DNA of 64,000 nucleotides from Clostridia bacterium (GTDB lineage Bacteria > Bacillota > Clostridia > Christensenellales > UBA1242): NCBI GenBank assembly GCA_017501645.1, contig JAFVWN010000004.1, forward strand, positions 1 to 64,000, given 5' to 3'. Of this stretch, positions 1-64,000 are shown piece by piece. Numbering within the stretch: position 1 is the first letter of the stretch; the number at the start of each line of letters is the position of its first letter. The translations under genes and the position numbers were made by a program. The notes under the pieces were generated by a model. That model was given only the letters and a program-made list of their open reading frames with translations, searched no databases and was not told where the DNA came from.

Positions 1-1295
1 ATTATGATAGTTCTAATCAACTTCAAGTTGTATATGGTTGTTCGCTTGATAGTGAGGGGAATATTGTAACACCACCAACAATTAATTTCTATGTTGATGG
101 GGTGTATCATAGCTCTATAACAAAAGCAGGAACAAGTTATACTGTTCAAGAAAGCGATATGCCACTGGATTATGAGTCTTGTTGTGGATATTTCTTAGAT
201 GAAGGGCTAACAACAACAATAAAGAATAACACTATTGACTTGTCTAATGGTGATATAAATTTATATACAAAAACAGCGAACTGTCCAAGTGATTATTTTA
301 CATATAATTTAGATTCAACAACAAATACATATTGGATAACCCCTAAAAGGTCTGGTCAAGGAGGATCGAATGATTTTATTTCAAAAACAAAAAGAATGAC
401 AGTAACTGCAACAAACCATTATGTTATTCCTAAAGAATATCTGGGATTGCCTATAGTTGAAGTAAAAGGAGGACCTGCTGAAGTAACCTTGCCAACTTAT
501 TCATCAGTGACTCTTTGTGATAACATAACTTCGATAGGTGATTATGCATTTAATCGTGCGGGCACATTAAATGCAGTTAATGTTCATGACGGAATAACAA
601 ATATAGGCGTTTCTGCTTTTTATTCTTGTAGATTGTTATCTGGAAGGTTGATTATTCCAAACAGTGTAACAAGTATAGGTGGTTCTGCATTCTCTTTTTG
701 CAGTGGATTAACAAGTGTAACAATCCCAGATAGTGTAACAAGTATAGGAGATTCTGTATTCCTTTCTTGCAGTGGATTAACAAGTGTAACAATAGGAAAT
801 GGTGTAACAAGTATAGGTAATAGTGCATTCTCTCATTGCAGTGGATTAACAAGCGTAATAATCCCAGATAGTGTAACAAGTATTGGAGATCATGCATTCT
901 ATTCTTGCAGTGGATTAACAAGTGTATATATTCCAAGCACAGTAACAACAATAACTGCTTCAAGTTATTCAAATGCACCATTTTATGGTTGTTCAAGTAG
1001 TTTAGTAATCTATACAGATGTTGCAAATGCGTCTAGCAAACCAAGTGGTTGGAGTACATATTGGAATTACAAGTCTTCAAGTGCTACTTATACAACAAAC
1101 TACGGCTACACTCTTGAACAGTATAAATCTGCGGTGGGGCTTGAGTTTGCACCGAATGGGGATAATTCAAGCGGTGAAGAAGTAGAGACGATAGAAAATG
1201 CTAATTCTTATAAAATAGATAATTCTTATTTAGAAGAGATAATCTTAGATAAAAAAGAATATATTGTTTTACCAAAAAGATTAGAAGTTGCATAA
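1..1295 (+). CDS. BspA-like leucine-rich-repeat surface protein, 5'-truncated by window edge
   Basis: The reading frame is open from the left edge, so the true start lies outside the window; the GTG at 102 is internal. The visible part begins with a module (INFYVDG, then MPLDYESCCGYFLDE) that recurs twice in the protein at 21862-25395. About six LRR_5/BspA-type repeats follow at roughly 500-950, of the form P-D-S-V-T-S-I-G-x-x-A-F-x-x-C-S-G-L-T. A conserved tail (TNYGYTLEQYKSAVGLEFA) and a short acidic/basic end close the protein. BspA-type repeats are known from secreted or surface proteins of host-associated bacteria and protists, where they act in binding; the ligand here is unknown. No LPXTG motif or C-terminal membrane anchor is visible. 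The repeats are close to each other at nucleotide level, which suggests expansion by recombination. Confidence 0.85.
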   Translation, partial: YDSSNQLQVVYGCSLDSEGNIVTPPTINFYVDGVYHSSITKAGTSYTVQESDMPLDYESCCGYFLDEGLTTTIKNNTIDLSNGDINLYTKTANCPSDYFTYNLDSTTNTYWITPKRSGQGGSNDFISKTKRMTVTATNHYVIPKEYLGLPIVEVKGGPAEVTLPTYSSVTLCDNITSIGDYAFNRAGTLNAVNVHDGITNIGVSAFYSCRLLSGRLIIPNSVTSIGGSAFSFCSGLTSVTIPDSVTSIGDSVFLSCSGLTSVTIGNGVTSIGNSAFSHCSGLTSVIIPDSVTSIGDHAFYSCSGLTSVYIPSTVTTITASSYSNAPFYGCSSSLVIYTDVANASSKPSGWSTYWNYKSSSATYTTNYGYTLEQYKSAVGLEFAPNGDNSSGEEVETIENANSYKIDNSYLEEIILDKKEYIVLPKRLEVA

Positions 1296-1325
1296 AAAAA
1301 GAGAGTATTTAAACTCTCTTTTTTG
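1296..1325 (+). terminator. Intrinsic terminator of the LRR protein gene
   Basis: An 11-bp perfect stem (AAAAAGAGAGT paired with ACTCTCTTTTT, 6-nt loop) starts directly after the stop codon and runs into a T tract. Confidence 0.85.
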
Positions 1326-1440
1326 TTGAATTAAAAATTATAAACAATAGCGAAGCTTAAAATTTACGCCATTTTATAAAAAATTGGGGGTTGCAAAACT
1401 GTTTTTTATGGTTGAATAGAGTTGCTATTGTTTTTTTTGC

Positions 1441-1478
1441 TTTATTTTTTATGCGTAATTATTTATTTTTTATGCGTA
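1441..1478. repeat. Phased 17-bp direct repeat TTTATTTTTTATGCGTA
   Basis: Two exact copies (1441-1457 and 1462-1478) lie 21 bp apart in the intergenic stretch 1326-1551, which otherwise holds only AT-rich sequence. Fifteen bases of the motif recur inverted at about 54901-54920, again in a 21-bp-spaced array. The two-turn spacing fits binding by a protein on one face of DNA, but this is inference. Confidence 0.5.
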
Positions 1479-1551
1479 TTTTTTATTGGGTGAATTTTAA
1501 AGTGGTAAATGTAAAAATAAATAATATTTTTGAGATTATCCACTTAAAAAG

Positions 1552-3015
1552 TTACTGTTTGTGGTGAATGGTTGTGCGGACTGCGTTCTCCCAACCTGAA
1601 ATGAGTGCGTTTCGCTCAGCTGTGGATTTTGTTGGGGTATAGAAAGCTTCTATGCGGTAATTATTCTCTATGTCTTTTAATGAGAATAAGTTTTGACTGA
1701 GCAGTACCATATAGATTGCCCCAAGTGCAGTACTTTCTGTGAACTTACTTTTTATAATGGTTTCACCTAAAATGTCTGCTTGGAATTGAAGCAAGAATTT
1801 GTTTTTACTTCCGCCACCATCAACATGAAGTTCTTTTATTAATGCGTTGTCAAAATTTGTCATTTCTTGTATAACATCATTTGTATTATATGCAATACTT
1901 TCTATACAAGCTCTTATAATATGGTCTTTAGTTGTGCCTAATGTAAGTCCAAGTATTGTACCCTTTGCATTATCATTCCAATATGGAGCACCAAGCCCTG
2001 TGAAAGCTGGTACAAAATATACTCCGTCTGTTGATTTTACATTATTACAAATATCTGCTGTTTCTTGAACATTTTTATACATATTCATATTAGACTTAAG
2101 CCAGTCAATAGCACTACAAGCAGAATAAACACTGCCCTCAAGCACATAAGTTGTTCTTCCGTGAATGGTGTAACCTACAGAGCAGAGCATTTTTTGAGTT
2201 TTTACAACCTCGTTTCCTGCGTTTAGTAAGATAAAACAACCTGTTCCATAAGTGGCTTTTGCCATACCTTTTCTTATGCAAGATTGCCCAACTAGGCTTG
2301 CTTGCTGGTCGCCAATAATTCCACAGAGTGGGAAAGGATAATTTGTACACATTCCAAGATTTTGGTCGCTGTCAACAACAGTAGGTAAACAGCTTTTTGG
2401 AATATTGAAATATTTTAGTAGTTCGTCATCCCACTCCAGAGTATTTATATTGAAAAGCATAGTTCTGCTTGCGTTTGTTGTATCAGTAACAAAATGACCT
2501 GTTAGTTTGTACGCTAAAAAGCTATCCACTGTTCCAACGCAAAGCTGGTTCTTGTCCGCAAGAAGCCTCACTGCTGGGACATTATCAAAAAGCCACTTGA
2601 TTTTACTTGCTGAAAAGTATGCATTTGGAATAAGTCCTGTCTTATTCTTGATTTTATTTTTCATAGATGGCGAAATGTTGTCAATATCCGCACTTGTTCT
2701 TCTGCATTGCCAAACAATAGCATTATAAACAGGTTTTCCAGTTGCTTTATCCCAAGCGATTACTGTTTCTCTTTGGTTTGTGATGCCAAGACCGATAACC
2801 TCTTCTGGATTAATTGTTTTTAAGACTTTATCAAGAGTAGACTTTTGAGTCTTCCAAATCTCGTTTGGGTCTTGCTCTACCCATCCTGGGTGAGGGTAGT
2901 ATTGAGCAAAGCTTTTTTGCTCTTTTAAAACAATCTCTTGCGTTTTAATGTCGTATACAACAGTTCGACAACTTGTTGTGCCTTCGTCAAGGCTAATTAC
3001 ATATCTTTTTTTCAT
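1552..3015 (-). CDS. glpK: Glycerol kinase
   Basis: The 487-residue product is the usual length for glycerol kinase (ATP + glycerol to sn-glycerol 3-phosphate), a cytoplasmic FGGY-family enzyme. The N-terminal phosphate-binding segment (SLDEGTTSCRTVVYD), the GLGITNQRET strand, the NAIVWQCRRTSADI signature and the late GLGAPYWNDNAKGTILGLT and GGGSKNKFLLQFQADILG motifs are all present. A GGAG ribosome site precedes the ATG. It is divergent from the flavoprotein genes starting at 3182, which would oxidise its product, so the locus forms one glycerol-use module with a shared intergenic control region at 3016-3181. Confidence 0.97.
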   Translation of the reverse strand: MKKRYVISLDEGTTSCRTVVYDIKTQEIVLKEQKSFAQYYPHPGWVEQDPNEIWKTQKSTLDKVLKTINPEEVIGLGITNQRETVIAWDKATGKPVYNAIVWQCRRTSADIDNISPSMKNKIKNKTGLIPNAYFSASKIKWLFDNVPAVRLLADKNQLCVGTVDSFLAYKLTGHFVTDTTNASRTMLFNINTLEWDDELLKYFNIPKSCLPTVVDSDQNLGMCTNYPFPLCGIIGDQQASLVGQSCIRKGMAKATYGTGCFILLNAGNEVVKTQKMLCSVGYTIHGRTTYVLEGSVYSACSAIDWLKSNMNMYKNVQETADICNNVKSTDGVYFVPAFTGLGAPYWNDNAKGTILGLTLGTTKDHIIRACIESIAYNTNDVIQEMTNFDNALIKELHVDGGGSKNKFLLQFQADILGETIIKSKFTESTALGAIYMVLLSQNLFSLKDIENNYRIEAFYTPTKSTAERNALISGWENAVRTTIHHKQ

Positions 3016-3115
3016 AAAATTTCTCCACTAATTCAATTTTAACACAAATTTTCTAATAATAAAAACAAATTTGAGCCTATTTTTAATTATTTTTAAGATA
3101 TTTTCAAAATTCTGT

Positions 3116-3143
3116 TTGACCTTTTAATATGATAAATTATATT
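3116..3143 (+). promoter_or_regulatory. Candidate sigma-A promoter for the glycerol-3-phosphate oxidation operon
   Basis: TTGACC and TATATT are separated by 16 bp and lie about 40 bp upstream of the ATG at 3182. A second TATAAT-like hexamer sits near 3160, so the exact start is uncertain. Confidence 0.5.
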
Positions 3144-3181
3144 ATTAATATAGTACTATAATATATATAAAGAGGTTTGGT

Positions 3182-4600
3182 ATGCAAAAAGTTTATGATG
3201 TTGCTGTTTTTGGCGGTGGTGTTGTGGGCGCTATGATTTTTAGCGACCTTTCTCGTGCTGGATATAAAGCGGTGTTAATTGAAAAAGAACTTGATGTTGC
3301 TACTGGTATGAGCAAGGCTAATAGTGGGCTTGTTCACGCAGGGTTTGATGCAAAGCCTAATACTTTGAAAGCAATTCTTAATGTTAGGGGTAATAAAATG
3401 TATCCTGCAGTTTGCAAAAGGCTTGGAGTTAAGCTTAAAAACTGTGGTGCTTTTGTTGTTGGTGATAATCTTGACGCTGTGAAAGAGCTATATAACAGAG
3501 GAATGCAAAACGGAGTAAAAAATCTGTTTGTGTTAAACAGGAAAGAGCTTTTGTCTGCACTTCCAAATATTAGCGATAATATAACCTGTGGGCTTTTTGC
3601 AAAAGATGCCTGCATTGTTGACCCATATCTTTTGACTATCTGTCTTGCAGAAGAGGGAGTTGTTAATGGTGGGGCGGTTGCGTTAGATTATCAAACTTCT
3701 AGTGTAATAAAAAAAGGAAACGCTTTTGAAATCTCTGGCTCAAGGGGAAAAATCTTGGCAAGGCGAATTATTAACTGTGCGGGTGCTGGTTATAATGACA
3801 TTGCTTCTCTTATTGGAAGTGAGCAGTACCAAACAGAGTTTAGAAGAGGAGAGTACTATGTTCTTGACAACAGTGAGGGGAATATTGTGCCGTCTACTGT
3901 CTTTCCTCTTCCTACAAAAGCAGGAAAGGGCGTTCTTGTAACACCTACTGTTGACGGAAACATTTTAGTAGGCCCAACAAGCTATGAAAGCGATTATGAC
4001 ACAAAGACTACAGATTTTGGTCTTCAAGATATTCGTGCAAAAGTTCCGCTTATGTTAAAAAATGTCAATCTTTCAAAGACTATAAGAGTTTTTGCAGGGG
4101 TAAGAGTTATAACTGGTGATGATTTTATAATAACAAATTCTAAAAAGGTTGAAAATGTTTGCAATATTGCGGGTATTTGTAGCCCGGGGCTTAGCTGTGC
4201 CCCTGCAATAAGTGAATATGTTATTAAAAAACTTTTGGGGCTTGAATATAAAGCTAAAGCAGATGCAGTAAAGATTAAGCCATATCTTAGACTTAAAGAC
4301 CTTTCAATCACAGCTCAAAATAAACTCATTAAACAAAATCCAGATTATGGCAAAATTGTTTGCAAGTGCGAAGGGATTTCTGTTGGTGAAATTGTTGACG
4401 CTATCAATAGGCCAATAAGACCGGTCACTATGGACGGAGTAAAACGAAGAATCCGTGCGGGTATGGGCAGGTGTCAAGGCGGTTTTTGTAGCGATAAAGT
4501 TGCAAGAATTTTAGCTAAAGAAAACAAAATGAAGATTGAAGATGTTGTCAAAGAACATAAGGGCGGATACTATTTGTTTGGCGATTTAGGAGGCAGGTAA
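3182..4600 (+). CDS. FAD-dependent glycerol-3-phosphate dehydrogenase/oxidase-like protein with BFD [2Fe-2S] domain
   Basis: The 472-residue protein opens with a dinucleotide-binding motif (VAVFGGGVVGAMIFSDLSRAG, residues ~6-26) followed by a DAO-type flavoprotein domain. Near the C terminus is a BFD-like [2Fe-2S] domain with cysteines C394 and C396 and the pair C431/C436 in MGRCQGGFC. This is the architecture of GlpA-like and L-2-hydroxyglutarate oxidase-like (LhgO) proteins of anaerobic Firmicutes. An AAAGAGG ribosome site precedes the ATG. The stop overlaps the next start (TAATG), and the neighbours are glpK, a second flavoprotein and a DUF1667 protein. I infer oxidation of glycerol 3-phosphate to dihydroxyacetone phosphate; the sequence alone does not exclude another 2-hydroxyacid substrate. 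Confidence 0.88.
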   Translation: MQKVYDVAVFGGGVVGAMIFSDLSRAGYKAVLIEKELDVATGMSKANSGLVHAGFDAKPNTLKAILNVRGNKMYPAVCKRLGVKLKNCGAFVVGDNLDAVKELYNRGMQNGVKNLFVLNRKELLSALPNISDNITCGLFAKDACIVDPYLLTICLAEEGVVNGGAVALDYQTSSVIKKGNAFEISGSRGKILARRIINCAGAGYNDIASLIGSEQYQTEFRRGEYYVLDNSEGNIVPSTVFPLPTKAGKGVLVTPTVDGNILVGPTSYESDYDTKTTDFGLQDIRAKVPLMLKNVNLSKTIRVFAGVRVITGDDFIITNSKKVENVCNIAGICSPGLSCAPAISEYVIKKLLGLEYKAKADAVKIKPYLRLKDLSITAQNKLIKQNPDYGKIVCKCEGISVGEIVDAINRPIRPVTMDGVKRRIRAGMGRCQGGFCSDKVARILAKENKMKIEDVVKEHKGGYYLFGDLGGR

Positions 4601-5823
4601 TGAAATATGATGTTGTTGTAATAGGTGGCGGACCTGCTGGTATGTCTGCTGGGGTTGAAAGCTCAAGAAACGGAGCAAAGACTCTTATTATAGAAAGAAA
4701 TCCTTTTCTTGGTGGAATTTTGAAACAATGTATTCACAATGGTTTTGGTCTTCACTATTTCAAAGAAGAATTTACTGGGCCAGAATATGCACAAAAGTTT
4801 ATCGAACTTGTCAATAAAGAGAAAAATCTTGATGTTCTTACAAATACTTTTGTTACAAAAATTGACGGAACAAATGTAGAGATTACTACCGAGTTTGGGA
4901 AAAAGGTTGTTGAAGCGAAAGCTCTTGTGCTTGCAATGGGGTGCAGGGAAAGAACAGCTGGTAATATTTTGCTTACAGGCTCTCGACCAAGCGGTATCTT
5001 TACTGCTGGAGAAGCGCAAAGGCTTGTTAATATTCAAGGTAAATTACCGGGCAAAAATGTTGTCGTTCTTGGAAGTGGTGATATTGGTCTTGTTATGGCG
5101 AGAAGACTTACCCTTCAAGGTGCATCTGTTAAAGCTGTTTTGGAAATAAACCCAACTACCAGTGGGCTTAGAAGAAATATCGTTCAATGCCTTGAAGATT
5201 TTAATATTCCTCTTCTTTTGAAAACTACAATTTTTGAGGTTGTTGGTAAAAACAGAGTAGAGGGTGTCTATTACGGTTCTGTTGATGAAAGATACAACAA
5301 GATAGAGGCAACTAAAAAGTTTTTACCTTGTGATACTATCATTTTATCTGTTGGACTTGTTCCAGAAACTGACCTGATTGATATGCAAATTAATCCAAAA
5401 ACAAAAAGTGTGTTTGTTAATGACTATTTGCAGAGTGAAAAAGAAGGCGTGTTTGTTTGTGGAAATGTGCTTCATGTTCACGATTTGGTAGATAATGTTA
5501 GTATGGAAGGGGCTCTTGCGGGCAAAAACGCAAGCGATTATGCTCTTAATAGACTTAAAAAGGGCAAACAGTATGCCCTTAGCCATAGCACAGAGATAAG
5601 CTATACTGTTCCTACTATGATTCATAGCGGAGAGGGAACTGCAGTTATTAAGTTTAGAGTTAGAACAAAAATAACTAAGTCTTACTTTGTGCTTAAAAAT
5701 GCTAAAGGTGAGGTTGTTGCAAAAAAGTATGTTATGGCTTGTCTGCCTGGTGAAATGCAAACTTTTGAGGTGGATAGAAGCTTGATTAACTCAAATCTAG
5801 TTTTGGAGGTTGCAGGATTATGA
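4600..5823 (+). CDS. NAD(P)/FAD-dependent oxidoreductase, partner of the glycerol-3-phosphate dehydrogenase
   Basis: The 407-residue protein has an N-terminal FAD motif (VVVIGGGPAGMSAGVESSRNG), the family block GGILKQCIHNGFGL, and a second Rossmann motif at about residues 150-170 (VVVLGSGDIGLVMARRLTLQGA). This is the pyridine-nucleotide-disulphide oxidoreductase fold. It overlaps the upstream gene by one base (TAATG) and the downstream one by four (ATGA), so the three are almost certainly translated as a coupled set. In related clusters this subunit passes electrons from the GlpA-like subunit to NAD(P) or another acceptor; that role is inferred from context. It ends in TGA, showing TGA is a stop in this genome. 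Confidence 0.87.
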   Translation: MKYDVVVIGGGPAGMSAGVESSRNGAKTLIIERNPFLGGILKQCIHNGFGLHYFKEEFTGPEYAQKFIELVNKEKNLDVLTNTFVTKIDGTNVEITTEFGKKVVEAKALVLAMGCRERTAGNILLTGSRPSGIFTAGEAQRLVNIQGKLPGKNVVVLGSGDIGLVMARRLTLQGASVKAVLEINPTTSGLRRNIVQCLEDFNIPLLLKTTIFEVVGKNRVEGVYYGSVDERYNKIEATKKFLPCDTIILSVGLVPETDLIDMQINPKTKSVFVNDYLQSEKEGVFVCGNVLHVHDLVDNVSMEGALAGKNASDYALNRLKKGKQYALSHSTEISYTVPTMIHSGEGTAVIKFRVRTKITKSYFVLKNAKGEVVAKKYVMACLPGEMQTFEVDRSLINSNLVLEVAGL

Positions 5824-6179
5824 AAAAGCAAACAATGATGACTTGTATTATGTGTCCTATGGGTTGTCAGCTTGTTGTTGATTCTTCAGGGAAGGAACTT
5901 AAGGTTTCTGGGAATACCTGCATAAGGGGTGAAAATTACGCAAAAGAAGAAATGACAAGTCCTAAAAGAATTGTAACTGCCCTTGTTAAGACTTCTTTTG
6001 GTGTGCTTCCGGTAAAGACAACTAAGCCTGTCCCTAAATCTATGATTTTTGATGTGGTTAGAGAGGTTAATAAAATCTCGCTTAAAACTGGCAAGATGGG
6101 GGATGTTGTTATTAAAAATGTGCTAGGCCTTGATGCTGATATTGTTATTACAGGAAACAAGGTAGACGATAGAATTTAG
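5820..6179 (+). CDS. DUF1667 family protein
   Basis: The 119-residue protein has four cysteines near the N terminus (C9, C12, C16, C34) in the pattern CIMCPMGC and NTCIRGENYA, as expected for DUF1667. It then has the segment SPKRIVTALVKTSFGVLPVKT. DUF1667 genes are typically found with this flavoprotein pair and glpK. The cysteines resemble a metal- or cluster-binding site, possibly the electron-transfer subunit of the dehydrogenase; that is inference. The ATGA overlap with the upstream gene indicates translational coupling. Confidence 0.88.
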   Translation: MKKQTMMTCIMCPMGCQLVVDSSGKELKVSGNTCIRGENYAKEEMTSPKRIVTALVKTSFGVLPVKTTKPVPKSMIFDVVREVNKISLKTGKMGDVVIKNVLGLDADIVITGNKVDDRI

Positions 6180-6203
6180 TTTTTGTGTTTTGAGGTGTGC
6201 TTT

Positions 6204-7133
6204 ATGAAAATTGAACTTTTTAATATTTGGTATTTTGTTTCAATAATTTTATCTGCTGGTGTTTTTGTGGGGCTTTACTTTTTGCTTAGGAACAAAAGTG
6301 ACAAAACAAAAAAGATAGTTTTGTTTTCTATCCTTGCGTTTGCCCTTGTTTTACATTTTTTGAAAGCCCTTTGGCCTCCTTATTCAATAAATAAGGCTGT
6401 TTGGTATGAAAACTCTTGGTTTGTAAACATTTGTGGTGCAAATATTGCAGTCTTTCCGTTCTTGTTTTTATCAAAAAGAAAGGGCGTAAAAGACTATATG
6501 GTGTATATAGGCTTGATAAGTGGTGTGATTTCACTGCTTTATCCTGTGGAGATTATAGAAAATGCAAATCATAATATTTATTGGATTGACACTTTAAGAT
6601 TTTATATTCACCACACAATTATATGGGTTGTTCCTCTTTTGATGGTAACGCTTAAACTTCATAAGCTTAGTTGGAGAAGAGTTTGGACTGCTCCTGTTGG
6701 GCTTTTAATTTTGATGCTATTTATAATGCTTAATGATGTTTTACAATCCGAGCTTGGCTTTATTGCTGTTCGTGATGGAAACTTTGATGTTGTCAATTTC
6801 CATAACGGTTCGCTTATTTGGGGAGCGAAAGGGGACATCGGTGACTTTTTGATGTTGTTTTGTCCGGACTTTTTCAAAACAGTGCCAGTTGGACCGCACG
6901 CAGGTCAGTTTAAGTGTTGGCCTTGGTTCTGGATGATATTCCCTGTGTTTATTTTGATAACACCTATAGCTTTTGGTATTTGTATGATTTTTGATTATAA
7001 AAATTTTGCCAGCGATATGAAAAAATTGTGGGCAAAACTATTTACTAAAAAGAAAAAAGTTGCAACTGTAGAGGTTGCAGAAAATAATACTGAAAGCAGT
7101 ATTGAAAACAATGAAAATAAAGAAGATAAATAG
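6204..7133 (+). CDS. YwaF-like (TMEM164-type) integral membrane protein
   Basis: The start at 6204 is chosen because GAGGTG lies about 7 bases upstream; an earlier TTG at 6183 has no ribosome site. The 309-residue product has about six or seven hydrophobic segments and the features of the YwaF/TIGR02206 family, including PPYS after the second segment, an IHHTIIW histidine pair and an LFCPDFF loop. The C-terminal tail is charged and low in complexity (Lys/Glu/Asn). Function is unknown in this family. It follows the glycerol genes closely and may share their transcript. Confidence 0.8.
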   Translation: MKIELFNIWYFVSIILSAGVFVGLYFLLRNKSDKTKKIVLFSILAFALVLHFLKALWPPYSINKAVWYENSWFVNICGANIAVFPFLFLSKRKGVKDYMVYIGLISGVISLLYPVEIIENANHNIYWIDTLRFYIHHTIIWVVPLLMVTLKLHKLSWRRVWTAPVGLLILMLFIMLNDVLQSELGFIAVRDGNFDVVNFHNGSLIWGAKGDIGDFLMLFCPDFFKTVPVGPHAGQFKCWPWFWMIFPVFILITPIAFGICMIFDYKNFASDMKKLWAKLFTKKKKVATVEVAENNTESSIENNENKEDK

Positions 7134-7277
7134 CTACAATTTGTCTTTTTGACTTTTGGCATAAAACTTTTTTGCCTTAATTAGGGCATCTAAGTTTTTG
7201 CCAATTTTTTTTATTTTAGAGTTGTATAAGTTTTTGTATGCAATCTCAAGAGCTGTCTTTGGGCTGACTTTTTTCAT
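7134..7277 (-). CDS. Possible small basic protein (47 residues)
   Basis: A 47-codon open frame begins MKKVSPKTALEIAYKNLYNSK and continues as a lysine-rich amphipathic helix. It is convergent with the YwaF-like gene, whose stop it abuts. There is no good ribosome site. A TTGACA upstream on this strand would put its matching -10 on top of the start codon, so the evidence is only the clean, helix-like reading frame. It may be chance. The stretch to 7493 shows nothing else recognisable. Confidence 0.35.
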   Translation of the reverse strand: MKKVSPKTALEIAYKNLYNSKIKKIGKNLDALIKAKKFYAKSQKDKL

Positions 7278-7493
7278 ACTTTAAGTATTGCAAATTGTCA
7301 ATATTTTATACAAAAAAAGAAAAAGTAAGAGTTTCCAAACTTGTACTTTTCGTGGAGAAAACTAGCTGATAAGTACAGTTTTTAACAAAATAGGCTGTTT
7401 TTGTGTTGAAAAAAGTGTTAGCATTGTGCATAAGTTAAAAAACAAAAACCGAAAAACCTTACAAAACAGCTTGTTTGATTGTCAATAAAAATA

Positions 7494-7521
7494 AAAAGCA
7501 CGAGTTGTTGTTCGTGCTTTT
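7494..7521 (-). terminator. Terminator overlapping the 3' end of the XRE regulator gene
   Basis: AAAAGCACGA at 7494-7503 pairs with TCGTGCTTTT at 7512-7521. On the minus strand the stem is followed by a T-rich run. Confidence 0.75.
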
Positions 7522-7834
7522 ATTTTAATTTTTTTATCAAGTCCATAATTGTTCGTTTGTTTTCTTTAGAGAGACCATTTATCATATCAAGCAAAATAAA
7601 ATCGTCTTCACTTAATGTTGGGCAAAAGAATTCTGTTGTCGAAACTTGCAATACTTCAAGAATTTCTAAGAGAGAATCAATGTTTAATTGAATTTCACCA
7701 CTTTCAACTCTGTAAAAGTATGTTTTTGAATGACCAAGCTCCATACCTAGTTTATATGCAGACATATTGCGTTGATTTCTAAAGTATCCAATTCTGTCAA
7801 TAATTTCTTTTTTAGATAAATTTTCGTTTTTCAT
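7520..7834 (-). CDS. XRE-family helix-turn-helix transcriptional regulator
   Basis: The ATG at 7834 is preferred because AAGGTG sits six bases upstream; longer versions lack a ribosome site. The 104-residue product has a classical HTH_3 domain at residues ~10-66 (IGYFRNQRNMSAYKLGMELGHSKTYFYRVESGEIQLNIDSLLEIL), followed by a short helical C terminus. Such proteins bind operator DNA as dimers. It is divergent from the truncated SLOG gene, and the intergenic region contains three TTTCG-centred boxes that could be its operators. No effector domain is present. Confidence 0.88.
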   Translation of the reverse strand: MKNENLSKKEIIDRIGYFRNQRNMSAYKLGMELGHSKTYFYRVESGEIQLNIDSLLEILEVLQVSTTEFFCPTLSEDDFILLDMINGLSKENKRTIMDLIKKLK

Positions 7835-7884
7835 AATACACCTTATGAACATTTTAACAAAGCATTTTTGATTTATATTCACGG

Positions 7885-7972
7885 ATTTCGTATATTATTT
7901 GCAAAATTATTACAAATTATGTTACTATTATTTTCGAATAATGTATTAATTTTGAATTTTATATTACGAAAT
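7885..7972. promoter_or_regulatory. Candidate operator region with inverted ATTTCGTA boxes
   Basis: ATTTCGTA at 7885-7892 is repeated inverted (TACGAAAT, 7965-7972). A related palindromic box, TTATTTTCGAATAA, lies between them at about 7928-7941. Their place between a divergent XRE regulator and its neighbour makes them likely regulator sites; this is inference. Confidence 0.4.
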
Positions 7973-7981
7973 AGGGGAATT

Positions 7982-8329
7982 ATGGAGCAAAAAGTGTGTT
8001 GTTTTATTGGTCACAGGAATATTATTGTGACAAAAAAACTTGAGGAAACGGTATATGGAGTTATAGAGCAACTTATTGTATGTTGTGGGGTTGGTGTTTT
8101 TTTATTTGGTAGTAAAAGCCAGTTTGATGATTTATGTCGTTATGTGGTTTCTTCATTAAAAGAAAAGTTTCCATTTTTGAAAAGGGTTGCGTATACAGCT
8201 CGTAGTGAAGGATGTGTGCTAGAATGTGAAAGGGATATGTTTCTAATTTGGTTTGTCATTTTTTATGAGCGATTGAAAAAAATAGTAAAAATTTTCAACA
8301 ATGTTATAAAAAGTGCTAAAAATGATTAG
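7982..8329 (+). CDS. Truncated SLOG-superfamily (DUF1273-like) protein
   Basis: The start follows AGGGGAATT. The first ~90 of 115 residues match the N-terminal half of the SLOG/DUF1273-like proteins common in Clostridia: CCFIGHRNI, then VGVFLFGSKSQFDDLCRYVV and LKEKFPFLKRV. The family normally continues for about another 80 residues with a second Rossmann half. Here the frame turns into an unrelated hydrophobic and basic tail (IWFVIFYERLKKIVKIF) and ends in a terminator hairpin. It is therefore probably a degraded or C-terminally deleted copy. SLOG proteins are thought to bind nucleotides or nucleotide-derived ligands. Confidence 0.65.
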   Translation: MEQKVCCFIGHRNIIVTKKLEETVYGVIEQLIVCCGVGVFLFGSKSQFDDLCRYVVSSLKEKFPFLKRVAYTARSEGCVLECERDMFLIWFVIFYERLKKIVKIFNNVIKSAKND

Positions 8330-8338
8330 CATTTTTTG
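8313..8338 (+). terminator. Terminator containing the stop codon of the SLOG-like gene
   Basis: TGCTAA (8314-8319) pairs with TTAGCA (8326-8331), then TTTTTT. The TAG stop at 8327-8329 lies inside the 3' arm. Confidence 0.7.
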
Positions 8339-8384
8339 TTTTTTATGGTAAACTATAATTAATAAAAAATATTTTGAGGTTTCT

Positions 8385-9302
8385 ATGGAAAAAGTTATTT
8401 TTGATTTAGATATTGGTGTTGATGATGCAATGGCTCTTATTATGGGTATCAATGACCCAGAGGTTGACATAAAGCTTGTTACTACCGTTTTTGGTAATGT
8501 TAGCGTTGAGCAAGCAACTAAAAACGCCTGCTATATTATTGAGCAATGTGCAAAAACAGACATTCCAGTTTTCTTTGGTGCGTCTAAAGGACTTAAGACT
8601 GAGGGTATAAACGCAATGGATGTTCACGGCAGAACTGGACTAGGAACAAAAGTTGTTGCAGAGAATGTAAGCAAGTATCCGCTTAACACTTCTTCTTATG
8701 GGGCGGTTGAGGCTATGAGGGATATGATTTTTCGCTATCCTAACGAAATTACAATTTTAAGTGTTGGGCCTGTTACAAACCTTGCTACCCTTTTTGTTAA
8801 GTATCCAGAAGTGAAAGACAAAATCAAGAGAGTGGGTATTGAAGTTGGTTCTGTTGATGGAAAGGGAAGCATAACTCCGTATTCAAGTTTTAATGCTTAC
8901 TGTGACCCTGAAGCTGTTGACATTGTAATCAAAAGCGGAGTTCCTATAACTCTTACAACTAAAGAAATTGGAACATCTGCATTTTTTGATGAAGAACAAA
9001 GAACAAGATTTAAAAATGCTGGAAGGGTTGGGCCACTTTTGTATGACCTATGCGAGGGATACAAGGACAAGCTTCTTGAACCGGGGCATTATGCCGTTCA
9101 CGATACTTGTGTGCTTTTTGCAATTTTGAAAACAGATATATTCACTCGTCAAAATGTGGATATGGTTATAAATACCACTAATGATGAGAAAAGAGGTCAA
9201 ACAAAGTTTAAAAACAATGACAACAGTCACATAACTTTGGTTACTAGTGTTGACAAGAAAAAACTCTTCAAAAAGATGGAAAACAATATAAAATTGAGTT
9301 AA
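8385..9302 (+). CDS. Nucleoside hydrolase (inosine-uridine preferring family)
   Basis: The 305-residue protein carries the calcium-binding N-terminal motif of nucleoside hydrolases as DLDIGVDDAMAL (D7, D9, D13, D14; the usual form is DTDPGxDDA). It also has the ITILSVGPVTNLA strand and a late AVHDTCVLFAI block with the conserved His-Asp. These enzymes cleave the N-glycosidic bond of nucleosides to a base and ribose in salvage. A TATAAT-like hexamer at about 8354 and AGGTTTCT before the ATG are the likely signals. It stands alone between two terminators. Confidence 0.9.
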   Translation: MEKVIFDLDIGVDDAMALIMGINDPEVDIKLVTTVFGNVSVEQATKNACYIIEQCAKTDIPVFFGASKGLKTEGINAMDVHGRTGLGTKVVAENVSKYPLNTSSYGAVEAMRDMIFRYPNEITILSVGPVTNLATLFVKYPEVKDKIKRVGIEVGSVDGKGSITPYSSFNAYCDPEAVDIVIKSGVPITLTTKEIGTSAFFDEEQRTRFKNAGRVGPLLYDLCEGYKDKLLEPGHYAVHDTCVLFAILKTDIFTRQNVDMVINTTNDEKRGQTKFKNNDNSHITLVTSVDKKKLFKKMENNIKLS

Positions 9303-9324
9303 AACTCAAAAATAGGTGTTTTTT

Positions 9325-9358
9325 ATGCGATAAAGTAGGGGCTTTGTCGCATATTTTT
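9325..9358 (+). terminator. Terminator after the nucleoside hydrolase gene
   Basis: ATGCGATAAAG at 9325-9335 pairs with CTTTGTCGCAT at 9342-9352 (one G-T pair), with loop TAGGGG, followed by ATTTTTAT. Confidence 0.8.
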
Positions 9359-9370
9359 ATGCTAAAACTA

Positions 9371-9399
9371 TTGTAAAATTTTTAGGGCTATGTTATAAT
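9371..9399 (+). promoter_or_regulatory. Sigma-A promoter of the giant coiled-coil protein gene
   Basis: TTGTAA and TATAAT are spaced by exactly 17 bp, ending 54 bp upstream of the ATG at 9454. A GGAGG lies just before the start. Confidence 0.75.
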
Positions 9400-9453
9400 A
9401 TGTGCATACATATTATGGACCCGAACTCAAAAAATGACGGAGGATAAAGAATA

Positions 9454-12400
9454 ATGCCAGAAGAAAATCAATCAAGAACAGTCCCATTACTTGACAATAT
9501 TAGGGACTACACATTGCTTTACAATTATGTAAACGCATTTAGACAGATTCAACTTGAGTCTGGAGATATTTATGAGAGGATAAGTGAAAACGAGCGTAAA
9601 AACGGTGTGACTTTTAACCCTAAAAGTTTGACCGTTAAGGGTATGGTTGAGCTTATTCATAAGTATCCAAGCATTACTAACATTGGTACTGCAAATCAAA
9701 AGAAGTTGGCTCAACTTCATAATTATGCAACAAGCATTAGTAGTGACTTCCCAACAACCGACCAAATTGACGCAGAAAAAGCAAGATATGAGTCTGTTAT
9801 GCATCAAAGGGATATTGACACTGCACAAGCTGTTGAAGCTCGAGCTCAAGAACTTAAAGGCCTAAAGAAGAACCACAGAAAGAGTGGAAGAAAACTTGTG
9901 GGTGCTGTTGTTCTTGGTGTTCTTGGTGCTGTGTTGACTGCTGGTATCGTTGGTGCTTTTGGTACTGCAGTGTTTGGATTAATTACAAACGCTGTTACTC
10001 TTGGTGCTGGTATCACTAGTGGGCTTGCTGTTGGTGGTCTTGTTGTTGGTATCGTTGGTGGAAGACTTCTATTCAATGGATTATCTAAGATGTTCTCTAA
10101 AATAAGAAGCAGATTTGGTAAGGCTAGAGAGGACTGGAGAGGTACAAGAGCTAAACTAAGAGATGCTAAGAAAGAATACAGAAAAGAAAAAGCACAAAGA
10201 AGACTTGCTGAAAGAGCAATTGCATTTGATAATGCTTATAGCAGAGAGCCATATCCAGGAAGAAACTTGTTCAATGCTAATGAGTATAATAATGCAAGAA
10301 ATCTCAATATGCAAGAAATGCCTCATATTGAGCCAACTCCAGAAGAGCAAGCAGAGCTTGAAGAGACTAGAAGAAGAATTGCTGAGCAAGAAGCTAGAAG
10401 AAATGCTGGAAGACAAAGACAACAAGGAAATGATCAAAACCTTGAAAACAGTGAAGAAGAATTAACAGGAGAAGAACCAGAAGAACAACAAACTGGCGAA
10501 CAAAACGAAAGCGAGAGCGAAGGCGGTCAACAAGGTGGTGAGCAACCTGGAAGAGAAACTGAAGCTGAACCTATTGTTGTTGGTGGCGGAAGATCAAGAG
10601 GTCCAGTTCTTGATGAAGAGATTGTTGAAGAACTTGATGATGATGAAGAGGAAGAATTAAACAGAGTTCTTAACAACGAAACAAACGAAGAAAATAACGA
10701 GACAAACGAAGAAAACAACGAAGAAAATGCAACTGAAGTTGCTCCTGTTTATAATTTTGCAAATATGGATACTGATGATATTTATAGTGATATCCAAGAT
10801 ATGCAAAAAGAGGACGAAAGACTTGGAAGAAGACTTTCTAGAACAAAAAGTGCAGACAAACAAGAGCAGTTTACTAACGCTCGTAAAGAAAATGAAGAAA
10901 AACTTAATGCTTATAAAGAAGAACTTGGCAAGAGAACAATAACTCCAAAAATTGCAAGTGCTCTTTATGAAGACCAAGAAGTTACTCCTAAAGATCTTGA
11001 GAGTATTGAAGAAGACAAAGAAGAAGCTCCTAGAATATCTTCTAGAGAAATTAGAAGAATTATGAAAGAAGCTGAGGCAAACGCCCAAGCACTTGACAAT
11101 GAACTTAAAACAAATAATAGACTCACTGTCAATGAATACAGAGAAAGAGTTCAAAAGAGAAATGCTTATAACTATTTCGCAGCAGAAATGGAAAATGAAC
11201 TTTCTGCAAGAACAGCTTTTGAAGAGTTTAAGTATGGCGAGCAAGGAATGGCTCTTAGAAGAGCTCTTGACGGAGCTGGCAATGAGTACTTAGAAGCTCT
11301 AATTGGTGATTTTGCAAGAAATATGCCTAAAGTTGCAAGAGCTATGGAGGCTAATGGTACTGGCGGTACTGTTTGGGGCGCTGGTGAAAGACTTGATGAC
11401 CAAGCTATTGAATATATCACTAAACTTGGTGAGTCTAATTTTGGTCAACAGCTTGTTGCTGAGCTTCTTGAAGAAAGAAAATTGACTGCAGGTGTTGATA
11501 CAGCTAAGGTATTTGAATTAAGAAATGAAGCATTACAAGAATACAATTCACTAAAAGGTGCTCCAAATGTTGACTCTATTGAGCTTGCTAAAGCAGAAAG
11601 TGAATTTAGAATGTATGATAGAGAGCTTGATACAAGAGACCTTGAAGCAGATAAAGACACAATTGCTACTGGTATGCAAGATAAAGGTAACTGGGATAGA
11701 GATGCTTATGCTTCTCAAGTTACTGCAGTTAATGAAGAAATCAACAAAAAAGAAACTGTTGGTGTTCTTGAGACTGAGGTTGAAGACACTGTAATCACTC
11801 TTCGTAAGAAGAAAGAAAGAGCAGAGACTATGCTCAAAGAGGTTCAAGAAAAAACAACTATACAAACTCCTGATGGCGGAAAAGTTGAAACTGTTCCTAA
11901 TGGTGTTAAGTTTAGCGAATATGAAGGTGCTTTAGTAGTTAGAGAAACTATTATGCAAAATATACAATCTCTTGATAGTCAAATTGCAGAGATTGAAAAT
12001 GCAAACAGAGAAGAAATTGAAAGAAGAATTGCAGAAGCTAAGAAAATTCAAGTTGCATTGATGGTAAATCCTGATGCTTTAACTTGGGTTGGAGTTCCTG
12101 CTCCTGAAGTAGCAATGGGAAGAGCCTTTAAAGAAGAAAAGGCTATTACACCAGAACAAGCGAAAGCTTATCTTGATGAGTTTGAAAAAACCGGCATTCT
12201 TCCTGAGTTTGACGGACTTGATGCAGACCCTGAATTTAGGGCTTTGGCTGAACAAATAAGAATTAACTCATTTGGCAGAACTCCATCTGCTGATGGTGTT
12301 AATGTTAAAAAGTCTTTGGAAGAACTTGGCAAAGAACAAGAAATTGAAGAAAGCAGAGTTGAGCTTGAAAACATAAAAACAAAAGTCGCTGGCTGGAGAG

Positions 12401-15400
12401 AACAAGCTGTTAAAGATGGTCTTATCGCTGAAGAAGACAAGAATGACCAAGGCTTATTCGTTATAGCGAATAATCAAGCAGCTCTTGATGCTGGCTATCC
12501 AGATGATGTTCAAATTTCAAGGCTTATTGGAAGAGCAAGAGTATTGCTTGGCAGAGTTGTTCCTTATGATCAACAAAAAAAACATACAGGTCTTGATGGC
12601 GAGACTCACATTGCTACAAAAGAGGGCTTAGAAAAGGCTGTTGAGGCATTTACATCTTTCCTTAGAGAAAAAGCTAATGTTCTTGAAAACGCAGAAGAGG
12701 AAATTGTTGAAATTCTACCTACTCAAGACGAGCAAGAGAGAGAAAACAACTTAGAAAACAGCGAAACAGAACAAAATGAAACTGAAGCGACAGATACTGC
12801 AGAAGCAGAACAAACAGAAACTGAAGCGACAGATACTGCAGAACCAGAACAAACTGAAAATGAGGCGACAGTTGAAGCTGAAAATACTGAAATAGAGCCT
12901 ACTGAAACTGCAGAAACAGAACAAACAGAAGCTGAGGCGACAGATACTGCAGAAACAGAACAAACAGAAGCTGAAGCGACAGTTGAAGCTGAAAATACTG
13001 AAGTAGAGTCTACTGAAACTGCAGAAGCAGAACAAACAGAAGCTGAGGCGACAGATACTGCAGAACCAGAACAAACTGAAACTGAGGCAACTCAAACTGA
13101 GGCTGTTGCTGAAGAAGAAGCAGAACAAACAGAAGAAGAACCTGCTCAAGAAATTAAACTCGGCATTGCTCTTGATTCTCTTGCACATAGAAATAACAGA
13201 AGAGAAGAGGAAATGTCAGTATTTAGTGCTTATGGTCCAGCGCTTGGTGAAACTGCGACTATTGAGGATGCTCAAAAGTTCCTTGAAGCACTTGATAGAG
13301 GTGAAATTATTGAGCTTGACAGAATTGAAGCAAGACCTGATTTTGCTGAAATTCTTGACACCATTAAAGTTAATATGGTTGGTCGCCCTGGCGATAAAAA
13401 CTATAATATTCAAAAAGCTATTCAGTTCTATGAAGATGAAGTTGCAAAGGCTGACAAGTATGAGGCTAAGCGTGTTGAGGCTGGAAAGAAACTTCAAGAA
13501 GCAAGACAAAAAGCTGTTGATGCTGGTTTAGTTGAAAAAGAAAGACTTAACGAAGAAGGCTTCTGTCCGGTTGCTGCGAACCAAGCAGCTATTGATGCTG
13601 GTTATCCAACTTGGGAACAATCTAATGAATTATTTATTCAACTTATTGAAGCTGAAGAAAAACTTCAAGCAATTGAAGACAATACTACTCATAAAGACAG
13701 AAATGGTGTTGTTCATAAAGGAAGCAAAGATGCATTAGTAAGCGCTGTTGAAGAAGCTAAACATTATCTAAGATCTTTCATTATGGAAAAACAAGTTCTT
13801 GGTGCTGAAAATGCTGTTGACCAAGATAAAGAAGATCAAGAAAATGCACTTCAAGCTCTCATTAGAAAAGCAAGAGGATTTATTGCTCCAATTGTAGGCA
13901 GAAAGAAACCTAAGAAGAAAGGACAAACTCCTGAAAACACACCTCAAAGCAGAGCAGAGCAAATCATTACTAAAGATATGCTTCGTATGCAATTTGTTGC
14001 TAAATTCAAAAAAGGCAACGAGAAGGGTAAGGTTACTGGCGACATTCTTGGTGCTAGAAGAGAAATGATAGATGCTATGCTTGGTGCTTTAAGAATGTCT
14101 GAAAAAACTTCAGGTATTAAAGAAGAAGACTTCATTCCAAAAGAAATTCTTGAGGAAATGGTTGATGAGTTTATCAACGAAACTAAAGAGTTTAAGGGTA
14201 AATGGCATAACCTTGTTCAAGAAAAAGAAGCAGAACTTAACGCTTCAAGAGAAAATGCTCCTGAAGTTCAAGCAGAAAATCAACCTGAAGCTGTTGAAGA
14301 AAAGAAACCTGAAGAAGATGCTGAAAATGTGGAAATTTTACCTGTTGCAGAAGAGGAAGAAAAGAGACGCAAGTCTACTCAAGGCCTCAACATTGAAGTT
14401 TCTTCAAGAATGAGCATTAAAGAAGAAGGTTTTGTATTCCATAGAGGAGAAGTTTCATTCGTTATCCCTCACGAAAAAATGGTTGTTGTTGATAATGATA
14501 TCAAGGCTATGAGAGAGGCTGGTAAAACTGAACAACAAATCATTGAAAAACTTGCTGGTGATTACAAGAATAAGTTCGCTTATGAGGGCAGAACAAAGAA
14601 AATTGTTCAAGGTCAAAAGAACTTTGCTCAAGTTGTTAAGAGTTATGACGAACGCCAAGAAGCTATTAAAAATATTGAAAATGCAAGTGAAGAAGACGAT
14701 TTACAACAAGTTGTAGATGCTGGTGAAGCTAAGAGACTTGAAGAAGCTCGCAGAGAAGAAGAGGCTAGAGAGCGTGAAGCCCAAGAAGAAGCAAGGCGTC
14801 AGGCTGAAGAAGCTAAGCGTCAGGCTGAAGAAGCTGAGCGTCAAGCAGAAGAGGCAAGGCGTCAAGCTCAAGAAGAGGCAGAGCGCAGGGTTCAAGAAGA
14901 AGCTGCTAAGGCTCAAAAAGAAGAACTTGCAAACAGCAATCTTGCTTCTAGAATGACTGTTTCTCAAGATGGTTTTGAATTTAAGAATAACAAAGGTAAA
15001 ACTTTTGTCGTTCCATATAGCAAGATGGAAAACATTGCTAAAACTATTGAAGTGCTTGAAACTAAAGAGTGGGGCGGAAATAGAGAAGAGCAAATTGCTA
15101 AGCGTCTCACAGGTACTAAGGGCATTAGCACCGGTATCAAGTACAGAAGAGAAGACGGAGAAATCGTAAGACAAGGTAGCGTTACTGGTTTTGAAAACTT
15201 TGAACAAATTTATAAAACTTATGGTTCTCAAAAGGCTGAGATAATGCAGGCTATTGAAGAAGATAAACTTCGTCAAGCAGAAGCTCAAAAAGCAAGAGAG
15301 GCTGAGGCTGAGCGTAAAGCAGAGGAAGCAAGGCGTCAAGCTGAAGAAGTTAAGCGTCAGGCTGAAGAAGAAGCAAGGCGTCAAGCTGAGCGTCAGGCAG

Positions 15401-16017
15401 AAGAAGCAAGGCGTCAAGCTGAAGAAGAGGCAAGGCGTCAAGCTGAAGAAGCTAATCGTCAGGCTGAGGAAGAGGCAAGGCGTCAAGCTGAGGAAACTAA
15501 GCGTCAAGCAGAGGAAGAGGCAAGGCGTCAAGCTGAAGAAGCAAGGCGTCAGGCTGAGGAAGAAGCAAGGCGTCAAGCAGAAGAAACTAAGCGTCAGGCA
15601 GAGGAAGAAGCAAGGCGTCAAGCTGAGGAAACACAACATCAAGCTGAACAACCTGCTAAAAAGCAAAAGAGTGCTAAACTCCAAGCTGTTGAAGAACAAC
15701 TTAGAGCCCATTATGAAAATGGAGGAAAGCTTTCTCAACAACAATTTGATAAGGCATTATTTGAAGCTGGTTTAACTGCTGATGATACTCTTCTTGCTCA
15801 AGGTATTTACCAAGGATTAGAGGCTCAAAGACAAGAAACTATCAAGCAACAAAAAATTGAGAATCTAAGAAGAGCAAGAGAAGAAAAAGCTCAGCAAAAT
15901 CCTGAGGTTCAAGAAGATAACAAACCAAAACAAAACCCAGAAAACAAATCATCAAACAATAACAACAATAACAATAATAACAACAATGATGATAACCAAG
16001 AAATGGGTGCTGAATAA
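9454..16017 (+). CDS. Giant (2187-residue) membrane-anchored coiled-coil protein with duplicated modules
   Basis: No known family is recognised. The order of parts is as follows. An N-terminal helical region is followed by a glycine- and valine-rich hydrophobic hairpin at residues ~149-210, probably two membrane helices. Long acidic stretches come next (~295-430). Module A occurs twice (~867-1084 and ~1235-1450; shared landmark NNQAALDAGYP versus ANQAAIDAGYP), separated by an Asp/Glu/Thr/Ala tandem repeat (~1103-1229). Module B occurs twice (~1645-1746 and ~1825-1939; SSRMSIKEEGF versus ASRMTVSQDGF, then a VIPHEKM/VVPYSKM strand). Each B module is followed by EARRQAEE coiled-coil repeats, the second with a 45-bp period at about 15325-15640. 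A short helical domain and an Asn-rich tail end the protein. There is no signal peptide, so the bulk may be cytoplasmic or exposed depending on topology. It has its own promoter and two terminators. A structural or scaffold role is the simplest guess. Confidence 0.9.
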   Translation: MPEENQSRTVPLLDNIRDYTLLYNYVNAFRQIQLESGDIYERISENERKNGVTFNPKSLTVKGMVELIHKYPSITNIGTANQKKLAQLHNYATSISSDFPTTDQIDAEKARYESVMHQRDIDTAQAVEARAQELKGLKKNHRKSGRKLVGAVVLGVLGAVLTAGIVGAFGTAVFGLITNAVTLGAGITSGLAVGGLVVGIVGGRLLFNGLSKMFSKIRSRFGKAREDWRGTRAKLRDAKKEYRKEKAQRRLAERAIAFDNAYSREPYPGRNLFNANEYNNARNLNMQEMPHIEPTPEEQAELEETRRRIAEQEARRNAGRQRQQGNDQNLENSEEELTGEEPEEQQTGEQNESESEGGQQGGEQPGRETEAEPIVVGGGRSRGPVLDEEIVEELDDDEEEELNRVLNNETNEENNETNEENNEENATEVAPVYNFANMDTDDIYSDIQDMQKEDERLGRRLSRTKSADKQEQFTNARKENEEKLNAYKEELGKRTITPKIASALYEDQEVTPKDLESIEEDKEEAPRISSREIRRIMKEAEANAQALDNELKTNNRLTVNEYRERVQKRNAYNYFAAEMENELSARTAFEEFKYGEQGMALRRALDGAGNEYLEALIGDFARNMPKVARAMEANGTGGTVWGAGERLDDQAIEYITKLGESNFGQQLVAELLEERKLTAGVDTAKVFELRNEALQEYNSLKGAPNVDSIELAKAESEFRMYDRELDTRDLEADKDTIATGMQDKGNWDRDAYASQVTAVNEEINKKETVGVLETEVEDTVITLRKKKERAETMLKEVQEKTTIQTPDGGKVETVPNGVKFSEYEGALVVRETIMQNIQSLDSQIAEIENANREEIERRIAEAKKIQVALMVNPDALTWVGVPAPEVAMGRAFKEEKAITPEQAKAYLDEFEKTGILPEFDGLDADPEFRALAEQIRINSFGRTPSADGVNVKKSLEELGKEQEIEESRVELENIKTKVAGWREQAVKDGLIAEEDKNDQGLFVIANNQAALDAGYPDDVQISRLIGRARVLLGRVVPYDQQKKHTGLDGETHIATKEGLEKAVEAFTSFLREKANVLENAEEEIVEILPTQDEQERENNLENSETEQNETEATDTAEAEQTETEATDTAEPEQTENEATVEAENTEIEPTETAETEQTEAEATDTAETEQTEAEATVEAENTEVESTETAEAEQTEAEATDTAEPEQTETEATQTEAVAEEEAEQTEEEPAQEIKLGIALDSLAHRNNRREEEMSVFSAYGPALGETATIEDAQKFLEALDRGEIIELDRIEARPDFAEILDTIKVNMVGRPGDKNYNIQKAIQFYEDEVAKADKYEAKRVEAGKKLQEARQKAVDAGLVEKERLNEEGFCPVAANQAAIDAGYPTWEQSNELFIQLIEAEEKLQAIEDNTTHKDRNGVVHKGSKDALVSAVEEAKHYLRSFIMEKQVLGAENAVDQDKEDQENALQALIRKARGFIAPIVGRKKPKKKGQTPENTPQSRAEQIITKDMLRMQFVAKFKKGNEKGKVTGDILGARREMIDAMLGALRMSEKTSGIKEEDFIPKEILEEMVDEFINETKEFKGKWHNLVQEKEAELNASRENAPEVQAENQPEAVEEKKPEEDAENVEILPVAEEEEKRRKSTQGLNIEVSSRMSIKEEGFVFHRGEVSFVIPHEKMVVVDNDIKAMREAGKTEQQIIEKLAGDYKNKFAYEGRTKKIVQGQKNFAQVVKSYDERQEAIKNIENASEEDDLQQVVDAGEAKRLEEARREEEAREREAQEEARRQAEEAKRQAEEAERQAEEARRQAQEEAERRVQEEAAKAQKEELANSNLASRMTVSQDGFEFKNNKGKTFVVPYSKMENIAKTIEVLETKEWGGNREEQIAKRLTGTKGISTGIKYRREDGEIVRQGSVTGFENFEQIYKTYGSQKAEIMQAIEEDKLRQAEAQKAREAEAERKAEEARRQAEEVKRQAEEEARRQAERQAEEARRQAEEEARRQAEEANRQAEEEARRQAEETKRQAEEEARRQAEEARRQAEEEARRQAEETKRQAEEEARRQAEETQHQAEQPAKKQKSAKLQAVEEQLRAHYENGGKLSQQQFDKALFEAGLTADDTLLAQGIYQGLEAQRQETIKQQKIENLRRAREEKAQQNPEVQEDNKPKQNPENKSSNNNNNNNNNNNDDNQEMGAE
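12770..13120 (+). repeat. Tandem coding repeat (39-bp unit and ~111-bp higher-order unit)
   Basis: The repeat encodes 13-residue units of the type ATDTAEAEQTETE, alternating with 24-residue units that start ATVEAENTE. The order shows a nested duplication. It lies inside the giant protein gene as a linker between the two A modules. Confidence 0.85.
15325..15640 (+). repeat. 45-bp tandem coding repeats (EEARRQAEETKRQAE coiled coil)
   Basis: About seven copies of a 15-residue, two-heptad-like unit made of Glu, Ala, Arg and Gln form a charged single-helix or coiled-coil region. A shorter block of the same kind lies at about 14790-14890. Confidence 0.85.
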
Positions 16018-16024
16018 TAACTAA

Positions 16025-16053
16025 AGGCAAGGCTTAACCGCCCTGCCTTTTTT
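16025..16053 (+). terminator. First terminator after the giant gene
   Basis: AGGCAAGGC pairs with GCCCTGCCT around loop TTAACC with one mismatch, then a six-T run. Confidence 0.8.
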
Positions 16054-16082
16054 ATAAAAAAAAGAAAATTGCTTAAAAATAA

Positions 16083-16113
16083 GGCTTGTCTCGAGGTAGA
16101 CAGGTCTTTTTTT
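16083..16113 (+). terminator. Second, tandem terminator after the giant gene
   Basis: GGCTTGTCT pairs with AGACAGGTC over 9 bp (two G-T pairs), followed by seven T residues. Confidence 0.75.
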
Positions 16114-16134
16114 ATTGTTCTATGCTAAAAAGCT

Positions 16135-16164
16135 TTGCATTTTTGGGTTGCGTTGTGGTAATAT
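16135..16164 (+). promoter_or_regulatory. Candidate promoter of prfB
   Basis: TTGCAT and TAATAT are spaced by 18 bp and lie about 19 bp upstream of the ATG at 16183; AGGTGG is the ribosome site. Confidence 0.5.
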
Positions 16165-16182
16165 TTAGTTATAGGTGGGATT

Positions 16183-17266
16183 ATGGACTATAAACAAACA
16201 TTAGACGAACTTCAAAAAAAGCTGATTCATATCAGCCACTGTCTTTGACATTGATAAATTAAAACAACAAGAAAAAGAACTCAAAAGTGAGCTTGCTGAC
16301 CCTGAGGTGTATTCAAATTTTGAGCTTAGTAACACTATTTCAAAAAAACAGGCTTCTATTTCAAGAGTTGTTGCTGGGTTTGAGGATGTAAATGGTTCTC
16401 TTGAAACAATGAGGGAGTTATACACTCTCTATAACGGTGAACTTGCGGAAGAAGATGCTGTTGCTTTTGAAAAAGAGCTTAAAGAGACCGCTGAAGAAAT
16501 AGAAAAACTTTATATTGAAAGTCTTTATAGCGAAAAAAATGATGATGCAAATGTGCTTTTTGAAATCCATTCAGGTGCTGGCGGTGAAGAGGCTCAAGAT
16601 TGGGCTGAGATGCTTGAGCGTATGTATCTTGGCTATGCGGATAAAATGGATTACGAAATGACTCTAGTTTTTAAAAACAAGGGTGATGGGGCAGGCTTCA
16701 AAAGTGCAGGCTATATAATAAAAGGAATAAACGCATATGGCAACCTCAAGAATGAAAGAGGGGTACATAGGCTTGTGCGTATTTCTCCGTTTGATGCAAA
16801 TAAGAGAAGACACACTTCTTTCGCAAGCGTAGAAGTTTCGCCAATTTTAGACAAACAAAAACTCGAGATAAATCTTAGTGATGTAAAAATCGACACTTTC
16901 CGCAGTGGTGGAGCTGGTGGGCAGAATGTAAACAAGGTTGAGTCTGCGGTAAGACTTACGCATATTCCAACAGGCATTGTTGTCTCTTGTCAAAATGAAA
17001 GAAGTCAGCTTCAAAACAAGGAAATGGCATTTCAAATGCTTTATGCGAAACTAAACGAGCTGGAAGAAAAGAAAGAGGCTGAACAAAAGGCAAAAGAAAA
17101 GGGAATGCAAATGAAAAACGAGTGGGGAAGCCAAATAAGAAGCTATGTATTGTATCCTTATAAAATGGTAAAAGACCTTAGGACAAACATAGAAACCTCA
17201 AATACTGAAGATTTTCTTTCAGGAAATATCCACGAGTTTATTATTGCAAATTTGAAAAATAAATAG
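16183..17266 (+). CDS. prfB: Peptide chain release factor 2 (programmed +1 frameshift)
   Basis: RF2 recognises UGA and UAA stops and triggers peptidyl-tRNA hydrolysis on the ribosome. Translation starts at ATG 16183 behind AGGTGG. Codon 21 (CTT, 16243-16245) is followed by in-frame TGA; a +1 shift that skips T16246 continues in the long frame ([17 protein letters not shown]). The joined product is about 360 residues, normal for RF2. The UGA-specificity tripeptide SPF is at ~201-203 and the catalytic GGQ at ~245-247 ([21 protein letters not shown]). The Shine-Dalgarno-like purine run that usually stimulates the shift is not evident upstream of CTTTGA. Annotating only from the internal GTG at 16307 would lose the N terminus. 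Confidence 0.95.
16243..16249 (+). other. Programmed +1 ribosomal frameshift site of prfB
   Basis: CTTTGAC is the canonical slippery heptamer: Leu codon CTT, then TGA, then C. Reading through as CTT-GAC restores the RF2 frame. The preceding codons are ATC AGC CAC TGT, with no AGGGG-type element. Confidence 0.95.
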
Positions 17267-17325
17267 AAAAACACTCTTCCATTTTTTATATCTTATGATA
17301 TACTTAATAGGTTGATGAGGTAATT

Positions 17326-17790
17326 ATGAAGTACAGAAAAATTATGGAGTCTCCAGAAGAACTTTTAAGCGAGGCTGAAATAGATAAAATAAGAAATATC
17401 TGCGATTACATCTATAATCTAAATAGTGATAAAATTGCAGAGCAGTCGCTTCAGGATTTATATGATACTGCTGTTTATCTTGGACTTACTAAAAGGTTCT
17501 ACACAAAAAAGTACGCAGAGACATATATTTCAAAAGAAGAGTCAAAAAGTAACGCTTATATGCAAGAAATCAAAAAAATAACATTTCTATACAGAATGAT
17601 GAGTCCTGCATATGGTAATATTGAAAGGGAAATCTTAAAAAATTCTAAGGTTGGACTTATTGACAGGGCTAATTATTTTGAACAATTCATTGCGCATACT
17701 AATAGCTACGAGGCTATTGAAGAAAGAACAAAAAAAGAACTTGCAGACATAGAAAGTCTTGAGGAAATGAGAGCAGAAAGCAAGGAATAA
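17326..17790 (+). CDS. Uncharacterised 154-residue helical protein
   Basis: The family is not recognised. GATGAGG precedes the ATG. The sequence is soluble, mixed-charge and predicted helical, with no signal peptide, membrane segment or cysteine pair. It lies between prfB and tsaD, 18 bases upstream of the latter, so co-transcription with the tRNA-modification gene is likely. No catalytic motif is apparent. The C-terminal ~30 residues (ERTKKELADIESLEEMRAESKE) look like a coiled coil. Confidence 0.75.
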   Translation: MKYRKIMESPEELLSEAEIDKIRNICDYIYNLNSDKIAEQSLQDLYDTAVYLGLTKRFYTKKYAETYISKEESKSNAYMQEIKKITFLYRMMSPAYGNIEREILKNSKVGLIDRANYFEQFIAHTNSYEAIEERTKKELADIESLEEMRAESKE

Positions 17791-17808
17791 TTTTTAAAGG
17801 TATAAACT

Positions 17809-18834
17809 ATGGAAAAGAAAAAAGATATAATCATTCTTGGCATAGAGTCTTCTTGTGACGAGACAAGCGTTGCTGTTTTAAAAAACGGTAGGGAAGTCTT
17901 GGCAAATGTGATTTCTAGCCAAATAGACATACATAAGCTTTATGGTGGGGTTGTTCCAGAGATTGCTTCGAGAAACCATGTTGTCAATATTGATGGGGTT
18001 TTAACAGAGGCTCTAAGTGAAGCAAAGGTTACAATGGATGACATTGATGCAATTGCTGTAACTTATGGTGCTGGACTTTTGGGGGCTCTTATTGTTGGTG
18101 TGAACTTCGCAAAAGCATTAAGTTATAAATATAATAAGCCTCTTATTGCCGTTAATCACATAGAGGGGCATATTTCAGCGAACTATATTGAGCATAAGGA
18201 TTTAAAACCGCCATTTGCTTGCTTGATTGTTAGTGGTGGGCACACTGCTCTTTGCAAAATGGAGTCATATACTTCAAGAAAACTTATTGGAACGACTACT
18301 GATGACGCTATTGGAGAGGCTTTTGATAAAGTCGCTCGTGAATGTGGACTTGAGTATCCAGGTGGACCAAATGTTCAAAAACAGGCGTTGCTTGGTAAAA
18401 AGTCAATCAACTTTATTGTAAAACCTCACGAGAAGTTGAAAGATTACAATTTTTCATATAGCGGTCTTAAAACTGCAGTAATTAACTATATGCACAACAA
18501 AAAGCAAAAGGGTGAGGAAATTAGTATCCCTGATGTTTGTTGTTCTTTCCAAGAAGAAGCTGTACATCAGGTTGTATATAAAAGCATAGAAGCCTGCAAA
18601 AACTTTGGTCTTAAGACTTTGGTGCTTGCTGGTGGTGTTAGTGCAAACGCAAGACTTAGGGAACTTGCAAGTGAAGAGGGGAAGAAGGCAGGAATTACAG
18701 TGCTTTATCCACCACTTAGACTTTGCACAGATAATGCGGCAATGATTGCTTCTGCTGGATACTTTGCTTTTATTGAAGGCAAGAATATTGCTAGCAACTT
18801 AACACTTGCTCCGTCTTCAGTTGTGCAGTTGTAA
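17809..18834 (+). CDS. tsaD: tRNA N6-adenosine threonylcarbamoyltransferase
   Basis: TsaD transfers the threonylcarbamoyl group to A37 of ANN-decoding tRNAs, working with TsaB and TsaE in the cytoplasm. The 341-residue length is typical. Visible marks are the N-terminal ILGIESSCDETSVAVL, GGVVPEIASRNHV, and the metal-binding NHIEGHISANY, whose two histidines bind iron or zinc. The ASKH-fold ATP motifs FACLIVSGGHTAL and VLAGGVSANARLRELA are also present. The gene follows a small unknown gene closely. Confidence 0.97.
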   Translation: MEKKKDIIILGIESSCDETSVAVLKNGREVLANVISSQIDIHKLYGGVVPEIASRNHVVNIDGVLTEALSEAKVTMDDIDAIAVTYGAGLLGALIVGVNFAKALSYKYNKPLIAVNHIEGHISANYIEHKDLKPPFACLIVSGGHTALCKMESYTSRKLIGTTTDDAIGEAFDKVARECGLEYPGGPNVQKQALLGKKSINFIVKPHEKLKDYNFSYSGLKTAVINYMHNKKQKGEEISIPDVCCSFQEEAVHQVVYKSIEACKNFGLKTLVLAGGVSANARLRELASEEGKKAGITVLYPPLRLCTDNAAMIASAGYFAFIEGKNIASNLTLAPSSVVQL

Positions 18835-18939
18835 TAAATAGAAAAGCGCCGGTGTGTGGTTTAAAATTTTTGTACGCATAAAGGTGGCGGTTTTATTACA
18901 TAAATTGCTTAAAAATTATAAAAATAAATGTTTTCGCAC

Positions 18940-18968
18940 TTGACAACAACGCATCCGTGTGTTATTAT
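18940..18968 (+). promoter_or_regulatory. Promoter of the rpmG-secE-nusG-rplKA transcript
   Basis: TTGACA (18940-18945) and TATTAT (18963-18968) are spaced by 17 bp. The spacer contains CCGTGTGTT, which is repeated in the spacer of the S10-operon promoter at 25550. The stretch 18835-18939 after tsaD holds only a weak imperfect hairpin. Confidence 0.75.
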
Positions 18969-19018
18969 ACTAACGCACCGACCGTAGAGGGGTGTTAATT
19001 TTTTAGGAGAATTTTTTT

Positions 19019-19168
19019 ATGAGAACCAAGATTACACTAGAATGTACTGAATGTAAACAAAGAAATTACGACAATTATAAGAACAAGAAAAATGACCCTG
19101 ACAGAATTCAATTAACTAAGTATTGCAGATTCTGTAAGAAGCATACAGTTCACAAAGAGTCTAAGTAA
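19019..19168 (+). CDS. rpmG: 50S ribosomal protein L33 (zinc-binding form)
   Basis: The 49-residue protein has the L33 pattern with two CxxC pairs ([11 protein letters not shown] and [12 protein letters not shown]), marking the zinc-containing paralogue. TTAGGAG precedes the ATG. It heads the usual rpmG-secE-nusG-rplK-rplA order. Confidence 0.95.
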
Positions 19169-19195
19169 TATAATTTTATTTTTTTAGGAGATATT

Positions 19196-19483
19196 ATGGC
19201 AAAAGTAGAAAAAACTCTTGCGAATGGCACTACTGAAGTTAAGCAAAAAGAAGATAAGAAACAAAAGAATACTAAAAAGTCTGTGAAAGCTAAAGACCAA
19301 AAGCAAAAGCGTTCTCGTGTTAAAGAGACTATGTCTGAGCTTAAAAAGGTGTCTTGGCCATCTTTTGGCAAAACTATGAAACAAACCGGTATGGTTATTT
19401 CTGTAGTTGTTCTTTTTATGCTCGTTACTCTTGGTATCGACAGTCTTCTTTCTTGGCTTTTGAAACTCATAACTAATATATAA
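19196..19483 (+). CDS. secE: Preprotein translocase subunit SecE
   Basis: SecE stabilises SecY in the membrane translocon. The 95-residue protein has a lysine-rich N-terminal extension of about 38 residues, the amphipathic segment RVKETMSELKKVSWPSFGKT and one membrane helix (VISVVVLFMLVTLGIDSLLSWLL). TTTAGGAG lies before the ATG. It is placed between rpmG and nusG, as in most Firmicutes. Confidence 0.96.
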   Translation: MAKVEKTLANGTTEVKQKEDKKQKNTKKSVKAKDQKQKRSRVKETMSELKKVSWPSFGKTMKQTGMVISVVVLFMLVTLGIDSLLSWLLKLITNI

Positions 19484-19509
19484 TAAAATATCTATAAGGA
19501 TTGATTTGT

Positions 19510-20040
19510 ATGGATGATGTTTTAAACGAAGAGCCTAAATGGTATGTTCTTCATACTTTCTCAGGCTATGAAAATATGGTTCAAGATAACCTCTATAAAA
19601 CTATAGAAAACAACAATCTTCAAGATTATATTGTTGAAGTTAAAGTGCCTATGGAAGAGGCTATTGAAGAAAAGAACGGCAAGAAGAAAGTCGTTGAAAG
19701 AAAAATGTTCCCTTGCTATGTTCTTTTAAAGATGAGATATACTGACAATCTTTGGCATACTATTGTTAACACTCGTGGTGTTACTGGATTCGTTGGCCCT
19801 GCTGGCCGTCCGCTTCCTCTAACTGATGACGAGGTAAGAAAGATGCGTCTTGAAAAGATTGTTGTAGACCTTAAAGTTGATGTTGGAAACAAGGTTAAAG
19901 TTGTTTCTGGTCCGCTTGAGGGTTTTGTTGGAGATGTTCTTTCAGTAGATGTTGACGAACAAAAATGTAAAGTTTCTGTTGAAATGTTTGGAAGACAAAC
20001 TCCAGTTGACCTTGATTTCGTGCAAATAGAGGTTATTTAG
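19510..20040 (+). CDS. nusG: Transcription termination/antitermination protein NusG
   Basis: NusG binds RNA polymerase and links it to ribosomes or Rho. ATG 19510 is chosen over TTG 19501 because AAGGA sits nine bases before it and the product then begins MDDVLNEEPKWYVLHTFSGYE, as in the family. The NGN domain spans residues ~12-115 with the GVTGFVGPAGRP loop, and a C-terminal KOW domain holds VKVVSGPLEGFVGDV. Length is 176 residues. Confidence 0.96.
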   Translation: MDDVLNEEPKWYVLHTFSGYENMVQDNLYKTIENNNLQDYIVEVKVPMEEAIEEKNGKKKVVERKMFPCYVLLKMRYTDNLWHTIVNTRGVTGFVGPAGRPLPLTDDEVRKMRLEKIVVDLKVDVGNKVKVVSGPLEGFVGDVLSVDVDEQKCKVSVEMFGRQTPVDLDFVQIEVI

Positions 20041-20082
20041 TTTTGCGTATTGAAGTAATTAATAGGCAAGTACTAAATTTTT

Positions 20083-20208
20083 AATGATGAATTATGAGTG
20101 ATGAATGAAGAATTAAGGCAGACGCTACCGCTTGGAGTAAACAATATGTAATCGTGAGGGAAACTCACGCTTCAATAATTCTTCATTCTTCGTTCTTCAT
20201 TCTTCATT
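20083..20208. repeat. MITE-like inverted-repeat element between nusG and rplK
   Basis: Arms at 20083-20115 and 20176-20208 are imperfect inverted repeats of ~33 bp made of ATGAATGAAGAAT-like words. An internal hairpin has CGTGAG (20153-20158) pairing with CTCACG (20164-20169). The internal word GGCAGACGC recurs in inverse form near 41919 and 42537, and the arm words recur near 21634-21667. No coding sequence is inside. It occupies most of the 302-bp gap before rplK. Confidence 0.6.
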
Positions 20209-20342
20209 TTGTATTGATTTATCATATCCTTATATATTATAGGGAATGTATGAGGGTATTTTAAATAAATGTGGGAGGAGTAAATCTTTTAATGCTCCAC
20301 AAAACACCACAGAATTTACCACATAATTGGAAGGAGAAAATT

Positions 20343-20774
20343 ATGGCACCAGTTAAAAAAATAACAGCAGTCGTTAAACTTCAACTTCAAGCTGGTAAGG
20401 CAACTGCAGGTCCTCCTGTAGGTTCATCTCTTGGTCCTTACGGTATCAATATCCCAGCTTTCGTTAAAGAGTTCAACGATAAAACAGCAGCTCAAGCAGG
20501 CTTCATTATCCCTGTTGAGATGACTATTTATCAAGACCGTTCATTCACTTTCGTTCTTAAAACTCCACCAGCTGCAGTTTTAATTAAGAAAGCTATTGGT
20601 CTTGAATCAGGTAGTGGAAAACCAAATTCACAAAAAGTCGGCAAAATCACAAAGGCTCAAGTTCGCACTATTGCGGAAACTAAAATGCCAGACCTCAATG
20701 CTGCAAGCATTGAATCTGCTATGAGTATGATTGAGGGTACTGCTCGTTCTATGGGCGTTACCGTTGTAGAATAA
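20343..20774 (+). CDS. rplK: 50S ribosomal protein L11
   Basis: The 143-residue protein starts at 20343 behind GGAAGGAG. L11 forms the GTPase-associated centre with 23S rRNA. Hallmarks are [26 protein letters not shown] and [23 protein letters not shown]. Confidence 0.97.
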
Positions 20775-20791
20775 GAGGAGGCATTTATAGT

Positions 20792-21472
20792 ATGAAATTC
20801 GGTAAGAAATATAGAGCTTCTTTAGAAAAAATTGACAGCCAAAAACAATATGAAGTTGCAGAAGGCTTAGCTCTTGCTATTGAAACTGCTACTGCTAACT
20901 TTGATGAAAGTATTGAAATCCATGTAAAGCTTGGCGTTGACCCTAAAAACGCTGATCAACAAGTTCGTGGTTCAGTAGTTCTTCCTCATGGTACTGGTAA
21001 GTCTAAAAAGGTTTTAGTTATCGCTAAAGGTGATAAGGCTGAAATCGCTAAGGCTGAAGGTGCAGACTTCGTTGGCGCTGAAGAAATGATTGACAAAATT
21101 ATGAAAGAAAACTGGCTTGGCTTTGATGCTTGTGTTACAACACCAGATATGATGGGCTTAGTTGGTAGAATCGCTAGGGTTCTTGGACCTCGTGGTCTTA
21201 TGCCAAACCCTAAGAGTGGTACTGTTACTCCTGATGTTGCTAAGGCAATCAAGGATATTAAAGCAGGTAAAGTTGAATACAGACTTGACAAGTTCGGTAT
21301 CATTCACTGTGTAATTGGTAAGAAGAGTTTTGGTGTTGAAAAGCTTCAAGAGAACTTGGATGCACTTATGGACGCTATTATCAAAGCAAAACCTCAAGCT
21401 GCGAAGGGTGTATACATTAGAAGCGTTGCTCTTGCATCTTCTATGGGCCCTGGAATCAAGGTTAGATATTAA
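20792..21472 (+). CDS. rplA: 50S ribosomal protein L1
   Basis: The 226-residue protein forms the L1 stalk near the E site and can repress its own operon. Marks are [19 protein letters not shown] and [23 protein letters not shown]. It is followed directly by a terminator, not by rplJ-rplL as in most bacteria. Confidence 0.97.
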
Positions 21473-21488
21473 TATTAAAACTAATATA

Positions 21489-21514
21489 AAAGCACCATTT
21501 GGTGCTTTTTTTTA
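21489..21514 (+). terminator. Terminator after rplA
   Basis: AAAGCACCA pairs with TGGTGCTTT around a very short loop and runs into eight T residues. It ends the rpmG-rplA transcript. Confidence 0.88.
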
Positions 21515-21633
21515 TTGATAAATTACAAGACTAAGAGATTTTGCAATGGAGAATCACAAAACAGAGTTTTGTCTTCCGTAGAAACTAAAAGCGAAGCTTT
21601 TCAAATATTATGACGCTCTGCTTGGGATATAGT

Positions 21634-21760
21634 AATGATGAATGATGAGTGAAGAATGATGAATTTAGGATTTTTATTGCAGTAGTATAAAAAATGAATC
21701 AATTAGCCTTGGTCTCTCCGGACGGGGAGAAGGTGGTGCTTGCACCAAAAGGGGAGAAAA
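21634..21760. repeat. Dispersed repeat remnants upstream of the large LRR gene
   Basis: ATGATGAATGATGAGTGAAG-type words at 21634-21667 match the arms of the element at 20083-20208. A GC-rich piece at 21711-21760 (CCTTGGTCTCTCCGGACGGG) matches the hairpin at 42207-42228. The 21515-21861 gap otherwise shows only the promoter below. Confidence 0.5.
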
Positions 21761-21791
21761 ATAAAAAAATTAAAATAGTGCCTGTTTTCGT

Positions 21792-21820
21792 TTGGAGATT
21801 TTGAAAATATTATATATAAT
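21792..21820 (+). promoter_or_regulatory. Candidate promoter of the large LRR surface protein
   Basis: TTGGAG and TATAAT are spaced by 17 bp and lie about 41 bp upstream of the proposed TTG start. Confidence 0.5.
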
Positions 21821-21861
21821 AATATGTGTAAAGGTATAAACTAAAGAGAAAGGTGGAAGTT

Positions 21862-24800
21862 TTGAACAAAAAATTAAATATATTGTTAATAATTTTGTTA
21901 CCAATAATATGTCTTGTAATAGCAGGCATACCTTTTACTTTGGCAGATTATCCTGAAACACAAACAGAACAAACAATGAACGGCACAAGTGCAGAAGATA
22001 CAGGTGCAAGCACTGCAGATAAATCTCTTAAAGGTGGGGCGTTATATATAAGTGGTGGAGCAACATATACAATGACAGGTGGTTCTATTACTGGAAAAAC
22101 CAACCAATATGGTGGAGCAGTATATGTAACAAATGGTTCAACCTTTACAATGACAGGTGGAACAATCACTGGTTGTACAGCTCTTTATGGCGGGGCAATC
22201 TATGTTGAGGCAGGTGGTACTTGTAATATAACAGGTGGTACAATTACTGGCAATAAAGCACAATATGCTCCAGCAATCTATGTAGAAGATGGTGGAGTAC
22301 TTAATGTAGACCAAACCGCAGTAATTAAAGATAATGAATATGAGTTATATGGTAACTTGCTAGAGGTTTATGTAGACGGAACACTTGTTCAATCTCGATA
22401 TATCAAGGCTGATACATATACAATTGACGAAAATGAAATGCCACTTGATTATGAGCATTGTTGCGGATATTTCTTAGATGAAAAGTTAAGTCAATGTTCA
22501 TTTGGAGAGGTTGCACTTACAAGCGAGGCTATGGGCTTTGCACCAAGAACAGCAGATGCTGAAGAGTATGTTGCGAGGTTGTATACCAAAACAGCAAACC
22601 CAAATAATTTTACATTTACATTCAACAGCACAACGCAAACATATGACATAAGAGCCATAAATACTAGTATAAGTGGGCATATAGTACTCCCAAAAGAATA
22701 TGATAATATACAGACAAGTATTTATGACGGACCTTCTAGTACAAACAACGCTTTTTATTTCTGTAAAAATATGACAGGAATAACTTTTCAAGAAGGTATT
22801 AATATAATTTCTCCATATACTCTTTATTCTTCAGTTATTGAACAAGAAATTGTTATTCCAAATAGTGTTACAGTGATTGGCAAATCGGCATTCTCTAACA
22901 GTGTAATATCAGGGAATTTGGTTATCCCAAATAGTGTGTTAGAAATAAGAGAAAAAGCTTTTAGGAATTGTGATAAATTAACAGGAGACTTGGTTATACC
23001 CGATAGTGTGTTAACAATAGGAAATAGTGCTTTTCATGATTGTCAAGGATTTAATGGTCGGTTAATTATAAGTAATAGCATTGAAATAATTAGTGAATCC
23101 GCTTTTTTTCAGGCAACGAGTTTTACAGGAGATTTAATAATTCCTAATAGTGTAAAAACGATAGGTGGGCAAGCATTTACGAATTGCACAGGATTTACAG
23201 GAAATTTGGTCTTAGGAACAGGTTTAGAAGAAATAGATGAATGTGCTTTTTGGGCATGTAGTGGTTTCACTGGAGACTTAATAATTCCGGATAAGGTAAA
23301 AACTATAGGAGGGTATGCTTTTTTAAACAATACTGGATTCAAAGGTTGTTTAAAATTAGGAGAAAGCTTAATCACTATAGGTGAAAAAGCGTTTGGTCAT
23401 TGCGCTGGTTTAACAGGTGGATTGGTTATACCTGATAGTGTAAAAACCATAGAAGCTGACGCTTTTTATGGTTGTAAAGGTTTAACAGGCAGTTTAACAA
23501 TAGGTAAAAATGTAGAGACAATAGGTGGTGCCGCTTTTATGTCTTGCACTAAATTGTCTGGAAATTTGATTTTGCCAGACAGTGTAATAACTATTGGTGC
23601 AAGCGCATTCTATAATTGTTACGGGTTAACAGGAGATTTAATAATACCCGATTCTGTAACAACTATTGGTGCAAGCGCATTCTTTAATTGTTACAAGTTA
23701 ACAGGAGATTTAATAATACCCGATTCTGTAACAACTTTAGGTGATAAAGCGTTTGAAAGTTGTTCAGGTTTTAATGGGTATTTAACAATTGGTAATAATG
23801 TTACAAGTATAGGATATTCTGCATTCCTTTCTTGCAGTGGATTGACAGAAGTAAAAGTATCAAGCGGTAACACTATATATGAAGACAGAGGGAAGAATGC
23901 AATAATAGAAAAAAGTACAAATACAATAATACAAGGATTTGATTGTACAGATTTAAGTATGCTAGAAGAAGTAACAATTATAGGAGATTATGCATTTTCT
24001 CATTGTAGAGAATTAACAGGAAAATTAATAATACCAAACAATATAACAAGTTTAGGAGTTTGTTCATTTCGATATTGTACAGGGTTAGAAGGTGTATATT
24101 TACCGAGCAGTGTAACAACGATAACTGCTTCAAGTTATTCAAATGCACCATTTCGTAATTGTTCAAGTAGTTTAGTAATATATACAGATGTTGCAAATGT
24201 GGAAAGTATACCAAGCGGTTGGGGTGCTTATTGGAATTATTATGATAGCTCATACCAGCTCGAAGTGGTTTATGGTTGTTCGATTGATAGTGAGGGGAAT
24301 ATTGTAACCCCAACAACAATTAATTTCTATGTGGATGGAAGTTTCCATAGTTCTATGGTAAAATTTGGCTCTTCCTACGAGGTTCAAGAAGAAGAAATGC
24401 CTCTTGATTACGAACATTGCTGTGGATATTTCTTAGATGATATCTATATGACAACAATAAAGAACAACACTATTGATTTGTCTAATGGTGATGTAAATTT
24501 ATATACGAGAACTGCAAACGATTCAACTTGCTTTACATTTGAAATGAATGAAACGACAGGCAATTATGATATAGTTGGCACAACTCTAACAAGTGGGGAT
24601 ATTGTTTTACCAAAAGAACACCTTGGTGTTCAGGTGGGGATTGGTATAACTGATAATGAAATAGAGCCTGCAGTATATGAAATTGTATTTTCAGGGGCTG
24701 GCATAACATCAATAATATTGCCTGCCGGAATTACAGAGTTGATTGATGGTGTATTTCAAAGCGCAATGTCTCTAAATTTAATTGATAGTTGGTCAATCAA

Positions 24801-25395
24801 TATTCCAGATTCAATAACATATATAGGCATAAATGCTTTTAGTAATCAATCAGGTTTACATACAATAACACCAATTCAAAATGGGGTTATAAGAAATTAC
24901 TCATTCTTGCGTTGCGTTGGATTAACTGGAAGTGTAACAATAGGGGATGGTGTAACAAGTATAGGAGATTCTGCATTCAAGTATTGCAGTGGATTAACAA
25001 GTGTAATAATAGGAAATAGTGTAACAAGTATAGGTTCTTCTGCATTCAATTCTTGCAGTGGATTAACAAGTGTATATATTCCAAGCAGTGTGACAACAAT
25101 ATCTGCTTCATATTATTCCGGTGCACCATTTTATGATTGTTCAAGTAGTTTGGTAATATATACAGATATTGCAAATGCTTCAAGTGTACCAGCTGGCTGG
25201 GGTACATATTGGAATTATAAGTCTTCAAGTGCTACTTATACAACAAACTACGGTTACACTCTCGAACAGTATAAATCTGCGGTTGGACTTGAATTTGCTT
25301 CAACTTCTGGCACAGAAATAAATGATAGCCAGTTAGAGATTGAAATAATAATAGAAAAAAGACAGGAAATAGAACCTGTCTTTTTTTATGACTAA
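21862..25395 (+). CDS. Large BspA-like LRR surface protein with N-terminal GGAxY beta-helix module
   Basis: TTG at 21862 is preferred (AAAGGTGG five bases upstream); a GTG at 21853 overlaps that ribosome site. The 1177-residue product starts with a signal peptide (MNKKLNILLIILLPIICLVIAGI). Residues ~45-150 hold four GGAxY/MTGGxIT repeats like the beta-helix repeats of polymorphic outer-membrane proteins. A MPLDYEHCCGYFLDE module follows, then more than twenty LRR_5/BspA repeats. A second copy of the module, a few more LRRs, and the TNYGYTLEQYKSAVGLEFA tail come last. It is likely secreted, and the final ~20 residues give no clear anchor. Three other proteins in the window share parts of it. 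The terminator is embedded in the last codons. Binding to host or polymer surfaces is inferred from the family. Confidence 0.9.
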   Translation: MNKKLNILLIILLPIICLVIAGIPFTLADYPETQTEQTMNGTSAEDTGASTADKSLKGGALYISGGATYTMTGGSITGKTNQYGGAVYVTNGSTFTMTGGTITGCTALYGGAIYVEAGGTCNITGGTITGNKAQYAPAIYVEDGGVLNVDQTAVIKDNEYELYGNLLEVYVDGTLVQSRYIKADTYTIDENEMPLDYEHCCGYFLDEKLSQCSFGEVALTSEAMGFAPRTADAEEYVARLYTKTANPNNFTFTFNSTTQTYDIRAINTSISGHIVLPKEYDNIQTSIYDGPSSTNNAFYFCKNMTGITFQEGINIISPYTLYSSVIEQEIVIPNSVTVIGKSAFSNSVISGNLVIPNSVLEIREKAFRNCDKLTGDLVIPDSVLTIGNSAFHDCQGFNGRLIISNSIEIISESAFFQATSFTGDLIIPNSVKTIGGQAFTNCTGFTGNLVLGTGLEEIDECAFWACSGFTGDLIIPDKVKTIGGYAFLNNTGFKGCLKLGESLITIGEKAFGHCAGLTGGLVIPDSVKTIEADAFYGCKGLTGSLTIGKNVETIGGAAFMSCTKLSGNLILPDSVITIGASAFYNCYGLTGDLIIPDSVTTIGASAFFNCYKLTGDLIIPDSVTTLGDKAFESCSGFNGYLTIGNNVTSIGYSAFLSCSGLTEVKVSSGNTIYEDRGKNAIIEKSTNTIIQGFDCTDLSMLEEVTIIGDYAFSHCRELTGKLIIPNNITSLGVCSFRYCTGLEGVYLPSSVTTITASSYSNAPFRNCSSSLVIYTDVANVESIPSGWGAYWNYYDSSYQLEVVYGCSIDSEGNIVTPTTINFYVDGSFHSSMVKFGSSYEVQEEEMPLDYEHCCGYFLDDIYMTTIKNNTIDLSNGDVNLYTRTANDSTCFTFEMNETTGNYDIVGTTLTSGDIVLPKEHLGVQVGIGITDNEIEPAVYEIVFSGAGITSIILPAGITELIDGVFQSAMSLNLIDSWSINIPDSITYIGINAFSNQSGLHTITPIQNGVIRNYSFLRCVGLTGSVTIGDGVTSIGDSAFKYCSGLTSVIIGNSVTSIGSSAFNSCSGLTSVYIPSSVTTISASYYSGAPFYDCSSSLVIYTDIANASSVPAGWGTYWNYKSSSATYTTNYGYTLEQYKSAVGLEFASTSGTEINDSQLEIEIIIEKRQEIEPVFFYD
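25355..25388 (+). terminator. Terminator encoded within the last codons of the LRR gene
   Basis: AAAAAAGACAGG (25355-25366) pairs perfectly with CCTGTCTTTTTT (25375-25386). The stop codon follows at 25393-25395, so the hairpin is translated as KRQEIEPVFF. Confidence 0.85.
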
Positions 25396-25549
25396 GTTTA
25401 GATTTGTTTTTTTTGTTGCTGTTCTTATATCTATATAATATATGGGCAGGAAAGGGGAGGAAAAAGCCTTGTAAAGTAGGGCTGACAGGGTACAAAAAAG
25501 TTTGTGCAAATTGTACATAATTTTCAGGCAATTATTTTTCAAAAAACTC

Positions 25550-25578
25550 TTGACACTGACCCGTGTGTTTAGTATAAT
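25550..25578 (+). promoter_or_regulatory. Consensus promoter of the S10 superoperon
   Basis: A perfect TTGACA and a perfect TATAAT are separated by 17 bp. The spacer holds CCGTGTGTTT, nearly the same as in the rpmG promoter. It lies ~190 bp upstream of rpsJ. Confidence 0.9.
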
Positions 25579-25584
25579 ATACAG

Positions 25585-25770
25585 GCTGCAATATGGGAAG
25601 ATGCGGAAGGTTACCCATGAGCCTTGATTGGGATAACTTCTGTGGACAAGTCAAAACAGAGATTTTGGCGAAAGATATTTCCAATAATTGTGTTATTCGC
25701 AGGACTTAAAATTTTGCAGTGCGAAGTTGGAAATTAAGTCGGTCTTAAAAATATTACTTGGAGGTTACAA
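25585..25770 (+). promoter_or_regulatory. Long structured 5' leader of the S10 operon
   Basis: Between the promoter and rpsJ lies ~186 nt without a reading frame. It can fold: GACTTAA (25703-25709) pairs with TTAAGTC (25734-25740), and ATGGG near 25594 pairs with CCCAT near 25616. Leaders of this operon are bound by L4 in other bacteria; whether this one is an L4 site is inference. Confidence 0.5.
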
Positions 25771-26079
25771 ATGGCAACACAAAAAATTCGTATTAAGCTA
25801 AGAGCTTATGACCACAACCTTGTTGATGAATCTGCTGCAAGAATTGTGGAGACTGCTAAGAAAGCAGGCGCTAAGGTATCTGGTCCTATTCCAATGCCTA
25901 CTGAAAAGGAAGTAGTTACTATCCTTCGTTCAGTACATAAACACAAAGATTCAAGAGAACAATTTGAAATGAGAACTCACAAGAGAGTTATTGACATCTA
26001 TAACCCATCTGCGAAGACTGTTGATTCACTTATGAAAATCGACCTTCCTTCTGGCGTAGATATCAATATTAAATTATAA
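25771..26079 (+). CDS. rpsJ: 30S ribosomal protein S10
   Basis: The 102-residue protein has [29 protein letters not shown] and [16 protein letters not shown], typical of S10/NusE, which also works in antitermination. TTGGAGG precedes the ATG. First gene of the superoperon. Confidence 0.98.
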
Positions 26080-26099
26080 GGACGGAGGGTAAACAATTT

Positions 26100-26732
26100 A
26101 TGAATAAAGCTATACTTGGCAAAAAAATTGGTATGTCACAGATTTTTACAGACTCTGGTCTTGTAATTCCTGTAACTGTTGTTGAAGCTGGTCCATGTCA
26201 AGTTTCACAAATTAAAACTGTTGAAAAAGATGGATATAGTTCAGTTCAACTTGCATTCGTTGATGCAAAAGCAAATAGAATTTCTAAAGCTGAAGCTGGT
26301 CACTTAAAGAAAGCCAACATTGCTCCTAAGAAATATCTTAAAGAGTTTAAGATTCCTACTGATGGTCTTGAACTTGGTACAGAAATCAAATGTGATGTTT
26401 TTAAAGAAGGCGACATCGTTGATGTTTCTGGTTATACAAGAGGTAGAGGTTTCTCTGGTGTTATCCAAAGATGGAATTTCCACAGACTCCCTATGACTCA
26501 CGGTACAGGCCCTGTACACAGAGAACCTGGTTCACTTTCAGCAAACTCAGATCCTTCTAGAGTTTTCAAAAACAGAAAGTTGCCTGGTCAATATGGTAAC
26601 GAAAAGGTTACTATCCAAAATCTTGAAATTGCAAAAGTAGATACTGAGAGAAATCTTCTTTTAGTTAAGGGTGCTATCCCTGGTGCTAAAGGTTCTGTCG
26701 TTACTATCTGCTCTGCAGTGAAAGCGAAGTAG
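26100..26732 (+). CDS. rplC: 50S ribosomal protein L3
   Basis: The 210-residue protein reads ILGKKIGMSQIFTDSGLVIPVTVVEAGPC and contains the loop GYTRGRGFSGVIQRWNF that reaches towards the peptidyl-transferase centre. Located 20 bases after rpsJ with GGACGGAGG upstream. Confidence 0.98.
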   Translation: MNKAILGKKIGMSQIFTDSGLVIPVTVVEAGPCQVSQIKTVEKDGYSSVQLAFVDAKANRISKAEAGHLKKANIAPKKYLKEFKIPTDGLELGTEIKCDVFKEGDIVDVSGYTRGRGFSGVIQRWNFHRLPMTHGTGPVHREPGSLSANSDPSRVFKNRKLPGQYGNEKVTIQNLEIAKVDTERNLLLVKGAIPGAKGSVVTICSAVKAK

Positions 26733-26747
26733 TGGAGGTAATGAATA

Positions 26748-27368
26748 ATGCAGACTAAAGTATTAAATATTAAAGGCGAAGAAGTTGGAAAAGTTAGTCT
26801 TAATGATGAAGTTTTCAAAGCTCCATATAACGAGGCTCTTATCCACCAAATCGTAGTTGCATATCTTGCAAATCAAAGACAAGGCACAAAATCAACATTA
26901 ACTCGTAGTGAAGTTCGTGGTGGTGGAAGAAAACCTTGGAGACAAAAAGGTACTGGTAATGCTCGTCAAGGCTCTATTAGAGCTCCTCAATGGATTAAGG
27001 GTGGCGTAGTATTTGCTCCAAAGCCAAGAGATTTCTCTAAGAAAGTTAACAAGCAAATGAAGAGAGCTGCTTTTGTTAGCGCAATCTCTACTTGCTTAGC
27101 TGAAAAATGTTTAGTTGTTGTTGACGACTTAACACTTGAAGCTCCAAAAACTAAAGCTGTTGCTGAAATCCTTTCTAACTTAAAGCTAGAAAAGAGAGTA
27201 ACTATCGTAACTAACGGAATGAATGAAAATGTTGTTCTTTCAGCATCTAACATTCCAAATGTTAATGTTACTACAGCTGACCAACTTTGCACATACGACA
27301 TTGTTGTTAGTGACAAAATCCTTATTACTAAGGAAGCTATTAAGGCAATCGAGGAGGCATGCAAATAA
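26748..27368 (+). CDS. rplD: 50S ribosomal protein L4
   Basis: The 206-residue protein has the exit-tunnel loop TRSEVRGGGRKPWRQKGTG and GGVVFAPKPRDFSKKVNKQ. In other bacteria L4 represses the S10 leader. Its TAA overlaps the rplW ATG (TAATG). Confidence 0.98.
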   Translation: MQTKVLNIKGEEVGKVSLNDEVFKAPYNEALIHQIVVAYLANQRQGTKSTLTRSEVRGGGRKPWRQKGTGNARQGSIRAPQWIKGGVVFAPKPRDFSKKVNKQMKRAAFVSAISTCLAEKCLVVVDDLTLEAPKTKAVAEILSNLKLEKRVTIVTNGMNENVVLSASNIPNVNVTTADQLCTYDIVVSDKILITKEAIKAIEEACK

Positions 27369-27658
27369 TGGTAGCACACGATATTATTGTTAGACCTATC
27401 CTTTCTGAAAAGAGCTATGCTGATATCGCAAACAAAAAGTACACTTTTGAAGTTGCTAAATCAGCTAATAAAACTCAAGTTAAGAAAGCTATTGAAGAAA
27501 TCTTCAAAGTTAAGGTTGAAAGTGTAAACATCTCTAATGTTTACGGTAAGATTAAAAGACAAGGAAGACACGAAGGACTTACTGGTTCATACAAAAAGGC
27601 TATCGTTCAATTAACTGAAGATAGCAAGACAATTGAGTTCTTTGATAGTCTATCATAA
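27368..27658 (+). CDS. rplW: 50S ribosomal protein L23
   Basis: The start at 27368 is chosen because GAGGAGG lies about ten bases before it; the ATG at 27359 is only one base from that site. The 96-residue protein (HDIIVRPILSEKSY) lies at the tunnel exit, where trigger factor and SRP dock. Confidence 0.97.
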   Translation: MVAHDIIVRPILSEKSYADIANKKYTFEVAKSANKTQVKKAIEEIFKVKVESVNISNVYGKIKRQGRHEGLTGSYKKAIVQLTEDSKTIEFFDSLS

Positions 27659-27676
27659 GGCAAGGGAGAGTAAATT

Positions 27677-28504
27677 ATGGCATTAAAAAGATATAAGCCG
27701 ACAACCGCTGGTCAAAGAGGAAAGACCACAGCTTCCTTTGAAGAAGTAACAGCTTCTAAACCTGAAAAATCTCTTCTTGATACTAAGAAGAAATCAGGTG
27801 GTAGAAACAACGCTGGTAGAATTACTGTTCGTCACATTGGTGGTGGAAACCGTCAAAAATACAGAATTATTGACTTCAAAAGAAATAAAGACAACATTCC
27901 TGCAAAAGTTGCATCAATTGAGTACGATCCAAACAGATCTGCTTACATTGCTCTTCTTAACTATGCAGACGGTGAAAAGAGATATATCTTAGCACCAGTT
28001 GGTCTTAATGTTGGTGACACTGTAATGAGCGGTGCAAACGCAGAAATTAAAGTTGGTAACACATTGCCTCTAGATAACATTCCAGTAGGTTCTGTTGTTC
28101 ACAACATTGAGTTCCATCCAGGTCGTGGTGGACAAATCGCTAGAAGTGCTGGTATTTCAGCACAATATATGGCTAAAGAAGGTAGATATGCTACTCTTCG
28201 TATGCCATCTGGAGAAATGAGAAAAGTTCTTGTTACTTGTAAGGCTACTCTTGGTCAAGTTGGTAATGTTGAACACGAAATCGTTTCTTTAGGTAAAGCT
28301 GGTAGAAAGCGTCATATGGGCGTTAGACCTACTGTTCGTGGTTCTGCTATGAACCCAGTTGATCACCCTCATGGTGGTGGTGAAGGTAAGTCACCAGTTG
28401 GACACGCTGGTCCTATGACTCCTTGGGGTAAACCTGCTATGGGTTATAAGACTCGTAAGAAAAAGAATAAAACTGACAAGTTTATTGTTAAACGCGTTAA
28501 TTAG
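27677..28504 (+). CDS. rplB: 50S ribosomal protein L2
   Basis: The 275-residue protein is one of the most conserved ribosomal proteins. It carries the essential loop [21 protein letters not shown] near the C terminus and [22 protein letters not shown] precedes the ATG. Confidence 0.99.
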
Positions 28505-28515
28505 GAGAGGGAAGT

Positions 28516-28800
28516 ATGAGTAGAAGTGTTAAAAAAGGTCCTTTCGTTGCTGAAAGTCTTGTAAAAAAGATTGATGCTATGAACGAATCAAGAGATAAAC
28601 AAGTTATTAAAACATGGTCTCGTGCCTCAACAATTATCCCTTCAATGGTAGGTCACACTATCGGTGTGTATGATGGCAGAAAGCATGTTCCTGTTTATAT
28701 TACCTCTGAAATGGTTGGTTATAAACTTGGTGAATTTGCTCCAACACGCACATTCAAGGGACATAAAGGAGCTAAGACAACAAAAGGAGGTTCTAAATAA
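28516..28800 (+). CDS. rpsS: 30S ribosomal protein S19
   Basis: The 94-residue protein ([19 protein letters not shown], then [23 protein letters not shown]) sits in the 30S head. Its stop overlaps the rplV start (TAATG), implying coupling. Confidence 0.98.
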
Positions 28801-29189
28801 TGGCAACTAGAAGTCGTGAAAAAGCTGTAGCTAGAAAAGCAAATGCTGATAAGCGTGCTAAAGCTGTAGCTAGATATATTAGAATTTCTCCTTCAAAGGT
28901 TAGAATTGTACTTGATGTTATTCGTGGTCAAAAATACGAAGACGCTGTTGCAATTCTTAAAAATATGCCTAATGCAGCAACTGAGAGCGTTTTAAAGGTT
29001 CTTGAGAGTGCTGGTGCTAATGCTGAAAACAATCTTGGCCTTAACAAGGCTGACCTTGTTGTAGCTGAAACTTTTGTAGACGGTGGTCCAATTCTTAAGA
29101 GATTCCAACCAGTTAGCAAAGGTAGAGCACATTCAATTAAAAAGCGTACTAGCCACATTACAGTCATTCTTGACGAGGCTAAGGCGTAG
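28800..29189 (+). CDS. rplV: 50S ribosomal protein L22
   Basis: The 129-residue protein has RYIRISPSKVRIVLDVIRGQ and the late hairpin region PILKRFQPVSKGRAHSIKKRTSHITV that lines the exit tunnel. Confidence 0.98.
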   Translation: MATRSREKAVARKANADKRAKAVARYIRISPSKVRIVLDVIRGQKYEDAVAILKNMPNAATESVLKVLESAGANAENNLGLNKADLVVAETFVDGGPILKRFQPVSKGRAHSIKKRTSHITVILDEAKA

Positions 29190-29198
29190 GAGGATACT

Positions 29199-29882
29199 AT
29201 GGGACAAAAAGTAAATCCAGTTGGAATGAGAGTTGGTGTTAATAAAGAATGGGAAAGCAAATGGTTCGCTGATAAGAAGAACTTTGGTGCTTACATTCTT
29301 GAAGACAACAAACTTCGTGAAGAAATCGAAAAGAATTATAAGAATTGTAGTATCTCAAAAATTATTATCGAAAGAGGTGCTGACGGTAAAGTAACTATCA
29401 CTCTTCATACTGCAAGACCTGGTATGGTTATCGGTCAAAAGGGTGCTGGCGTTGAAGCTATGAAAGCTAGACTTGAAAAGCTTACTAAGAAAACTGTTAG
29501 TATCAATGTTATTGAGATTAAAAATCCTGACTTAGACGCACAACTTGTAGCTGAAAGCATTGCTTCTCAACTTGACCAAAGAGTTGGTTTCCGTAGAGCA
29601 ATGAAGCAAGCTCTTGCTAGATGTCAAAAAGCAGGTGTTAAGGGTATTAAGATTATGCTTAGTGGTCGTCTTGACGGTGCTGAAATCGCTAGAAGCGAAT
29701 TCTACCAAGATGGTTCACTTCCTCTTCAAACTTTAAGAGCAGACATTGACTATGGTTTTGCTGAAGCTCATGTTTCAGGATTACTTGGTGTTAAGGTTTG
29801 GATCTATAAGGGCGAAATCTTAGGAAAAGTTAATCTTAACAGCTCTTCAAGAAGAGGAGGAAACAATCATGTTGATGCCTAA
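29199..29882 (+). CDS. rpsC: 30S ribosomal protein S3
   Basis: The 227-residue protein has an N-terminal [21 protein letters not shown], a KH domain around [18 protein letters not shown], and the C-terminal domain with [22 protein letters not shown]. It overlaps rplP by 14 bases. Confidence 0.98.
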
Positions 29883-30318
29883 AAGAGTTAAAAGAAGAAG
29901 AGTTCAAAGAGGCAGAATGACTGGTAAAGCTACTCGTGGTAACAAAATTTGCCATGGTGAGTTTGCTATTGTTGCTCAAGAGCCATGTTGGATTACTTCA
30001 AACCAAATTGAAGCTGCTCGTATTGCGATGACTCGTTATACAAAGAGAGGCGGTCAAGTTTGGATTAATATTTTCCCTCATAAACCAGTTACAAAGAAAC
30101 CTGCTGAAACTAGAATGGGTTCAGGTAAAGGTTCTCCTGAGTATTGGGTAGCCGTTGTTAAACCAGGCAGAGTTATGTTTGAAATCGGCGGTATTAAAGA
30201 GGAAACAGCAATGGAAGCACTTAGACTTGCTAGTCATAAGTTACCTTGCAAAGTAAAAATCGTTAGAAAAGCTGATCAAGAAGCTGCTGACGCTGTAAAA
30301 CAAGAGGAGGATAAATAA
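29869..30318 (+). CDS. rplP: 50S ribosomal protein L16
   Basis: The 149-residue protein ([25 protein letters not shown]) binds near the A-site tRNA. A strong GAGGAGG lies inside the end of rpsC. The last ~12 residues form an acidic extension ([14 protein letters not shown]). Confidence 0.97.
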
Positions 30319-30569
30319 TGAAAGCAACCAATTTTGCATCAATGACAGATAAAGAGCTTGCTAACAAGCTTGTTGATTTGAAAGCAGAACTTTTCAATTT
30401 GCGTTTCTCTCATGCTACAGGCAACTTAGCTAATCCTCTTGCTCTTAAAACTTGTAAGAAGGATATTGCTAAAGTTAAGACTATTATCCGTGAAAGAGAA
30501 CTAGGCTTATCTAAAGTTAGTCCTGCACCAACTGAAAATAAAAAAGTAGCTAAGAAGGCTAGAGGTTAA
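30318..30569 (+). CDS. rpmC: 50S ribosomal protein L29
   Basis: The first ~65 of 83 residues are typical L29 ([32 protein letters not shown]). A short Ala/Lys extension follows. Overlaps the rplP stop (TAATG). Confidence 0.96.
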
Positions 30570-30577
30570 GGTGAATT

Positions 30578-30844
30578 ATGGCAAATAGCGTAGAGAGAAG
30601 TTTAAGAAAAACAAGAATTGGTATTGTTTCATCTAATAAGATGGACAAGACTATTGTAGTAGAGGAACACACTAAAGTTAAGGACCCTATCTACAAAAAA
30701 ACTATCAATGTGACAACTAAATTCGTTGCTCATGATGAGAAAAACGAATGTGATATTGGCGATACTGTCGAAATCGCTGAAACTCGTCCTCTTTCTAAGA
30801 ATAAAAGATGGCGTTTAGTTAGAATCGTTGAAAAGGTTAAATAA
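30578..30844 (+). CDS. rpsQ: 30S ribosomal protein S17
   Basis: The 88-residue OB-fold protein has [30 protein letters not shown] and [20 protein letters not shown], as in S17 that binds the 5' domain of 16S rRNA. Located nine bases after rpmC. Confidence 0.97.
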
Positions 30845-30865
30845 TAAGCCAAGGAGTAAAAGAAA

Positions 30866-31234
30866 ATGATACAACCACAAACAAGACTTAAAGTTGCTGA
30901 TAATACTGGTGCTAGAGAAATTATGTGTATTCGTGTTCTTGGTGGCTCTAAGAGAAAAAGCGCTAACATTGGTGATGTTATCGTTGCTTCTGTTAAGTCA
31001 GCAATCCCTGGTGGAAATGTTAAAAAGGGTGATGTTGTAAAAGCTGTTATTGTTCGTTCTCACAAGGGAATTAGAAGAAATGACGGTAGTTACATCAAGT
31101 TCGACGATAATGCAGCGGTTATTATCGATAACCAAAAGCAACCAAAAGGAACTCGTATTTTTGGACCTATTGCGCGTGAGCTTCGTGAAAAAGATTATAT
31201 GAAAATTATTTCGCTTGCGCCTGAAGTTATTTAG
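30866..31234 (+). CDS. rplN: 50S ribosomal protein L14
   Basis: The 122-residue protein ([27 protein letters not shown]) ends in [28 protein letters not shown]. First protein of the spc part of the cluster. CAAGGAG precedes the ATG. Confidence 0.98.
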
Positions 31235-31245
31235 GAGGAACGCTA

Positions 31246-31746
31246 ATGAAAAATTTAAATGTAAAAACTGGCGATACCGTTCTTGTTATCACTGGTAAAG
31301 ATGCTGGCAAGCAAGGAAAAGTTTTAAGCACTTCTCCTAAGGCTGGCAGAATTACTGTAGCTGGTGTTAATATGATTTCTAAACACCAAAAAGCAAGAAA
31401 GGCTCAAGAAAAGAGTTCAATTGTTAAGAAAGAAGGCACTATTGATGTTTCTAATGTTATGGTAGTTTGCCCAGCTTGTGGAAAACCTACAAGAATTAAG
31501 CACACTATTGTTGACGGAAAGAGCGTAAGAGCATGTAAGTGCGGTGCAACTCTTGACAAAAAATATGTAAAAGAAACAAAGAAAACTGCTAAAAAGACAA
31601 CTGAAGCTAAGGCTGAAACTGCTGAAAAAACAACAGCCAAGAAGACTACAGCTAAGAAGTCTGCAGACAAAAAAGTCGTAGCAACTGCAAGTGCTAAGGA
31701 TACTAAGACTACTGCAGTTAGAAAATCAGCTCAAAGAGGAGTGTAG
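31246..31746 (+). CDS. rplX: 50S ribosomal protein L24 with long C-terminal Ala/Lys/Thr extension
   Basis: The first ~105 residues are normal L24 with KOW motif (VKTGDTVLVITGKDAGKQGKVL) and a four-cysteine block (VCPACGKPTRIKH and RACKCGATLDK). About 60 further residues of TAKKTTEAKAETAEKTTAKK type follow, so the 166-residue protein is far longer than the usual ~103. The extension is basic and disordered in appearance, similar to the one on L30. Confidence 0.95.
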   Translation: MKNLNVKTGDTVLVITGKDAGKQGKVLSTSPKAGRITVAGVNMISKHQKARKAQEKSSIVKKEGTIDVSNVMVVCPACGKPTRIKHTIVDGKSVRACKCGATLDKKYVKETKKTAKKTTEAKAETAEKTTAKKTTAKKSADKKVVATASAKDTKTTAVRKSAQRGV

Positions 31747-31751
31747 TATAA

Positions 31752-32294
31752 ATGGCAAATAGACTTAAAGAAAAATATGTTAATGAAGTTGTTCCTGCAC
31801 TCGTAAAAGAGCATGGCTACAAAAATGTTAATGAAGTTCCAAAACTAGAAAAAATCGTTCTAAATATGGGACTTGGCGATGTTAAGGACAACTCAAAGAG
31901 CTTTAACCTCGCTGTTGAAGAGCTTGCTGCTATCGCTGGTCAAAAGCCAGTTGTAACAAAGGCTAAGAAGAGTGTCGCTAACTTCAAAGTTAGAGAAAAT
32001 ATGAAAATTGGTGCTAAGGTTACTCTTAGAGGTACAAGAATGTATGAATTTATGGATAAATTTATGGCAATTGCACTTCCTAGAGTTCGTGACTTTAGAG
32101 GCCTAAATCCTAACTCTTTTGACGGAAGAGGAAACTATGCTTACGGTGTTCATGAGCAACTAATTTTCCCAGAAATCGTTTATGATAAGATTGAGAAGAT
32201 TAGAGGTTTTGATATTTGTTTCGTAACTAGTGCTAAGACTGATGACGAAGCAAGATCACTCTTAAAACTTATGGGAATGCCATTCAAGGCGTAA
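31752..32294 (+). CDS. rplE: 50S ribosomal protein L5
   Basis: The 180-residue protein binds 5S rRNA. It has [21 protein letters not shown], the [23 protein letters not shown] loop and the [23 protein letters not shown] end. Confidence 0.98.
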
Positions 32295-32314
32295 TCGGAG
32301 GTAAGGAGATAGAT

Positions 32315-32500
32315 ATGGCAAAAAAATCAATGATTAATAAACAGCAAAAACCACAAAAATTTTCTACGCGTGAGTATACAAGATGCTCTATTTGCGGAAG
32401 ACCTCATGCTGTTCTTAGAAAGTACGGCATCTGCAGAATCTGCTTTAGAGAACTTGCATATAAAGGTCAAATCCCTGGCGTTAAGAAATCTAGCTGGTAA
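32315..32500 (+). CDS. rpsN: 30S ribosomal protein S14 type Z (zinc-binding)
   Basis: The 61-residue short form has the zinc motif [22 protein letters not shown] and ends GVKKSSW. The Z form is typical of Gram-positive bacteria. Confidence 0.97.
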
Positions 32501-32524
32501 GATGAGTAAGGAGGAATTTATATA

Positions 32525-32923
32525 ATGTTAACAACAGATCCTATTGCAGATATGCTTACAAGAATTAGAAACGCCCAAGTTACTAAGAAAGACAGTGTAA
32601 CTTTTGAAGCTTCACGCATGAAAAGAGATATTGCTCAAATTTTGCTTGATGAAGGCTTCATCAATGCTTTTGAAGAAGTTAACGACGGCAAGTTTACTAA
32701 TATTGTAGTAAAATTAAAATATGGTCCTAAGGGAGAAAAGGTTATTACTGGTCTTAAGAGAATTTCTAAGCCTGGTCTTAGAATTTATGCTGGTAGTGAA
32801 GAGCTTCCTAAGGTTCTTGGTGGCCTTGGCATTGCCATCGTGTCTACATCTAAGGGTGTTATGACTGACAAGAATGCTAGAAAACTTGGTATTGGCGGCG
32901 AAGTGCTCGCTTATATCTGGTAA
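32525..32923 (+). CDS. rpsH: 30S ribosomal protein S8
   Basis: The 132-residue protein reads [21 protein letters not shown], with the C-terminal [33 protein letters not shown]. In Escherichia coli S8 represses the spc operon; nothing here shows whether that holds. Confidence 0.98.
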
Positions 32924-32937
32924 GGAGGAAGGGTTAT

Positions 32938-33498
32938 ATGAGTCGTATTGGTAGATTACCTATTGAACTTCCTAGTGGAGTTACTTTAGACCAAACAACT
33001 GACGGTGATGTTATCGTTACTGGTCCTAAAGGTACCCTTCGTCAAAATGTTGCTTCATGCATCACAATCACTAAGAGTGAAAACGAAGGAAAAACTATCG
33101 TTACACTTACTCGTGCTAATGACGAGAAAGAAGTAAGAGCAAAACATGGTCTTTACAGAGCATTACTTGCTAATATGGTTAAAGGTGTAACTGAGGGTTA
33201 TTCTAAATCATTAACAGTTGCTGGTATCGGTTACAAGCTCGCTGTAAGTGGTAACAAACTTACAATGAACCTTGGACTTTCACATCCAGTAAATATGACT
33301 ATTCCTGAGGGTTTAACTGTTACAATCCCTACAGCTACTGAAATCGTTGTTTCAGGTACAAGCAAGGAATTAGTTGGTCAGTTCGCTGCTGACATTAAAG
33401 CTACTAAACCTGTTGAACCTTATCACGGTTACGGCATTCATTACACTAATGAAGTTGTTCGTCGTAAGGAAATCAAGAAAGGTGCTAAGAAGAAATAA
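32938..33498 (+). CDS. rplF: 50S ribosomal protein L6
   Basis: The 186-residue protein ([18 protein letters not shown]) has the conserved end [27 protein letters not shown] next to the factor-binding site. AAGGAGGAAGGG precedes the ATG. Confidence 0.98.
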
Positions 33499-33509
33499 GG
33501 AGAGATAAG

Positions 33510-33878
33510 ATGTTTAAAAGGGAAGATAAGAACAAATTAAGAAAAGCTAAACACAACCGTATAAGACATACTTTGGTTGGTACTGCTGATAAACCTAGAC
33601 TTAATGTTTACCGTTCAACAACTAACATTTACGCTCAAGTAATTGATGACAATGCTGGTAAAACTCTTTGTGCAGCTAGCTCTCTTGATAAAGATTTAGC
33701 ATCTAAACTTCAAGGTAAGAGCAAGCAAGAGCAAGCTTACATTGTAGGTGAAGCTATTGCTACAAAGGCAGTTAAAGCTGGCGTTAAAAATGTAGTGTTT
33801 GACCGTGGTGGATATATTTACACAGGCCGTGTGCAAAAATTAGCAGAAGGCGCTAGGTCAGCTGGTCTTGAGTTTTAG
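33510..33878 (+). CDS. rplR: 50S ribosomal protein L18
   Basis: The 122-residue protein has [35 protein letters not shown] and ends in [27 protein letters not shown]; it binds 5S rRNA with L5. Confidence 0.98.
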
Positions 33879-33886
33879 GAGGAATT

Positions 33887-34495
33887 ATGGCAGAAGAAGT
33901 TATCGTTGCAGAAGTTGCTACTGAGGCTCAAGAGCCTGCTAGCAAGCCAAATGAAAGAAAATTCTCTAAAGGCTCTAAAAACCCAAGAGCAAGAAGAGAG
34001 AAAACTAACGAAAAAGTTAGTGATGGCATTGACAAGAAGATGGTTAATGTTAACCGTATTTCTAAAACTGTAAAAGGTGGTCGTAAAATGCGTTTCAACG
34101 CTATTGTCGTTGCTGGTGACAGAAACGGTAGAGTTGGCGTTGGTATGGGTAAGGCAACAGAAGTTACTTTAGCTATTGAAAAAGCTAGCGTTGATGCTAA
34201 GCGTCATATGGTTAAGGTTGACATTGCTGGAACAACTATTCCTCACGAAGTAGTAGGTGAATTTGAAACTACAAAAGTTATTATGATGCCTGCTAAAGAA
34301 GGTAATGGTGTTATTGCCGGAGGTAAAGTTCGTGATGTTGTAGAACTTGCCGGAATTAAAGATATCACAACAAAACTTTATGGTTCAAACAATCCTGTTA
34401 ACTGTGTTAAAGCTACTTTTGACGGATTAATGAAACTTAGAAGTGCAGAAAAAATCGCAGCTCTTCGTGGTAAGAGTGTGGAAGAGATTAGATAG
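33887..34495 (+). CDS. rpsE: 30S ribosomal protein S5 with N-terminal extension
   Basis: Residues ~45-202 are typical S5 (VNRISKTVKGGRKMRFNAIVVAGD, GRVGVGMGKATEV). They are preceded by about 45 low-complexity residues rich in Ala, Glu, Lys and Asn. A clear GGAGG precedes the first ATG, supporting the longer protein. Confidence 0.97.
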   Translation: MAEEVIVAEVATEAQEPASKPNERKFSKGSKNPRARREKTNEKVSDGIDKKMVNVNRISKTVKGGRKMRFNAIVVAGDRNGRVGVGMGKATEVTLAIEKASVDAKRHMVKVDIAGTTIPHEVVGEFETTKVIMMPAKEGNGVIAGGKVRDVVELAGIKDITTKLYGSNNPVNCVKATFDGLMKLRSAEKIAALRGKSVEEIR

Positions 34496-34507
34496 GAGGA
34501 GTGAACA

Positions 34508-34855
34508 ATGGCAGAAGTAAAAGAAACTAAAACAACTAAAGCAACTGCAGAAAAGAAAACTGCTCCTAAGACTACAGCAAAGAAGACAGCTCCAAAGGCT
34601 GAAGCTACTGCTGAAGTAAAAGTTGAAGCTCCAAAGGCTGAAACTAAAAAAGCTACTAAGAAAGTAGCTCCAATGCTAAAGATTAAGTTAGTTAAGAGTG
34701 CTAGTGGCAGACTTGCTAAGCAACAAAAGACACTTGTAGCTCTTGGACTTTCTAAAATCGGTAGCGAAACAGTTAAACCAGACAACGCTCAAATCAGAGG
34801 TATGATTTTCGTAGTAAAACACCTTGTTTCTGTTGAGAGCGTAAAGGAGAACTAA
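34508..34855 (+). CDS. rpmD: 50S ribosomal protein L30 with ~55-residue N-terminal extension
   Basis: Normal L30 (~60 residues) begins at [26 protein letters not shown]; here it is preceded by ~55 residues of Thr/Ala/Lys repeats ([18 protein letters not shown]). AGGAGG lies seven bases before the first ATG. No ribosome site precedes the internal Met, so the extension is translated. Such a tail on L30 is unusual. Confidence 0.93.
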
Positions 34856-34856
34856 T

Positions 34857-35300
34857 ATGAAATTACACGAATTAGCTCCTGCTCCAAATTCTACTAAGTC
34901 AGTTAAGAGACTTGGTCGTGGTATTGGCTCAGGTACTGGTAAAACAGCTGGTAAAGGTCACAAGGGACAAAACGCTCGTAGTGGCGGTGGCGTTCGCCCA
35001 GGATTTGAAGGTGGTCAAATGCCTCTTATCCGTCAACTCCCTAAGCGTGGATTTACTAATAACTTTAGAAAAGTATATACAACTATTAATGTTGGGGACT
35101 TAGAAAGATTTGAACCTAACACTGTTATAACAGCTGAAATGCTTAAAAGCATTGGTCTTATTGCTAAGATTGAGCCATACGGCTTAAAAGTTCTTGGTAA
35201 TGGAACTCTTACAAAAGCTTTAACTGTTAAAGCAGAAAAATTTACCCAAAGTGCTATTGATAAAATTAGTGCTGCTGGCGGGTCTGTTGAGGTGAAATAA
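34857..35300 (+). CDS. rplO: 50S ribosomal protein L15
   Basis: The 147-residue protein has the glycine-rich N-terminal tail [26 protein letters not shown] and [18 protein letters not shown]. The stop overlaps the secY start (TAATG). Confidence 0.98.
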
Positions 35301-36610
35301 TGTTTAAAACACTAGGAAGTGCTTTCAAGAACAAAGATATACGAAAGAAAATTTTAATTACACTATTACTTCTTTTGATATACCGTTTAGGTTGTTATCT
35401 ACCTATCCCAGGGTTAGAGCCATCAGTTTACGCTGATGCTGTTTCTGGTGATGGTGGAACAGGATTACTATCATTGCTTAATGCAGTTACTGGTAGTGCT
35501 CTTGCCAACGGTGCGTTCTTCGCTCTTGGTGTTACGCCATATATCAACGCTTCAATCATTGTTCAACTTTTAACTGTAGGTATTCCTGCACTTGAAAGAT
35601 TGAGCAAGCAAGGTGATGATGGTAAACAAAAAATCAACCTCATTACTAAAATTGTAGCTCTTGTGCTAGCGATAGCCCAAGGTGTTGGTATTGTGCTCGG
35701 CTTTGGTACAGATTTGCTTTCTCCAATTTTTGGTGAAGACTTAATCTGGCTAACTGCTGTATTCGTAATTATTTCCCTAATTGCTGGTACATGCTTAACA
35801 ATGTGGATTGGTGATAGAATTACTGAACAAGGTATCGGTAATGGTTTATCACTCATCATCTTTGTTGGTATTATCTCAACTGCTGGGCTTTCAATTGTTA
35901 GCTCATTCAAAAACATTTTTGATGGTAACTTGAATGCTCTATGGGAATTACTTGGATTTTTGGCTTTGGCTTTTGTCATATTCGCTCTTATTGTGTTTAT
36001 CGATATGGCTGAAAGAAAAATTCCTGTTCAATATGCTAAGCAAGTTAAGGGAAGAAAAATGTATGGTGGTCAATCATCACACATTCCACTTAAGGTTAAC
36101 GCAAGTGGTGTTCTTCCAATTATCTTCGCAACAGCTATTATTACTTTCCCTAACTTAATTATGCAACTTTGTGGCGTAACTAGTGAAAGTGGTTGGTTTG
36201 CTAAATTCTACTATGAGTACATTGGTGCTGGTGGAGTAGTTTATAGCATTTTGGTAGGTTTATTGATTTTATTCTTTACTTACTTCTATGCTCAAATCCA
36301 ATTCAATCCAACTGATGTAAGTTTGAATATTCAGCAACAAGGTGGCTTTATCCCAGGTATTCGTCCGGGTAAGCCAACAACAGAATATCTCACCAAGGTA
36401 TCAAAAAGAATTACATTATTTGGTGCAATATTCCTTGCATTTATCGCAATTGTTCCATCAATCGCATTTAATTATGTAGCTGGTGGTTCTCTTGGATTAA
36501 TCAATGCGTTTACTGCAACAGGTATGTTAATCATTGTAAGCGTTGCAATTGAGTTTAATACTCAACTTGAAGCTCAACTTATGATGAAGAGACACAAGAA
36601 TATTTTATAA
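35300..36610 (+). CDS. secY: Preprotein translocase subunit SecY
   Basis: SecY is the channel of the general secretion system. The 436-residue protein has ten hydrophobic segments, the plug region after RLGCYLPIPGLEP, and the cytoplasmic loops AERKIPVQYAKQVKGRKMYGGQSSHIPLKVN and GFIPGIRPGKPTTEYL used for SecA and ribosome contact. It is translationally coupled to rplO (TAATG). Confidence 0.98.
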   Translation: MFKTLGSAFKNKDIRKKILITLLLLLIYRLGCYLPIPGLEPSVYADAVSGDGGTGLLSLLNAVTGSALANGAFFALGVTPYINASIIVQLLTVGIPALERLSKQGDDGKQKINLITKIVALVLAIAQGVGIVLGFGTDLLSPIFGEDLIWLTAVFVIISLIAGTCLTMWIGDRITEQGIGNGLSLIIFVGIISTAGLSIVSSFKNIFDGNLNALWELLGFLALAFVIFALIVFIDMAERKIPVQYAKQVKGRKMYGGQSSHIPLKVNASGVLPIIFATAIITFPNLIMQLCGVTSESGWFAKFYYEYIGAGGVVYSILVGLLILFFTYFYAQIQFNPTDVSLNIQQQGGFIPGIRPGKPTTEYLTKVSKRITLFGAIFLAFIAIVPSIAFNYVAGGSLGLINAFTATGMLIIVSVAIEFNTQLEAQLMMKRHKNIL

Positions 36611-36621
36611 TAGACTCCGCT

Positions 36622-36647
36622 TCGCTTTGGGCTTCGGCTCAAAGCGA
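36622..36647 (+). other. Stable UUCG-tetraloop hairpin between secY and adk
   Basis: TCGCTTTGGGC (36622-36632) pairs with GCTCAAAGCGA (36637-36647) across loop TTCG; one G-T pair. There is no T run, so it is not a terminator. A role in mRNA processing or stability within the operon is inferred. Confidence 0.6.
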
Positions 36648-36678
36648 GGTGTAGTAAATTTCATTTTAAGAGGTGTAT

Positions 36679-37293
36679 ATGAAATTAGTACTTATTGGTG
36701 CTCCAGGTTCTGGAAAAGGAACTTTAGCACAAGGTCTTATTAAAGCATTAAATATCCCATCAATTTCTACTGGAGATTTATTAAGAAACAGTATTGCAAA
36801 CGGTACTGAACTTGGTAAAACTGCTAAGAAATATATGGATGAAGGAAAATTAGTTCCAACTGAGTTGGTTCTTGATTTATTAAAAGAAAGACTTGCTGAA
36901 CCTGATACTAAGAATGGCTACATTCTTGATGGTTTCCCAAGGTCTATGGAACAAGCTGAACTTCTAGATTCAATGGTAGATATTGACTTATGTTTATATC
37001 TAGATGTTGATAAAGATGTTATTGTTAATCGTATTGCTGGCAGAAGAACTTGCAAGAAATGTGGAGCAATCTATAACACTAATACTTATAGCTCACCAGT
37101 TTGTGAATGCGGTGGTGAACTTTATCTTAGAGATGATGACAATGAGGTTACTGTTGCTAAGAGATTTGATACATTCACAAATACAACTAGTCCACTTGTT
37201 GATTTTTACAGAAACAAGGGCATCTTGAAGACTGTTAAAGGTCAAGATAGAGCAGAGGACACATTAAACAAAGCTTTGGAGATTATGAAGTAA
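36679..37293 (+). CDS. adk: Adenylate kinase
   Basis: The enzyme interconverts AMP + ATP and 2 ADP in the cytoplasm. The start at 36679 follows AGAGG by five bases (a GTG lies six bases earlier). P-loop GAPGSGKGTLAQ is at residues ~7-18, then STGDLLR and DGFPRSMEQAE. The LID holds cysteines for zinc (RTCKKCGAIYN and VCECGGELYLRDDD). The second pair is C-x-C rather than the usual C-x-x-C, and the LID is slightly short. Placement between secY and map is standard. Confidence 0.97.
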   Translation: MKLVLIGAPGSGKGTLAQGLIKALNIPSISTGDLLRNSIANGTELGKTAKKYMDEGKLVPTELVLDLLKERLAEPDTKNGYILDGFPRSMEQAELLDSMVDIDLCLYLDVDKDVIVNRIAGRRTCKKCGAIYNTNTYSSPVCECGGELYLRDDDNEVTVAKRFDTFTNTTSPLVDFYRNKGILKTVKGQDRAEDTLNKALEIMK

Positions 37294-37294
37294 T

Positions 37295-38038
37295 ATGATT
37301 ACTGTAAAGACTCCTGAGCAAATAGAAAAAATGAGAGAAGCAGGCAAAATAGTTGCTGAAGTACTTGAGGAAATGGGGAAACACATTAAACCTGGGATTT
37401 CAACACTAGAGCTTGATAAAATTGCTCGAGAATACATAATAAGCAGAGGTGCAAAACCATCATTTTTGCATTATCACGGATTTCCAGCTTCTATATGTGC
37501 ATCAATTGATGATGTTGTTGTTCATGGAATTCCAAAAAAGAATCTTGTTTTACAAGAAGGTCAAATTGTAGGTATTGATGTGGGTGCTGTGAAGAACGGT
37601 TACCACGGAGATGCAGCACGAACTTTCCTAGTAGGGAATGTGAGTGAAGAAAAAAAGAAATTAGTACAAGTTACTGAAGAGTGCTTTTATGAGGCTATAA
37701 AAGGTCTTAAAGAAGGCAGTCGACTTGGCGATATTGGTGCTCGTGTTCAGCACCACGCTGAGAAGCACGGTTATTCAGTTGTAAGAATTATGGTCGGTCA
37801 CGGTATCGGCAGAGAGATGCACGAAGACCCTGATGTACCAAACTATGGAACTGAAGGAACTGGAATTAAGCTTAAAGCAGGTATGACTCTTGCTATTGAA
37901 CCAATGATAAACATGGGCTCTTATGAATTAAAGCTTAATGGTTGGGACGCTAGAACTATTGATGGACTCCCAAGTGCACACTACGAGAACACTGTCTTAA
38001 TATGCTCAGACGGCGTTGAGATTTTAACAAAAATTTAA
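37295..38038 (+). CDS. map: Type I methionine aminopeptidase
   Basis: Removes the initiator Met from nascent proteins. The 247-residue protein has the five metal ligands in context: GIDVGAVKNGYHGDAARTF (two Asp), VGHGIGREMHEDP (His), LAIEPM (Glu) and HYENTVL (Glu). It is one base after the adk stop. Confidence 0.97.
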   Translation: MITVKTPEQIEKMREAGKIVAEVLEEMGKHIKPGISTLELDKIAREYIISRGAKPSFLHYHGFPASICASIDDVVVHGIPKKNLVLQEGQIVGIDVGAVKNGYHGDAARTFLVGNVSEEKKKLVQVTEECFYEAIKGLKEGSRLGDIGARVQHHAEKHGYSVVRIMVGHGIGREMHEDPDVPNYGTEGTGIKLKAGMTLAIEPMINMGSYELKLNGWDARTIDGLPSAHYENTVLICSDGVEILTKI

Positions 38039-38049
38039 AATGGAGGCAA

Positions 38050-38274
38050 ATGGTTTTGAGTAAAGATGATGTAATTGTAACAGAAGGAACTGTCATTGAG
38101 GCAATGCCGGGTGCAACCTTCAAAGTTCAAATTGCAGGCGGTCATGTGGTTACAGCATATCTTTCTGGTAAACTATGGAAAAACTTTATCCATATTTATG
38201 AGGGTGATACTGTAAAACTCGAAATGAGTCCTTATGACCTTAGCAAGGGCAGAATTATTTGGAGAAGTAAGTAG
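38050..38274 (+). CDS. infA: Translation initiation factor IF-1
   Basis: The OB-fold protein ([61 protein letters not shown]) blocks the A site during initiation. Start choice is open: ATG 38050 is only three bases after TGGAGG, whereas TTG 38056 gives better spacing and the family-like N terminus MSKDDVI. Confidence 0.95.
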
Positions 38275-38312
38275 AACAAAAATTAACTATACTTTTTAAG
38301 GAGAATAGAAAA

Positions 38313-38426
38313 ATGAAAGTTAGAGCAAGTGTTAAGCCTATCTGTGAAAACTGTAAAGTTATCAAGAGAGAAGGCAAAGTTAGAGTTATCTGCAAGAACC
38401 CTAAGCACAAACAAGTTCAGGGTTAA
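38313..38426 (+). CDS. rpmJ: 50S ribosomal protein L36 (zinc form)
   Basis: The 37-residue protein [20 protein letters not shown], ending with [13 protein letters not shown], has the C-x2-C-x12-C-x4-H zinc pattern. AAGGAG lies eleven bases before the ATG. Confidence 0.96.
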
Positions 38427-38442
38427 TAAACTTGAAAATTAT

Positions 38443-38486
38443 CGCCATAAAGGCGGCATAGAGTAATCTACTTTATGGTGTTTTTA
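38443..38486 (+). terminator. Terminator between rpmJ and rpsM
   Basis: CGCCATAAAG (38443-38452) pairs with CTTTATGGTG (38471-38480), one G-T pair, then five T residues. It may be partial, separating spc from alpha transcription. Confidence 0.7.
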
Positions 38487-38519
38487 TACAAAATTGTAGA
38501 TTTTATCTGCAAAGTATGA

Positions 38520-38525
38520 TATAAT
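38520..38525 (+). promoter_or_regulatory. Candidate -10 of an internal promoter for the alpha operon
   Basis: TATAAT lies ~60 bp upstream of rpsM, directly after the terminator; the context TATGATATAATATTTAT recurs at 53905. No good -35 is visible. Confidence 0.45.
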
Positions 38526-38587
38526 ATTTATGTTATACTAAAAAAATCAAAAATAAAATTTTAATTTATATCTTTTGGAGGATAAAG

Positions 38588-38953
38588 ATGGCAAGAATTG
38601 CTGGTGTGGATTTACCAAACGAGAAAAGAGTAGAAATTGGTCTTACTTATATCTACGGTGTTGGTAAAGTAACTGCTAACCAAATTTTGGAAGCAACAAA
38701 AATCAATCCTGACACTCGTGTTAAAGATTTAACAGAGGCTGAGATTGGTAAAATCCGTGAATATATGGATAAAAACCTTACTGTTGAAGGTGACAAGAAA
38801 AGAGAAGTTGCTATGAACATTAAGGGTCTTATGGAAATCGGTTCTTATAGAGGAGTTAGACACAGAAAAGGTCTTCCTGTTCGTGGTCAATCAACTCGTT
38901 CAAATGCAAGAACTCGTAAGGGCGCTAGAACTAGCTCTGTAAAGAAGAAATAA
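38588..38953 (+). CDS. rpsM: 30S ribosomal protein S13
   Basis: The 121-residue protein ([26 protein letters not shown]) ends in [21 protein letters not shown] and contacts tRNAs in the 30S head. GGAGG precedes the ATG. Confidence 0.98.
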
Positions 38954-38969
38954 AGGAGAGAGAAGATAA

Positions 38970-39362
38970 ATGGCACAAGCTAAGAAAACAACTAAAAAGC
39001 GTAAAATTACAACCAATGTTGACAAAGGTATTGTCCATGTACAATCATCTTTCAACAACACAATTGTAACTATTACTGATACACAAGGTAATGCTCTTTC
39101 TGCATGTAGTTCTGGTGAACTTGGTTACAGAGGTAACCGTAAGAGCACACCTTTCGCAGCTGGTCAAGCTGCTGAAACAGCTGCTAAAAAAGCTAAAGAT
39201 TATGGTTTGAAATCTGTTGAGGTTTATGTTAAAGGTCCTGGTAATGGAAGAGAGTCTGCAATTCGTTCTCTTGCTACTGCAGGTCTTGAGGTTACACTCA
39301 TTCGTGATGTGTCTCCAATCCCTCACAATGGTTGTCGTCCACCAAAACGAAGAAGAATATAA
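38970..39362 (+). CDS. rpsK: 30S ribosomal protein S11
   Basis: The 130-residue protein has [23 protein letters not shown] and the conserved end [18 protein letters not shown]; it lies on the platform near the mRNA exit. Confidence 0.98.
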
Positions 39363-39373
39363 GGAGTAGATAA

Positions 39374-39994
39374 ATGGCAAAATATACTGATGCTGATTGC
39401 AGACTTTGTAGAAGAGAAGGCACTAAATTATTTTTAAAGGGTGATAGATGCCTTTCTAAGAAGTGTGCTATGGAAAGAAGACCAAGTATCCCTGGTCAAC
39501 ACCCAAACACTCGTAAGAAACCAAGCGAGTATCAAACTCAGCTTAGAGAAAAACAAAAAGTTAAAAGAGCTTATGGACTTCTTGAGAAGCAATTCCATGC
39601 TTATTATGAAGAAGCTGAAAGAATGAGAGGTAAGACTGGTGAAAATATGCTTAGCCTACTTGAGCGCCGTTTAGACAATGTCGCTTACAGAATGGGTTTA
39701 GCATCTAGCCGTGCTGCTTCTAGACAACTTGTTAACCATGGACACATTTGTGTTAATGGAAAGAGAGTAACTATCCCATCATACCTTGTTAAGGTTAATG
39801 ATGTAATTTCTGTAAAGGAAAACAAAACAAAGAAAGCTCCATTTGTTGCTGTTAAGGAAACAAGAGTTGTTGTTCCTAAGTGGCTTGAATTCAGTACTGA
39901 AAAACTTACTGGTAAGGTTATTGCTCTTCCACAAAGAGATGATATTGACCTTAACATTGAAGAGCACTTAATTGTCGAGCTTTATTCTAAGTAA
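39374..39994 (+). CDS. rpsD: 30S ribosomal protein S4
   Basis: The 206-residue protein starts the assembly of the 30S body. It has an N-terminal zinc-type cysteine set ([23 protein letters not shown] shortened in view: C10, C13, C26, C31 by position) and an S4 domain ([20 protein letters not shown]). Confidence 0.97.
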
Positions 39995-40015
39995 TAACGG
40001 ATAGGAGGCTAAGTT

Positions 40016-40969
40016 ATGTTAGAAATTGAAAAACCAAGAATTGAATGTATTGAAGAAGAGGGCGATGCTTATTCTAAGTTCGTTCTAGAACCATTAGAGA
40101 GAGGTTTTGGTGTTACTATTGGTAACGCTCTTCGCCGTGTTTTACTTTCAAGCTTGCCAGGTGCTGCTGTTACCAACATCAAGATTGAAGGTGTTTCTCA
40201 TGAGTTTACAACACTCAAGGGTGCAAAAGAAGATGTAACTGAAATTGTTCTTAATATGAAAGGTCTTTCTGTTAAGACTGCAAGCACTGATATGTCTTTC
40301 AAAAAAGTTTTAAAACTTAAAAAGAAAGGCCCAGGCGTTGTTACAGCTGCTGATATTGAAGCTGATGACGAAGTTACTGTTCTTAACCCAACATTGTACA
40401 TTTGTACACTTGAGAGTGATGCAACTTTAGATATGGACATCATGGTTGGCCGTGGCAGAGGATATGTTCCTGCTGACAAGAATAAAGACATCAGCCTACC
40501 TGTTGGTTATATTGCTATTGATAGTATTTTCACTCCAGTTAGAAAAGCTAGCTATGATGTTGAAAATACTCGTGTTGGTCAAAATACTGACTACGATAAA
40601 CTTGTACTTGAGGTTACTACTAATGGTACAGTTTCAGCTAAGGAAGTTGTGAGCCTTGCTGCTAAGCTTCTTAATGAGCATATTAACCTATTTGTTGAAC
40701 TTGTTGAGTCTATGACTAACACTTCAATCTTAGTAAGTCGTGAGGAAGACAAAGTTCATAAGCTTATGGTTATGAGCATTGAAGATATGGATTTATCTGT
40801 TCGTTCTTACAACTGCTTAAAGAGAGCTGGTATCAACACTGTTGAAGATTTAATCGGCAAGACAGAAGACGATATGTTAAAGGTTAAGAACCTTGGTCGT
40901 AAGTCTCTTGACGAAGTTATCCACAAACTCGAAGGTCTTGGTTTGAGTTTAAAAACTAGGGAAGAATAA
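40016..40969 (+). CDS. rpoA: RNA polymerase subunit alpha
   Basis: The 317-residue protein has the N-terminal dimer domain (FVLEPLERGFGVTIGNALRR) and a C-terminal UP-element and activator-binding domain with helix-hairpin-helix motif (LKRAGINTVEDLIGKTEDD, NLGRKSLDEVIHKL). Standard position between rpsD and rplQ. Confidence 0.98.
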   Translation: MLEIEKPRIECIEEEGDAYSKFVLEPLERGFGVTIGNALRRVLLSSLPGAAVTNIKIEGVSHEFTTLKGAKEDVTEIVLNMKGLSVKTASTDMSFKKVLKLKKKGPGVVTAADIEADDEVTVLNPTLYICTLESDATLDMDIMVGRGRGYVPADKNKDISLPVGYIAIDSIFTPVRKASYDVENTRVGQNTDYDKLVLEVTTNGTVSAKEVVSLAAKLLNEHINLFVELVESMTNTSILVSREEDKVHKLMVMSIEDMDLSVRSYNCLKRAGINTVEDLIGKTEDDMLKVKNLGRKSLDEVIHKLEGLGLSLKTREE

Positions 40970-40979
40970 GGAGAATATA

Positions 40980-41489
40980 ATGAATACACAAAAATTAGGA
41001 AGACCTACCGACCAAAGACTTGCTATGGTTAGTGGACTTGCAAGTGACCTTTTATGGTACGGTCGTATTGAAACAACTTTAGATAGAGCTAAAGCTGCTG
41101 CTAGATATGCAGAAAAATGTATTACATTAGCTGTTCGTTCATACAATGATGTTGTAACTGAAGAAAAAGTTACAAAAGACAGCAAAGGTAATGAAAAGAA
41201 AGTAACTATCTCTAAAGATGGTGCAAAGAAGCTTGCTGCAAGAAGAGAATTAATTTCTCGTCTTGAGGACAGACAAGAACAAAGAGTTAAAGGTGAGAAG
41301 AAATCAGCTTTAACAGCTCGTAAGGGCGATATCAAATCTCCATTAATCGAGAAGATTTTTGAAGATTTAGCACCTAAGTATGCTCAAAGAGCAGAAGAGA
41401 AGGGAACTGCTGGTGGTTACACAAGAGTAATCAAGACAACAGTAAGAAGGGGCGATAATGCTCAACTTGCTATTGTTGAACTAATCTAG
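40980..41489 (+). CDS. rplQ: 50S ribosomal protein L17 with internal insertion
   Basis: The protein starts as usual (KLGRPTDQRLAMVSGLASDLL, RIETTLDRAKAAARYAEKCITLA) and ends GGYTRVIKTTVRRGDNAQLAIVELI. It has 169 residues rather than ~115-130, because a charged stretch of about 45 residues (EEKVTKDSKGNEKKVTISKD and onward) is inserted before IFEDLAPKYAQR. Last gene of the superoperon. Confidence 0.96.
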   Translation: MNTQKLGRPTDQRLAMVSGLASDLLWYGRIETTLDRAKAAARYAEKCITLAVRSYNDVVTEEKVTKDSKGNEKKVTISKDGAKKLAARRELISRLEDRQEQRVKGEKKSALTARKGDIKSPLIEKIFEDLAPKYAQRAEEKGTAGGYTRVIKTTVRRGDNAQLAIVELI

Positions 41490-41522
41490 AGGGCATATTT
41501 TGCACCTCTAAGTGCAGAAATT

Positions 41523-41583
41523 AAAGAGAGAACGAAACAGTCATTTATGCAAATAAACTCCTGCTTCGATTCTCTCTTTTTTT
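41523..41583 (+). terminator. Terminator at the end of the ribosomal superoperon
   Basis: AAAGAGAGAA pairs with TTCTCTCTTT. The stem continues through CGAA/TTCG and CAG/CTG, and a T-rich run follows. Confidence 0.88.
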
Positions 41584-41770
41584 CTTTCTTATAGGCACAA
41601 ACTATGCCTTCTAGAGGAAGAAACAAACAGAGGAAAAGCTATTACTGTTGGGCATTTGGTTTACATTCGTTTATGTCTAATAAAGTCAAGCGAGCCAGAA
41701 CCCGCCGAGCCTTCTTCAAAACGCAAACTCGACCCTCTGTGGTGGGCGAGTTGGTAAAAATGTAAATAAG

Positions 41771-41803
41771 AAAACACAGGATAATAAATCTTGTGTTTTT
41801 TCT
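41771..41803 (+). terminator. Repeat-borne terminator, copy 1
   Basis: AAACACAGGAT pairs with ATCTTGTGTTT (11 bp, one G-T), loop AATAA, then T residues. Confidence 0.75.
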
Positions 41804-42053
41804 TTTTTATAGGCATAAACTATGCCCTCTAGAGGAAGAAATTGGTAGAGAGAAATAAAAATCAAGAGATTGAAAATGTTTGGGTTATGGTTGGAGTAGG
41901 TGGGATGTTGTAACATCTAAGCGGAGCATCTGCCATAATTCATCATTCTTCAATCATAATTCATAATTTTTTAAGAGTTAACCCCGCCGAGCCTTCTTCA
42001 AAACGCAAACTTGACCCTCTAGGGTGTTCGAGTTAGTAAAAATATAAATAAGA

Positions 42054-42086
42054 AAACACAGGATAATAAATCTTGTGTTTTTTCTT
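42054..42086 (+). terminator. Repeat-borne terminator, copy 2
   Basis: Same stem and loop as copy 1, followed by TTTTTTCTT. Confidence 0.75.
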
Positions 42087-42206
42087 GTCTTTTGTGGCAC
42101 AAACTATGCCCTCTAGAGGAAACTGTAAAAATGGAGGTTTATTGTATCTAATAAAATTTGGTTTAAGTTCTATATTATATATTGTAAAACTTTGTCAACA
42201 TATCTT

Positions 42207-42228
42207 GGTTCCCCCGGACGGGGGAACC
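42207..42228. repeat. Perfect GC-rich hairpin repeat
   Basis: GGTTCCCCC pairs with GGGGGAACC around GGAC. It is a relative of the sequence at 21711-21740 and lies in the insert of the repeat array. Confidence 0.6.
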
Positions 42229-42359
42229 GAGGGCGGTAATTACTTGTTTTGTTTCAATATAAATTTTTATTTTTTTGACAACTGTTTATTGTTGAAAATT
42301 TTATTTCTCTATGATTATCAAAGACAAATTGTGTGCGAGTTAGTAAAAATGTAAATAAG

Positions 42360-42392
42360 AAAACACAGGATAATAAATCTTGTGTTTTTTCT
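42360..42392 (+). terminator. Repeat-borne terminator, copy 3
   Basis: AAACACAGGAT/ATCTTGTGTTT hairpin followed by TTTTTTCTT, identical to copies 1 and 2. Confidence 0.75.
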
Positions 42393-42661
42393 TATCTTTT
42401 GTGGCACAAACTATGGCCTCTAGAGGAAGAAATTGGCAGAGAGAAACAAAAATCAAGAGATTGAAATTGTTTGGGTTATGGTTGAGGAGCGGGTGGGAGA
42501 GCGGTGGTTTCACTGTTGTAACATCTAAGCGGAGCGTCTGCCATAATTCATCATTCTTCAATCATAATTCATAATTTTTTAAGAGTTAACCCCGCCGAGC
42601 CTTCTTCAAAACGCAAACTCGACCCTCTAAGGTGTGCGAGTTAGTAAAAATATAAATAAGG

Positions 42662-42694
42662 AAACACAGGACAATAAATCTTGTGTTTTTTTGT
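42662..42694 (+). terminator. Repeat-borne terminator, copy 4
   Basis: AAACACAGGAC opposite ATCTTGTGTTT, with one base change relative to the other copies, then seven T residues. Confidence 0.7.
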
Positions 42695-42710
42695 TATTGC
42701 GTGTTTTTGC

Positions 42711-42739
42711 TTGACTTTTTGGGGGATAAAAAATAAAAT
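42711..42739 (+). promoter_or_regulatory. Promoter of the DUF6273 surface protein gene
   Basis: TTGACT and TAAAAT are spaced by 17 bp, 38 bp before the ATG at 42777 and just after the repeat array. Confidence 0.65.
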
Positions 42740-42776
42740 TAAAATGAATAAATAATAGAGGAGTGGTCGCAAAAGA

Positions 42777-44162
42777 ATGAAAAAGAAGATTTTAAGAGTG
42801 ATATTCACTGTTATTCCTGTTGTTTGTTTGGTTGCGTTGTATTTGTTTGTGGCCATTCCTATGCGTGAAAGAAAAGATAGGGATGATGGTTCTAATAGTG
42901 AAGTCTATCAAGGTGCATATTTTGCTTCTGCAACAGAGAAAAGTCCTGCTTATGGGCAAAGTAAAAGTTATAAGGGTGGGGCGATATTTATTGAACCAAA
43001 TGTAACTTACAATATGAACGGAGGTTCTATCACTGGAACTAATAAAAAGTTTGGCGGTGCTGTTTATATAAGCTCTGGTGCAACTTTTAATATGAAAGGT
43101 GGCTCAATTACTGGCTGTAACGGAATGTATGGTGGAGCTATTTATGTTGAAACTGGTGGAACTTTGGTTATTGAAGCAGGCACACTTACTGGGAACACTG
43201 CAAACTATGGACCGTCTATTTATGCGGAACAAGGAGCAACTGTAGACATTTCTCCAAATGCAAATATTAGTAGCAATGATATTTTGTATGAGGTAATTCT
43301 AGATATTTCAAATGAAGAGATAGAGATTGGTGCTGACCTTACCACAAGATATATAACTATGGGGTCATATCCTCAAACTGCTGTTGATGAAACAATGCAG
43401 AATACATTAACGGCTTGGGCAAGCTCTCAAACGCCGAGTCATTTTGATGGTGTTGAAATGTACACTTACACAGATGGAAATGTATATGTTCTTGGTCAAT
43501 GCTGTGGTGGATTTACTTTCTCTAGTGGCTATTATGCGGCTGATGGTGAATATTTATGGTTTAAAATAGAACCAATAAAGTGGTGGATAATCAACTATGA
43601 TGGATATCAAGACGGAATGACAGAGTTTTGGCTCTTAAGTAGAAGTGCGTTAACAACCTATGATATGTATGGAGATTCTATGAATTGGGTTAATTGTGGC
43701 ATTCGAGATTGGCTTAATGGTAGTTTTTATGAAAATGCGTTCACTGAAGCAGAAAGAAATCTTATTAACTTAACCAATGTTCAAAACAATGATGGTTATA
43801 GTTATAATTACACTGATGGTTCTGGACAAGCAACGAACGACTATTTGTTCTTACTTTCATTAGACGAAGTTCAGCCATCAAGTGGAACTTCTGCTCACGA
43901 ATCAATTTTTGTAAGAGGGAATTATTCTTTTGATTTTGAGTTATATCCAACAGATTATGCAAACTTAATGCTTAATGGTTTTAGTCTAGGACACGCAATG
44001 TTAAGAACCGGTGTTTACTATGATTATGAAGACAATGCAATTCAATCATATTATTTATGGGATAGTGATTTTGCATTTATAACTGATGCTCCATATAATA
44101 CAGGTTCAAATAGAGATGATTTGACTTATATTCGCCCTAGTATGATTATAAGTCTGTCGTAA
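42777..44162 (+). CDS. Secreted protein with GGAxY repeats and a DUF6273 domain
   Basis: The 461-residue protein has an N-terminal signal or anchor helix (ILRVIFTVIPVVCLVALYLFVAI). Residues ~65-165 hold four GGAxY repeats (KGGAIFIEPN, FGGAVYISSGATFNM, YGGAIYVETGGT) close to those of the LRR protein at 21862. The C-terminal half is DUF6273-like: ITMGSYPQTAVDE (~200), WFKIEPIKWWII, and CGIRDWLNGSFYENAFTEAERNLI (~305-330), with a final TYIRPSMIISLS. DUF6273 is common in gut Firmicutes surface proteins and has no established activity. A GAGGAG is 13 bases before the ATG, longer than ideal. Confidence 0.85.
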   Translation: MKKKILRVIFTVIPVVCLVALYLFVAIPMRERKDRDDGSNSEVYQGAYFASATEKSPAYGQSKSYKGGAIFIEPNVTYNMNGGSITGTNKKFGGAVYISSGATFNMKGGSITGCNGMYGGAIYVETGGTLVIEAGTLTGNTANYGPSIYAEQGATVDISPNANISSNDILYEVILDISNEEIEIGADLTTRYITMGSYPQTAVDETMQNTLTAWASSQTPSHFDGVEMYTYTDGNVYVLGQCCGGFTFSSGYYAADGEYLWFKIEPIKWWIINYDGYQDGMTEFWLLSRSALTTYDMYGDSMNWVNCGIRDWLNGSFYENAFTEAERNLINLTNVQNNDGYSYNYTDGSGQATNDYLFLLSLDEVQPSSGTSAHESIFVRGNYSFDFELYPTDYANLMLNGFSLGHAMLRTGVYYDYEDNAIQSYYLWDSDFAFITDAPYNTGSNRDDLTYIRPSMIISLS

Positions 44163-44302
44163 GGTTTGTGTCAGGAACTATAAGGAAATTGTCAAAAAGT
44201 TTGGTTGTAAAAAGATATTGTGCTTTTTGAAACATAACTTTTGCAATTAAAAAGTTAATATTTTACTTTATCGAAATATAAATACTTAAATTCAATTTTT
44301 AT

Positions 44303-44328
44303 AAACGGGGTGGAAGCCTCGTTTTTTT
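44303..44328 (+). terminator. Terminator after the DUF6273 protein gene
   Basis: AAACGGGG pairs with CCTCGTTT (one G-T) around TGGAAG, followed by a T run. Confidence 0.75.
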
Positions 44329-44355
44329 GTTATCATCTTAAGTTTAGATAAGGGG

Positions 44356-45114
44356 TTATATCTCAATATCGTCAAGGTCATCAAATAGGGCGTTGCACTC
44401 TTCTTTTGTGTATTCTCTTTGAGAAAAATCCGGAGGTGGTGGAGGTGGTGGTGAGGGTTTTTGCTTGTACTCTTTGTAACAATCGTTTATGATTGGTTCA
44501 TAGTGTTTTATGCACCACTCAAGAGTTGCAAACTCTTTTTCCATAAGAAAGGGACTTTCTTTCAGTTTGTTTATTAATAAAGAAATACTGAAGTTTCGAG
44601 GTAAATCACTTTTAATATAATTGTTTTTATCTGGGAACGAAGCTTTAAAAATTTCTTTTATCTTTTTTAAATGCTGAATTTTTAAATTATTATTTCTGGC
44701 GAGGACACTATGTGGCTTATCGACGACATATTGTTTTTTATAAATAGTTTTTTTATTAATATTATTATATTTATATAAGGGTTTGACCTGCGAAATTTTG
44801 CTTGAGAAAGCTACTTTACCTTGCGAAATTCTGCAGGGGACAAATCTTTTTCTCTTGCGATAAGTTGCAGGAGAAATGTGAGGAAAAATAAAAGAAATTC
44901 CAAACTTATTGTAATTAGTAGCAACAAGGTTTGCGGTTGTGAGAGTTTTTATAATTTGGCTCATTTGTCTTGTTTTTACATCAATAAATGGTGAAGAGTC
45001 AATAATTTGTTGTAGAGTGATAGGGTAAGGTAGTGTTTGAATAAGTTTATATACGAAAAAATCTCTTATATCAAGGCCTCTGTCTTTGAAAAATTGGTGT
45101 CTTTTGGTGTTCAT
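44356..45114 (-). CDS. Uncharacterised winged-helix-like protein with polyproline linker
   Basis: AAAGGAG lies eight bases before the ATG. The N-terminal ~75 residues look like a winged helix (TLQQIIDSSPFIDVKTRQMSQIIKTLTTANLVATN). A lysine-rich middle follows, then a helical segment (FATLEWCIKHYEPIINDCYKEY), seven consecutive prolines, and an acidic tail (CNALFDDLDDIEI). The plan resembles replication- or plasmid-associated DNA-binding proteins of Firmicutes, but no family is certain. It sits opposite in direction between two surface-protein genes. Confidence 0.65.
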   Translation of the reverse strand: MNTKRHQFFKDRGLDIRDFFVYKLIQTLPYPITLQQIIDSSPFIDVKTRQMSQIIKTLTTANLVATNYNKFGISFIFPHISPATYRKRKRFVPCRISQGKVAFSSKISQVKPLYKYNNINKKTIYKKQYVVDKPHSVLARNNNLKIQHLKKIKEIFKASFPDKNNYIKSDLPRNFSISLLINKLKESPFLMEKEFATLEWCIKHYEPIINDCYKEYKQKPSPPPPPPPDFSQREYTKEECNALFDDLDDIEI

Positions 45115-45277
45115 AAAATTTGCTCCTTTTGATTCGAGTATACACCAGACTTTTAAAAGTTGAGCTGAAGTGTGACATAAAATGTAAAAGTTTTTTCAAA
45201 AAAAATAAAAAAGGCATAAAAATATTTTGAAAAAGAAAAAATAAGTGGTAAACTATATGTGTAAGAGGAACAAAAAA

Positions 45278-47134
45278 TTGAAACGAAAAACTAAAGCAAT
45301 ATTAAGTATAGTGTTTGCAATTTTAAGTGTGACAAGTTTATGTTTGTCACTCCTTTTACCAAGCACAAAAGCAGAGCGAGAAAAAGCAATGCAGACAATT
45401 GTTTCTACTGCAACAACAGGAACAGGTGCAAGCACTGCAGATGCGAGCAAAAAGGGTGGAGGAATATTCCTTGAGCCAGACTCACAGTTTACAATGGCTG
45501 GCGGAACAATTTCAGGACACACACGAGATTATGGCGGAGCTGTTTATGTGTCAAACGGTGCAATATTCACAATGACAGGAGGAACAATTTCTTCAAACGG
45601 AGCCACTTTTGGTGGTGCAGTCTATGTTGAGGCTGGTGGAGAGTTTTATTTTCGAGGTGGAACAATTACTCTAAATAATGCCTCGTTTGGTGGAGCAATA
45701 TATATTGAATCTGGTGCAAAATGCTATATTTCAGGAGGAACAATCTCATCAAATACAGGAACAGCAGAGCCTGCAATTTACTATGAAGATGGTGCAACTT
45801 TACAAATAACAGCAGGAACAATTGGACCAAATGAAGTTTCAGGTACTCAAACATTAGAAACTCCAACTTGTACATTGAATGAGGATATAATTACAATAGG
45901 TGAAGTTAGTGGAGCTCTTGGATATAGGGTCGATATAAAAGATGGAACTAATAAAAGCGTATTAAGTTTTGTAACCCAAGAAACACAAATAGACCTAAGT
46001 AACTATGATATAGGAGGAGGAACATTTAATGTTGAAGTAACGGCTATTGGAACTTTTGCTACTTGTAGTGATAAAGCCGTTGTAGAATATTACATTTATA
46101 AAGAAATAACCTTAACAATATGGATTTTAAAGTGGGATTTATCAGGAGAACCAGAAGGTTATGAAAACTTACCGCAAGAACAAGGTGGCATATACCAGAT
46201 TTATTACACTCTTCCTGGGGATATGGAAGAAGAAACTTGTAGTATTTCTGTAAGTTCTGGTTCAGGTGTGGAAATGTCAAATAAATTGTATTTAACGACA
46301 GGAGCGGGAACATCTTGGGCTGAGGTTGTTGAAACATATAAATTAAGACACTATTATGCTCAAGATAGTGGGCACGAGGGTATTTATCCAGCAGGAGAAT
46401 ACTGGAATCAAACAACAGACAACCCTGTATTCACAAAAGATACAGAGATAATATTCTATAAAAAGGTTTGTTTCGACAGCGAAACGCTTGTTGAGTGTTA
46501 TGATGAGAAAAGGAAGAGAAGATACAAGAAGAAACTTAAAGATATTACATACAAAGATAAACTTGTTGTTTGGAATTTCGATAAAGGCTGTTTTGATATA
46601 GCTTCTCCGTTATTTATAACTAAAGAGCAACAAGATAACAGGTATACTGAAGTTACCTTTAGTGATGGTAATGTTGTAAGATATGCAGGTCCAGATGATT
46701 CAAGAAGACACAGAATCCTTAACATAGAGACAGGCAAGTTCGAGTATGTGGGACACGAGGGAACACCTGTTGGAACAAGTACTCTTAATGATAAAGGTGA
46801 AATTGTTAAGGTTGTTAGTATTAAGTTTGTAGATAAGCCAATCAAGTATATGAACATTATAACCAAATATCATATCAACTGTTTTGCTGGCGGAATAATA
46901 GCCTCTGACAGAATGGCAAATATTTATCCAATCAAAGACTTGAAATATGTCAAGGATAACAGACCATTGGCAACATACGAAGATTATCCAGAGATTGAGA
47001 AAGAGTATTTTGATGGATTAAGACTAGCAGAACAACCAAGCAACATAAGAAGAGCAGAGAACGATGTTACATATTACAACAATTACACAGAGTTTGTAAC
47101 AAAGCTTAAAGAAATGTCAAAACCAAGAGATTAA
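45278..47134 (+). CDS. Secreted GGAxY-repeat protein carrying a Hint (intein-like) domain
   Basis: TTG 45278 is preferred (AAGAGG nine bases upstream); ATG 45257 or GTG 45245 lack ribosome sites and would overlap a likely -10 sequence. A signal peptide is followed by five GGAxY beta-helix repeats (residues ~45-185, YGGAVYVSNGAIFTMTGGT). A beta-sandwich-like region and a Hint domain from about C398 to 545 come next. The Hint starts CFDSETLVECYD with YKDKLVVWNFDKG, has VTFSDGNVVRYAG then RRHRIL, and closes with YMNIITKYHINCFAGGIIASD. The final HN of splicing inteins is SD here, and ~75 more residues follow. This fits an autocleaving or non-splicing Hint. It shares its N-terminal module with the proteins at 21862 and 42777. 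Confidence 0.82.
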   Translation: MKRKTKAILSIVFAILSVTSLCLSLLLPSTKAEREKAMQTIVSTATTGTGASTADASKKGGGIFLEPDSQFTMAGGTISGHTRDYGGAVYVSNGAIFTMTGGTISSNGATFGGAVYVEAGGEFYFRGGTITLNNASFGGAIYIESGAKCYISGGTISSNTGTAEPAIYYEDGATLQITAGTIGPNEVSGTQTLETPTCTLNEDIITIGEVSGALGYRVDIKDGTNKSVLSFVTQETQIDLSNYDIGGGTFNVEVTAIGTFATCSDKAVVEYYIYKEITLTIWILKWDLSGEPEGYENLPQEQGGIYQIYYTLPGDMEEETCSISVSSGSGVEMSNKLYLTTGAGTSWAEVVETYKLRHYYAQDSGHEGIYPAGEYWNQTTDNPVFTKDTEIIFYKKVCFDSETLVECYDEKRKRRYKKKLKDITYKDKLVVWNFDKGCFDIASPLFITKEQQDNRYTEVTFSDGNVVRYAGPDDSRRHRILNIETGKFEYVGHEGTPVGTSTLNDKGEIVKVVSIKFVDKPIKYMNIITKYHINCFAGGIIASDRMANIYPIKDLKYVKDNRPLATYEDYPEIEKEYFDGLRLAEQPSNIRRAENDVTYYNNYTEFVTKLKEMSKPRD

Positions 47135-47137
47135 AAC

Positions 47138-47188
47138 AAAGACTGATAGCAAAAAGCCTAAGAGGTGATTTGTATATCAGTCTTTTTG
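47138..47188 (+). terminator. Terminator after the Hint-domain protein gene
   Basis: AAAGACTGATA (47138-47148) pairs perfectly with TATCAGTCTTT (47175-47185), followed by T residues; the loop is long. Confidence 0.75.
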
Positions 47189-47232
47189 TTGTTGAATTTT
47201 TTTGTGGAGAAGTAAAAATATGGCATATAGAT

Positions 47233-47262
47233 TTGATTTTTATATTTTGTTTAGTGTATAAT
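47233..47262 (+). promoter_or_regulatory. Candidate promoter of the patatin-like gene
   Basis: TTGATT and TATAAT are spaced by 18 bp; the ATG at 47289 follows with AGAGGGG as ribosome site. Confidence 0.6.
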
Positions 47263-47288
47263 TTCTTTACAAAAAAAGAGGGGCGTAT

Positions 47289-48170
47289 ATGTTATTCAAA
47301 AAAAAGACAATTGACGAAAGTGGAAAAGTTATAAAAAGAAAAGGCTTGAAAATTGGTATTGCTTTTGGTGGAGGCGGAGCTAGAGGCGTTGGACATATTG
47401 GTGTTGTAAAAGCCCTTGAAGAGCTTGGAATAAAGGCAGATATGGTTGCTGGAACAAGTGCAGGTTCAATGGTTGCTTCGCTTTATGCTACGGGCTATAC
47501 CTCTTCACAGATGATTGAAGAATTAAAGAAACTTAGACCTAAAGATATAAGAGATAGCAAGGTTATTTGGAAGCCATCAAACAGTGAAAACATAGAGCAA
47601 GTTATGAAGAATATATTTGGCAAAGATCTTATGTTTTCGGAGCTTCAAATCCCACTCACAATAGTTGCGGTAGACATTAAGACTGGTGACGAAGCGGACA
47701 TCACTAGTGGTAGTGTTGCAAAGGCAAGTTCTGGAAGTTGTGCAGTTCCTGGGATATTTTCACCTGTTGTATATGAAGATATGCACCTTGTAGATGGTGG
47801 ACTACATAATACAGTGCCTGCTGATGTTGTAAGGTTTATGGGGGCAGATAAGGTTATTGCAGTTGAGGTTAACAGGGCAAGAGGGAATGGTACGGATTCG
47901 TTGAAAACACTTGATGTTCTTAAGACCTCACTAGGAATTATGATGCAGGCGAATGTTAGCCCAAAGCTAGAGTATGCAGACTTAATTATTAAGCCAAATC
48001 TTGAAAGTTACAGTTCAAGTAAAATTGGTGATATTGATGCAATGGTTCAAGAGGGTTATGAAATGGCTATGAGTCACAAAGATGAACTTATTGCTCTTGC
48101 GACAGAAAAACCAAAGAGGAAAGTTAACTCTTTATGGAATAAACTAAATAAGGCAAGGGGAAGAAAGTAG
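47289..48170 (+). CDS. Patatin-like phospholipase / RssA-type esterase
   Basis: The 293-residue protein has the oxyanion motif GIAFGGGGARGVGHIG, the nucleophile elbow GTSAG (Ser57) and the catalytic DGG (Asp169, LVDGGLHNTVPADVV). This is the Ser-Asp dyad of bacterial patatins, which hydrolyse acyl-ester bonds of lipids. There is no signal peptide; the C terminus is basic (KPKRKVNSLWNKLNKARGRK), which may help membrane contact. Substrate is not evident. It may be co-transcribed with the next gene, 41 bases away. Confidence 0.9.
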   Translation: MLFKKKTIDESGKVIKRKGLKIGIAFGGGGARGVGHIGVVKALEELGIKADMVAGTSAGSMVASLYATGYTSSQMIEELKKLRPKDIRDSKVIWKPSNSENIEQVMKNIFGKDLMFSELQIPLTIVAVDIKTGDEADITSGSVAKASSGSCAVPGIFSPVVYEDMHLVDGGLHNTVPADVVRFMGADKVIAVEVNRARGNGTDSLKTLDVLKTSLGIMMQANVSPKLEYADLIIKPNLESYSSSKIGDIDAMVQEGYEMAMSHKDELIALATEKPKRKVNSLWNKLNKARGRK

Positions 48171-48211
48171 TCTTTTTCCTTGTAACTTATTAAAAGAGCG
48201 GAGGTATTAAA

Positions 48212-49513
48212 ATGAGCAAAAGAGAAGAATTTAATAACAAAGTTTCAAAAGTAAAAATAGCACTGATATTAATTATTGGTGTAATATTAGGTGTTTCTTG
48301 TGTTTTCACTAAACAAATCGACAAACTGCTTGGAATAGGAGATAAGGATGCTGGGTTTGTTTCTGGCGAGATTATAGAAAACTCTAAACTCTCAGTACAT
48401 TATATAGATGTTGGGCAGGGTGATAGTACTCTCATTTGCTTGCCAGACGGAAAGACAATGCTAATTGATGTTAGTGTAGCGTCTGCAGGCGATACTGTTG
48501 TTGATTATCTTGAAGCTTTAGAAATTGAGACCATTGATTATTTTGTAGCGACACACTCGGATGCGGATCATATTGGTTCAGTTAAAAAAGTTTTTGAAGC
48601 ATTTGAAATTAAAAATGTTTATAGACCTTTCCAAATTTCTGTAGATAAAAGTGGAGTCCCTACTACTTATGAAAAACTAGGGTCTTATATCACTGACACG
48701 ACTCTTGATTGTAATCAAGTTAGCACAAGCACCTACGCAAAATTTATTGAATGTGCATACACAGAAACTTATAAAGAGGGCGGAGTTACTAAAGAGGCTG
48801 AAGTTTACTGCTTTTATGACGGATTAGTAATTGAGTCTACCGTTCAAGACCAAGAGTATGTGATAGAGTTCTTTGCTCCTCTTGTGGTTAATGGATATTC
48901 AGCATTTGATTATTCTTTAACAGAAACATATGGTTATCCAACAATATCTTATGGAAATAATACAAACAACCATTCACCAGTTATTTTATTTGAGTGTGAC
49001 CAAACCTCATTTATGTTTACTGGTGATGCAGAAAAAGAAGTTGAAGAAGATTTTTTAGCGTCTCTTAATCAGGCAGAAAAGGACAGATTTGAAAACATTG
49101 ATGTTTTTCAAGCTGGTCACCACGGAAGCGATACAAGTAATACTCAAGAACTTTTGAATCTTATAACTCCAACATATGTTGTTGCGAGTTGTGGAGTGGA
49201 TAATCGATACCGCCTCCCTGACGAAGAGGTTGTTAAAAGGATACAAAACTTGCCTCACAGTGTAAATGATTACTTTTTAACAACTGCTGAAAGTGGAAAT
49301 ATTGTTTTTGGATTTAAAGATGATGGCTCTTTAGCTTACACAGCTAACAAGTCAGGAGAAAAACAGGTCACAATTTACTGGTGGGAGATAGCGGTTGGAC
49401 TTTTTGTAGTAATTACTATAATCATAATTAGCGTAAAAGTAACCACAAATAAAAAAGCTACAGCCAAGAGAATTGTGTCTACAACCAAACGGGTTTCTAA
49501 AAAATTCAGGTAA
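48212..49513 (+). CDS. ComEC/Rec2-like metallo-beta-lactamase-fold protein, membrane-tethered
   Basis: The 433-residue protein has an N-terminal membrane helix (IALILIIGVILGVSCVF). An MBL domain of the ComEC C-terminal type follows: LSVHYIDVGQGDSTLICLPDGKTMLIDV, metal motif THSDADHIGS (H115, D117, D119, H120), FMFTGDAEKE and GHHGSDTSNT. A second membrane helix near 390-410 (WWEIAVGLFVVITIIIISV) and a basic tail close it. It lacks the ComEC channel, so DNA uptake by itself is unlikely. Such stand-alone proteins probably act as hydrolases or nucleases outside the membrane. Confidence 0.88.
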   Translation: MSKREEFNNKVSKVKIALILIIGVILGVSCVFTKQIDKLLGIGDKDAGFVSGEIIENSKLSVHYIDVGQGDSTLICLPDGKTMLIDVSVASAGDTVVDYLEALEIETIDYFVATHSDADHIGSVKKVFEAFEIKNVYRPFQISVDKSGVPTTYEKLGSYITDTTLDCNQVSTSTYAKFIECAYTETYKEGGVTKEAEVYCFYDGLVIESTVQDQEYVIEFFAPLVVNGYSAFDYSLTETYGYPTISYGNNTNNHSPVILFECDQTSFMFTGDAEKEVEEDFLASLNQAEKDRFENIDVFQAGHHGSDTSNTQELLNLITPTYVVASCGVDNRYRLPDEEVVKRIQNLPHSVNDYFLTTAESGNIVFGFKDDGSLAYTANKSGEKQVTIYWWEIAVGLFVVITIIIISVKVTTNKKATAKRIVSTTKRVSKKFR

Positions 49514-49565
49514 AAAAACAAGTCTAAAAAATAGGTAAAAATATGTAAAAAATTATCTATTTGTA

Positions 49566-49594
49566 AAAAAGTCCCTTTTTTGAGGGGCTTTTTG
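49566..49594 (+). terminator. Terminator after the MBL-fold gene
   Basis: AAAAGTCCC pairs with GGGGCTTTT (one T-G pair), followed by TT and a T-rich stretch. Confidence 0.75.
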
Positions 49595-49716
49595 CTTTTA
49601 ATTAATTTTGTCTAATTTTTTTAATAATTAAGCTGAATTTTGTAAAATAGTTGAGTTATTGACAAATCAACTTTTTAATTGGGGTTTTGAATAAATTGTG
49701 CAAAGTATACAAAAAA

Positions 49717-49765
49717 ACACAATATCTTGTGGTGTGCCCCCTTTTCTTGACACAATATGTTGTGG
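49717..49765 (+). promoter_or_regulatory. Tandem NrdR boxes upstream of nrdD
   Basis: ACACAATATCTTGTGG (49717-49732) and ACACAATATGTTGTGG (49750-49765) match the known 16-bp NrdR box. Their starts are 33 bp apart, about three helical turns, as in other NrdR-controlled promoters. The second box covers the -35 element. Confidence 0.88.
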
Positions 49766-49776
49766 TTTGCTATTTT
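49747..49776 (+). promoter_or_regulatory. Promoter of the nrdD-trxB-nrdG operon
   Basis: TTGACA (49747-49752) and TATTTT (49771-49776) are spaced by 18 bp; NrdR bound to the second box would block the -35. A leader of ~85 nt runs to the nrdD start. The rest of the 49595-49716 gap shows nothing clear. Confidence 0.7.
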
Positions 49777-49869
49777 AATAATGCGCAAAACAAAGAGCTG
49801 GAATTTATGGAAAGAAAAATTTAGCCTTGATTTTCGCATATATCTATTTATACAAAAGGAGAGGTTATT

Positions 49870-52239
49870 ATGATTACCAAAATAAGAAAAAGAGATGGCA
49901 GACTTGTAGACTATGACATTTCAAAAATTGAAAATGCTATTGCTAAGGCTATGATGAGTTTGGGTGATGGCGAAATTAAGGACTGTAAGAAAATGGCAAA
50001 GATTACTGAGCTTTATCTTACAGAGAAATTTCCAGACGGAATTCCTACAGTAGAGGATATCCAAGATATCGTTGAAGCGGTTCTTATGAAAAACGATTAT
50101 GAAGATGTTGCTAAGGCATACATTATCTATCGCCGTGACCACGAGAAAATTAGAAATATAAATAATACTTTCCTAGACTATAAACAAACTGTAGATAAGT
50201 ATTTGAAACTTGCTGACTGGCGTGTTAAAGAGAACTCTACAGTTACATATTCTGTTGGTGGTCTTATTCTTTCTAACTCAGGTGCAATCACTGCTAACTA
50301 TTGGTTAAGTGATGTTTATGACAAAGAGATTGAACAAGCTCACAAAAATGCAGACATTCATATTCACGACTTAAGTATGCTTACTGGTTACTGTGCTGGT
50401 TGGTCATTAAAGCAACTTATTTTGGAAGGTCTTGGCGGTGTTCCTGGTAAAATCACTAGTGCTCCAGCAAGCCACTTAAGTACTTTATGTAACCAAATGG
50501 TTAACTTCCTTGGTATTATGCAAAATGAATGGGCTGGCGCTCAAGCTTTCTCTTCATTTGATACATATCTTGCTCCATTTGTTAAGGTTGACAACCTTAC
50601 TTATAAAGAAGTTAAACAATGCATCCAATCTTTTGTTTATGGCGTAAACACTCCATCTCGTTGGGGTACTCAAGCTCCATTTACAAACATTACTCTTGAC
50701 TGGACTGTTCCAAGAGACCTTGCTGAGCTTCCTGCTCTTGTTGGTGGTAAGGAACAAAACTTTAAGTATAAAGATTGTGAAAAAGAAATGGCAATGGTTA
50801 ACAAAGCATTCATTGAAATTATGATTGAAGGTGATGCTAATGGCCGTGGTTTCCAATATCCAATCCCAACATACTCAATCACTAAAGACTTTGACTGGAG
50901 TGAAAACGAGAATAACAAACTTCTATTTGAAATGACAACTAAGTATGGTACTCCATATTTCTCTAACTATATCAACAGTGATATGGAACCAAATGATGTA
51001 AGAAGTATGTGTTGCCGTCTTCGTCTTGACCTTAGAGAGTTAAGAAAGAAATCTGGTGGTTACTTTGGTGCTGGTGAAAGTACTGGTTCTATTGGTGTTG
51101 TTACTATCAATATGCCAAGAATTGCATACCTTTCTAAGACTGAAGATGAATTCTTTGACAGACTTACTCATATGATGGATATTTCTGCTCGTAGCTTGAA
51201 GATTAAGAGAGATACAGTTACTAAACTTCTTGAAGCTGGCTTATATCCATATACTAAGAGATATCTTGGTTCATTCAACAACCACTTCTCAACGCTTGGT
51301 CTTGTTGGTATGAATGAGGCTTGTCTAAACGCTATTTGGGTAGGTGAGGACTTAACTCACGAAGAGGCTCAAAAGTTCACACAAAAAGTTCTTAACTTTA
51401 TGCGTGAAAAACTTAGTGATTATCAAGAAATGTACGGAGACCTTTATAACCTTGAAGCAACTCCTGCAGAGTCTACTTCTTTCCGTCTTGCTAAGCACGA
51501 CAGAGAGAGATGGCCTGACATTATTACTGCTTCTAATAACGAAAGTGCTCCTTACTATACAAACTCAAGCCACTTACCAGTAGGCTACACTGAAGATGTG
51601 TTCAAAGCTCTTGATATTCAAGATGATTTGCAAACTCTTTACACTTCTGGTACTGTATTCCATACATTCTTAGGTCAAAAACTTGAGAACTGGCAAGTTA
51701 CTATGAATCTTGTAAGAAAGATTGCAGAAAACTATCATCTTCCATATTACACAATCAGCCCAACATACTCTGTATGTGTGAACCACGGTTATATTGCCGG
51801 TGAACATCACACTTGCCCAGAATGTGGTGGAAGAGCTGAAGTTTACAGCCGTATTACTGGTTACTATCGCCCAGTTGCCAACTGGAATGATGGTAAAGCC
51901 GAAGAGTTTAAAGATAGAAAGGTTTATGACCTTGAAAAGTCTAAACTTGTTAGAGAATGCCCAGTACAAGACAAAAAGGGTTGTGCTTGTGAAGAAGCTC
52001 CTGTTGTTGCAGAAACTTTACTTTTCACAACACCAACTTGCCCTAACTGTAAAATGGCAAAGAAGATTTTAGCAGATAATGGTTTTGATGTTAAGATTGT
52101 TGACGCAACTGAAGACCCAGAACTTGCTAAAAAATATGGAGTTGCAAAAGCTCCAACAATGCTTGTAAATGTTGATGGTAAACTTGCTGTTTATGACAAT
52201 GTTTCAGCTATTAAGAAATTTGTAGAGGAAAATAAATAA
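49870..52239 (+). CDS. nrdD: Anaerobic (class III) ribonucleoside-triphosphate reductase with C-terminal redoxin domain
   Basis: NrdD makes dNTPs from NTPs in anoxic cells using a glycyl radical. The 789-residue protein has an ATP-cone (residues 1-92, ITKIRKRDGRLVDYDISKIENAI) for allosteric control and a catalytic barrel. A zinc-type cysteine region (C636, C649, C652) precedes the radical site RITGYYRP, Gly664. After a cysteine-rich linker (CPVQDKKGCACEE) comes a glutaredoxin/NrdH-like domain (residues ~715-789) with active site TPTCPNC (C724, C727) and KAPTMLVNVDG. Standard NrdD ends near residue 700, so the redoxin is a fusion. AAAGGAGAGG precedes the ATG. Confidence 0.96.
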   Translation: MITKIRKRDGRLVDYDISKIENAIAKAMMSLGDGEIKDCKKMAKITELYLTEKFPDGIPTVEDIQDIVEAVLMKNDYEDVAKAYIIYRRDHEKIRNINNTFLDYKQTVDKYLKLADWRVKENSTVTYSVGGLILSNSGAITANYWLSDVYDKEIEQAHKNADIHIHDLSMLTGYCAGWSLKQLILEGLGGVPGKITSAPASHLSTLCNQMVNFLGIMQNEWAGAQAFSSFDTYLAPFVKVDNLTYKEVKQCIQSFVYGVNTPSRWGTQAPFTNITLDWTVPRDLAELPALVGGKEQNFKYKDCEKEMAMVNKAFIEIMIEGDANGRGFQYPIPTYSITKDFDWSENENNKLLFEMTTKYGTPYFSNYINSDMEPNDVRSMCCRLRLDLRELRKKSGGYFGAGESTGSIGVVTINMPRIAYLSKTEDEFFDRLTHMMDISARSLKIKRDTVTKLLEAGLYPYTKRYLGSFNNHFSTLGLVGMNEACLNAIWVGEDLTHEEAQKFTQKVLNFMREKLSDYQEMYGDLYNLEATPAESTSFRLAKHDRERWPDIITASNNESAPYYTNSSHLPVGYTEDVFKALDIQDDLQTLYTSGTVFHTFLGQKLENWQVTMNLVRKIAENYHLPYYTISPTYSVCVNHGYIAGEHHTCPECGGRAEVYSRITGYYRPVANWNDGKAEEFKDRKVYDLEKSKLVRECPVQDKKGCACEEAPVVAETLLFTTPTCPNCKMAKKILADNGFDVKIVDATEDPELAKKYGVAKAPTMLVNVDGKLAVYDNVSAIKKFVEENK

Positions 52240-52244
52240 CATCC

Positions 52245-53159
52245 ATGTATGATATAATTGTTATTGGCGGAGGGATGGCAGGAATGACTGCCTCCCTTTA
52301 TGCTTTAAGGAATGATAAAAAGGTTTTAATTATTGAAAGAGAAAGTGTTGGTGGGCAAATTTCTCAATCTCCTAAGGTTGAAAATTACCCAACAAAGAAG
52401 ACTGTTAGAGGTGCAGAACTTGCTGATGAGGTGTTTGAACAAATTACCGATTTAGGCGTAGATTTTGAGCTTGAAGATGTTCTTAGTGTGGAAAAAGAGG
52501 GTAATGAATTTATTGTAACCACAAACTATAACACTTATAAGTCAAAAGCTGTAATTCTTGCAACTGGTGTTAAGCATAGGACTTTAGGTATTGCCAAAGA
52601 AGAAAAACTTATTGGCAAAGGTGTTTATTATTGTGCTATTTGTGATGGCCCATTTTTTGCAGGTCAAGAAGTCACTTTAATTGGTGATGCCAATAGTGCA
52701 ATGCAATATGCACTTATGCTTGCTGGATATTGTAAACAAGTCAATATGTTTACACTATTCGACAAGTTTTTTGGAGAAAAGGCTCTTGAAGAAGCTATTA
52801 AGAAGACTCCAAATATAAAAATCACTCAAAATGTAAAAGCAGTAGACCTTATTGGTGAAGATAGCTTAGAGGCTATTGTTTTTGAAAACACAACTGACGG
52901 TTCAAGATTTGAACATAAAACAAATGCTGTGTTTGTTGCAATTGGTCAAATTCCTGACAATAAAAAGTATGAAAACTTAGTTGAACTTGATGATTTTGGA
53001 TATATTGTGGCAAATGAAAACTGTATAACAAGAACTCCTGGACTTTTTGTTGCGGGAGATTGTAGAACAAAAGAGGTTAGGCAGGTGGCAACTGCTGTTG
53101 CAGATGGGGCAATTTCTGCAACAAAAGCTTGTAAGTACTTGTCTACTTTAGAGGGGTAA
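52245..53159 (+). CDS. trxB: Thioredoxin reductase (flavoprotein)
   Basis: The 304-residue protein has the FAD motif IIVIGGGMAGMTASLYALR, the redox-active pair C130-A-I-C133 (YYCAICDGPFF; CATC is usual), a degenerate NADPH loop VTLIGDANSAMQYA and the C-terminal FVAGDCRTKEVRQVATAVADG. The NADPH-site sequence GDANSA departs from the usual GGGNSA, so a ferredoxin-linked variant is possible. It lies six bases after nrdD and probably reduces the NrdD-fused redoxin. Confidence 0.9.
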   Translation: MYDIIVIGGGMAGMTASLYALRNDKKVLIIERESVGGQISQSPKVENYPTKKTVRGAELADEVFEQITDLGVDFELEDVLSVEKEGNEFIVTTNYNTYKSKAVILATGVKHRTLGIAKEEKLIGKGVYYCAICDGPFFAGQEVTLIGDANSAMQYALMLAGYCKQVNMFTLFDKFFGEKALEEAIKKTPNIKITQNVKAVDLIGEDSLEAIVFENTTDGSRFEHKTNAVFVAIGQIPDNKKYENLVELDDFGYIVANENCITRTPGLFVAGDCRTKEVRQVATAVADGAISATKACKYLSTLEG

Positions 53160-53161
53160 AA

Positions 53162-53848
53162 ATGGATATTTACGGACTTGAAAAGCTGTCTCTGGTTGAT
53201 TATGAGGGAATGATGTGTGCAACTGTTTTTACGGGCGGTTGTAACTTTAATTGTCCGTTTTGTCATAATGCTGGGCTGATTCGTAAAGAGGTAGATAAGC
53301 TTGATACCAAAGATGTTCTCAATTATTTAGGTGAAAGAAAAAGACTTCTTGATGCTGTTACTGTAAGTGGGGGAGAACCAACTTTAGAAGAGGGACTTGC
53401 TGACTTTATAAAACAAGTAAAGTGTATGGGGTATAAGGTTAAGCTCGACACAAACGGAACAAGACCAGAAGTTCTAAAAAACTTGATTGAACAAAACTTG
53501 CTTGATTATGTGGCAATGGATATTAAGAATAATTTTGAAGATTATGCTCCAATAACAGGAGTTTGTTTTAATTGGGTTGACAGAGTAAAAGAGAGTTTAA
53601 GAATATTAAAAGACTCTAATGTGAATTACGAACTAAGGACAACACTTGTAAAAGAATACCATAAAATGAATAATATTTTACAACTTAGCGAAGATTTAAA
53701 GGGGGAAAAGGTTTTATATCTTCAAAAGTTTGTAGACAGTGGTAACATAAATCAAGCGGGACTTAGTGAGATTGATAAAGAAACAGCAAAAAAATACCAA
53801 GAAATTCTTCAAAAGAATGTTGAAAAAGTTGTTTTGAGAGGATATTAA
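53162..53848 (+). CDS. nrdG: Anaerobic ribonucleotide reductase-activating radical SAM protein
   Basis: The 228-residue enzyme makes the glycyl radical on NrdD by reductive cleavage of S-adenosylmethionine. The 4Fe-4S motif is GGCNFNCPFCHNAGLI (C27, C31, C34), followed by TVSGGEPTLEEGL and KLDTNGTRPEVL. Length and sequence fit the NrdG2 (TIGR02495) type, not the short NrdG. The start is two bases after the trxB stop. Confidence 0.94.
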   Translation: MDIYGLEKLSLVDYEGMMCATVFTGGCNFNCPFCHNAGLIRKEVDKLDTKDVLNYLGERKRLLDAVTVSGGEPTLEEGLADFIKQVKCMGYKVKLDTNGTRPEVLKNLIEQNLLDYVAMDIKNNFEDYAPITGVCFNWVDRVKESLRILKDSNVNYELRTTLVKEYHKMNNILQLSEDLKGEKVLYLQKFVDSGNINQAGLSEIDKETAKKYQEILQKNVEKVVLRGY

Positions 53849-53850
53849 AA

Positions 53851-53879
53851 AATTGCACCTTTTATTGGTGCAGTTTTTT
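53851..53879 (+). terminator. Terminator of the nrdD operon
   Basis: TTGCACC pairs with GGTGCAG around TTTTATT, followed by six T residues. Confidence 0.8.
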
Positions 53880-53885
53880 ATTTTG

Positions 53886-53915
53886 TTGCATTTGCTATAT
53901 TTTGTATGATATAAT
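53886..53915 (+). promoter_or_regulatory. Candidate promoter of the shikimate-kinase-like gene
   Basis: TTGCAT and TATAAT are spaced by 18 bp, 30 bp before the ATG at 53946. Confidence 0.6.
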
Positions 53916-53945
53916 ATTTATATAAAAATATAGGAGTGCGTACTT

Positions 53946-54470
53946 ATGGTTCAAAACATAGCTATTGTTGGACTAAATAGAAGTCAGGCATATGAAGTTG
54001 GTAAACTTCTTGCAGAAGAACTTGATATGCACTTTTTTGACTGTTTGGAACTTTTTGAGTTTGATAATATTCCAAGAACTTTTCCAATGATGCTTGAAGA
54101 GTTTGGCGAAAAGTATTACAGAGAAAAAGAAAAGGGAATGCTTAAATATGCTTCAGGGTTTAATGAGTGCATAATTAATCTAGAGTGTGGTTTTGCTGAT
54201 AACAAGTCTAATTTTGAAACGGTAAAAGAGAATTGTTTGCTTGTGTATTTGCATATACCGGCATCAAAAATAAAGAAGAAAATTGAAAAAGCTAAGTATA
54301 ATACAGAGCAAGAAAAAAAGTTTTTTGATGTTTCTATTGAAACTGTCAATGCAAGAATAAAAGCTCTAAAAGAAGGGGCAGATATTCTTGTTACAGCCCT
54401 AAATGGGTCTGCACTTAAGCTTTGTAGTGATATTTTGAGAGGCATAAAAGCCTATTATAATGTTCAATAA
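53946..54470 (+). CDS. Shikimate-kinase-fold protein lacking the ATP-binding P-loop
   Basis: The 174-residue protein aligns by eye with shikimate kinases along its length: a first strand and helix NIAIVGLNRSQAYEVGKLLAEELDMHFFDCLELFEF, then FGEKYYREKEKGMLKYASGF, IINLECGFADN, and CLLVYLHIPASKIKKKIEKA. The Walker A motif (GxxxxGKS/T) is replaced by GLNRSQAY (residues 9-16), the shikimate-binding Asp region by DCLELFE, and the GGG loop by ECG. It therefore should not bind ATP in the usual way and is best called a pseudokinase-like protein; function unknown. AGGAG precedes the ATG. It stands alone, not in an aromatic operon. Confidence 0.6.
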   Translation: MVQNIAIVGLNRSQAYEVGKLLAEELDMHFFDCLELFEFDNIPRTFPMMLEEFGEKYYREKEKGMLKYASGFNECIINLECGFADNKSNFETVKENCLLVYLHIPASKIKKKIEKAKYNTEQEKKFFDVSIETVNARIKALKEGADILVTALNGSALKLCSDILRGIKAYYNVQ

Positions 54471-54486
54471 AATTTTGTATAATGTA

Positions 54487-54515
54487 TTTACAATATTGAG
54501 TTTTCATAGTATAAT
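54487..54515 (+). promoter_or_regulatory. Candidate promoter of the 84-residue protein gene
   Basis: TTTACA and TATAAT are spaced by 17 bp, 30 bp upstream of the GTG at 54546. Confidence 0.6.
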
Positions 54516-54545
54516 CACATTATATGGCTAAAAGGGGGAATCTTT

Positions 54546-54800
54546 GTGGCAAGCGTAAGAGAGCGTGTTAGAATAGGAAATAAGGACTATGTTTGGATTA
54601 GTGGAGACGAACTAGTTCGTAAAGTTGGCGAGGAGCTAGTTAATGAAGAGATTAACGGCAATGGTTATTCAGCACAACTCAAAAGATTTATAGCAGAACG
54701 AGACAGAAAGCTTCAAGAAGAGGCTTTGGCTAAGGCTCAACGAAAAGAGGCGAGAACCCCTAAGAAACCTCACGCACCAGAACCTGGCGAAGAAGAATAA
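54546..54800 (+). CDS. Uncharacterised small charged protein (84 residues)
   Basis: GTG start with AGGGGG six to seven bases upstream. The sequence is strongly charged: a short globular-looking N terminus (RIGNKDYVWISGDELVRKVGEELVNEEI), a helical middle (RFIAERDRKLQEEALAKAQRKEA) and a Pro/Glu tail. It has its own promoter and terminator, which supports a real gene. No family is recognised. Confidence 0.72.
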   Translation: MASVRERVRIGNKDYVWISGDELVRKVGEELVNEEINGNGYSAQLKRFIAERDRKLQEEALAKAQRKEARTPKKPHAPEPGEEE

Positions 54801-54803
54801 TTT

Positions 54804-54831
54804 TAAGAACCTAAATTTTGGTTCTTTTTTT
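54804..54831 (+). terminator. Terminator after the small charged protein gene
   Basis: AAGAACC pairs with GGTTCTT around TAAATTTT, followed by T residues. Confidence 0.8.
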
Positions 54832-54883
54832 ATGCTTGAAATTTTGAGGTTTGGTTATAAATTACAATTATTGATAAATAAGT

Positions 54884-54933
54884 CATAAAAAATAATAAAA
54901 TACGCATAAAAAATAATAAATCATAAAAAATCA
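54884..54933. repeat. AT-rich array of CATAAAAAATAATAAA units upstream of lgt
   Basis: Units start at 54884, 54905 and 54922; the first two are 21 bp apart. The middle one includes TACGCATAAAAAATA, the reverse complement of the motif repeated at 1441-1478. Confidence 0.5.
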
Positions 54934-54956
54934 AAAAATAATCATTAAAAATAAAG

Positions 54957-54986
54957 TTGACATAGTTTTTATTATTATAATATAAT
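54957..54986 (+). promoter_or_regulatory. Promoter of lgt placed for a leaderless transcript
   Basis: TTGACA (54957-54962) and TATAAT (54981-54986) are spaced by 18 bp. The expected transcription start, six to seven bases downstream, coincides with the A of the lgt ATG at 54993. Confidence 0.75.
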
Positions 54987-54992
54987 AAATAT

Positions 54993-55787
54993 ATGAATAA
55001 TTATCTATTAGGAAGAGTGGCGTTTAGTCTTTTTGGTGTGGAAATATACTGGTATGGTATATTTATTACGCTTGCCATTTTAACAGCATTTATTTTATCA
55101 TTCGTTTTAGCAAAGAAAAAAGGCCTGTCTTCAAATCTGCCATATGAAATAATTATAGCAATTCTGCCTCTTGGAATTTTGTGTGGAAGGCTTTTTGCTG
55201 TGCTTTTTGATAGCGGTCTTGACATTACTGATTATTTTAAGTTCCGTGAGGGAGGAATGAGTATCATTGGCGCTGTAATTGGCGGTGCTATTGGTATTGT
55301 TATTTTATGTTTAATAAGAAAACACAGCTTTTTAGAAGTTACAGATATGGTTTGTGTTGTGCTTATTTTAGCTCAAGCAATTGGAAGATGGGGTAATTTC
55401 TTTAACAACGAACTTTATGGTCAAGAAATTATTAATCCTGCGCTTCAAAAATTCCCAATAGCTGTGGAGATAGACGGCAAGTTTTATGAAGCATTGTTCT
55501 TCTATGAAAGTATGCTTAATTTGCTGGGATTTGTGGGACTAATATGTTTGTATTGGTTCACAAAAAATAAAGGTCTTGCAACTGGTACATACTTTATGTA
55601 CTATGGCATAGTAAGATTTATTCTTGAACCAAGAAGACAAGGTCAATATATTTTAATGCTTGGTAAGGTGCAAATTTCAAGACTTATGAGCGGAGTTATG
55701 ATTGCAATTGGTCTTGGGATTCTTATTTATACGATTGTAAAAATTATTCTAGATAAAAAGAAAAAGAGGGCGGAGCAAAATGGCTAA
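54993..55787 (+). CDS. lgt: Prolipoprotein diacylglyceryl transferase
   Basis: Lgt adds diacylglycerol to the lipobox cysteine of prelipoproteins in the membrane. The 264-residue protein has about seven membrane helices and the family marks VEIYWYGIFITLAIL, GRLFAVLF, FREGGMSIIGAVIGG, the Lgt signature region AIGRWGNFFNNELYGQE and IVRFILEPRRQGQYI. There is no ribosome site before the ATG, and the promoter spacing suggests a leaderless mRNA. It overlaps the next gene by eight bases. Confidence 0.95.
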   Translation: MNNYLLGRVAFSLFGVEIYWYGIFITLAILTAFILSFVLAKKKGLSSNLPYEIIIAILPLGILCGRLFAVLFDSGLDITDYFKFREGGMSIIGAVIGGAIGIVILCLIRKHSFLEVTDMVCVVLILAQAIGRWGNFFNNELYGQEIINPALQKFPIAVEIDGKFYEALFFYESMLNLLGFVGLICLYWFTKNKGLATGTYFMYYGIVRFILEPRRQGQYILMLGKVQISRLMSGVMIAIGLGILIYTIVKIILDKKKKRAEQNG

Positions 55788-56523
55788 ACCTAAAAAGTAT
55801 TATACTCAAATTGAGGTTGACGAGTATGTGAGAAGACTTCTCACAGACAGTGAAATTACTCTTTCTAAGCAAGCCGAAAGGATTGAAAAAGAAAGAAAAG
55901 AGAATGATAGACTTCAAAAAGAACTTGAGGAATATAAAAATAAAGAGAAGTCTGTTTCAAGACTTCTAGTTTTGAGTGAAAGAAAAGCTAAGTATCTTGA
56001 AAGTACAACAAGGTCTAAGTGTGCTATTGAGATTGAAAGACTTGCAAGACTTGCAGAAAAGTGGGACGAGTTCTTTAATGACTTAACAAACAAATATGAT
56101 GCCGTTGACAAAGAAAAACTAGAGGGATTTAAAAGCGAGCTTTCACAAACCATTGATAGTATGCTTGAAATGGATGGTTTGTTTGGAGATAAACCTCTTG
56201 ACGAGGCTGAGCAAGCACACGCCAACGAGGTTAATAGGCTTAATATTCTTAGAAATAAGAAGAAAAATGAGCTTGATGACAGGTTCTCTAAGCTTGTTAT
56301 GGAATTTAATATGAAGATTGGTGACAATGCTACAAGAGGTAGAGGTCGCCCTAAGAAACAAGACTCTAATAAGGTTAGTGATATTGAAAAGAAACTCAAG
56401 CCTAAACAAACAAGGCAAAAATCTACTGTTTATCCGCCAAAGAGCGAAAGTGGTTTTGACTTTGAAGAGGCTCTTAATCCAACAGATAGCCTAGAAGACA
56501 TTATGAAAGATTTAATGGGCTAA
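55780..56523 (+). CDS. DivIVA-like coiled-coil protein with an AT-hook motif
   Basis: The N-terminal ~70 residues (YYTQIEVDEYVRRLLTDSEITLSKQAERIEKERKEND shortened by position: residues 6-42) resemble DivIVA-type membrane-curvature proteins. A helical middle follows, then a basic C-terminal region with RGRGRPKK at residues 186-193, the core of a minor-groove AT-hook. The end is acidic (LEDIMKDLMG). DivIVA relatives organise division or chromosome anchoring, and the AT-hook suggests DNA contact; this link is inference. It is translationally coupled to lgt by an 8-base overlap. Confidence 0.72.
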   Translation: MAKPKKYYTQIEVDEYVRRLLTDSEITLSKQAERIEKERKENDRLQKELEEYKNKEKSVSRLLVLSERKAKYLESTTRSKCAIEIERLARLAEKWDEFFNDLTNKYDAVDKEKLEGFKSELSQTIDSMLEMDGLFGDKPLDEAEQAHANEVNRLNILRNKKKNELDDRFSKLVMEFNMKIGDNATRGRGRPKKQDSNKVSDIEKKLKPKQTRQKSTVYPPKSESGFDFEEALNPTDSLEDIMKDLMG

Positions 56524-56551
56524 AAAATTGCTTAATTTTGTTTTACTTTAA

Positions 56552-56899
56552 TTCTATAAGTGTGTAAACAAAAACTGTACAAGCCAAACGGATGTTCAGG
56601 GAGATGCTCCTTTAGACCATTTGTTTGTAACTACGGATGGTGCGGCGTTTGATTGTGTTGATTGTGGTTATTCAACAATGATGCCATCATCATCTAACCA
56701 CATATGGCGATTCTCAATGGCTGAATATATTTGTGTAGGTTGTGGAATAGTATCTAGTAGTTATTATAGGTTTAGTCCAACATCAAATAAACAAGAAGAT
56801 GGCACAAATATAGAGATTTCTAAAGGTGAAATAATACATACATTCAAAAAAGAAGAATATGTGTGCGATATAAGAGAATGGCTGAATAAAGACAATTAA
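56552..56899 (+). pseudogene. Remnant of a cysteine-rich (zinc-ribbon-like) protein gene
   Basis: An open frame without an ATG or ribosome site encodes cysteine pairs spaced like zinc ribbons (KCVNKNC, DCVDCGYS, ICVGCGIV) and ends KEEYVCDIREWLNKDN, followed by a good terminator. The first possible start is a TTG at 56621, which would cut off the first cysteines. It looks like the 3' part of a decayed gene; a short TTG-started gene cannot be excluded. Confidence 0.45.
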
Positions 56900-56929
56900 A
56901 AAAATGCAGATTTAGGTCTGCATTTTTTT
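56899..56929 (+). terminator. Terminator after the cysteine-rich remnant
   Basis: AAAATGCAGA (56901-56910) pairs perfectly with TCTGCATTTT (56917-56926), then more T residues. Confidence 0.85.
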
Positions 56930-57087
56930 GTTGCGTAAAATATATAGTTTATAAATAAAGTATGAAAAGAAAGAGAACAAATTAATAAATATGATTAATT
57001 GTGAAGATTAAAAAGAGGTGAAAATTATTAACATTAAAAACTGTTTATTTGTTAATAATTCTATTGATAGTTGGTTTAAAATACAAT

Positions 57088-58997
<1,910 letters not shown>

Positions 58998-59016
58998 AGT
59001 TTTCTCCTTTTTTAAT

Positions 59017-59045
59017 ATTATGCAACATATAATTATTGTATTCAA
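59017..59045 (-). promoter_or_regulatory. Candidate promoter of groES-groEL
   Basis: On the minus strand TTGAAT (59045-59040) and CATAAT (59022-59017) are spaced by 17 bp, ~20 bp upstream of the groES start. No CIRCE or CtsR-type operator is recognisable nearby. Confidence 0.5.
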
Positions 59046-59206
59046 CGCTAAAATTTGGTGAGATTTGTGGATGTTTGTCAAATATACAAAAATAGTGGGC
59101 GAGTATCCAAACTAAAAGCGAGATGCAAAACTAAGTTGCCTATGACATAATTATATTTCAGTGGTTTTATCCAAAGCAAGAAAGTGTGACAGAGGTGTGA
59201 AGTTAA

Positions 59207-59914
59207 ATGAAAAATAAAAAAAGTGAAGCGTTTTTTTGCTGTGTTTTATTTTGTATTATAATAACTGTTGCAATATTACACTCTAAAACCAATTACAATA
59301 ATAATTACTACAAAAACAGATGCTTTTATATGGTGTCTCTGGCAAAAACAAGGGCAACAAATAGCATTGATAAGTTAAAAAGTATGGTTTCATCTGTTAA
59401 TGGAGCAGGTTTTGTTTATGAGAAGAATAACTATTACTATGTTTTACTTGCTTGCTATAATCAAAAAAAACAAGCCGAAACAAAAGTAAAAGAAATGGCA
59501 AGTAAGTTTAACAGTTGCGAAATAATAAAAATAGCCTGCGATAATCTTTCAAATAAAATGATTTCAATTTTAGAAAAAGAAAACCAAATAAATATGGCTT
59601 TTATAAAGATGGTTGAAGTGACAGATTTGTCTTTTAAGTTTGTGAGCAAACAAAGTAGTGCTTCTTATGTTTATAATTGTCTCAATAAAAACAAATTAGA
59701 GCTAAAAAAAGTTGCTGGAAATTTGGGTAAAAATACTCGATATGACAATGTTTGCAAGGTTTTGCATAAGGCGATAGATGACTACATTACGCTTATTGAT
59801 TCTATAAGTACTGAAATTTATCAAGGGAAATCCTTAGTTAAAAGTTTAAACAAATTGTCAGTCGAGTGTGGTTTTTTGGAACAAATGTTAAGAAAAGAAC
59901 TTAATACTTTATGA
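59207..59914 (+). CDS. Membrane-anchored protein with SPOR-like segment
   Basis: GAGGTG precedes the ATG. An N-terminal membrane helix (FFCCVLFCIIITVAIL) is followed by an Asn/Tyr-rich linker and a segment resembling SPOR peptidoglycan-binding domains (GAGFVYEKNNYYYVLLACYNQKKQAETKVKEM, residues ~68-98, shortened here). A helical C-terminal half follows. SPOR domains bind denuded glycans at division or spore septa. The match is weak, so the role is only suggested. The nearby sepF fits a division context. Confidence 0.62.
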   Translation: MKNKKSEAFFCCVLFCIIITVAILHSKTNYNNNYYKNRCFYMVSLAKTRATNSIDKLKSMVSSVNGAGFVYEKNNYYYVLLACYNQKKQAETKVKEMASKFNSCEIIKIACDNLSNKMISILEKENQINMAFIKMVEVTDLSFKFVSKQSSASYVYNCLNKNKLELKKVAGNLGKNTRYDNVCKVLHKAIDDYITLIDSISTEIYQGKSLVKSLNKLSVECGFLEQMLRKELNTL

Positions 59915-60115
59915 TTTTTGTGTGGAAAAAAGTTAAATTGTTTCTGTAAATTTATATGGCTTGTTGATATTTGAAATATGGTTTTGTCTTAATTAATAAT
60001 TAAGAAAGAAGGGGAATTTTGATTTAAAACTACATTTATTAACACAAAAACAACCAAATTTAAGCAAAATTGTGTAAAAAATATATAAAAAATAAATATA
60101 CTTGCTCAAATTTAT

Positions 60116-60143
60116 TTGTAAATTCTGTAAAAATTGTTATAAT
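60116..60143 (+). promoter_or_regulatory. Candidate promoter of sepF
   Basis: TTGTAA and TATAAT are spaced by 16 bp, ~30 bp before the start at 60173. The rest of 59915-60115 is AT-rich with nothing clear. Confidence 0.6.
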
Positions 60144-60172
60144 AAAGGTAACAAATGATGAGAGGTGCTGGA

Positions 60173-60778
60173 ATGGGACTTTTTAACTGGTTAATGCAAG
60201 GTATAGGTTTTGAGGGTGAAGGTCAAGATGAAGAAAAGGCCATTGCTCTTGCTGAAGAAAAAGAAAGGACAAAGGAGCTTAAAAGACAAAAGAGGCTTGC
60301 AAAAAAGCTTGAAAGACAAAAGGCTAAAAATAAAAAATATGGTATAGAAGATGAACCTGAAGAATTTGAACGCCCAAGACCAAGTGAAACAGTGTTTCCA
60401 TCAATGCCAGAAGACGCTCCTCAACAATACTCAACTTTTGACCCAGACCAATATAACATTTCTTCGCAATCTCAAGGCTATTCTGGTGGTTATGATTCTG
60501 GATATGGTCAAACTTCAATGGGGGGCTATGGTAACAAAAATGTAATCTTTTTCTATCCAAAAAGTTATAATGAAATACAAAAATTAATTGAGTACTTAAA
60601 ACAAGGAGAATCTGTACTTTTGAACCTTGATGGCATTACAGATGACGAGGCTCAAAGAATGTTAGATTTTTCAAGCGGTGCAGTTTATGCGCTGTCTGGA
60701 AGCATTCAAAGAGTTTCAGGAAACATCTTCTTGTTAACGCCTGAAGGACTTGGAATAATTGCTCCTAAAAAACAATAA
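60173..60778 (+). CDS. sepF: Cell division protein SepF
   Basis: The start at 60173 is chosen over ATGs at 60155 and 60158, because AGAGGTG lies five to six bases before it and the product then opens with the SepF membrane helix MGLFNWLMQGIGF. A charged coiled-coil-like linker and a Tyr/Gly/Ser-rich stretch follow. The SepF domain spans residues ~120-200 (VIFFYPKSYNEIQKLIEYLKQGESVLLNLDGI, then AQRMLDFSSGAVYALSGSIQRVSGNIFLLTP). SepF bundles FtsZ at the septum. Length is 201 residues. Confidence 0.93.
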   Translation: MGLFNWLMQGIGFEGEGQDEEKAIALAEEKERTKELKRQKRLAKKLERQKAKNKKYGIEDEPEEFERPRPSETVFPSMPEDAPQQYSTFDPDQYNISSQSQGYSGGYDSGYGQTSMGGYGNKNVIFFYPKSYNEIQKLIEYLKQGESVLLNLDGITDDEAQRMLDFSSGAVYALSGSIQRVSGNIFLLTPEGLGIIAPKKQ

Positions 60779-60785
60779 AATAAGC

Positions 60786-60816
60786 AAAAAAAAGAGCTAA
60801 ATTTTAGCTCTTTTTT
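60786..60816. terminator. Bidirectional terminator between sepF and the small DivIVA-like gene
   Basis: AAAAAGAGCTAAA pairs with TTTAGCTCTTTTT with little loop; both flanks are A/T runs, so it can serve both convergent genes. Confidence 0.85.
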
Positions 60817-60883
60817 TAAGGGAAAATTTCACAGAAAAAATGGGGCGGAATTTAATCAAGTATGAACATAAAAAGTAATAAAT

Positions 60884-61051
60884 TTAACTTCTTTCTTCTA
60901 ATTTTTTAATTTTCTTCTCTAATCTCTCAACTTCACTTCTAAGATAGCTAATATCTTGCTTTTGCGTAGAAAGTAAAGTATCTTTTTCATTTAACAAATT
61001 GTCAACATAATGTTTGTTGTAACCTATAAAACTCGATGGTATTCTTTCCAT
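60884..61051 (-). CDS. Very short DivIVA-like protein (55 residues)
   Basis: The start at 61051 follows GGGAG. The protein begins MERIPSSFIGYNKHYVDNLL, the typical DivIVA N-terminal lipid-binding signature, and continues with one coiled coil (DISYLRSEVERLEKKIKKLEERS). It then stops, lacking the long C-terminal part of DivIVA. It is convergent with sepF, so it may modulate a full-length DivIVA homologue; that is inference. Confidence 0.75.
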   Translation of the reverse strand: MERIPSSFIGYNKHYVDNLLNEKDTLLSTQKQDISYLRSEVERLEKKIKKLEERS

Positions 61052-61138
61052 AAGATTCTCCCTTAGTGCTAGTTTATACAAAATTCGTCATTTTATTCAC
61101 AAAAATTCATAAAAAAATTCAACAACTGTTTTGCTTGA

Positions 61139-61167
61139 TTGACTTTTTATGTGTGGTTTGCTATCAT
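61139..61167 (+). promoter_or_regulatory. Promoter of the tyrosine phosphatase operon
   Basis: TTGACT and TATCAT are spaced by 17 bp, 20 bp before the ATG at 61187. Confidence 0.65.
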
Positions 61168-61186
61168 TAGGGTAAGGTATAAATTT

Positions 61187-61636
61187 ATGAGTAAATATAG
61201 ATTATTATTGGTATGTACAGGAAATACTTGTAGAAGCCCAATGCTTGAAACTCTTATTAAGGCTAAACTTAAAAGTTTAGAAAAAGAATGTGAGGTTAAG
61301 AGTGCTGGTCTTAGGGTTTTTCCTGAAGATAAAGTCAATGAGAAAGCACGCAAAGCTGTGAAGAGAAAAGGTTTAGTAATAAGACACAAACCTACTCAAC
61401 TTGAAGCAAAGGCTTTGGAGAGGGCAGATTCTGTGCTTACTATGACAATGGAGCAAAAACTTTATCTAAGAATGGATAAGTGTTTTTATAAAGTGTTTTC
61501 ACTTGGAGAGGCTGTGGGGTTTGATATTCCTGACCCATATGGTCAAACTCAAAAAGAGTATGATTTGTGTGCAGACGCTCTTGAAAAAGCAAGTGAAATT
61601 ATTGTTGAAAATCTTATAAAGGCAGGTAAAATCTAA
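61187..61636 (+). CDS. Low-molecular-weight protein-tyrosine phosphatase
   Basis: The start at 61187 gives the usual N terminus. The 149-residue protein has the catalytic loop VCTGNTCRSPM (C10, R16; CX5R-S) and the general-acid motif DIPDPYGQ. These enzymes remove phosphate from tyrosine or arginine side chains; YwlE-like arginine phosphatase activity is also possible. It overlaps rpiB by one base (TAATG), an arrangement seen in other Firmicutes. Confidence 0.93.
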   Translation: MSKYRLLLVCTGNTCRSPMLETLIKAKLKSLEKECEVKSAGLRVFPEDKVNEKARKAVKRKGLVIRHKPTQLEAKALERADSVLTMTMEQKLYLRMDKCFYKVFSLGEAVGFDIPDPYGQTQKEYDLCADALEKASEIIVENLIKAGKI

Positions 61637-62085
61637 TGAAAATATATATTGGTTACGACCATAGAGGCACAAAACTTGCATTTAAAGTTATGGAGTACCT
61701 TGTGGAAATGGGGCACGAGGTAAATGAGCCTTTTGAAAGTGAAGAGGCAGACGATTATCCAGATATTGCAAGTATTGTTTGTGAAAAAGTAGCTAAAGAA
61801 AGGGGATCAAGAGGTCTTTTGATTTGCGGAACAGGGATTGGCATTGCTATGAGTGCAAACAGAAATGCTAAAATTCGTGCAGTTCTTGCTCAAACTGAAG
61901 CGGATGCGTATTTTTCAAGAAGACACGAAGATGCAAATGTTTTGGTTCTTGCTGGTGGTTATACAGATAATATAATGACTATAAAAACTCCTAAGAATTA
62001 TGAAAAAATTATTGATGCCTTTTTAACAACTAATTTTGAGGGTGGAAGGCACGAAAGAAGAGTAAAAAAACTAGAACTTTTATAG
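61636..62085 (+). CDS. rpiB: Ribose 5-phosphate isomerase B
   Basis: The 149-residue RpiB/LacA-type enzyme interconverts ribose 5-phosphate and ribulose 5-phosphate. Marks are IYIGYDHRGTKLA (D8, H9), the catalytic cysteine C64 in LLICGTGIGIAMSANRNAKIRA, and the SRRHEDANVLVLAGG block. Confidence 0.95.
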   Translation: MKIYIGYDHRGTKLAFKVMEYLVEMGHEVNEPFESEEADDYPDIASIVCEKVAKERGSRGLLICGTGIGIAMSANRNAKIRAVLAQTEADAYFSRRHEDANVLVLAGGYTDNIMTIKTPKNYEKIIDAFLTTNFEGGRHERRVKKLELL

Positions 62086-62121
62086 ACCAAGTTTAAAAAT
62101 AGAGTTTAGGGAATATAATTT

Positions 62122-63009
62122 ATGGATTACACTGAAGAAGAACTTTCAAAAGAGTGTGAAGGTGTTCAAAAAAAGGAGCTTCAAGAAGAAAATGTTGAGG
62201 TTGGAAATACTGTTTTTTCAACATTTATGAAAACTTTTGGTTTTTTGATTTGTGCAGTATTTTATGTTTTGGCAATTGCTGTGTGTATTATGCCAAAAAC
62301 CTCAAGTAAGTTTTATGAACTTTTTGATTCTAAAAACGCAGTGGTTGTTTGCTATGAAAAAATCTATGAAAAAAGCGGTCAAAATGCAGACTTATATAAC
62401 TTGATTTTAAAATCTATTGATGCAAAAAATCATAAACTTACTGCAAAATACATAAAAGAACTTAGAGAAAAAGATAACTACATAGAGTTCTGTGACGAGG
62501 TTAATAGTGCGTCTGTTTCGGCGACAGAAAACAAATATATTGCTTATGTTGCCGACCTTGACGGATACTTGGTTTCTCAAAGAATTGTAGCTCTTTATTC
62601 TAAAGGTAGTAAAAAAACGGCAGAAAATGAAGCAATAAATGATATTGTTTATAACGAAAATATTTATTCATTTGGAATTTCTGCGTATGTGGACTGTTTG
62701 ATGAATGATGAAAACTTTACAGAACAAGAAAAAAATCAAAAACTAATTGATTTTTATGAAAAAGTTATAGATGTTAATGATAGCCAAAAAGAAATCAGCA
62801 CATATATTGAAGAGAAGAGGACAGAAGTTGATTTGTCTAATGCTGTGGGGAATGATAAAGTTGATAAAATTTTGAGGGTCTACACATCATTAAAAATTGA
62901 CAATGTCAAGCTTTTATATTGCGAGGCAACAGCAAATGAGACGGAAGCAAATGTAATGCGTTTGCAGATTGAGGAACTTCAAGATATCTATGCAGATTTA
63001 ATTAAGTAA
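62122..63009 (+). CDS. Uncharacterised single-pass membrane protein
   Basis: The 295-residue protein has a charged N terminus and one membrane helix at residues ~35-57 (FMKTFGFLICAVFYVLAIAVCIM). A long helical, charged extracellular or cytoplasmic part without known motifs follows. GGGAATATAATTT precedes the ATG, a weak ribosome site. It is packed between rpiB and a transporter-like gene, so it is probably in the same operon. Confidence 0.75.
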   Translation: MDYTEEELSKECEGVQKKELQEENVEVGNTVFSTFMKTFGFLICAVFYVLAIAVCIMPKTSSKFYELFDSKNAVVVCYEKIYEKSGQNADLYNLILKSIDAKNHKLTAKYIKELREKDNYIEFCDEVNSASVSATENKYIAYVADLDGYLVSQRIVALYSKGSKKTAENEAINDIVYNENIYSFGISAYVDCLMNDENFTEQEKNQKLIDFYEKVIDVNDSQKEISTYIEEKRTEVDLSNAVGNDKVDKILRVYTSLKIDNVKLLYCEATANETEANVMRLQIEELQDIYADLIK

Positions 63010-63011
63010 AA

Positions 63012-63647
63012 GTGATTGAGGCGATTGAAAATTTTATTGTAGAATTGTTTAATGGTAATAGTTTTTGGGCAACATTTTTCATTTCAATGGTGCCTGTCAT
63101 AGAGCTAAAAGGTGCAGTGCCTTTTGGTATGAGTAAGGAAATTTTTGGAGAAAACGCTCTTTCTCCAGTGCAGGCATGGGTGGCTTCCGCAACTGGAAGT
63201 TTAGTGCCTGCATTTTTTTTGGTTTGGCTTTTTGTTCCAATAATGAATTGGCTAAAAAACACAAAAGCTTTCAAAAATATGTCTGCAAGACTTGAGCAAA
63301 AATTTAGTGAAAACGCAAAAAAGATAGAAGAGAAAAGCGATAATTCAAAAATAAAAACTATTAAAAAATGGATTGGTTTAATATTGTTTGTCGCAATTCC
63401 TTTGCCTCTTACTGGCGCATATACTGGTTCTGCGATTGCAGGATATTTGAATATGGGTTATATTAATAGCGTTCTTGCAATTTTTATTGGAAATATAATT
63501 GCGGGTGGAATTGTTGTATTATTATGTACAATTTTTGCGGGCTATGAAGCTTATGTTTTTGGCGTATTTATATTGTTACTCCTTGGATTTATTTGTTATA
63601 AAATTGTTAAGAAATTTTATTCTAAAAAACAAAAATTGAGGTTGTAA
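63012..63647 (+). CDS. Small multidrug export family (PF06695-like, COG2426) membrane protein
   Basis: GTG start two bases after the previous stop. The 211-residue protein has the family block ISMVPVIELKGAVPFGMS and several membrane helices, with PLPLTGAYTGSAIAGYLNM in the second half. The family is annotated as putative small multidrug export, but transport has not been shown for most members. Confidence 0.86.
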   Translation: MIEAIENFIVELFNGNSFWATFFISMVPVIELKGAVPFGMSKEIFGENALSPVQAWVASATGSLVPAFFLVWLFVPIMNWLKNTKAFKNMSARLEQKFSENAKKIEEKSDNSKIKTIKKWIGLILFVAIPLPLTGAYTGSAIAGYLNMGYINSVLAIFIGNIIAGGIVVLLCTIFAGYEAYVFGVFILLLLGFICYKIVKKFYSKKQKLRL

Positions 63648-63692
63648 TTGTAAAAAAGTTGATAAAATAATAAAATTTTTACAAAGCAAAAT

Positions 63693-63726
63693 AAAAAGTG
63701 CTTGACTGCGTGTCAAACACTTTTTT
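63693..63726. terminator. Bidirectional terminator between the transporter-like gene and glyS
   Basis: AAAAAGTG and TTGAC pair with GTCAA and CACTTTTT with one internal mismatch; both sides carry A/T runs. Confidence 0.8.
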
Positions 63727-63744
63727 GTTTTTTATTGCTTTTTA

Positions 63745-64000
63745 TTAGAAAGAAATTCTTTCACTAATATAAGATTGAAGCTCGCTAAGAGGTATACGAA
63801 CTTGCTCCATAGTATCTCTATCACGAACAGTGACAGCATTGTCTTCAAGAGTATCAAAGTCAATTGTTACGCAGAATGGAGTACCAATCTCGTCTTGACG
63901 GCGATATCTTTTACCAATAGAACCAGCCTCATCATAAGTACAAGGGAATTTCTTGATGAGTTCACTGTAAACCTCATCAGCCTTTTCGCCAAGCTTCTTA
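63745..64000 (-). CDS. glyS: Glycyl-tRNA synthetase, C-terminal part (cut by window edge)
   Basis: The last 84 codons, read from the right edge, include [20 protein letters not shown], then [30 protein letters not shown]. This is the anticodon-binding domain end of the dimer-type (alpha2) glycyl-tRNA synthetase. The N-terminal catalytic part lies outside the window. Confidence 0.93.

Follow-up and report, generated by a model that had tools for sequence, protein, structure and literature searches.

A giant gene upstream of prfB

What kind of protein is encoded by the giant open reading frame that lies upstream of prfB in this Clostridia bacterium, and how did it come to be built as it is? The window, that is, the whole stretch of 64,000 nucleotides analysed here, holds 50 ORFs of at least 150 residues, the longest of which runs from ATG to stop at positions 9454..16017 of the plus strand and encodes 2187 residues, compared with 1180 for the runner-up; its description as the largest gene in the window by the first-pass annotation is correct. 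The chain is acidic overall (net charge -160, 17% Glu, one Cys) and carries long low-complexity arms. All features below lie on the plus strand unless stated otherwise.

The N-terminus comprises a soluble helical domain (residues 1–149, 9454..9900), which is found throughout the genus (leave-one-out HMM E-values of 4e-17 to 1e-24 for the seven genus members), and a Gly-rich membrane hairpin (residues 150–214, 9901..10095), the hydrophobic core of which contains 16 Gly and has positively charged flanks (net +7 over the 20 residues that precede it and net +7 over the 25 that follow). A hairpin had previously been proposed at residues 149–210, and our placement bears this out. The hairpin is followed by a basic segment (residues 215–260, 10096..10233), assigned from alignment and composition, and by an acidic, low-complexity linker rich in Q, N and E (residues 290–440 approximately, 10321..10773), assigned from composition, from which a longer stretch of ordinary composition leads to the first of the duplicated modules. 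At the opposite end, a small C-terminal region separates a long charged helix from a poly-Asn linker that terminates in NQEMGAE (residues 2141–2187, 15874..16017, as read from the sequence).

The gene is preceded by a nucleoside hydrolase-like gene (8385–9302, named by reading) and followed by prfB, a 154-residue ORF and tsaD (prfB and tsaD likewise named by reading), with no companion gene between the 2187-residue frame and prfB. The mechanically called prfB ORF starts at 16307; by reading, an ATG at 16185 with CTT TGA C behind it (16185–16250) is the apparent true start, which suggests that prfB uses the usual programmed frameshift of RF2 and that the true intergenic gap would be about 170 bases. 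A promoter-like TTGTAA-17-TATAAT with a TG before the second hexamer (9371..9399) matches 10 of 12 consensus positions, although sites of such quality number 22 in the region with 18.6 expected, so that it is weak when taken alone. Two terminator-like stems precede prfB (16023..16108): that at 16081–16108 is on the plus strand, while that at 16023–16050 was listed on the minus strand, with TTTTTT also trailing on the plus strand (by reading); a further stem (9324–9353) follows the upstream gene. Of the promoter and two terminators assigned previously, both terminator-like stems are present, and the promoter-like site has the limited weight just given. Together, the promoter-like site and the two closing stems indicate that the gene is probably a single-gene unit. 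In addition, an open frame of 347 residues runs antisense to the repeats (14701–15744, minus strand) and is most likely a by-product of repeat composition. Elsewhere in the window, BspA-type leucine-rich-repeat proteins are encoded at 102–1295 and 21853–25395, the second having 1180 residues and eight matched stretches.

Two module duplications and their repeat arrays

The body of the protein contains two modules, A and B, each present twice. Module A occupies residues 871–1086 (12064..12711) and 1241–1452 (13174..13809), and module B residues 1641–1748 (14374..14697) and 1823–1942 (14920..15279); all four copies are delineated by self-alignment and supported by BLAST. When residues 867–1084 are aligned with 1235–1450, the Smith-Waterman score is 204, whereas 500 shuffles averaged 38.7 and never exceeded 69; for residues 1645–1746 against 1825–1939 the score is 105, with shuffles averaging 30.7 and reaching at most 61. 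Self-BLAST of the whole protein with low-complexity masking returned exactly these two pairs (E 2.8e-14 for A and 5.4e-7 for B), while none of 110 block-shuffled controls (5 each for 22 proteins) gave any self-match and the other 21 proteins of the set contained no internal pair by the same criterion. The earlier proposal of two separate duplications thus stands well clear of chance. The copies are 31% (A) and about 30% (B) identical and retain many shared positions.

The spacers between the copies are repetitive. An acidic array rich in E, T and A (12763..13088) lies between the A copies and is built of 39-nt and 111-nt units, with 92% matches for the latter, whereas the helical E/R/Q/A repeat between the B copies (14785..14903), assigned from the repeat listing and its salt-bridge density, is less regular (21-nt unit, 78–82%). 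A second, long E/R/Q/A helical repeat with a 15-residue period (15321..15647) follows module B, and the tail repeats have a 45-nt unit (84%) and a 135-nt unit (90%). The term near-identical, as had been claimed for the nucleotide repeats between copies, therefore describes the A spacer and the tail better than the B spacer. The number of repeat units could be wrong in this MAG assembly. The unit length is a multiple of three in all 16 listed repeat rows and the frame is kept through the arrays.

Repeated stretches are also found in other members of the genus. The orthologue in G005 contains a unit of approximately 58 residues three times, with 3 of 10 segment pairs exceeding all 500 shuffles, the five segments compared having been picked by eye, and the first gene of the G003 locus shares a stretch of approximately 220 residues with its neighbour (E about 1e-7).

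A probable single charged helix in place of a coiled coil

The protein had been labelled a coiled-coil protein, which is doubtful for the EARRQAEE-type helix, where the period is 15 rather than 7 residues. Within residues 1945–2070, the autocorrelation of hydrophobic residues is 0.70 at lag 15, 0.56 at lag 4 and 0.51 at lag 11, compared with 0.27 at lag 7, and the 7-residue hydrophobic period of a classical heptad coiled coil is absent. Oppositely charged i,i+4 pairs (E with K or R) occur at 0.329 per residue within residues 1930–2075, compared with 0.141 in shuffled sequence (2.3-fold). A single charged helix would be expected to show just this combination of a 15-residue period and frequent i,i+4 salt bridges. 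The repeat helix therefore resembles a charged single α-helix more closely than it does a coiled coil of the heptad type, although it may still oligomerise.

Family and fold searches

Consistent with the first-pass annotation, which recognised no family, searches of Pfam, NCBIfam, PHROGs, PADLOC and PDB sequences yielded nothing above cut-off for the 2187-residue protein. Modules A and B gave no match better than E 0.5 among PDB sequences and no match among the viral contigs searched. Module B, predicted from two sequences, adopts four strands followed by four helices (mean pLDDT 78), with no Foldseek match among solved structures at E ≤ 0.001 and a best VIA Z of 4.6 (Mu transposase, small terminase), a level too weak to build on. 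The model of module A is largely helical and of low confidence (mean pLDDT 57.9), and likewise gave no Foldseek match at E ≤ 0.001. The open-licence literature searched contained nothing on this protein or locus.

Several known proteins show a partial likeness. DUF6861 (PF21724) matches residues 148–257 at E 6e-4, but with 19.8 bits, below the Pfam gathering cut-off of 28, and covers only the hairpin and basic helix. TolA is a proteobacterial force transducer of the cell envelope with a single N-terminal membrane segment and a C-terminal globular domain III, encoded in the tol-pal operon. Its NCBIfam model (TIGR02794) matches at E 9e-4 with 18.6 bits, compared with a cut-off of 59.45, the best stretch being residues 1715–1826. 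In both proteins a membrane anchor leads into a long, charged helix that is rich in Ala and varies in length; for domain II of TolA, lengths of 110–335 residues and variable helicity are described (PMC12204202). However, the match is limited to the repeat helix, the 2187-residue protein has a hairpin rather than a single N-terminal segment, and its arm is probably cytoplasmic. Its gene neighbours are the nucleoside hydrolase and prfB. A likeness by description exists with HMW1 and P65, internal core proteins of the attachment organelle of Mycoplasma pneumoniae, which are large, acidic, disordered and helical structural proteins of a small-genome bacterium; we know of no attachment organelle of that kind in this Clostridia lineage. 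RNase Y-like and other hairpin or TM-plus-helix proteins, which likewise have a hydrophobic segment followed by a charged helix, appeared in the wide-profile matches, but were judged to be cross-matches, mostly of the hairpin region only, the RNase Y name coming from the reading of one ORF.

The anchor is retained across the genus

The first ~270 residues, including the soluble domain and the hairpin, are present in all seven genomes of the genus, as detected with a 6-row profile (A1) built from six of them, with G001 left out. The soluble part alone recovers each member when that member is left out of the profile, and the hairpin with its positive flanks is found in all seven, in G002 by an N-terminal contig piece. 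The protein is therefore no isolated orphan: 7/7 genomes of the genus share its N-terminal part, and it keeps its position ahead of prfB. A soluble domain plus hairpin matching A1, together with the position between nucleoside hydrolase and prfB, defines what we call the prfB-slot hairpin family of the genus.

Beyond the genus, the distribution has to be read with care. Searching with the single sequence detected the N-terminal part in 7 of 60 genomes, the genome of origin among them; of these seven, G016 is spurious, its ORF looking like RNase Y (by reading). Profile A1 matched 15 of 297 family genomes including 7/7 of the genus, and the genus members are those securely counted. Matches in G168, G012, G263 and G275 lie at other genomic places and were dropped, those in G031, G027 and G092 lie directly before prfB, and that in G125 lies beside secA-like genes, not prfB. 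At the latter locus (L038:6665-11888), two large ORFs (578 and 1116 residues) stand behind two secA-like genes, away from prfB, and the iterated anchor profile picks up the 578-residue one at 1.4e-10. Once the hairpin is removed from the comparison, G031 alone stands out clearly among the candidates from other genera (E 3.7e-9; hhalign 5.7e-7), and the ~560-residue proteins of the g57 genomes score at HMM E-values of 0.005 to 0.05 for three and 1.2 for the fourth, and at E 2.5e-4 with a probability of 43% by profile-profile comparison. Kinship outside the genus is thus graded, the sequences pointing to a clear relative in G031 and being suggestive for g57; G027, G092, G069 and G068 have no support outside the hairpin. 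The iterated search looks stronger, but admitted only slot-linked proteins, and the hairpin carries much of the score. Likewise, a wide search with a 16-row profile (A5) matched 102 of 376 order genomes including its own, but with E-values elsewhere no better than 9.7e-9 and mostly in the hairpin region, often of ~540-residue ORFs, and is not usable for distribution. Scanning the genome contigs with the whole protein found nothing, and with the nucleoside hydrolase found four genus contigs.

The prfB slot and its companion genes

The order nucleoside hydrolase, gene, zero to two further genes, prfB, tsaD is shared by the window, G001, G003, G004, G005 and G006, with the 154-residue ORF before tsaD in the window and the hydrolase oppositely directed in G001 and G006. 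The G002 gene is divided between two contig ends, with an N-terminal piece by the hydrolase and a C-terminal piece by prfB. We examined 49 prfB loci, nine of which, including the window, were chosen because they bear the gene. A long TM-bearing protein stands before prfB, alone or followed by one or two genes, at 15; at three the long ORF is cut by a contig end, at three nothing lies upstream on the contig, and 16 have other genes. secA lies directly before prfB at nine loci (from several other genera of the family) and one or two small genes away at three. A long or ~560-residue hairpin protein occupies the slot in G031, G027, G092, G069, G068 and four g57 genomes.

Companion genes are present at five genus loci (G001, G003, G004, G005 and G006). 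Directly behind the anchor gene of G005, a 698-residue companion (L012:7056-9152) contains an FtsK gamma domain (PF09397; E 7e-18, above cut-off) outside FtsK, as well as two ~45-residue repeats common to companions in G003 and G004; this repeat is absent from the 2187-residue protein. Two small companion genes (L033:7075-8414, L013:9358-10606) are kept between G001 and G006, evolving far faster than their neighbours; for one of them, a weak LXG-like match falls below cut-off (E 6e-4). The type VII secretion ATPase EssC is above cut-off in none of the seven genus genomes, its sub-cut-off matches coinciding with FtsK gamma ORFs in G000, G001, G003, G004 and G006. Two FtsK gamma matches also occur in a separate 176-residue frame (G000:C6:7151-7573) beside an FtsK-like ORF (gamma 6891–7073), possibly an extra gamma-only gene or a frame break.

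The gamma domain of the G005 companion, together with winged-helix-like stretches seen by eye close to the termini of the proteins of G001 and G006, would fit a tether between chromosome and membrane, with the hairpin embedded in the membrane and DNA contacted by the payload or by a partner encoded in an adjacent gene. We consider such a role unlikely, as the gamma domain occurs at one of the five companion-bearing loci (the G001 companions being judged via the Pfam scan of their G006 orthologues), the window protein has neither a gamma domain (Pfam scan) nor a companion before prfB, and the similarity of module B to DNA-binding chains is weak, with the VIA Z given above as its upper limit.

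The body diverges beyond alignment

Behind the hairpin, the bodies of the genus members align neither with the window protein nor with one another, the only pairings in this comparison being the companion genes of G001 with G006 and of G004 with G005, and the two genes of G003. The length at the slot ranges from 540 to 2187 residues within the genus. Profiles of module A and module B recover their own genome alone, 1 of 391 class genomes and 1 of 297 family genomes, respectively, an absence that holds for genomes sampled evenly from larger groups rather than for nature. The C-terminus reads NQEMGAE in the window protein, PEMGAE in the G002 piece, GPEME in G005 and G006, and GPELGE in G001. Among 493 closed ORFs, 12 end in E[ML]G?A?E?, four of these belonging to the prfB-slot hairpin family, with G003 lacking the motif; the 493 exclude the window protein and the G002 C-terminal piece, both of which fit the motif.

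The anchor itself also changes quickly. Between G001 and G006, prfB is 90% identical, tsaD 95%, nusG and rplK 97% each, and the companions 60% and 48%, compared with 33% for the anchor, and the anchor has a dN of 0.76 compared with 0.074, 0.028, 0.017 and 0.015 for prfB, tsaD, nusG and rplK. Across six genus genomes, the part before the hairpin is 19–36% identical, with 58–83% for the hydrolase and 60–90% for prfB; the neighbouring hydrolase, prfB and tsaD remain 58–95% identical where the bodies are unalignable.

Such rates in the anchor and companions, and the LXG-like match, are what might be expected under diversifying selection on a protein of conflict or antagonism, phage-facing or with a pore-forming or injected hairpin. 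This reading appears improbable to us: no toxin, immunity or defence family was above cut-off, the searches for EssC in the seven genus genomes and for modules A and B in viral contigs were negative, and the anchor dN/dS of about 0.4 between G001 and G006 lies below 1 and does not amount to positive selection, with dS near saturation for both the anchor and prfB. Equally, the unalignable, low-complexity bodies and their range of lengths could reflect weak constraint, with nothing needed beyond the anchor and the sheer bulk or charge of its tail, and with modules and repeats drifting. We give this little credence, since the duplicated modules retain many shared positions at their low identity, the frame persists through arrays whose units are all multiples of three, and the gene is present in every genome of the genus.

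A proposed membrane-anchored scaffold

The reading that we prefer, to which we assign an even chance, is that the protein is a cytoplasm-facing, hairpin-anchored scaffold or tether with a rapidly remodelled payload. The soluble helical domain and the re-entrant Gly-rich hairpin would fix it to the inner face of the membrane; since positive charge flanks the hairpin on both sides, the positive-inside rule would place both protein ends inside the cell, and no signal peptide is seen by reading. The ~1900 residues behind the hairpin would form a flexible, mostly acidic arm in which disordered spacers alternate with long charged helices and with small folded modules, the last of which may bind partners in several copies. 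A conserved anchor joined to a long, charged, multi-module arm suggests a protein that gathers partners at the membrane. Duplication of modules, expansion of repeats and substitution would quickly remodel the payload as the anchor and the gene position persist, and the repeated payload modules found elsewhere at the locus, in G005 and G003, are consistent with this. Against the scaffold reading, we note that long proteins of acidic and helical character tend to be called scaffolds by default, that partner binding is putative for modules with no recognisable fold, and that fast evolution also fits a conflict-related protein or weak constraint.

Implications for possible domain birth at a fixed locus

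Large, low-complexity, membrane-anchored structural proteins are already a known kind; the unusual part here is the fixed slot combined with a private, duplicated payload. More tentatively, and with rather less confidence than in the scaffold, we propose a locus of 'fixed anchor, exchangeable payload', in which a clade of small-genome gut Clostridia would keep one hairpin anchor before prfB and attach to it giant payloads of newly born, duplicated domains that are each species' own. Giant membrane-anchored proteins with hypervariable bodies are difficult to detect by homology and hence missing from family databases, but the constant position before prfB makes the orthologues comparable despite their unalignable bodies. 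With the slot as a handle, the origin, duplication and divergence of domains become testable, as does the retention of an anchor through payload turnover. If the proposal is true, the locus would offer a natural setting in which to follow how protein domains arise and duplicate within a structural or conflict-facing protein.

Follow-up and report, generated by a model that had tools for sequence, protein, structure and literature searches.

A Hint domain lacking the terminal His-Asn, followed by a conserved tail, caps a predicted surface protein of a Clostridia bacterium: a candidate N-terminal self-processing module

The window, that is, the whole stretch of DNA that was analyzed, comprises 64,000 nucleotides from a Clostridia bacterium, and an intact open reading frame (ORF) on its forward strand, at 45245-47134, encodes a protein of 629 amino acids from a GTG start, with an ATG start also possible at 45257. 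Its parts follow in the order export signal, β-helix repeats, linker domains, Hint domain and tail. The hydrophobic export signal (KAILSIVFAILSVTSLCLSLLLPSTKA, 45296-45373, read by eye) lies behind a basic N-terminus, and the GGAxY repeats at 45461-45895 form a right-handed β-helix region that scored over the cut-off of PF13229 (E = 1e-6). The Hint domain, assigned from its predicted fold and profile homology, occupies 46469-46909 (residues 1-147, counted from its Cys1), and the remaining 74 residues (46910-47131) make up a conserved, mostly helical C-terminal tail that is homologous across the order. Together, Hint and tail span 221 residues from C409 to the end of the ORF (46469-47131). From the Cys the protein reads CFDSETLV ... 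NIITKYHINCFAGGIIASDRM and then continues to the stop codon at 47132-47134. The start and the final block quoted in the preliminary description were found again in their places when the sequence was re-read, and the further 75 or so residues that it reported after Ser-Asp were counted as 74. Its numbering of the Cys as C398 was in error: the Cys codon begins at 46469 and encodes residue 409 counted from the GTG at 45245, or residue 405 from the ATG at 45257. Just upstream, at 42777-44162, lies a gene for a 461-residue exported protein with GGAxY-type repeats and a DUF6273 C-terminus (PF19789, E = 3e-16), and hence like repeats carry two different C-termini in the two neighboring proteins.

Searched alone against Pfam, NCBIfam and PHROGs, the window protein gave no Hint match, in Pfam not even at E = 1, and phmmer of the Hint domain alone against the PDB returned chance matches only. 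Relatives within the same bacterial family shared 38-45% identity (E down to 1e-46), and more distant ones matched PF01079, PT-HINT, Hint_2 and Hom_end_hint. PF01079 was matched at E = 0.01 or better by seven of the 12 relatives tested; one relative (L023) passed the cut-offs of both PF01079 and PT-HINT, and the others were sub-threshold. A profile of 12 homologues from which the window clade had been left out picked the window protein as its sole match among 400 window ORFs (E = 9.5e-22) and reported none of 1000 shuffled versions of the Hint domain, so that the resemblance goes beyond chance. With the window sequence included, the profile matched the solved structures of the BIL domains 6y75 (E = 2e-12) and 2lwy (E = 1e-4) and of hedgehog (E = 0.01). 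In the profile searches that the preliminary description had suggested, homology to Hint domains thus came through relatives and not with the window protein alone. The miss at the Pfam cut-offs is a matter of the library and weighs less than fold and homology.

An AlphaFold model of the 221-residue Hint and tail adopted the horseshoe-shaped Hint fold with high confidence (pLDDT 91.1, pTM 0.87). It superimposed on the BIL domain 6y75 with a Z score of 16.5 (E = 4e-8, rmsd 2.0 over 137 residues) and on hedgehog 1at0 with a Z score of 14.8, the structure matches spanning about residues 1-147 (1-149) of the model. The model of a sister-clade member likewise showed the Hint fold (pLDDT 96, Z = 18.0 to 1at0). 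Because intein structures align end to end with residues 1-147, Ser146-Asp147 (46904-46909) takes the place of the intein His-Asn, as the homologues also indicate. The segment is surely a Hint domain, and the earlier proposal that an exported protein carries such a domain, devoid of the terminal HN, is upheld by the profile, the fold, the Ser-Asp and the export signal. As a separate observation, the AXH domain of ataxin-1 (4j2j, 2m41) gave weak matches in several searches (E = 0.001-0.6) to the Hint relatives L017, L024, L025 and L026, over their first 30-70 residues; AXH and Hint are possibly connected by a distant structural link.

Of 297 genomes of the order, 47 contained a match to a window-clade profile. 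Among 391 genomes spread over the class, 21 matched the Hint-plus-tail profile at E = 0.001, and 14 of these, the window's genome included, had strong, near-full-length matches. In a phylum-wide spread of genomes, those outside the class gave weak partial matches only. Six other genomes of the window's genus had no match, and searches of phages, viral contigs and plasmids returned no relative. The gene tree mixes bacterial families, which suggests horizontal spread. Genomes carry one to three copies, in some cases as tandem paralogues. Hint and tail nearly always form the C-terminal end of the protein, with 207-241 residues from Cys1 to the stop; one set of homologues with an extra repeat has 309-329. 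The host proteins range from about 270 to 4500 residues and bear very different passengers. In the open-access papers searched, this clostridial combination of Hint and tail was not described. Short Hint domains on other proteins within the window's bacterial family form a clade of their own (L020, L023, L032, L033). These are almost tail-less, with 150-153 residues to the stop and ends such as FAAGILGGDR. One short ORF (L131:5315-5749, G164:C55) consists of a Hint end and tail only, behind a new hydrophobic N-terminus, in a genome that also has a full copy (L130).

The tail is a candidate adduct-recognition-like region. Searched alone against Pfam and PHROGs it matched nothing beyond noise and no toxin family, and these searches gave no support to an early idea that it was akin to the phage XkdX repeat. 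No small partner gene recurred downstream of the Hint gene in the neighborhoods compared; two kinds of gene did recur as neighbors, for an ABC transporter and for a reverse transcriptase, each in a different clade. In each of the seven relatives retrieved from genome contigs, which belong to two genera, the reverse transcriptase gene adjoined that of the Hint surface protein (L002:6842-8068, L003:3030-4268, L004:6886-8247 and L006:4781-6001, and also L005, L007 and L008); there is none in the window's genome. These enzymes have 406-453 residues and a YVDD or YGDD motif, and one is Drt3a-like (E = 3e-10). Close homologues are also present where Hint is absent, in L125 and L128 beside another giant surface gene. 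A diversity-generating retroelement at the Hint genes was considered and rejected, since self-comparison of ten loci gave no convincing template and variable pair. In L004, intergenic repeats of ~61 and ~78 nt (8917-9601), which lie about 700 bases away from the reverse transcriptase gene, include a hairpin-like unit, GTGGCTTGCTCAC...GTGAGCAAACCAC, and possibly represent a structured RNA.

We examined the catalytic positions in 80 distinct Hint sequences that were readable from position 1 and came from searches of the window's family and order. The nucleophile of the N-S acyl shift, Cys1 (46469-46471), is Cys in 79 of them and Ser in the other. Homologues thus keep the Cys as well as the closing block, and the model has the horseshoe fold; these were the two points on which the preliminary description had let its reading be refuted, and neither refutes it. 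The block-B catalytic His81 (46709-46711) is kept in all 80, and in a 36-sequence alignment Cys1, Phe64 and His81 were the only invariant columns. Conservation is weaker for the Thr of TxxH, whose column holds Ile or Val in 71 of the 80 homologues and Ser in the window copy (SRRH). None of the 80 has Asn where inteins carry their terminal Asn, which excludes intein-type C-terminal cleavage and splicing for the whole family. The residue preceding Cys1 is Gly, Ser, Ala or Thr in 55 of 81 sequences, against 412 of 1134 residues over positions -2 to -15; these sequences are related, and hence no formal p-value attaches to the counts. The prevalence of a small residue at -1 in the family suggests that the scissile bond is constrained. 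The first step, the N-S acyl shift, thus appears from these patterns to be kept in the family. Such conservation reflects selection on the family and does not show that the window copy works. That copy has Val at -1, Thr51 (46619-46621) in the column of hedgehog Asp303 (D46; Asp in 42 and Glu in three of the 80 homologues), and a five-residue insertion, DDSRR (46694-46708), just before the catalytic His. Almost no homologue has this insertion, and the model is of lower confidence around it. Because of these three features, activity is less sure for the window copy; for the family it is likely.

Taken together, these results lead us to a reading to which we assign a probability of about two in three: the last 221 residues would form an autoprocessing module of the hedgehog or B-type BIL sort on an exported surface protein, its thioester being resolved from outside. 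After export, Cys1 would attack the Val408-Cys409 bond with the assistance of the block-B His, giving a thioester. Lacking the His-Asn as well as a +1 nucleophile, the module would undergo neither C-terminal cleavage nor splicing. Water would resolve the thioester with release of the β-helix passenger; a small nucleophile acting via the tail would instead leave the passenger covalently marked or anchored at its new C-terminus. Provided that the module is active, hydrolysis seems the somewhat more probable outcome, and adduct transfer a plausible one at a little under even chances. The reaction, where it happens and how the thioester is resolved are inferred; the release or cross-linking of the N-terminal part that was put forward in the preliminary description is likewise drawn by analogy from hedgehog and BIL domains. 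Chemistry confined to the N-terminal side, an acyl shift followed by hydrolysis or adduct transfer, fits best. For an active module speak the fold, the homology, the two key residues kept, the small residue at -1, the C-terminal placement and the loss of HN. Against it stand the replacement of the TxxH Thr in most homologues and, in the window copy, the Val at -1, the DDSRR insertion and Thr51.

The adduct branch of this explanation, taken alone, would be an anchoring device of the hedgehog Hog type, in which the tail binds an envelope lipid, sugar or amine and Hint transfers the surface protein onto it without a sortase. The module has the layout of hedgehog HhC and nearly its size, and it is a constant C-terminal unit on passengers that differ widely, from about 270 to 4500 residues. 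In hedgehog, D303 activates cholesterol and is described as peculiar to hedgehog and absent from inteins; H329A is dead, T326A has greatly reduced activity, and D303A still cleaves with DTT, its cholesteroylation being incomplete (PMC9163320). In the hmmsearch alignment to 1at0, the Asp of ILFID in the family falls on that of hedgehog ILFMD, without a gap up to the catalytic His. Asp or Glu occupies the D303 column, where Hog domains have Asp or His, in 45 of the 80 relatives and in 38 of the 39 members of one clade, but the window clade lacks the Asp. An Asp at this column, one residue in part of the family, may be taken as a lead, not proof. Anchoring is also made attractive in that no sortase was found in the window's own genome and that sortase is rare in the family (7 of 197 genomes), but this lack is a lineage trait and carries no pointer to Hint. 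The adduct, its ligand and a pocket are putative only, and one to three copies per genome are few for a general anchoring route. On balance we consider such anchoring possible but on the unlikely side. The wider proposal that in gut Clostridia a self-cut C-terminal Hint and tail joins a surface protein to an envelope or host molecule, replacing sortase anchoring, is distinctly unlikely.

It may also be that the active site of the window copy is spoiled and the domain now serves as a structural cap or binding domain. The Val at -1, the insertion before His81, the Ser for the TxxH Thr and the Thr at the D303 column would all suit this idea, as would the lack of a match in six other genomes of the genus. 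The retention of Cys1, Phe64 and His81, a frame that is open to its end and a confidently predicted fold argue against degeneration, which we regard as rather doubtful. Release of the tail as a C-terminal toxin, in a pretoxin-HINT arrangement, is highly improbable. In polymorphic toxins, HINT domains do stand directly ahead of the C-terminal toxin domain (PMC3482391), and PT-HINT was over its cut-off in one distant tail-less relative, L023. The tail is short, homologous across the order and not variable; its conservation and its lack of a match to any toxin family make a toxin unlikely, and no small partner gene recurs after the Hint gene in the neighborhoods compared. Finally, chance resemblance of a β-rich protein to Hint motifs, for which the empty Pfam result might speak, is refuted by the clade-excluded profile, the shuffled sequences and the Z score of 16.5, and can practically be dismissed.

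Self-processing of the N-terminal type is the preferred reading. The module escaped standard family libraries, yet in many gut-type Clostridia it sits at the end of surface proteins that are often very large. An active module would mean that these proteins are cut or conjugated after export, which would alter their placement on the cell, their expression and their use as binding proteins. Should the tail select the nucleophile, bacteria would have their own counterpart of hedgehog lipidation, from which new thioester-based ligation tools might be derived. The sharing of this unit by large surface proteins of related bacteria suggests an unstudied route of cutting or attachment after export.

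Several known systems resemble the module in part. As in pretoxin-HINT proteins (PF07591), the Hint domain lies near the C-terminus of large exported proteins; unlike in them, no variable toxin stands behind it and no immunity-type partner gene recurs. A-type BILs and BUBL BIL2 (6y75, 6tmm, 2lwy) are the closest solved structures by profile and near the top by fold, but A-type BILs end in His-Asn and can cut at the C-terminus, of which the window Hint is incapable. The C-terminal Hint-like domains of bacterial secreted proteins (Buerglin 2008; Dassa and Pietrokovski, PMC2362128) are a kindred system, set apart by their descriptions, which place them in myxobacteria and gammaproteobacteria behind another N-terminal part (PMC2362128). 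B-type BILs have no block G and cleave without splicing (PMC4031507). The window Hint has Cys1, the block-B His and block F, and it too lacks block G. Like B-type BILs it is bacterial, sits on variable proteins and may be capable of N-terminal-type chemistry alone; it differs in the nearly constant conserved tail, the fixed C-terminal place and the mostly lost TxxH Thr, the likeness being judged by motifs. Compared with the hedgehog Hog domain (PF01079), the module is bacterial, its TxxH Thr is mostly replaced, the Asp303 equivalent is present in part of the family and not in the window, the tail has no sequence match to any known family, and the window protein falls below the Pfam cut-off. 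As in Hog, the protein is exported, the domain starts with Cys1-Phe, keeps the block-B His and has no terminal HN. As in HhC, Hint is followed by a conserved, mostly helical tail to a total of about 210-240 residues, and the window and sister-clade models match the hedgehog fold with Z scores of 14.8-18.0 to 1at0.
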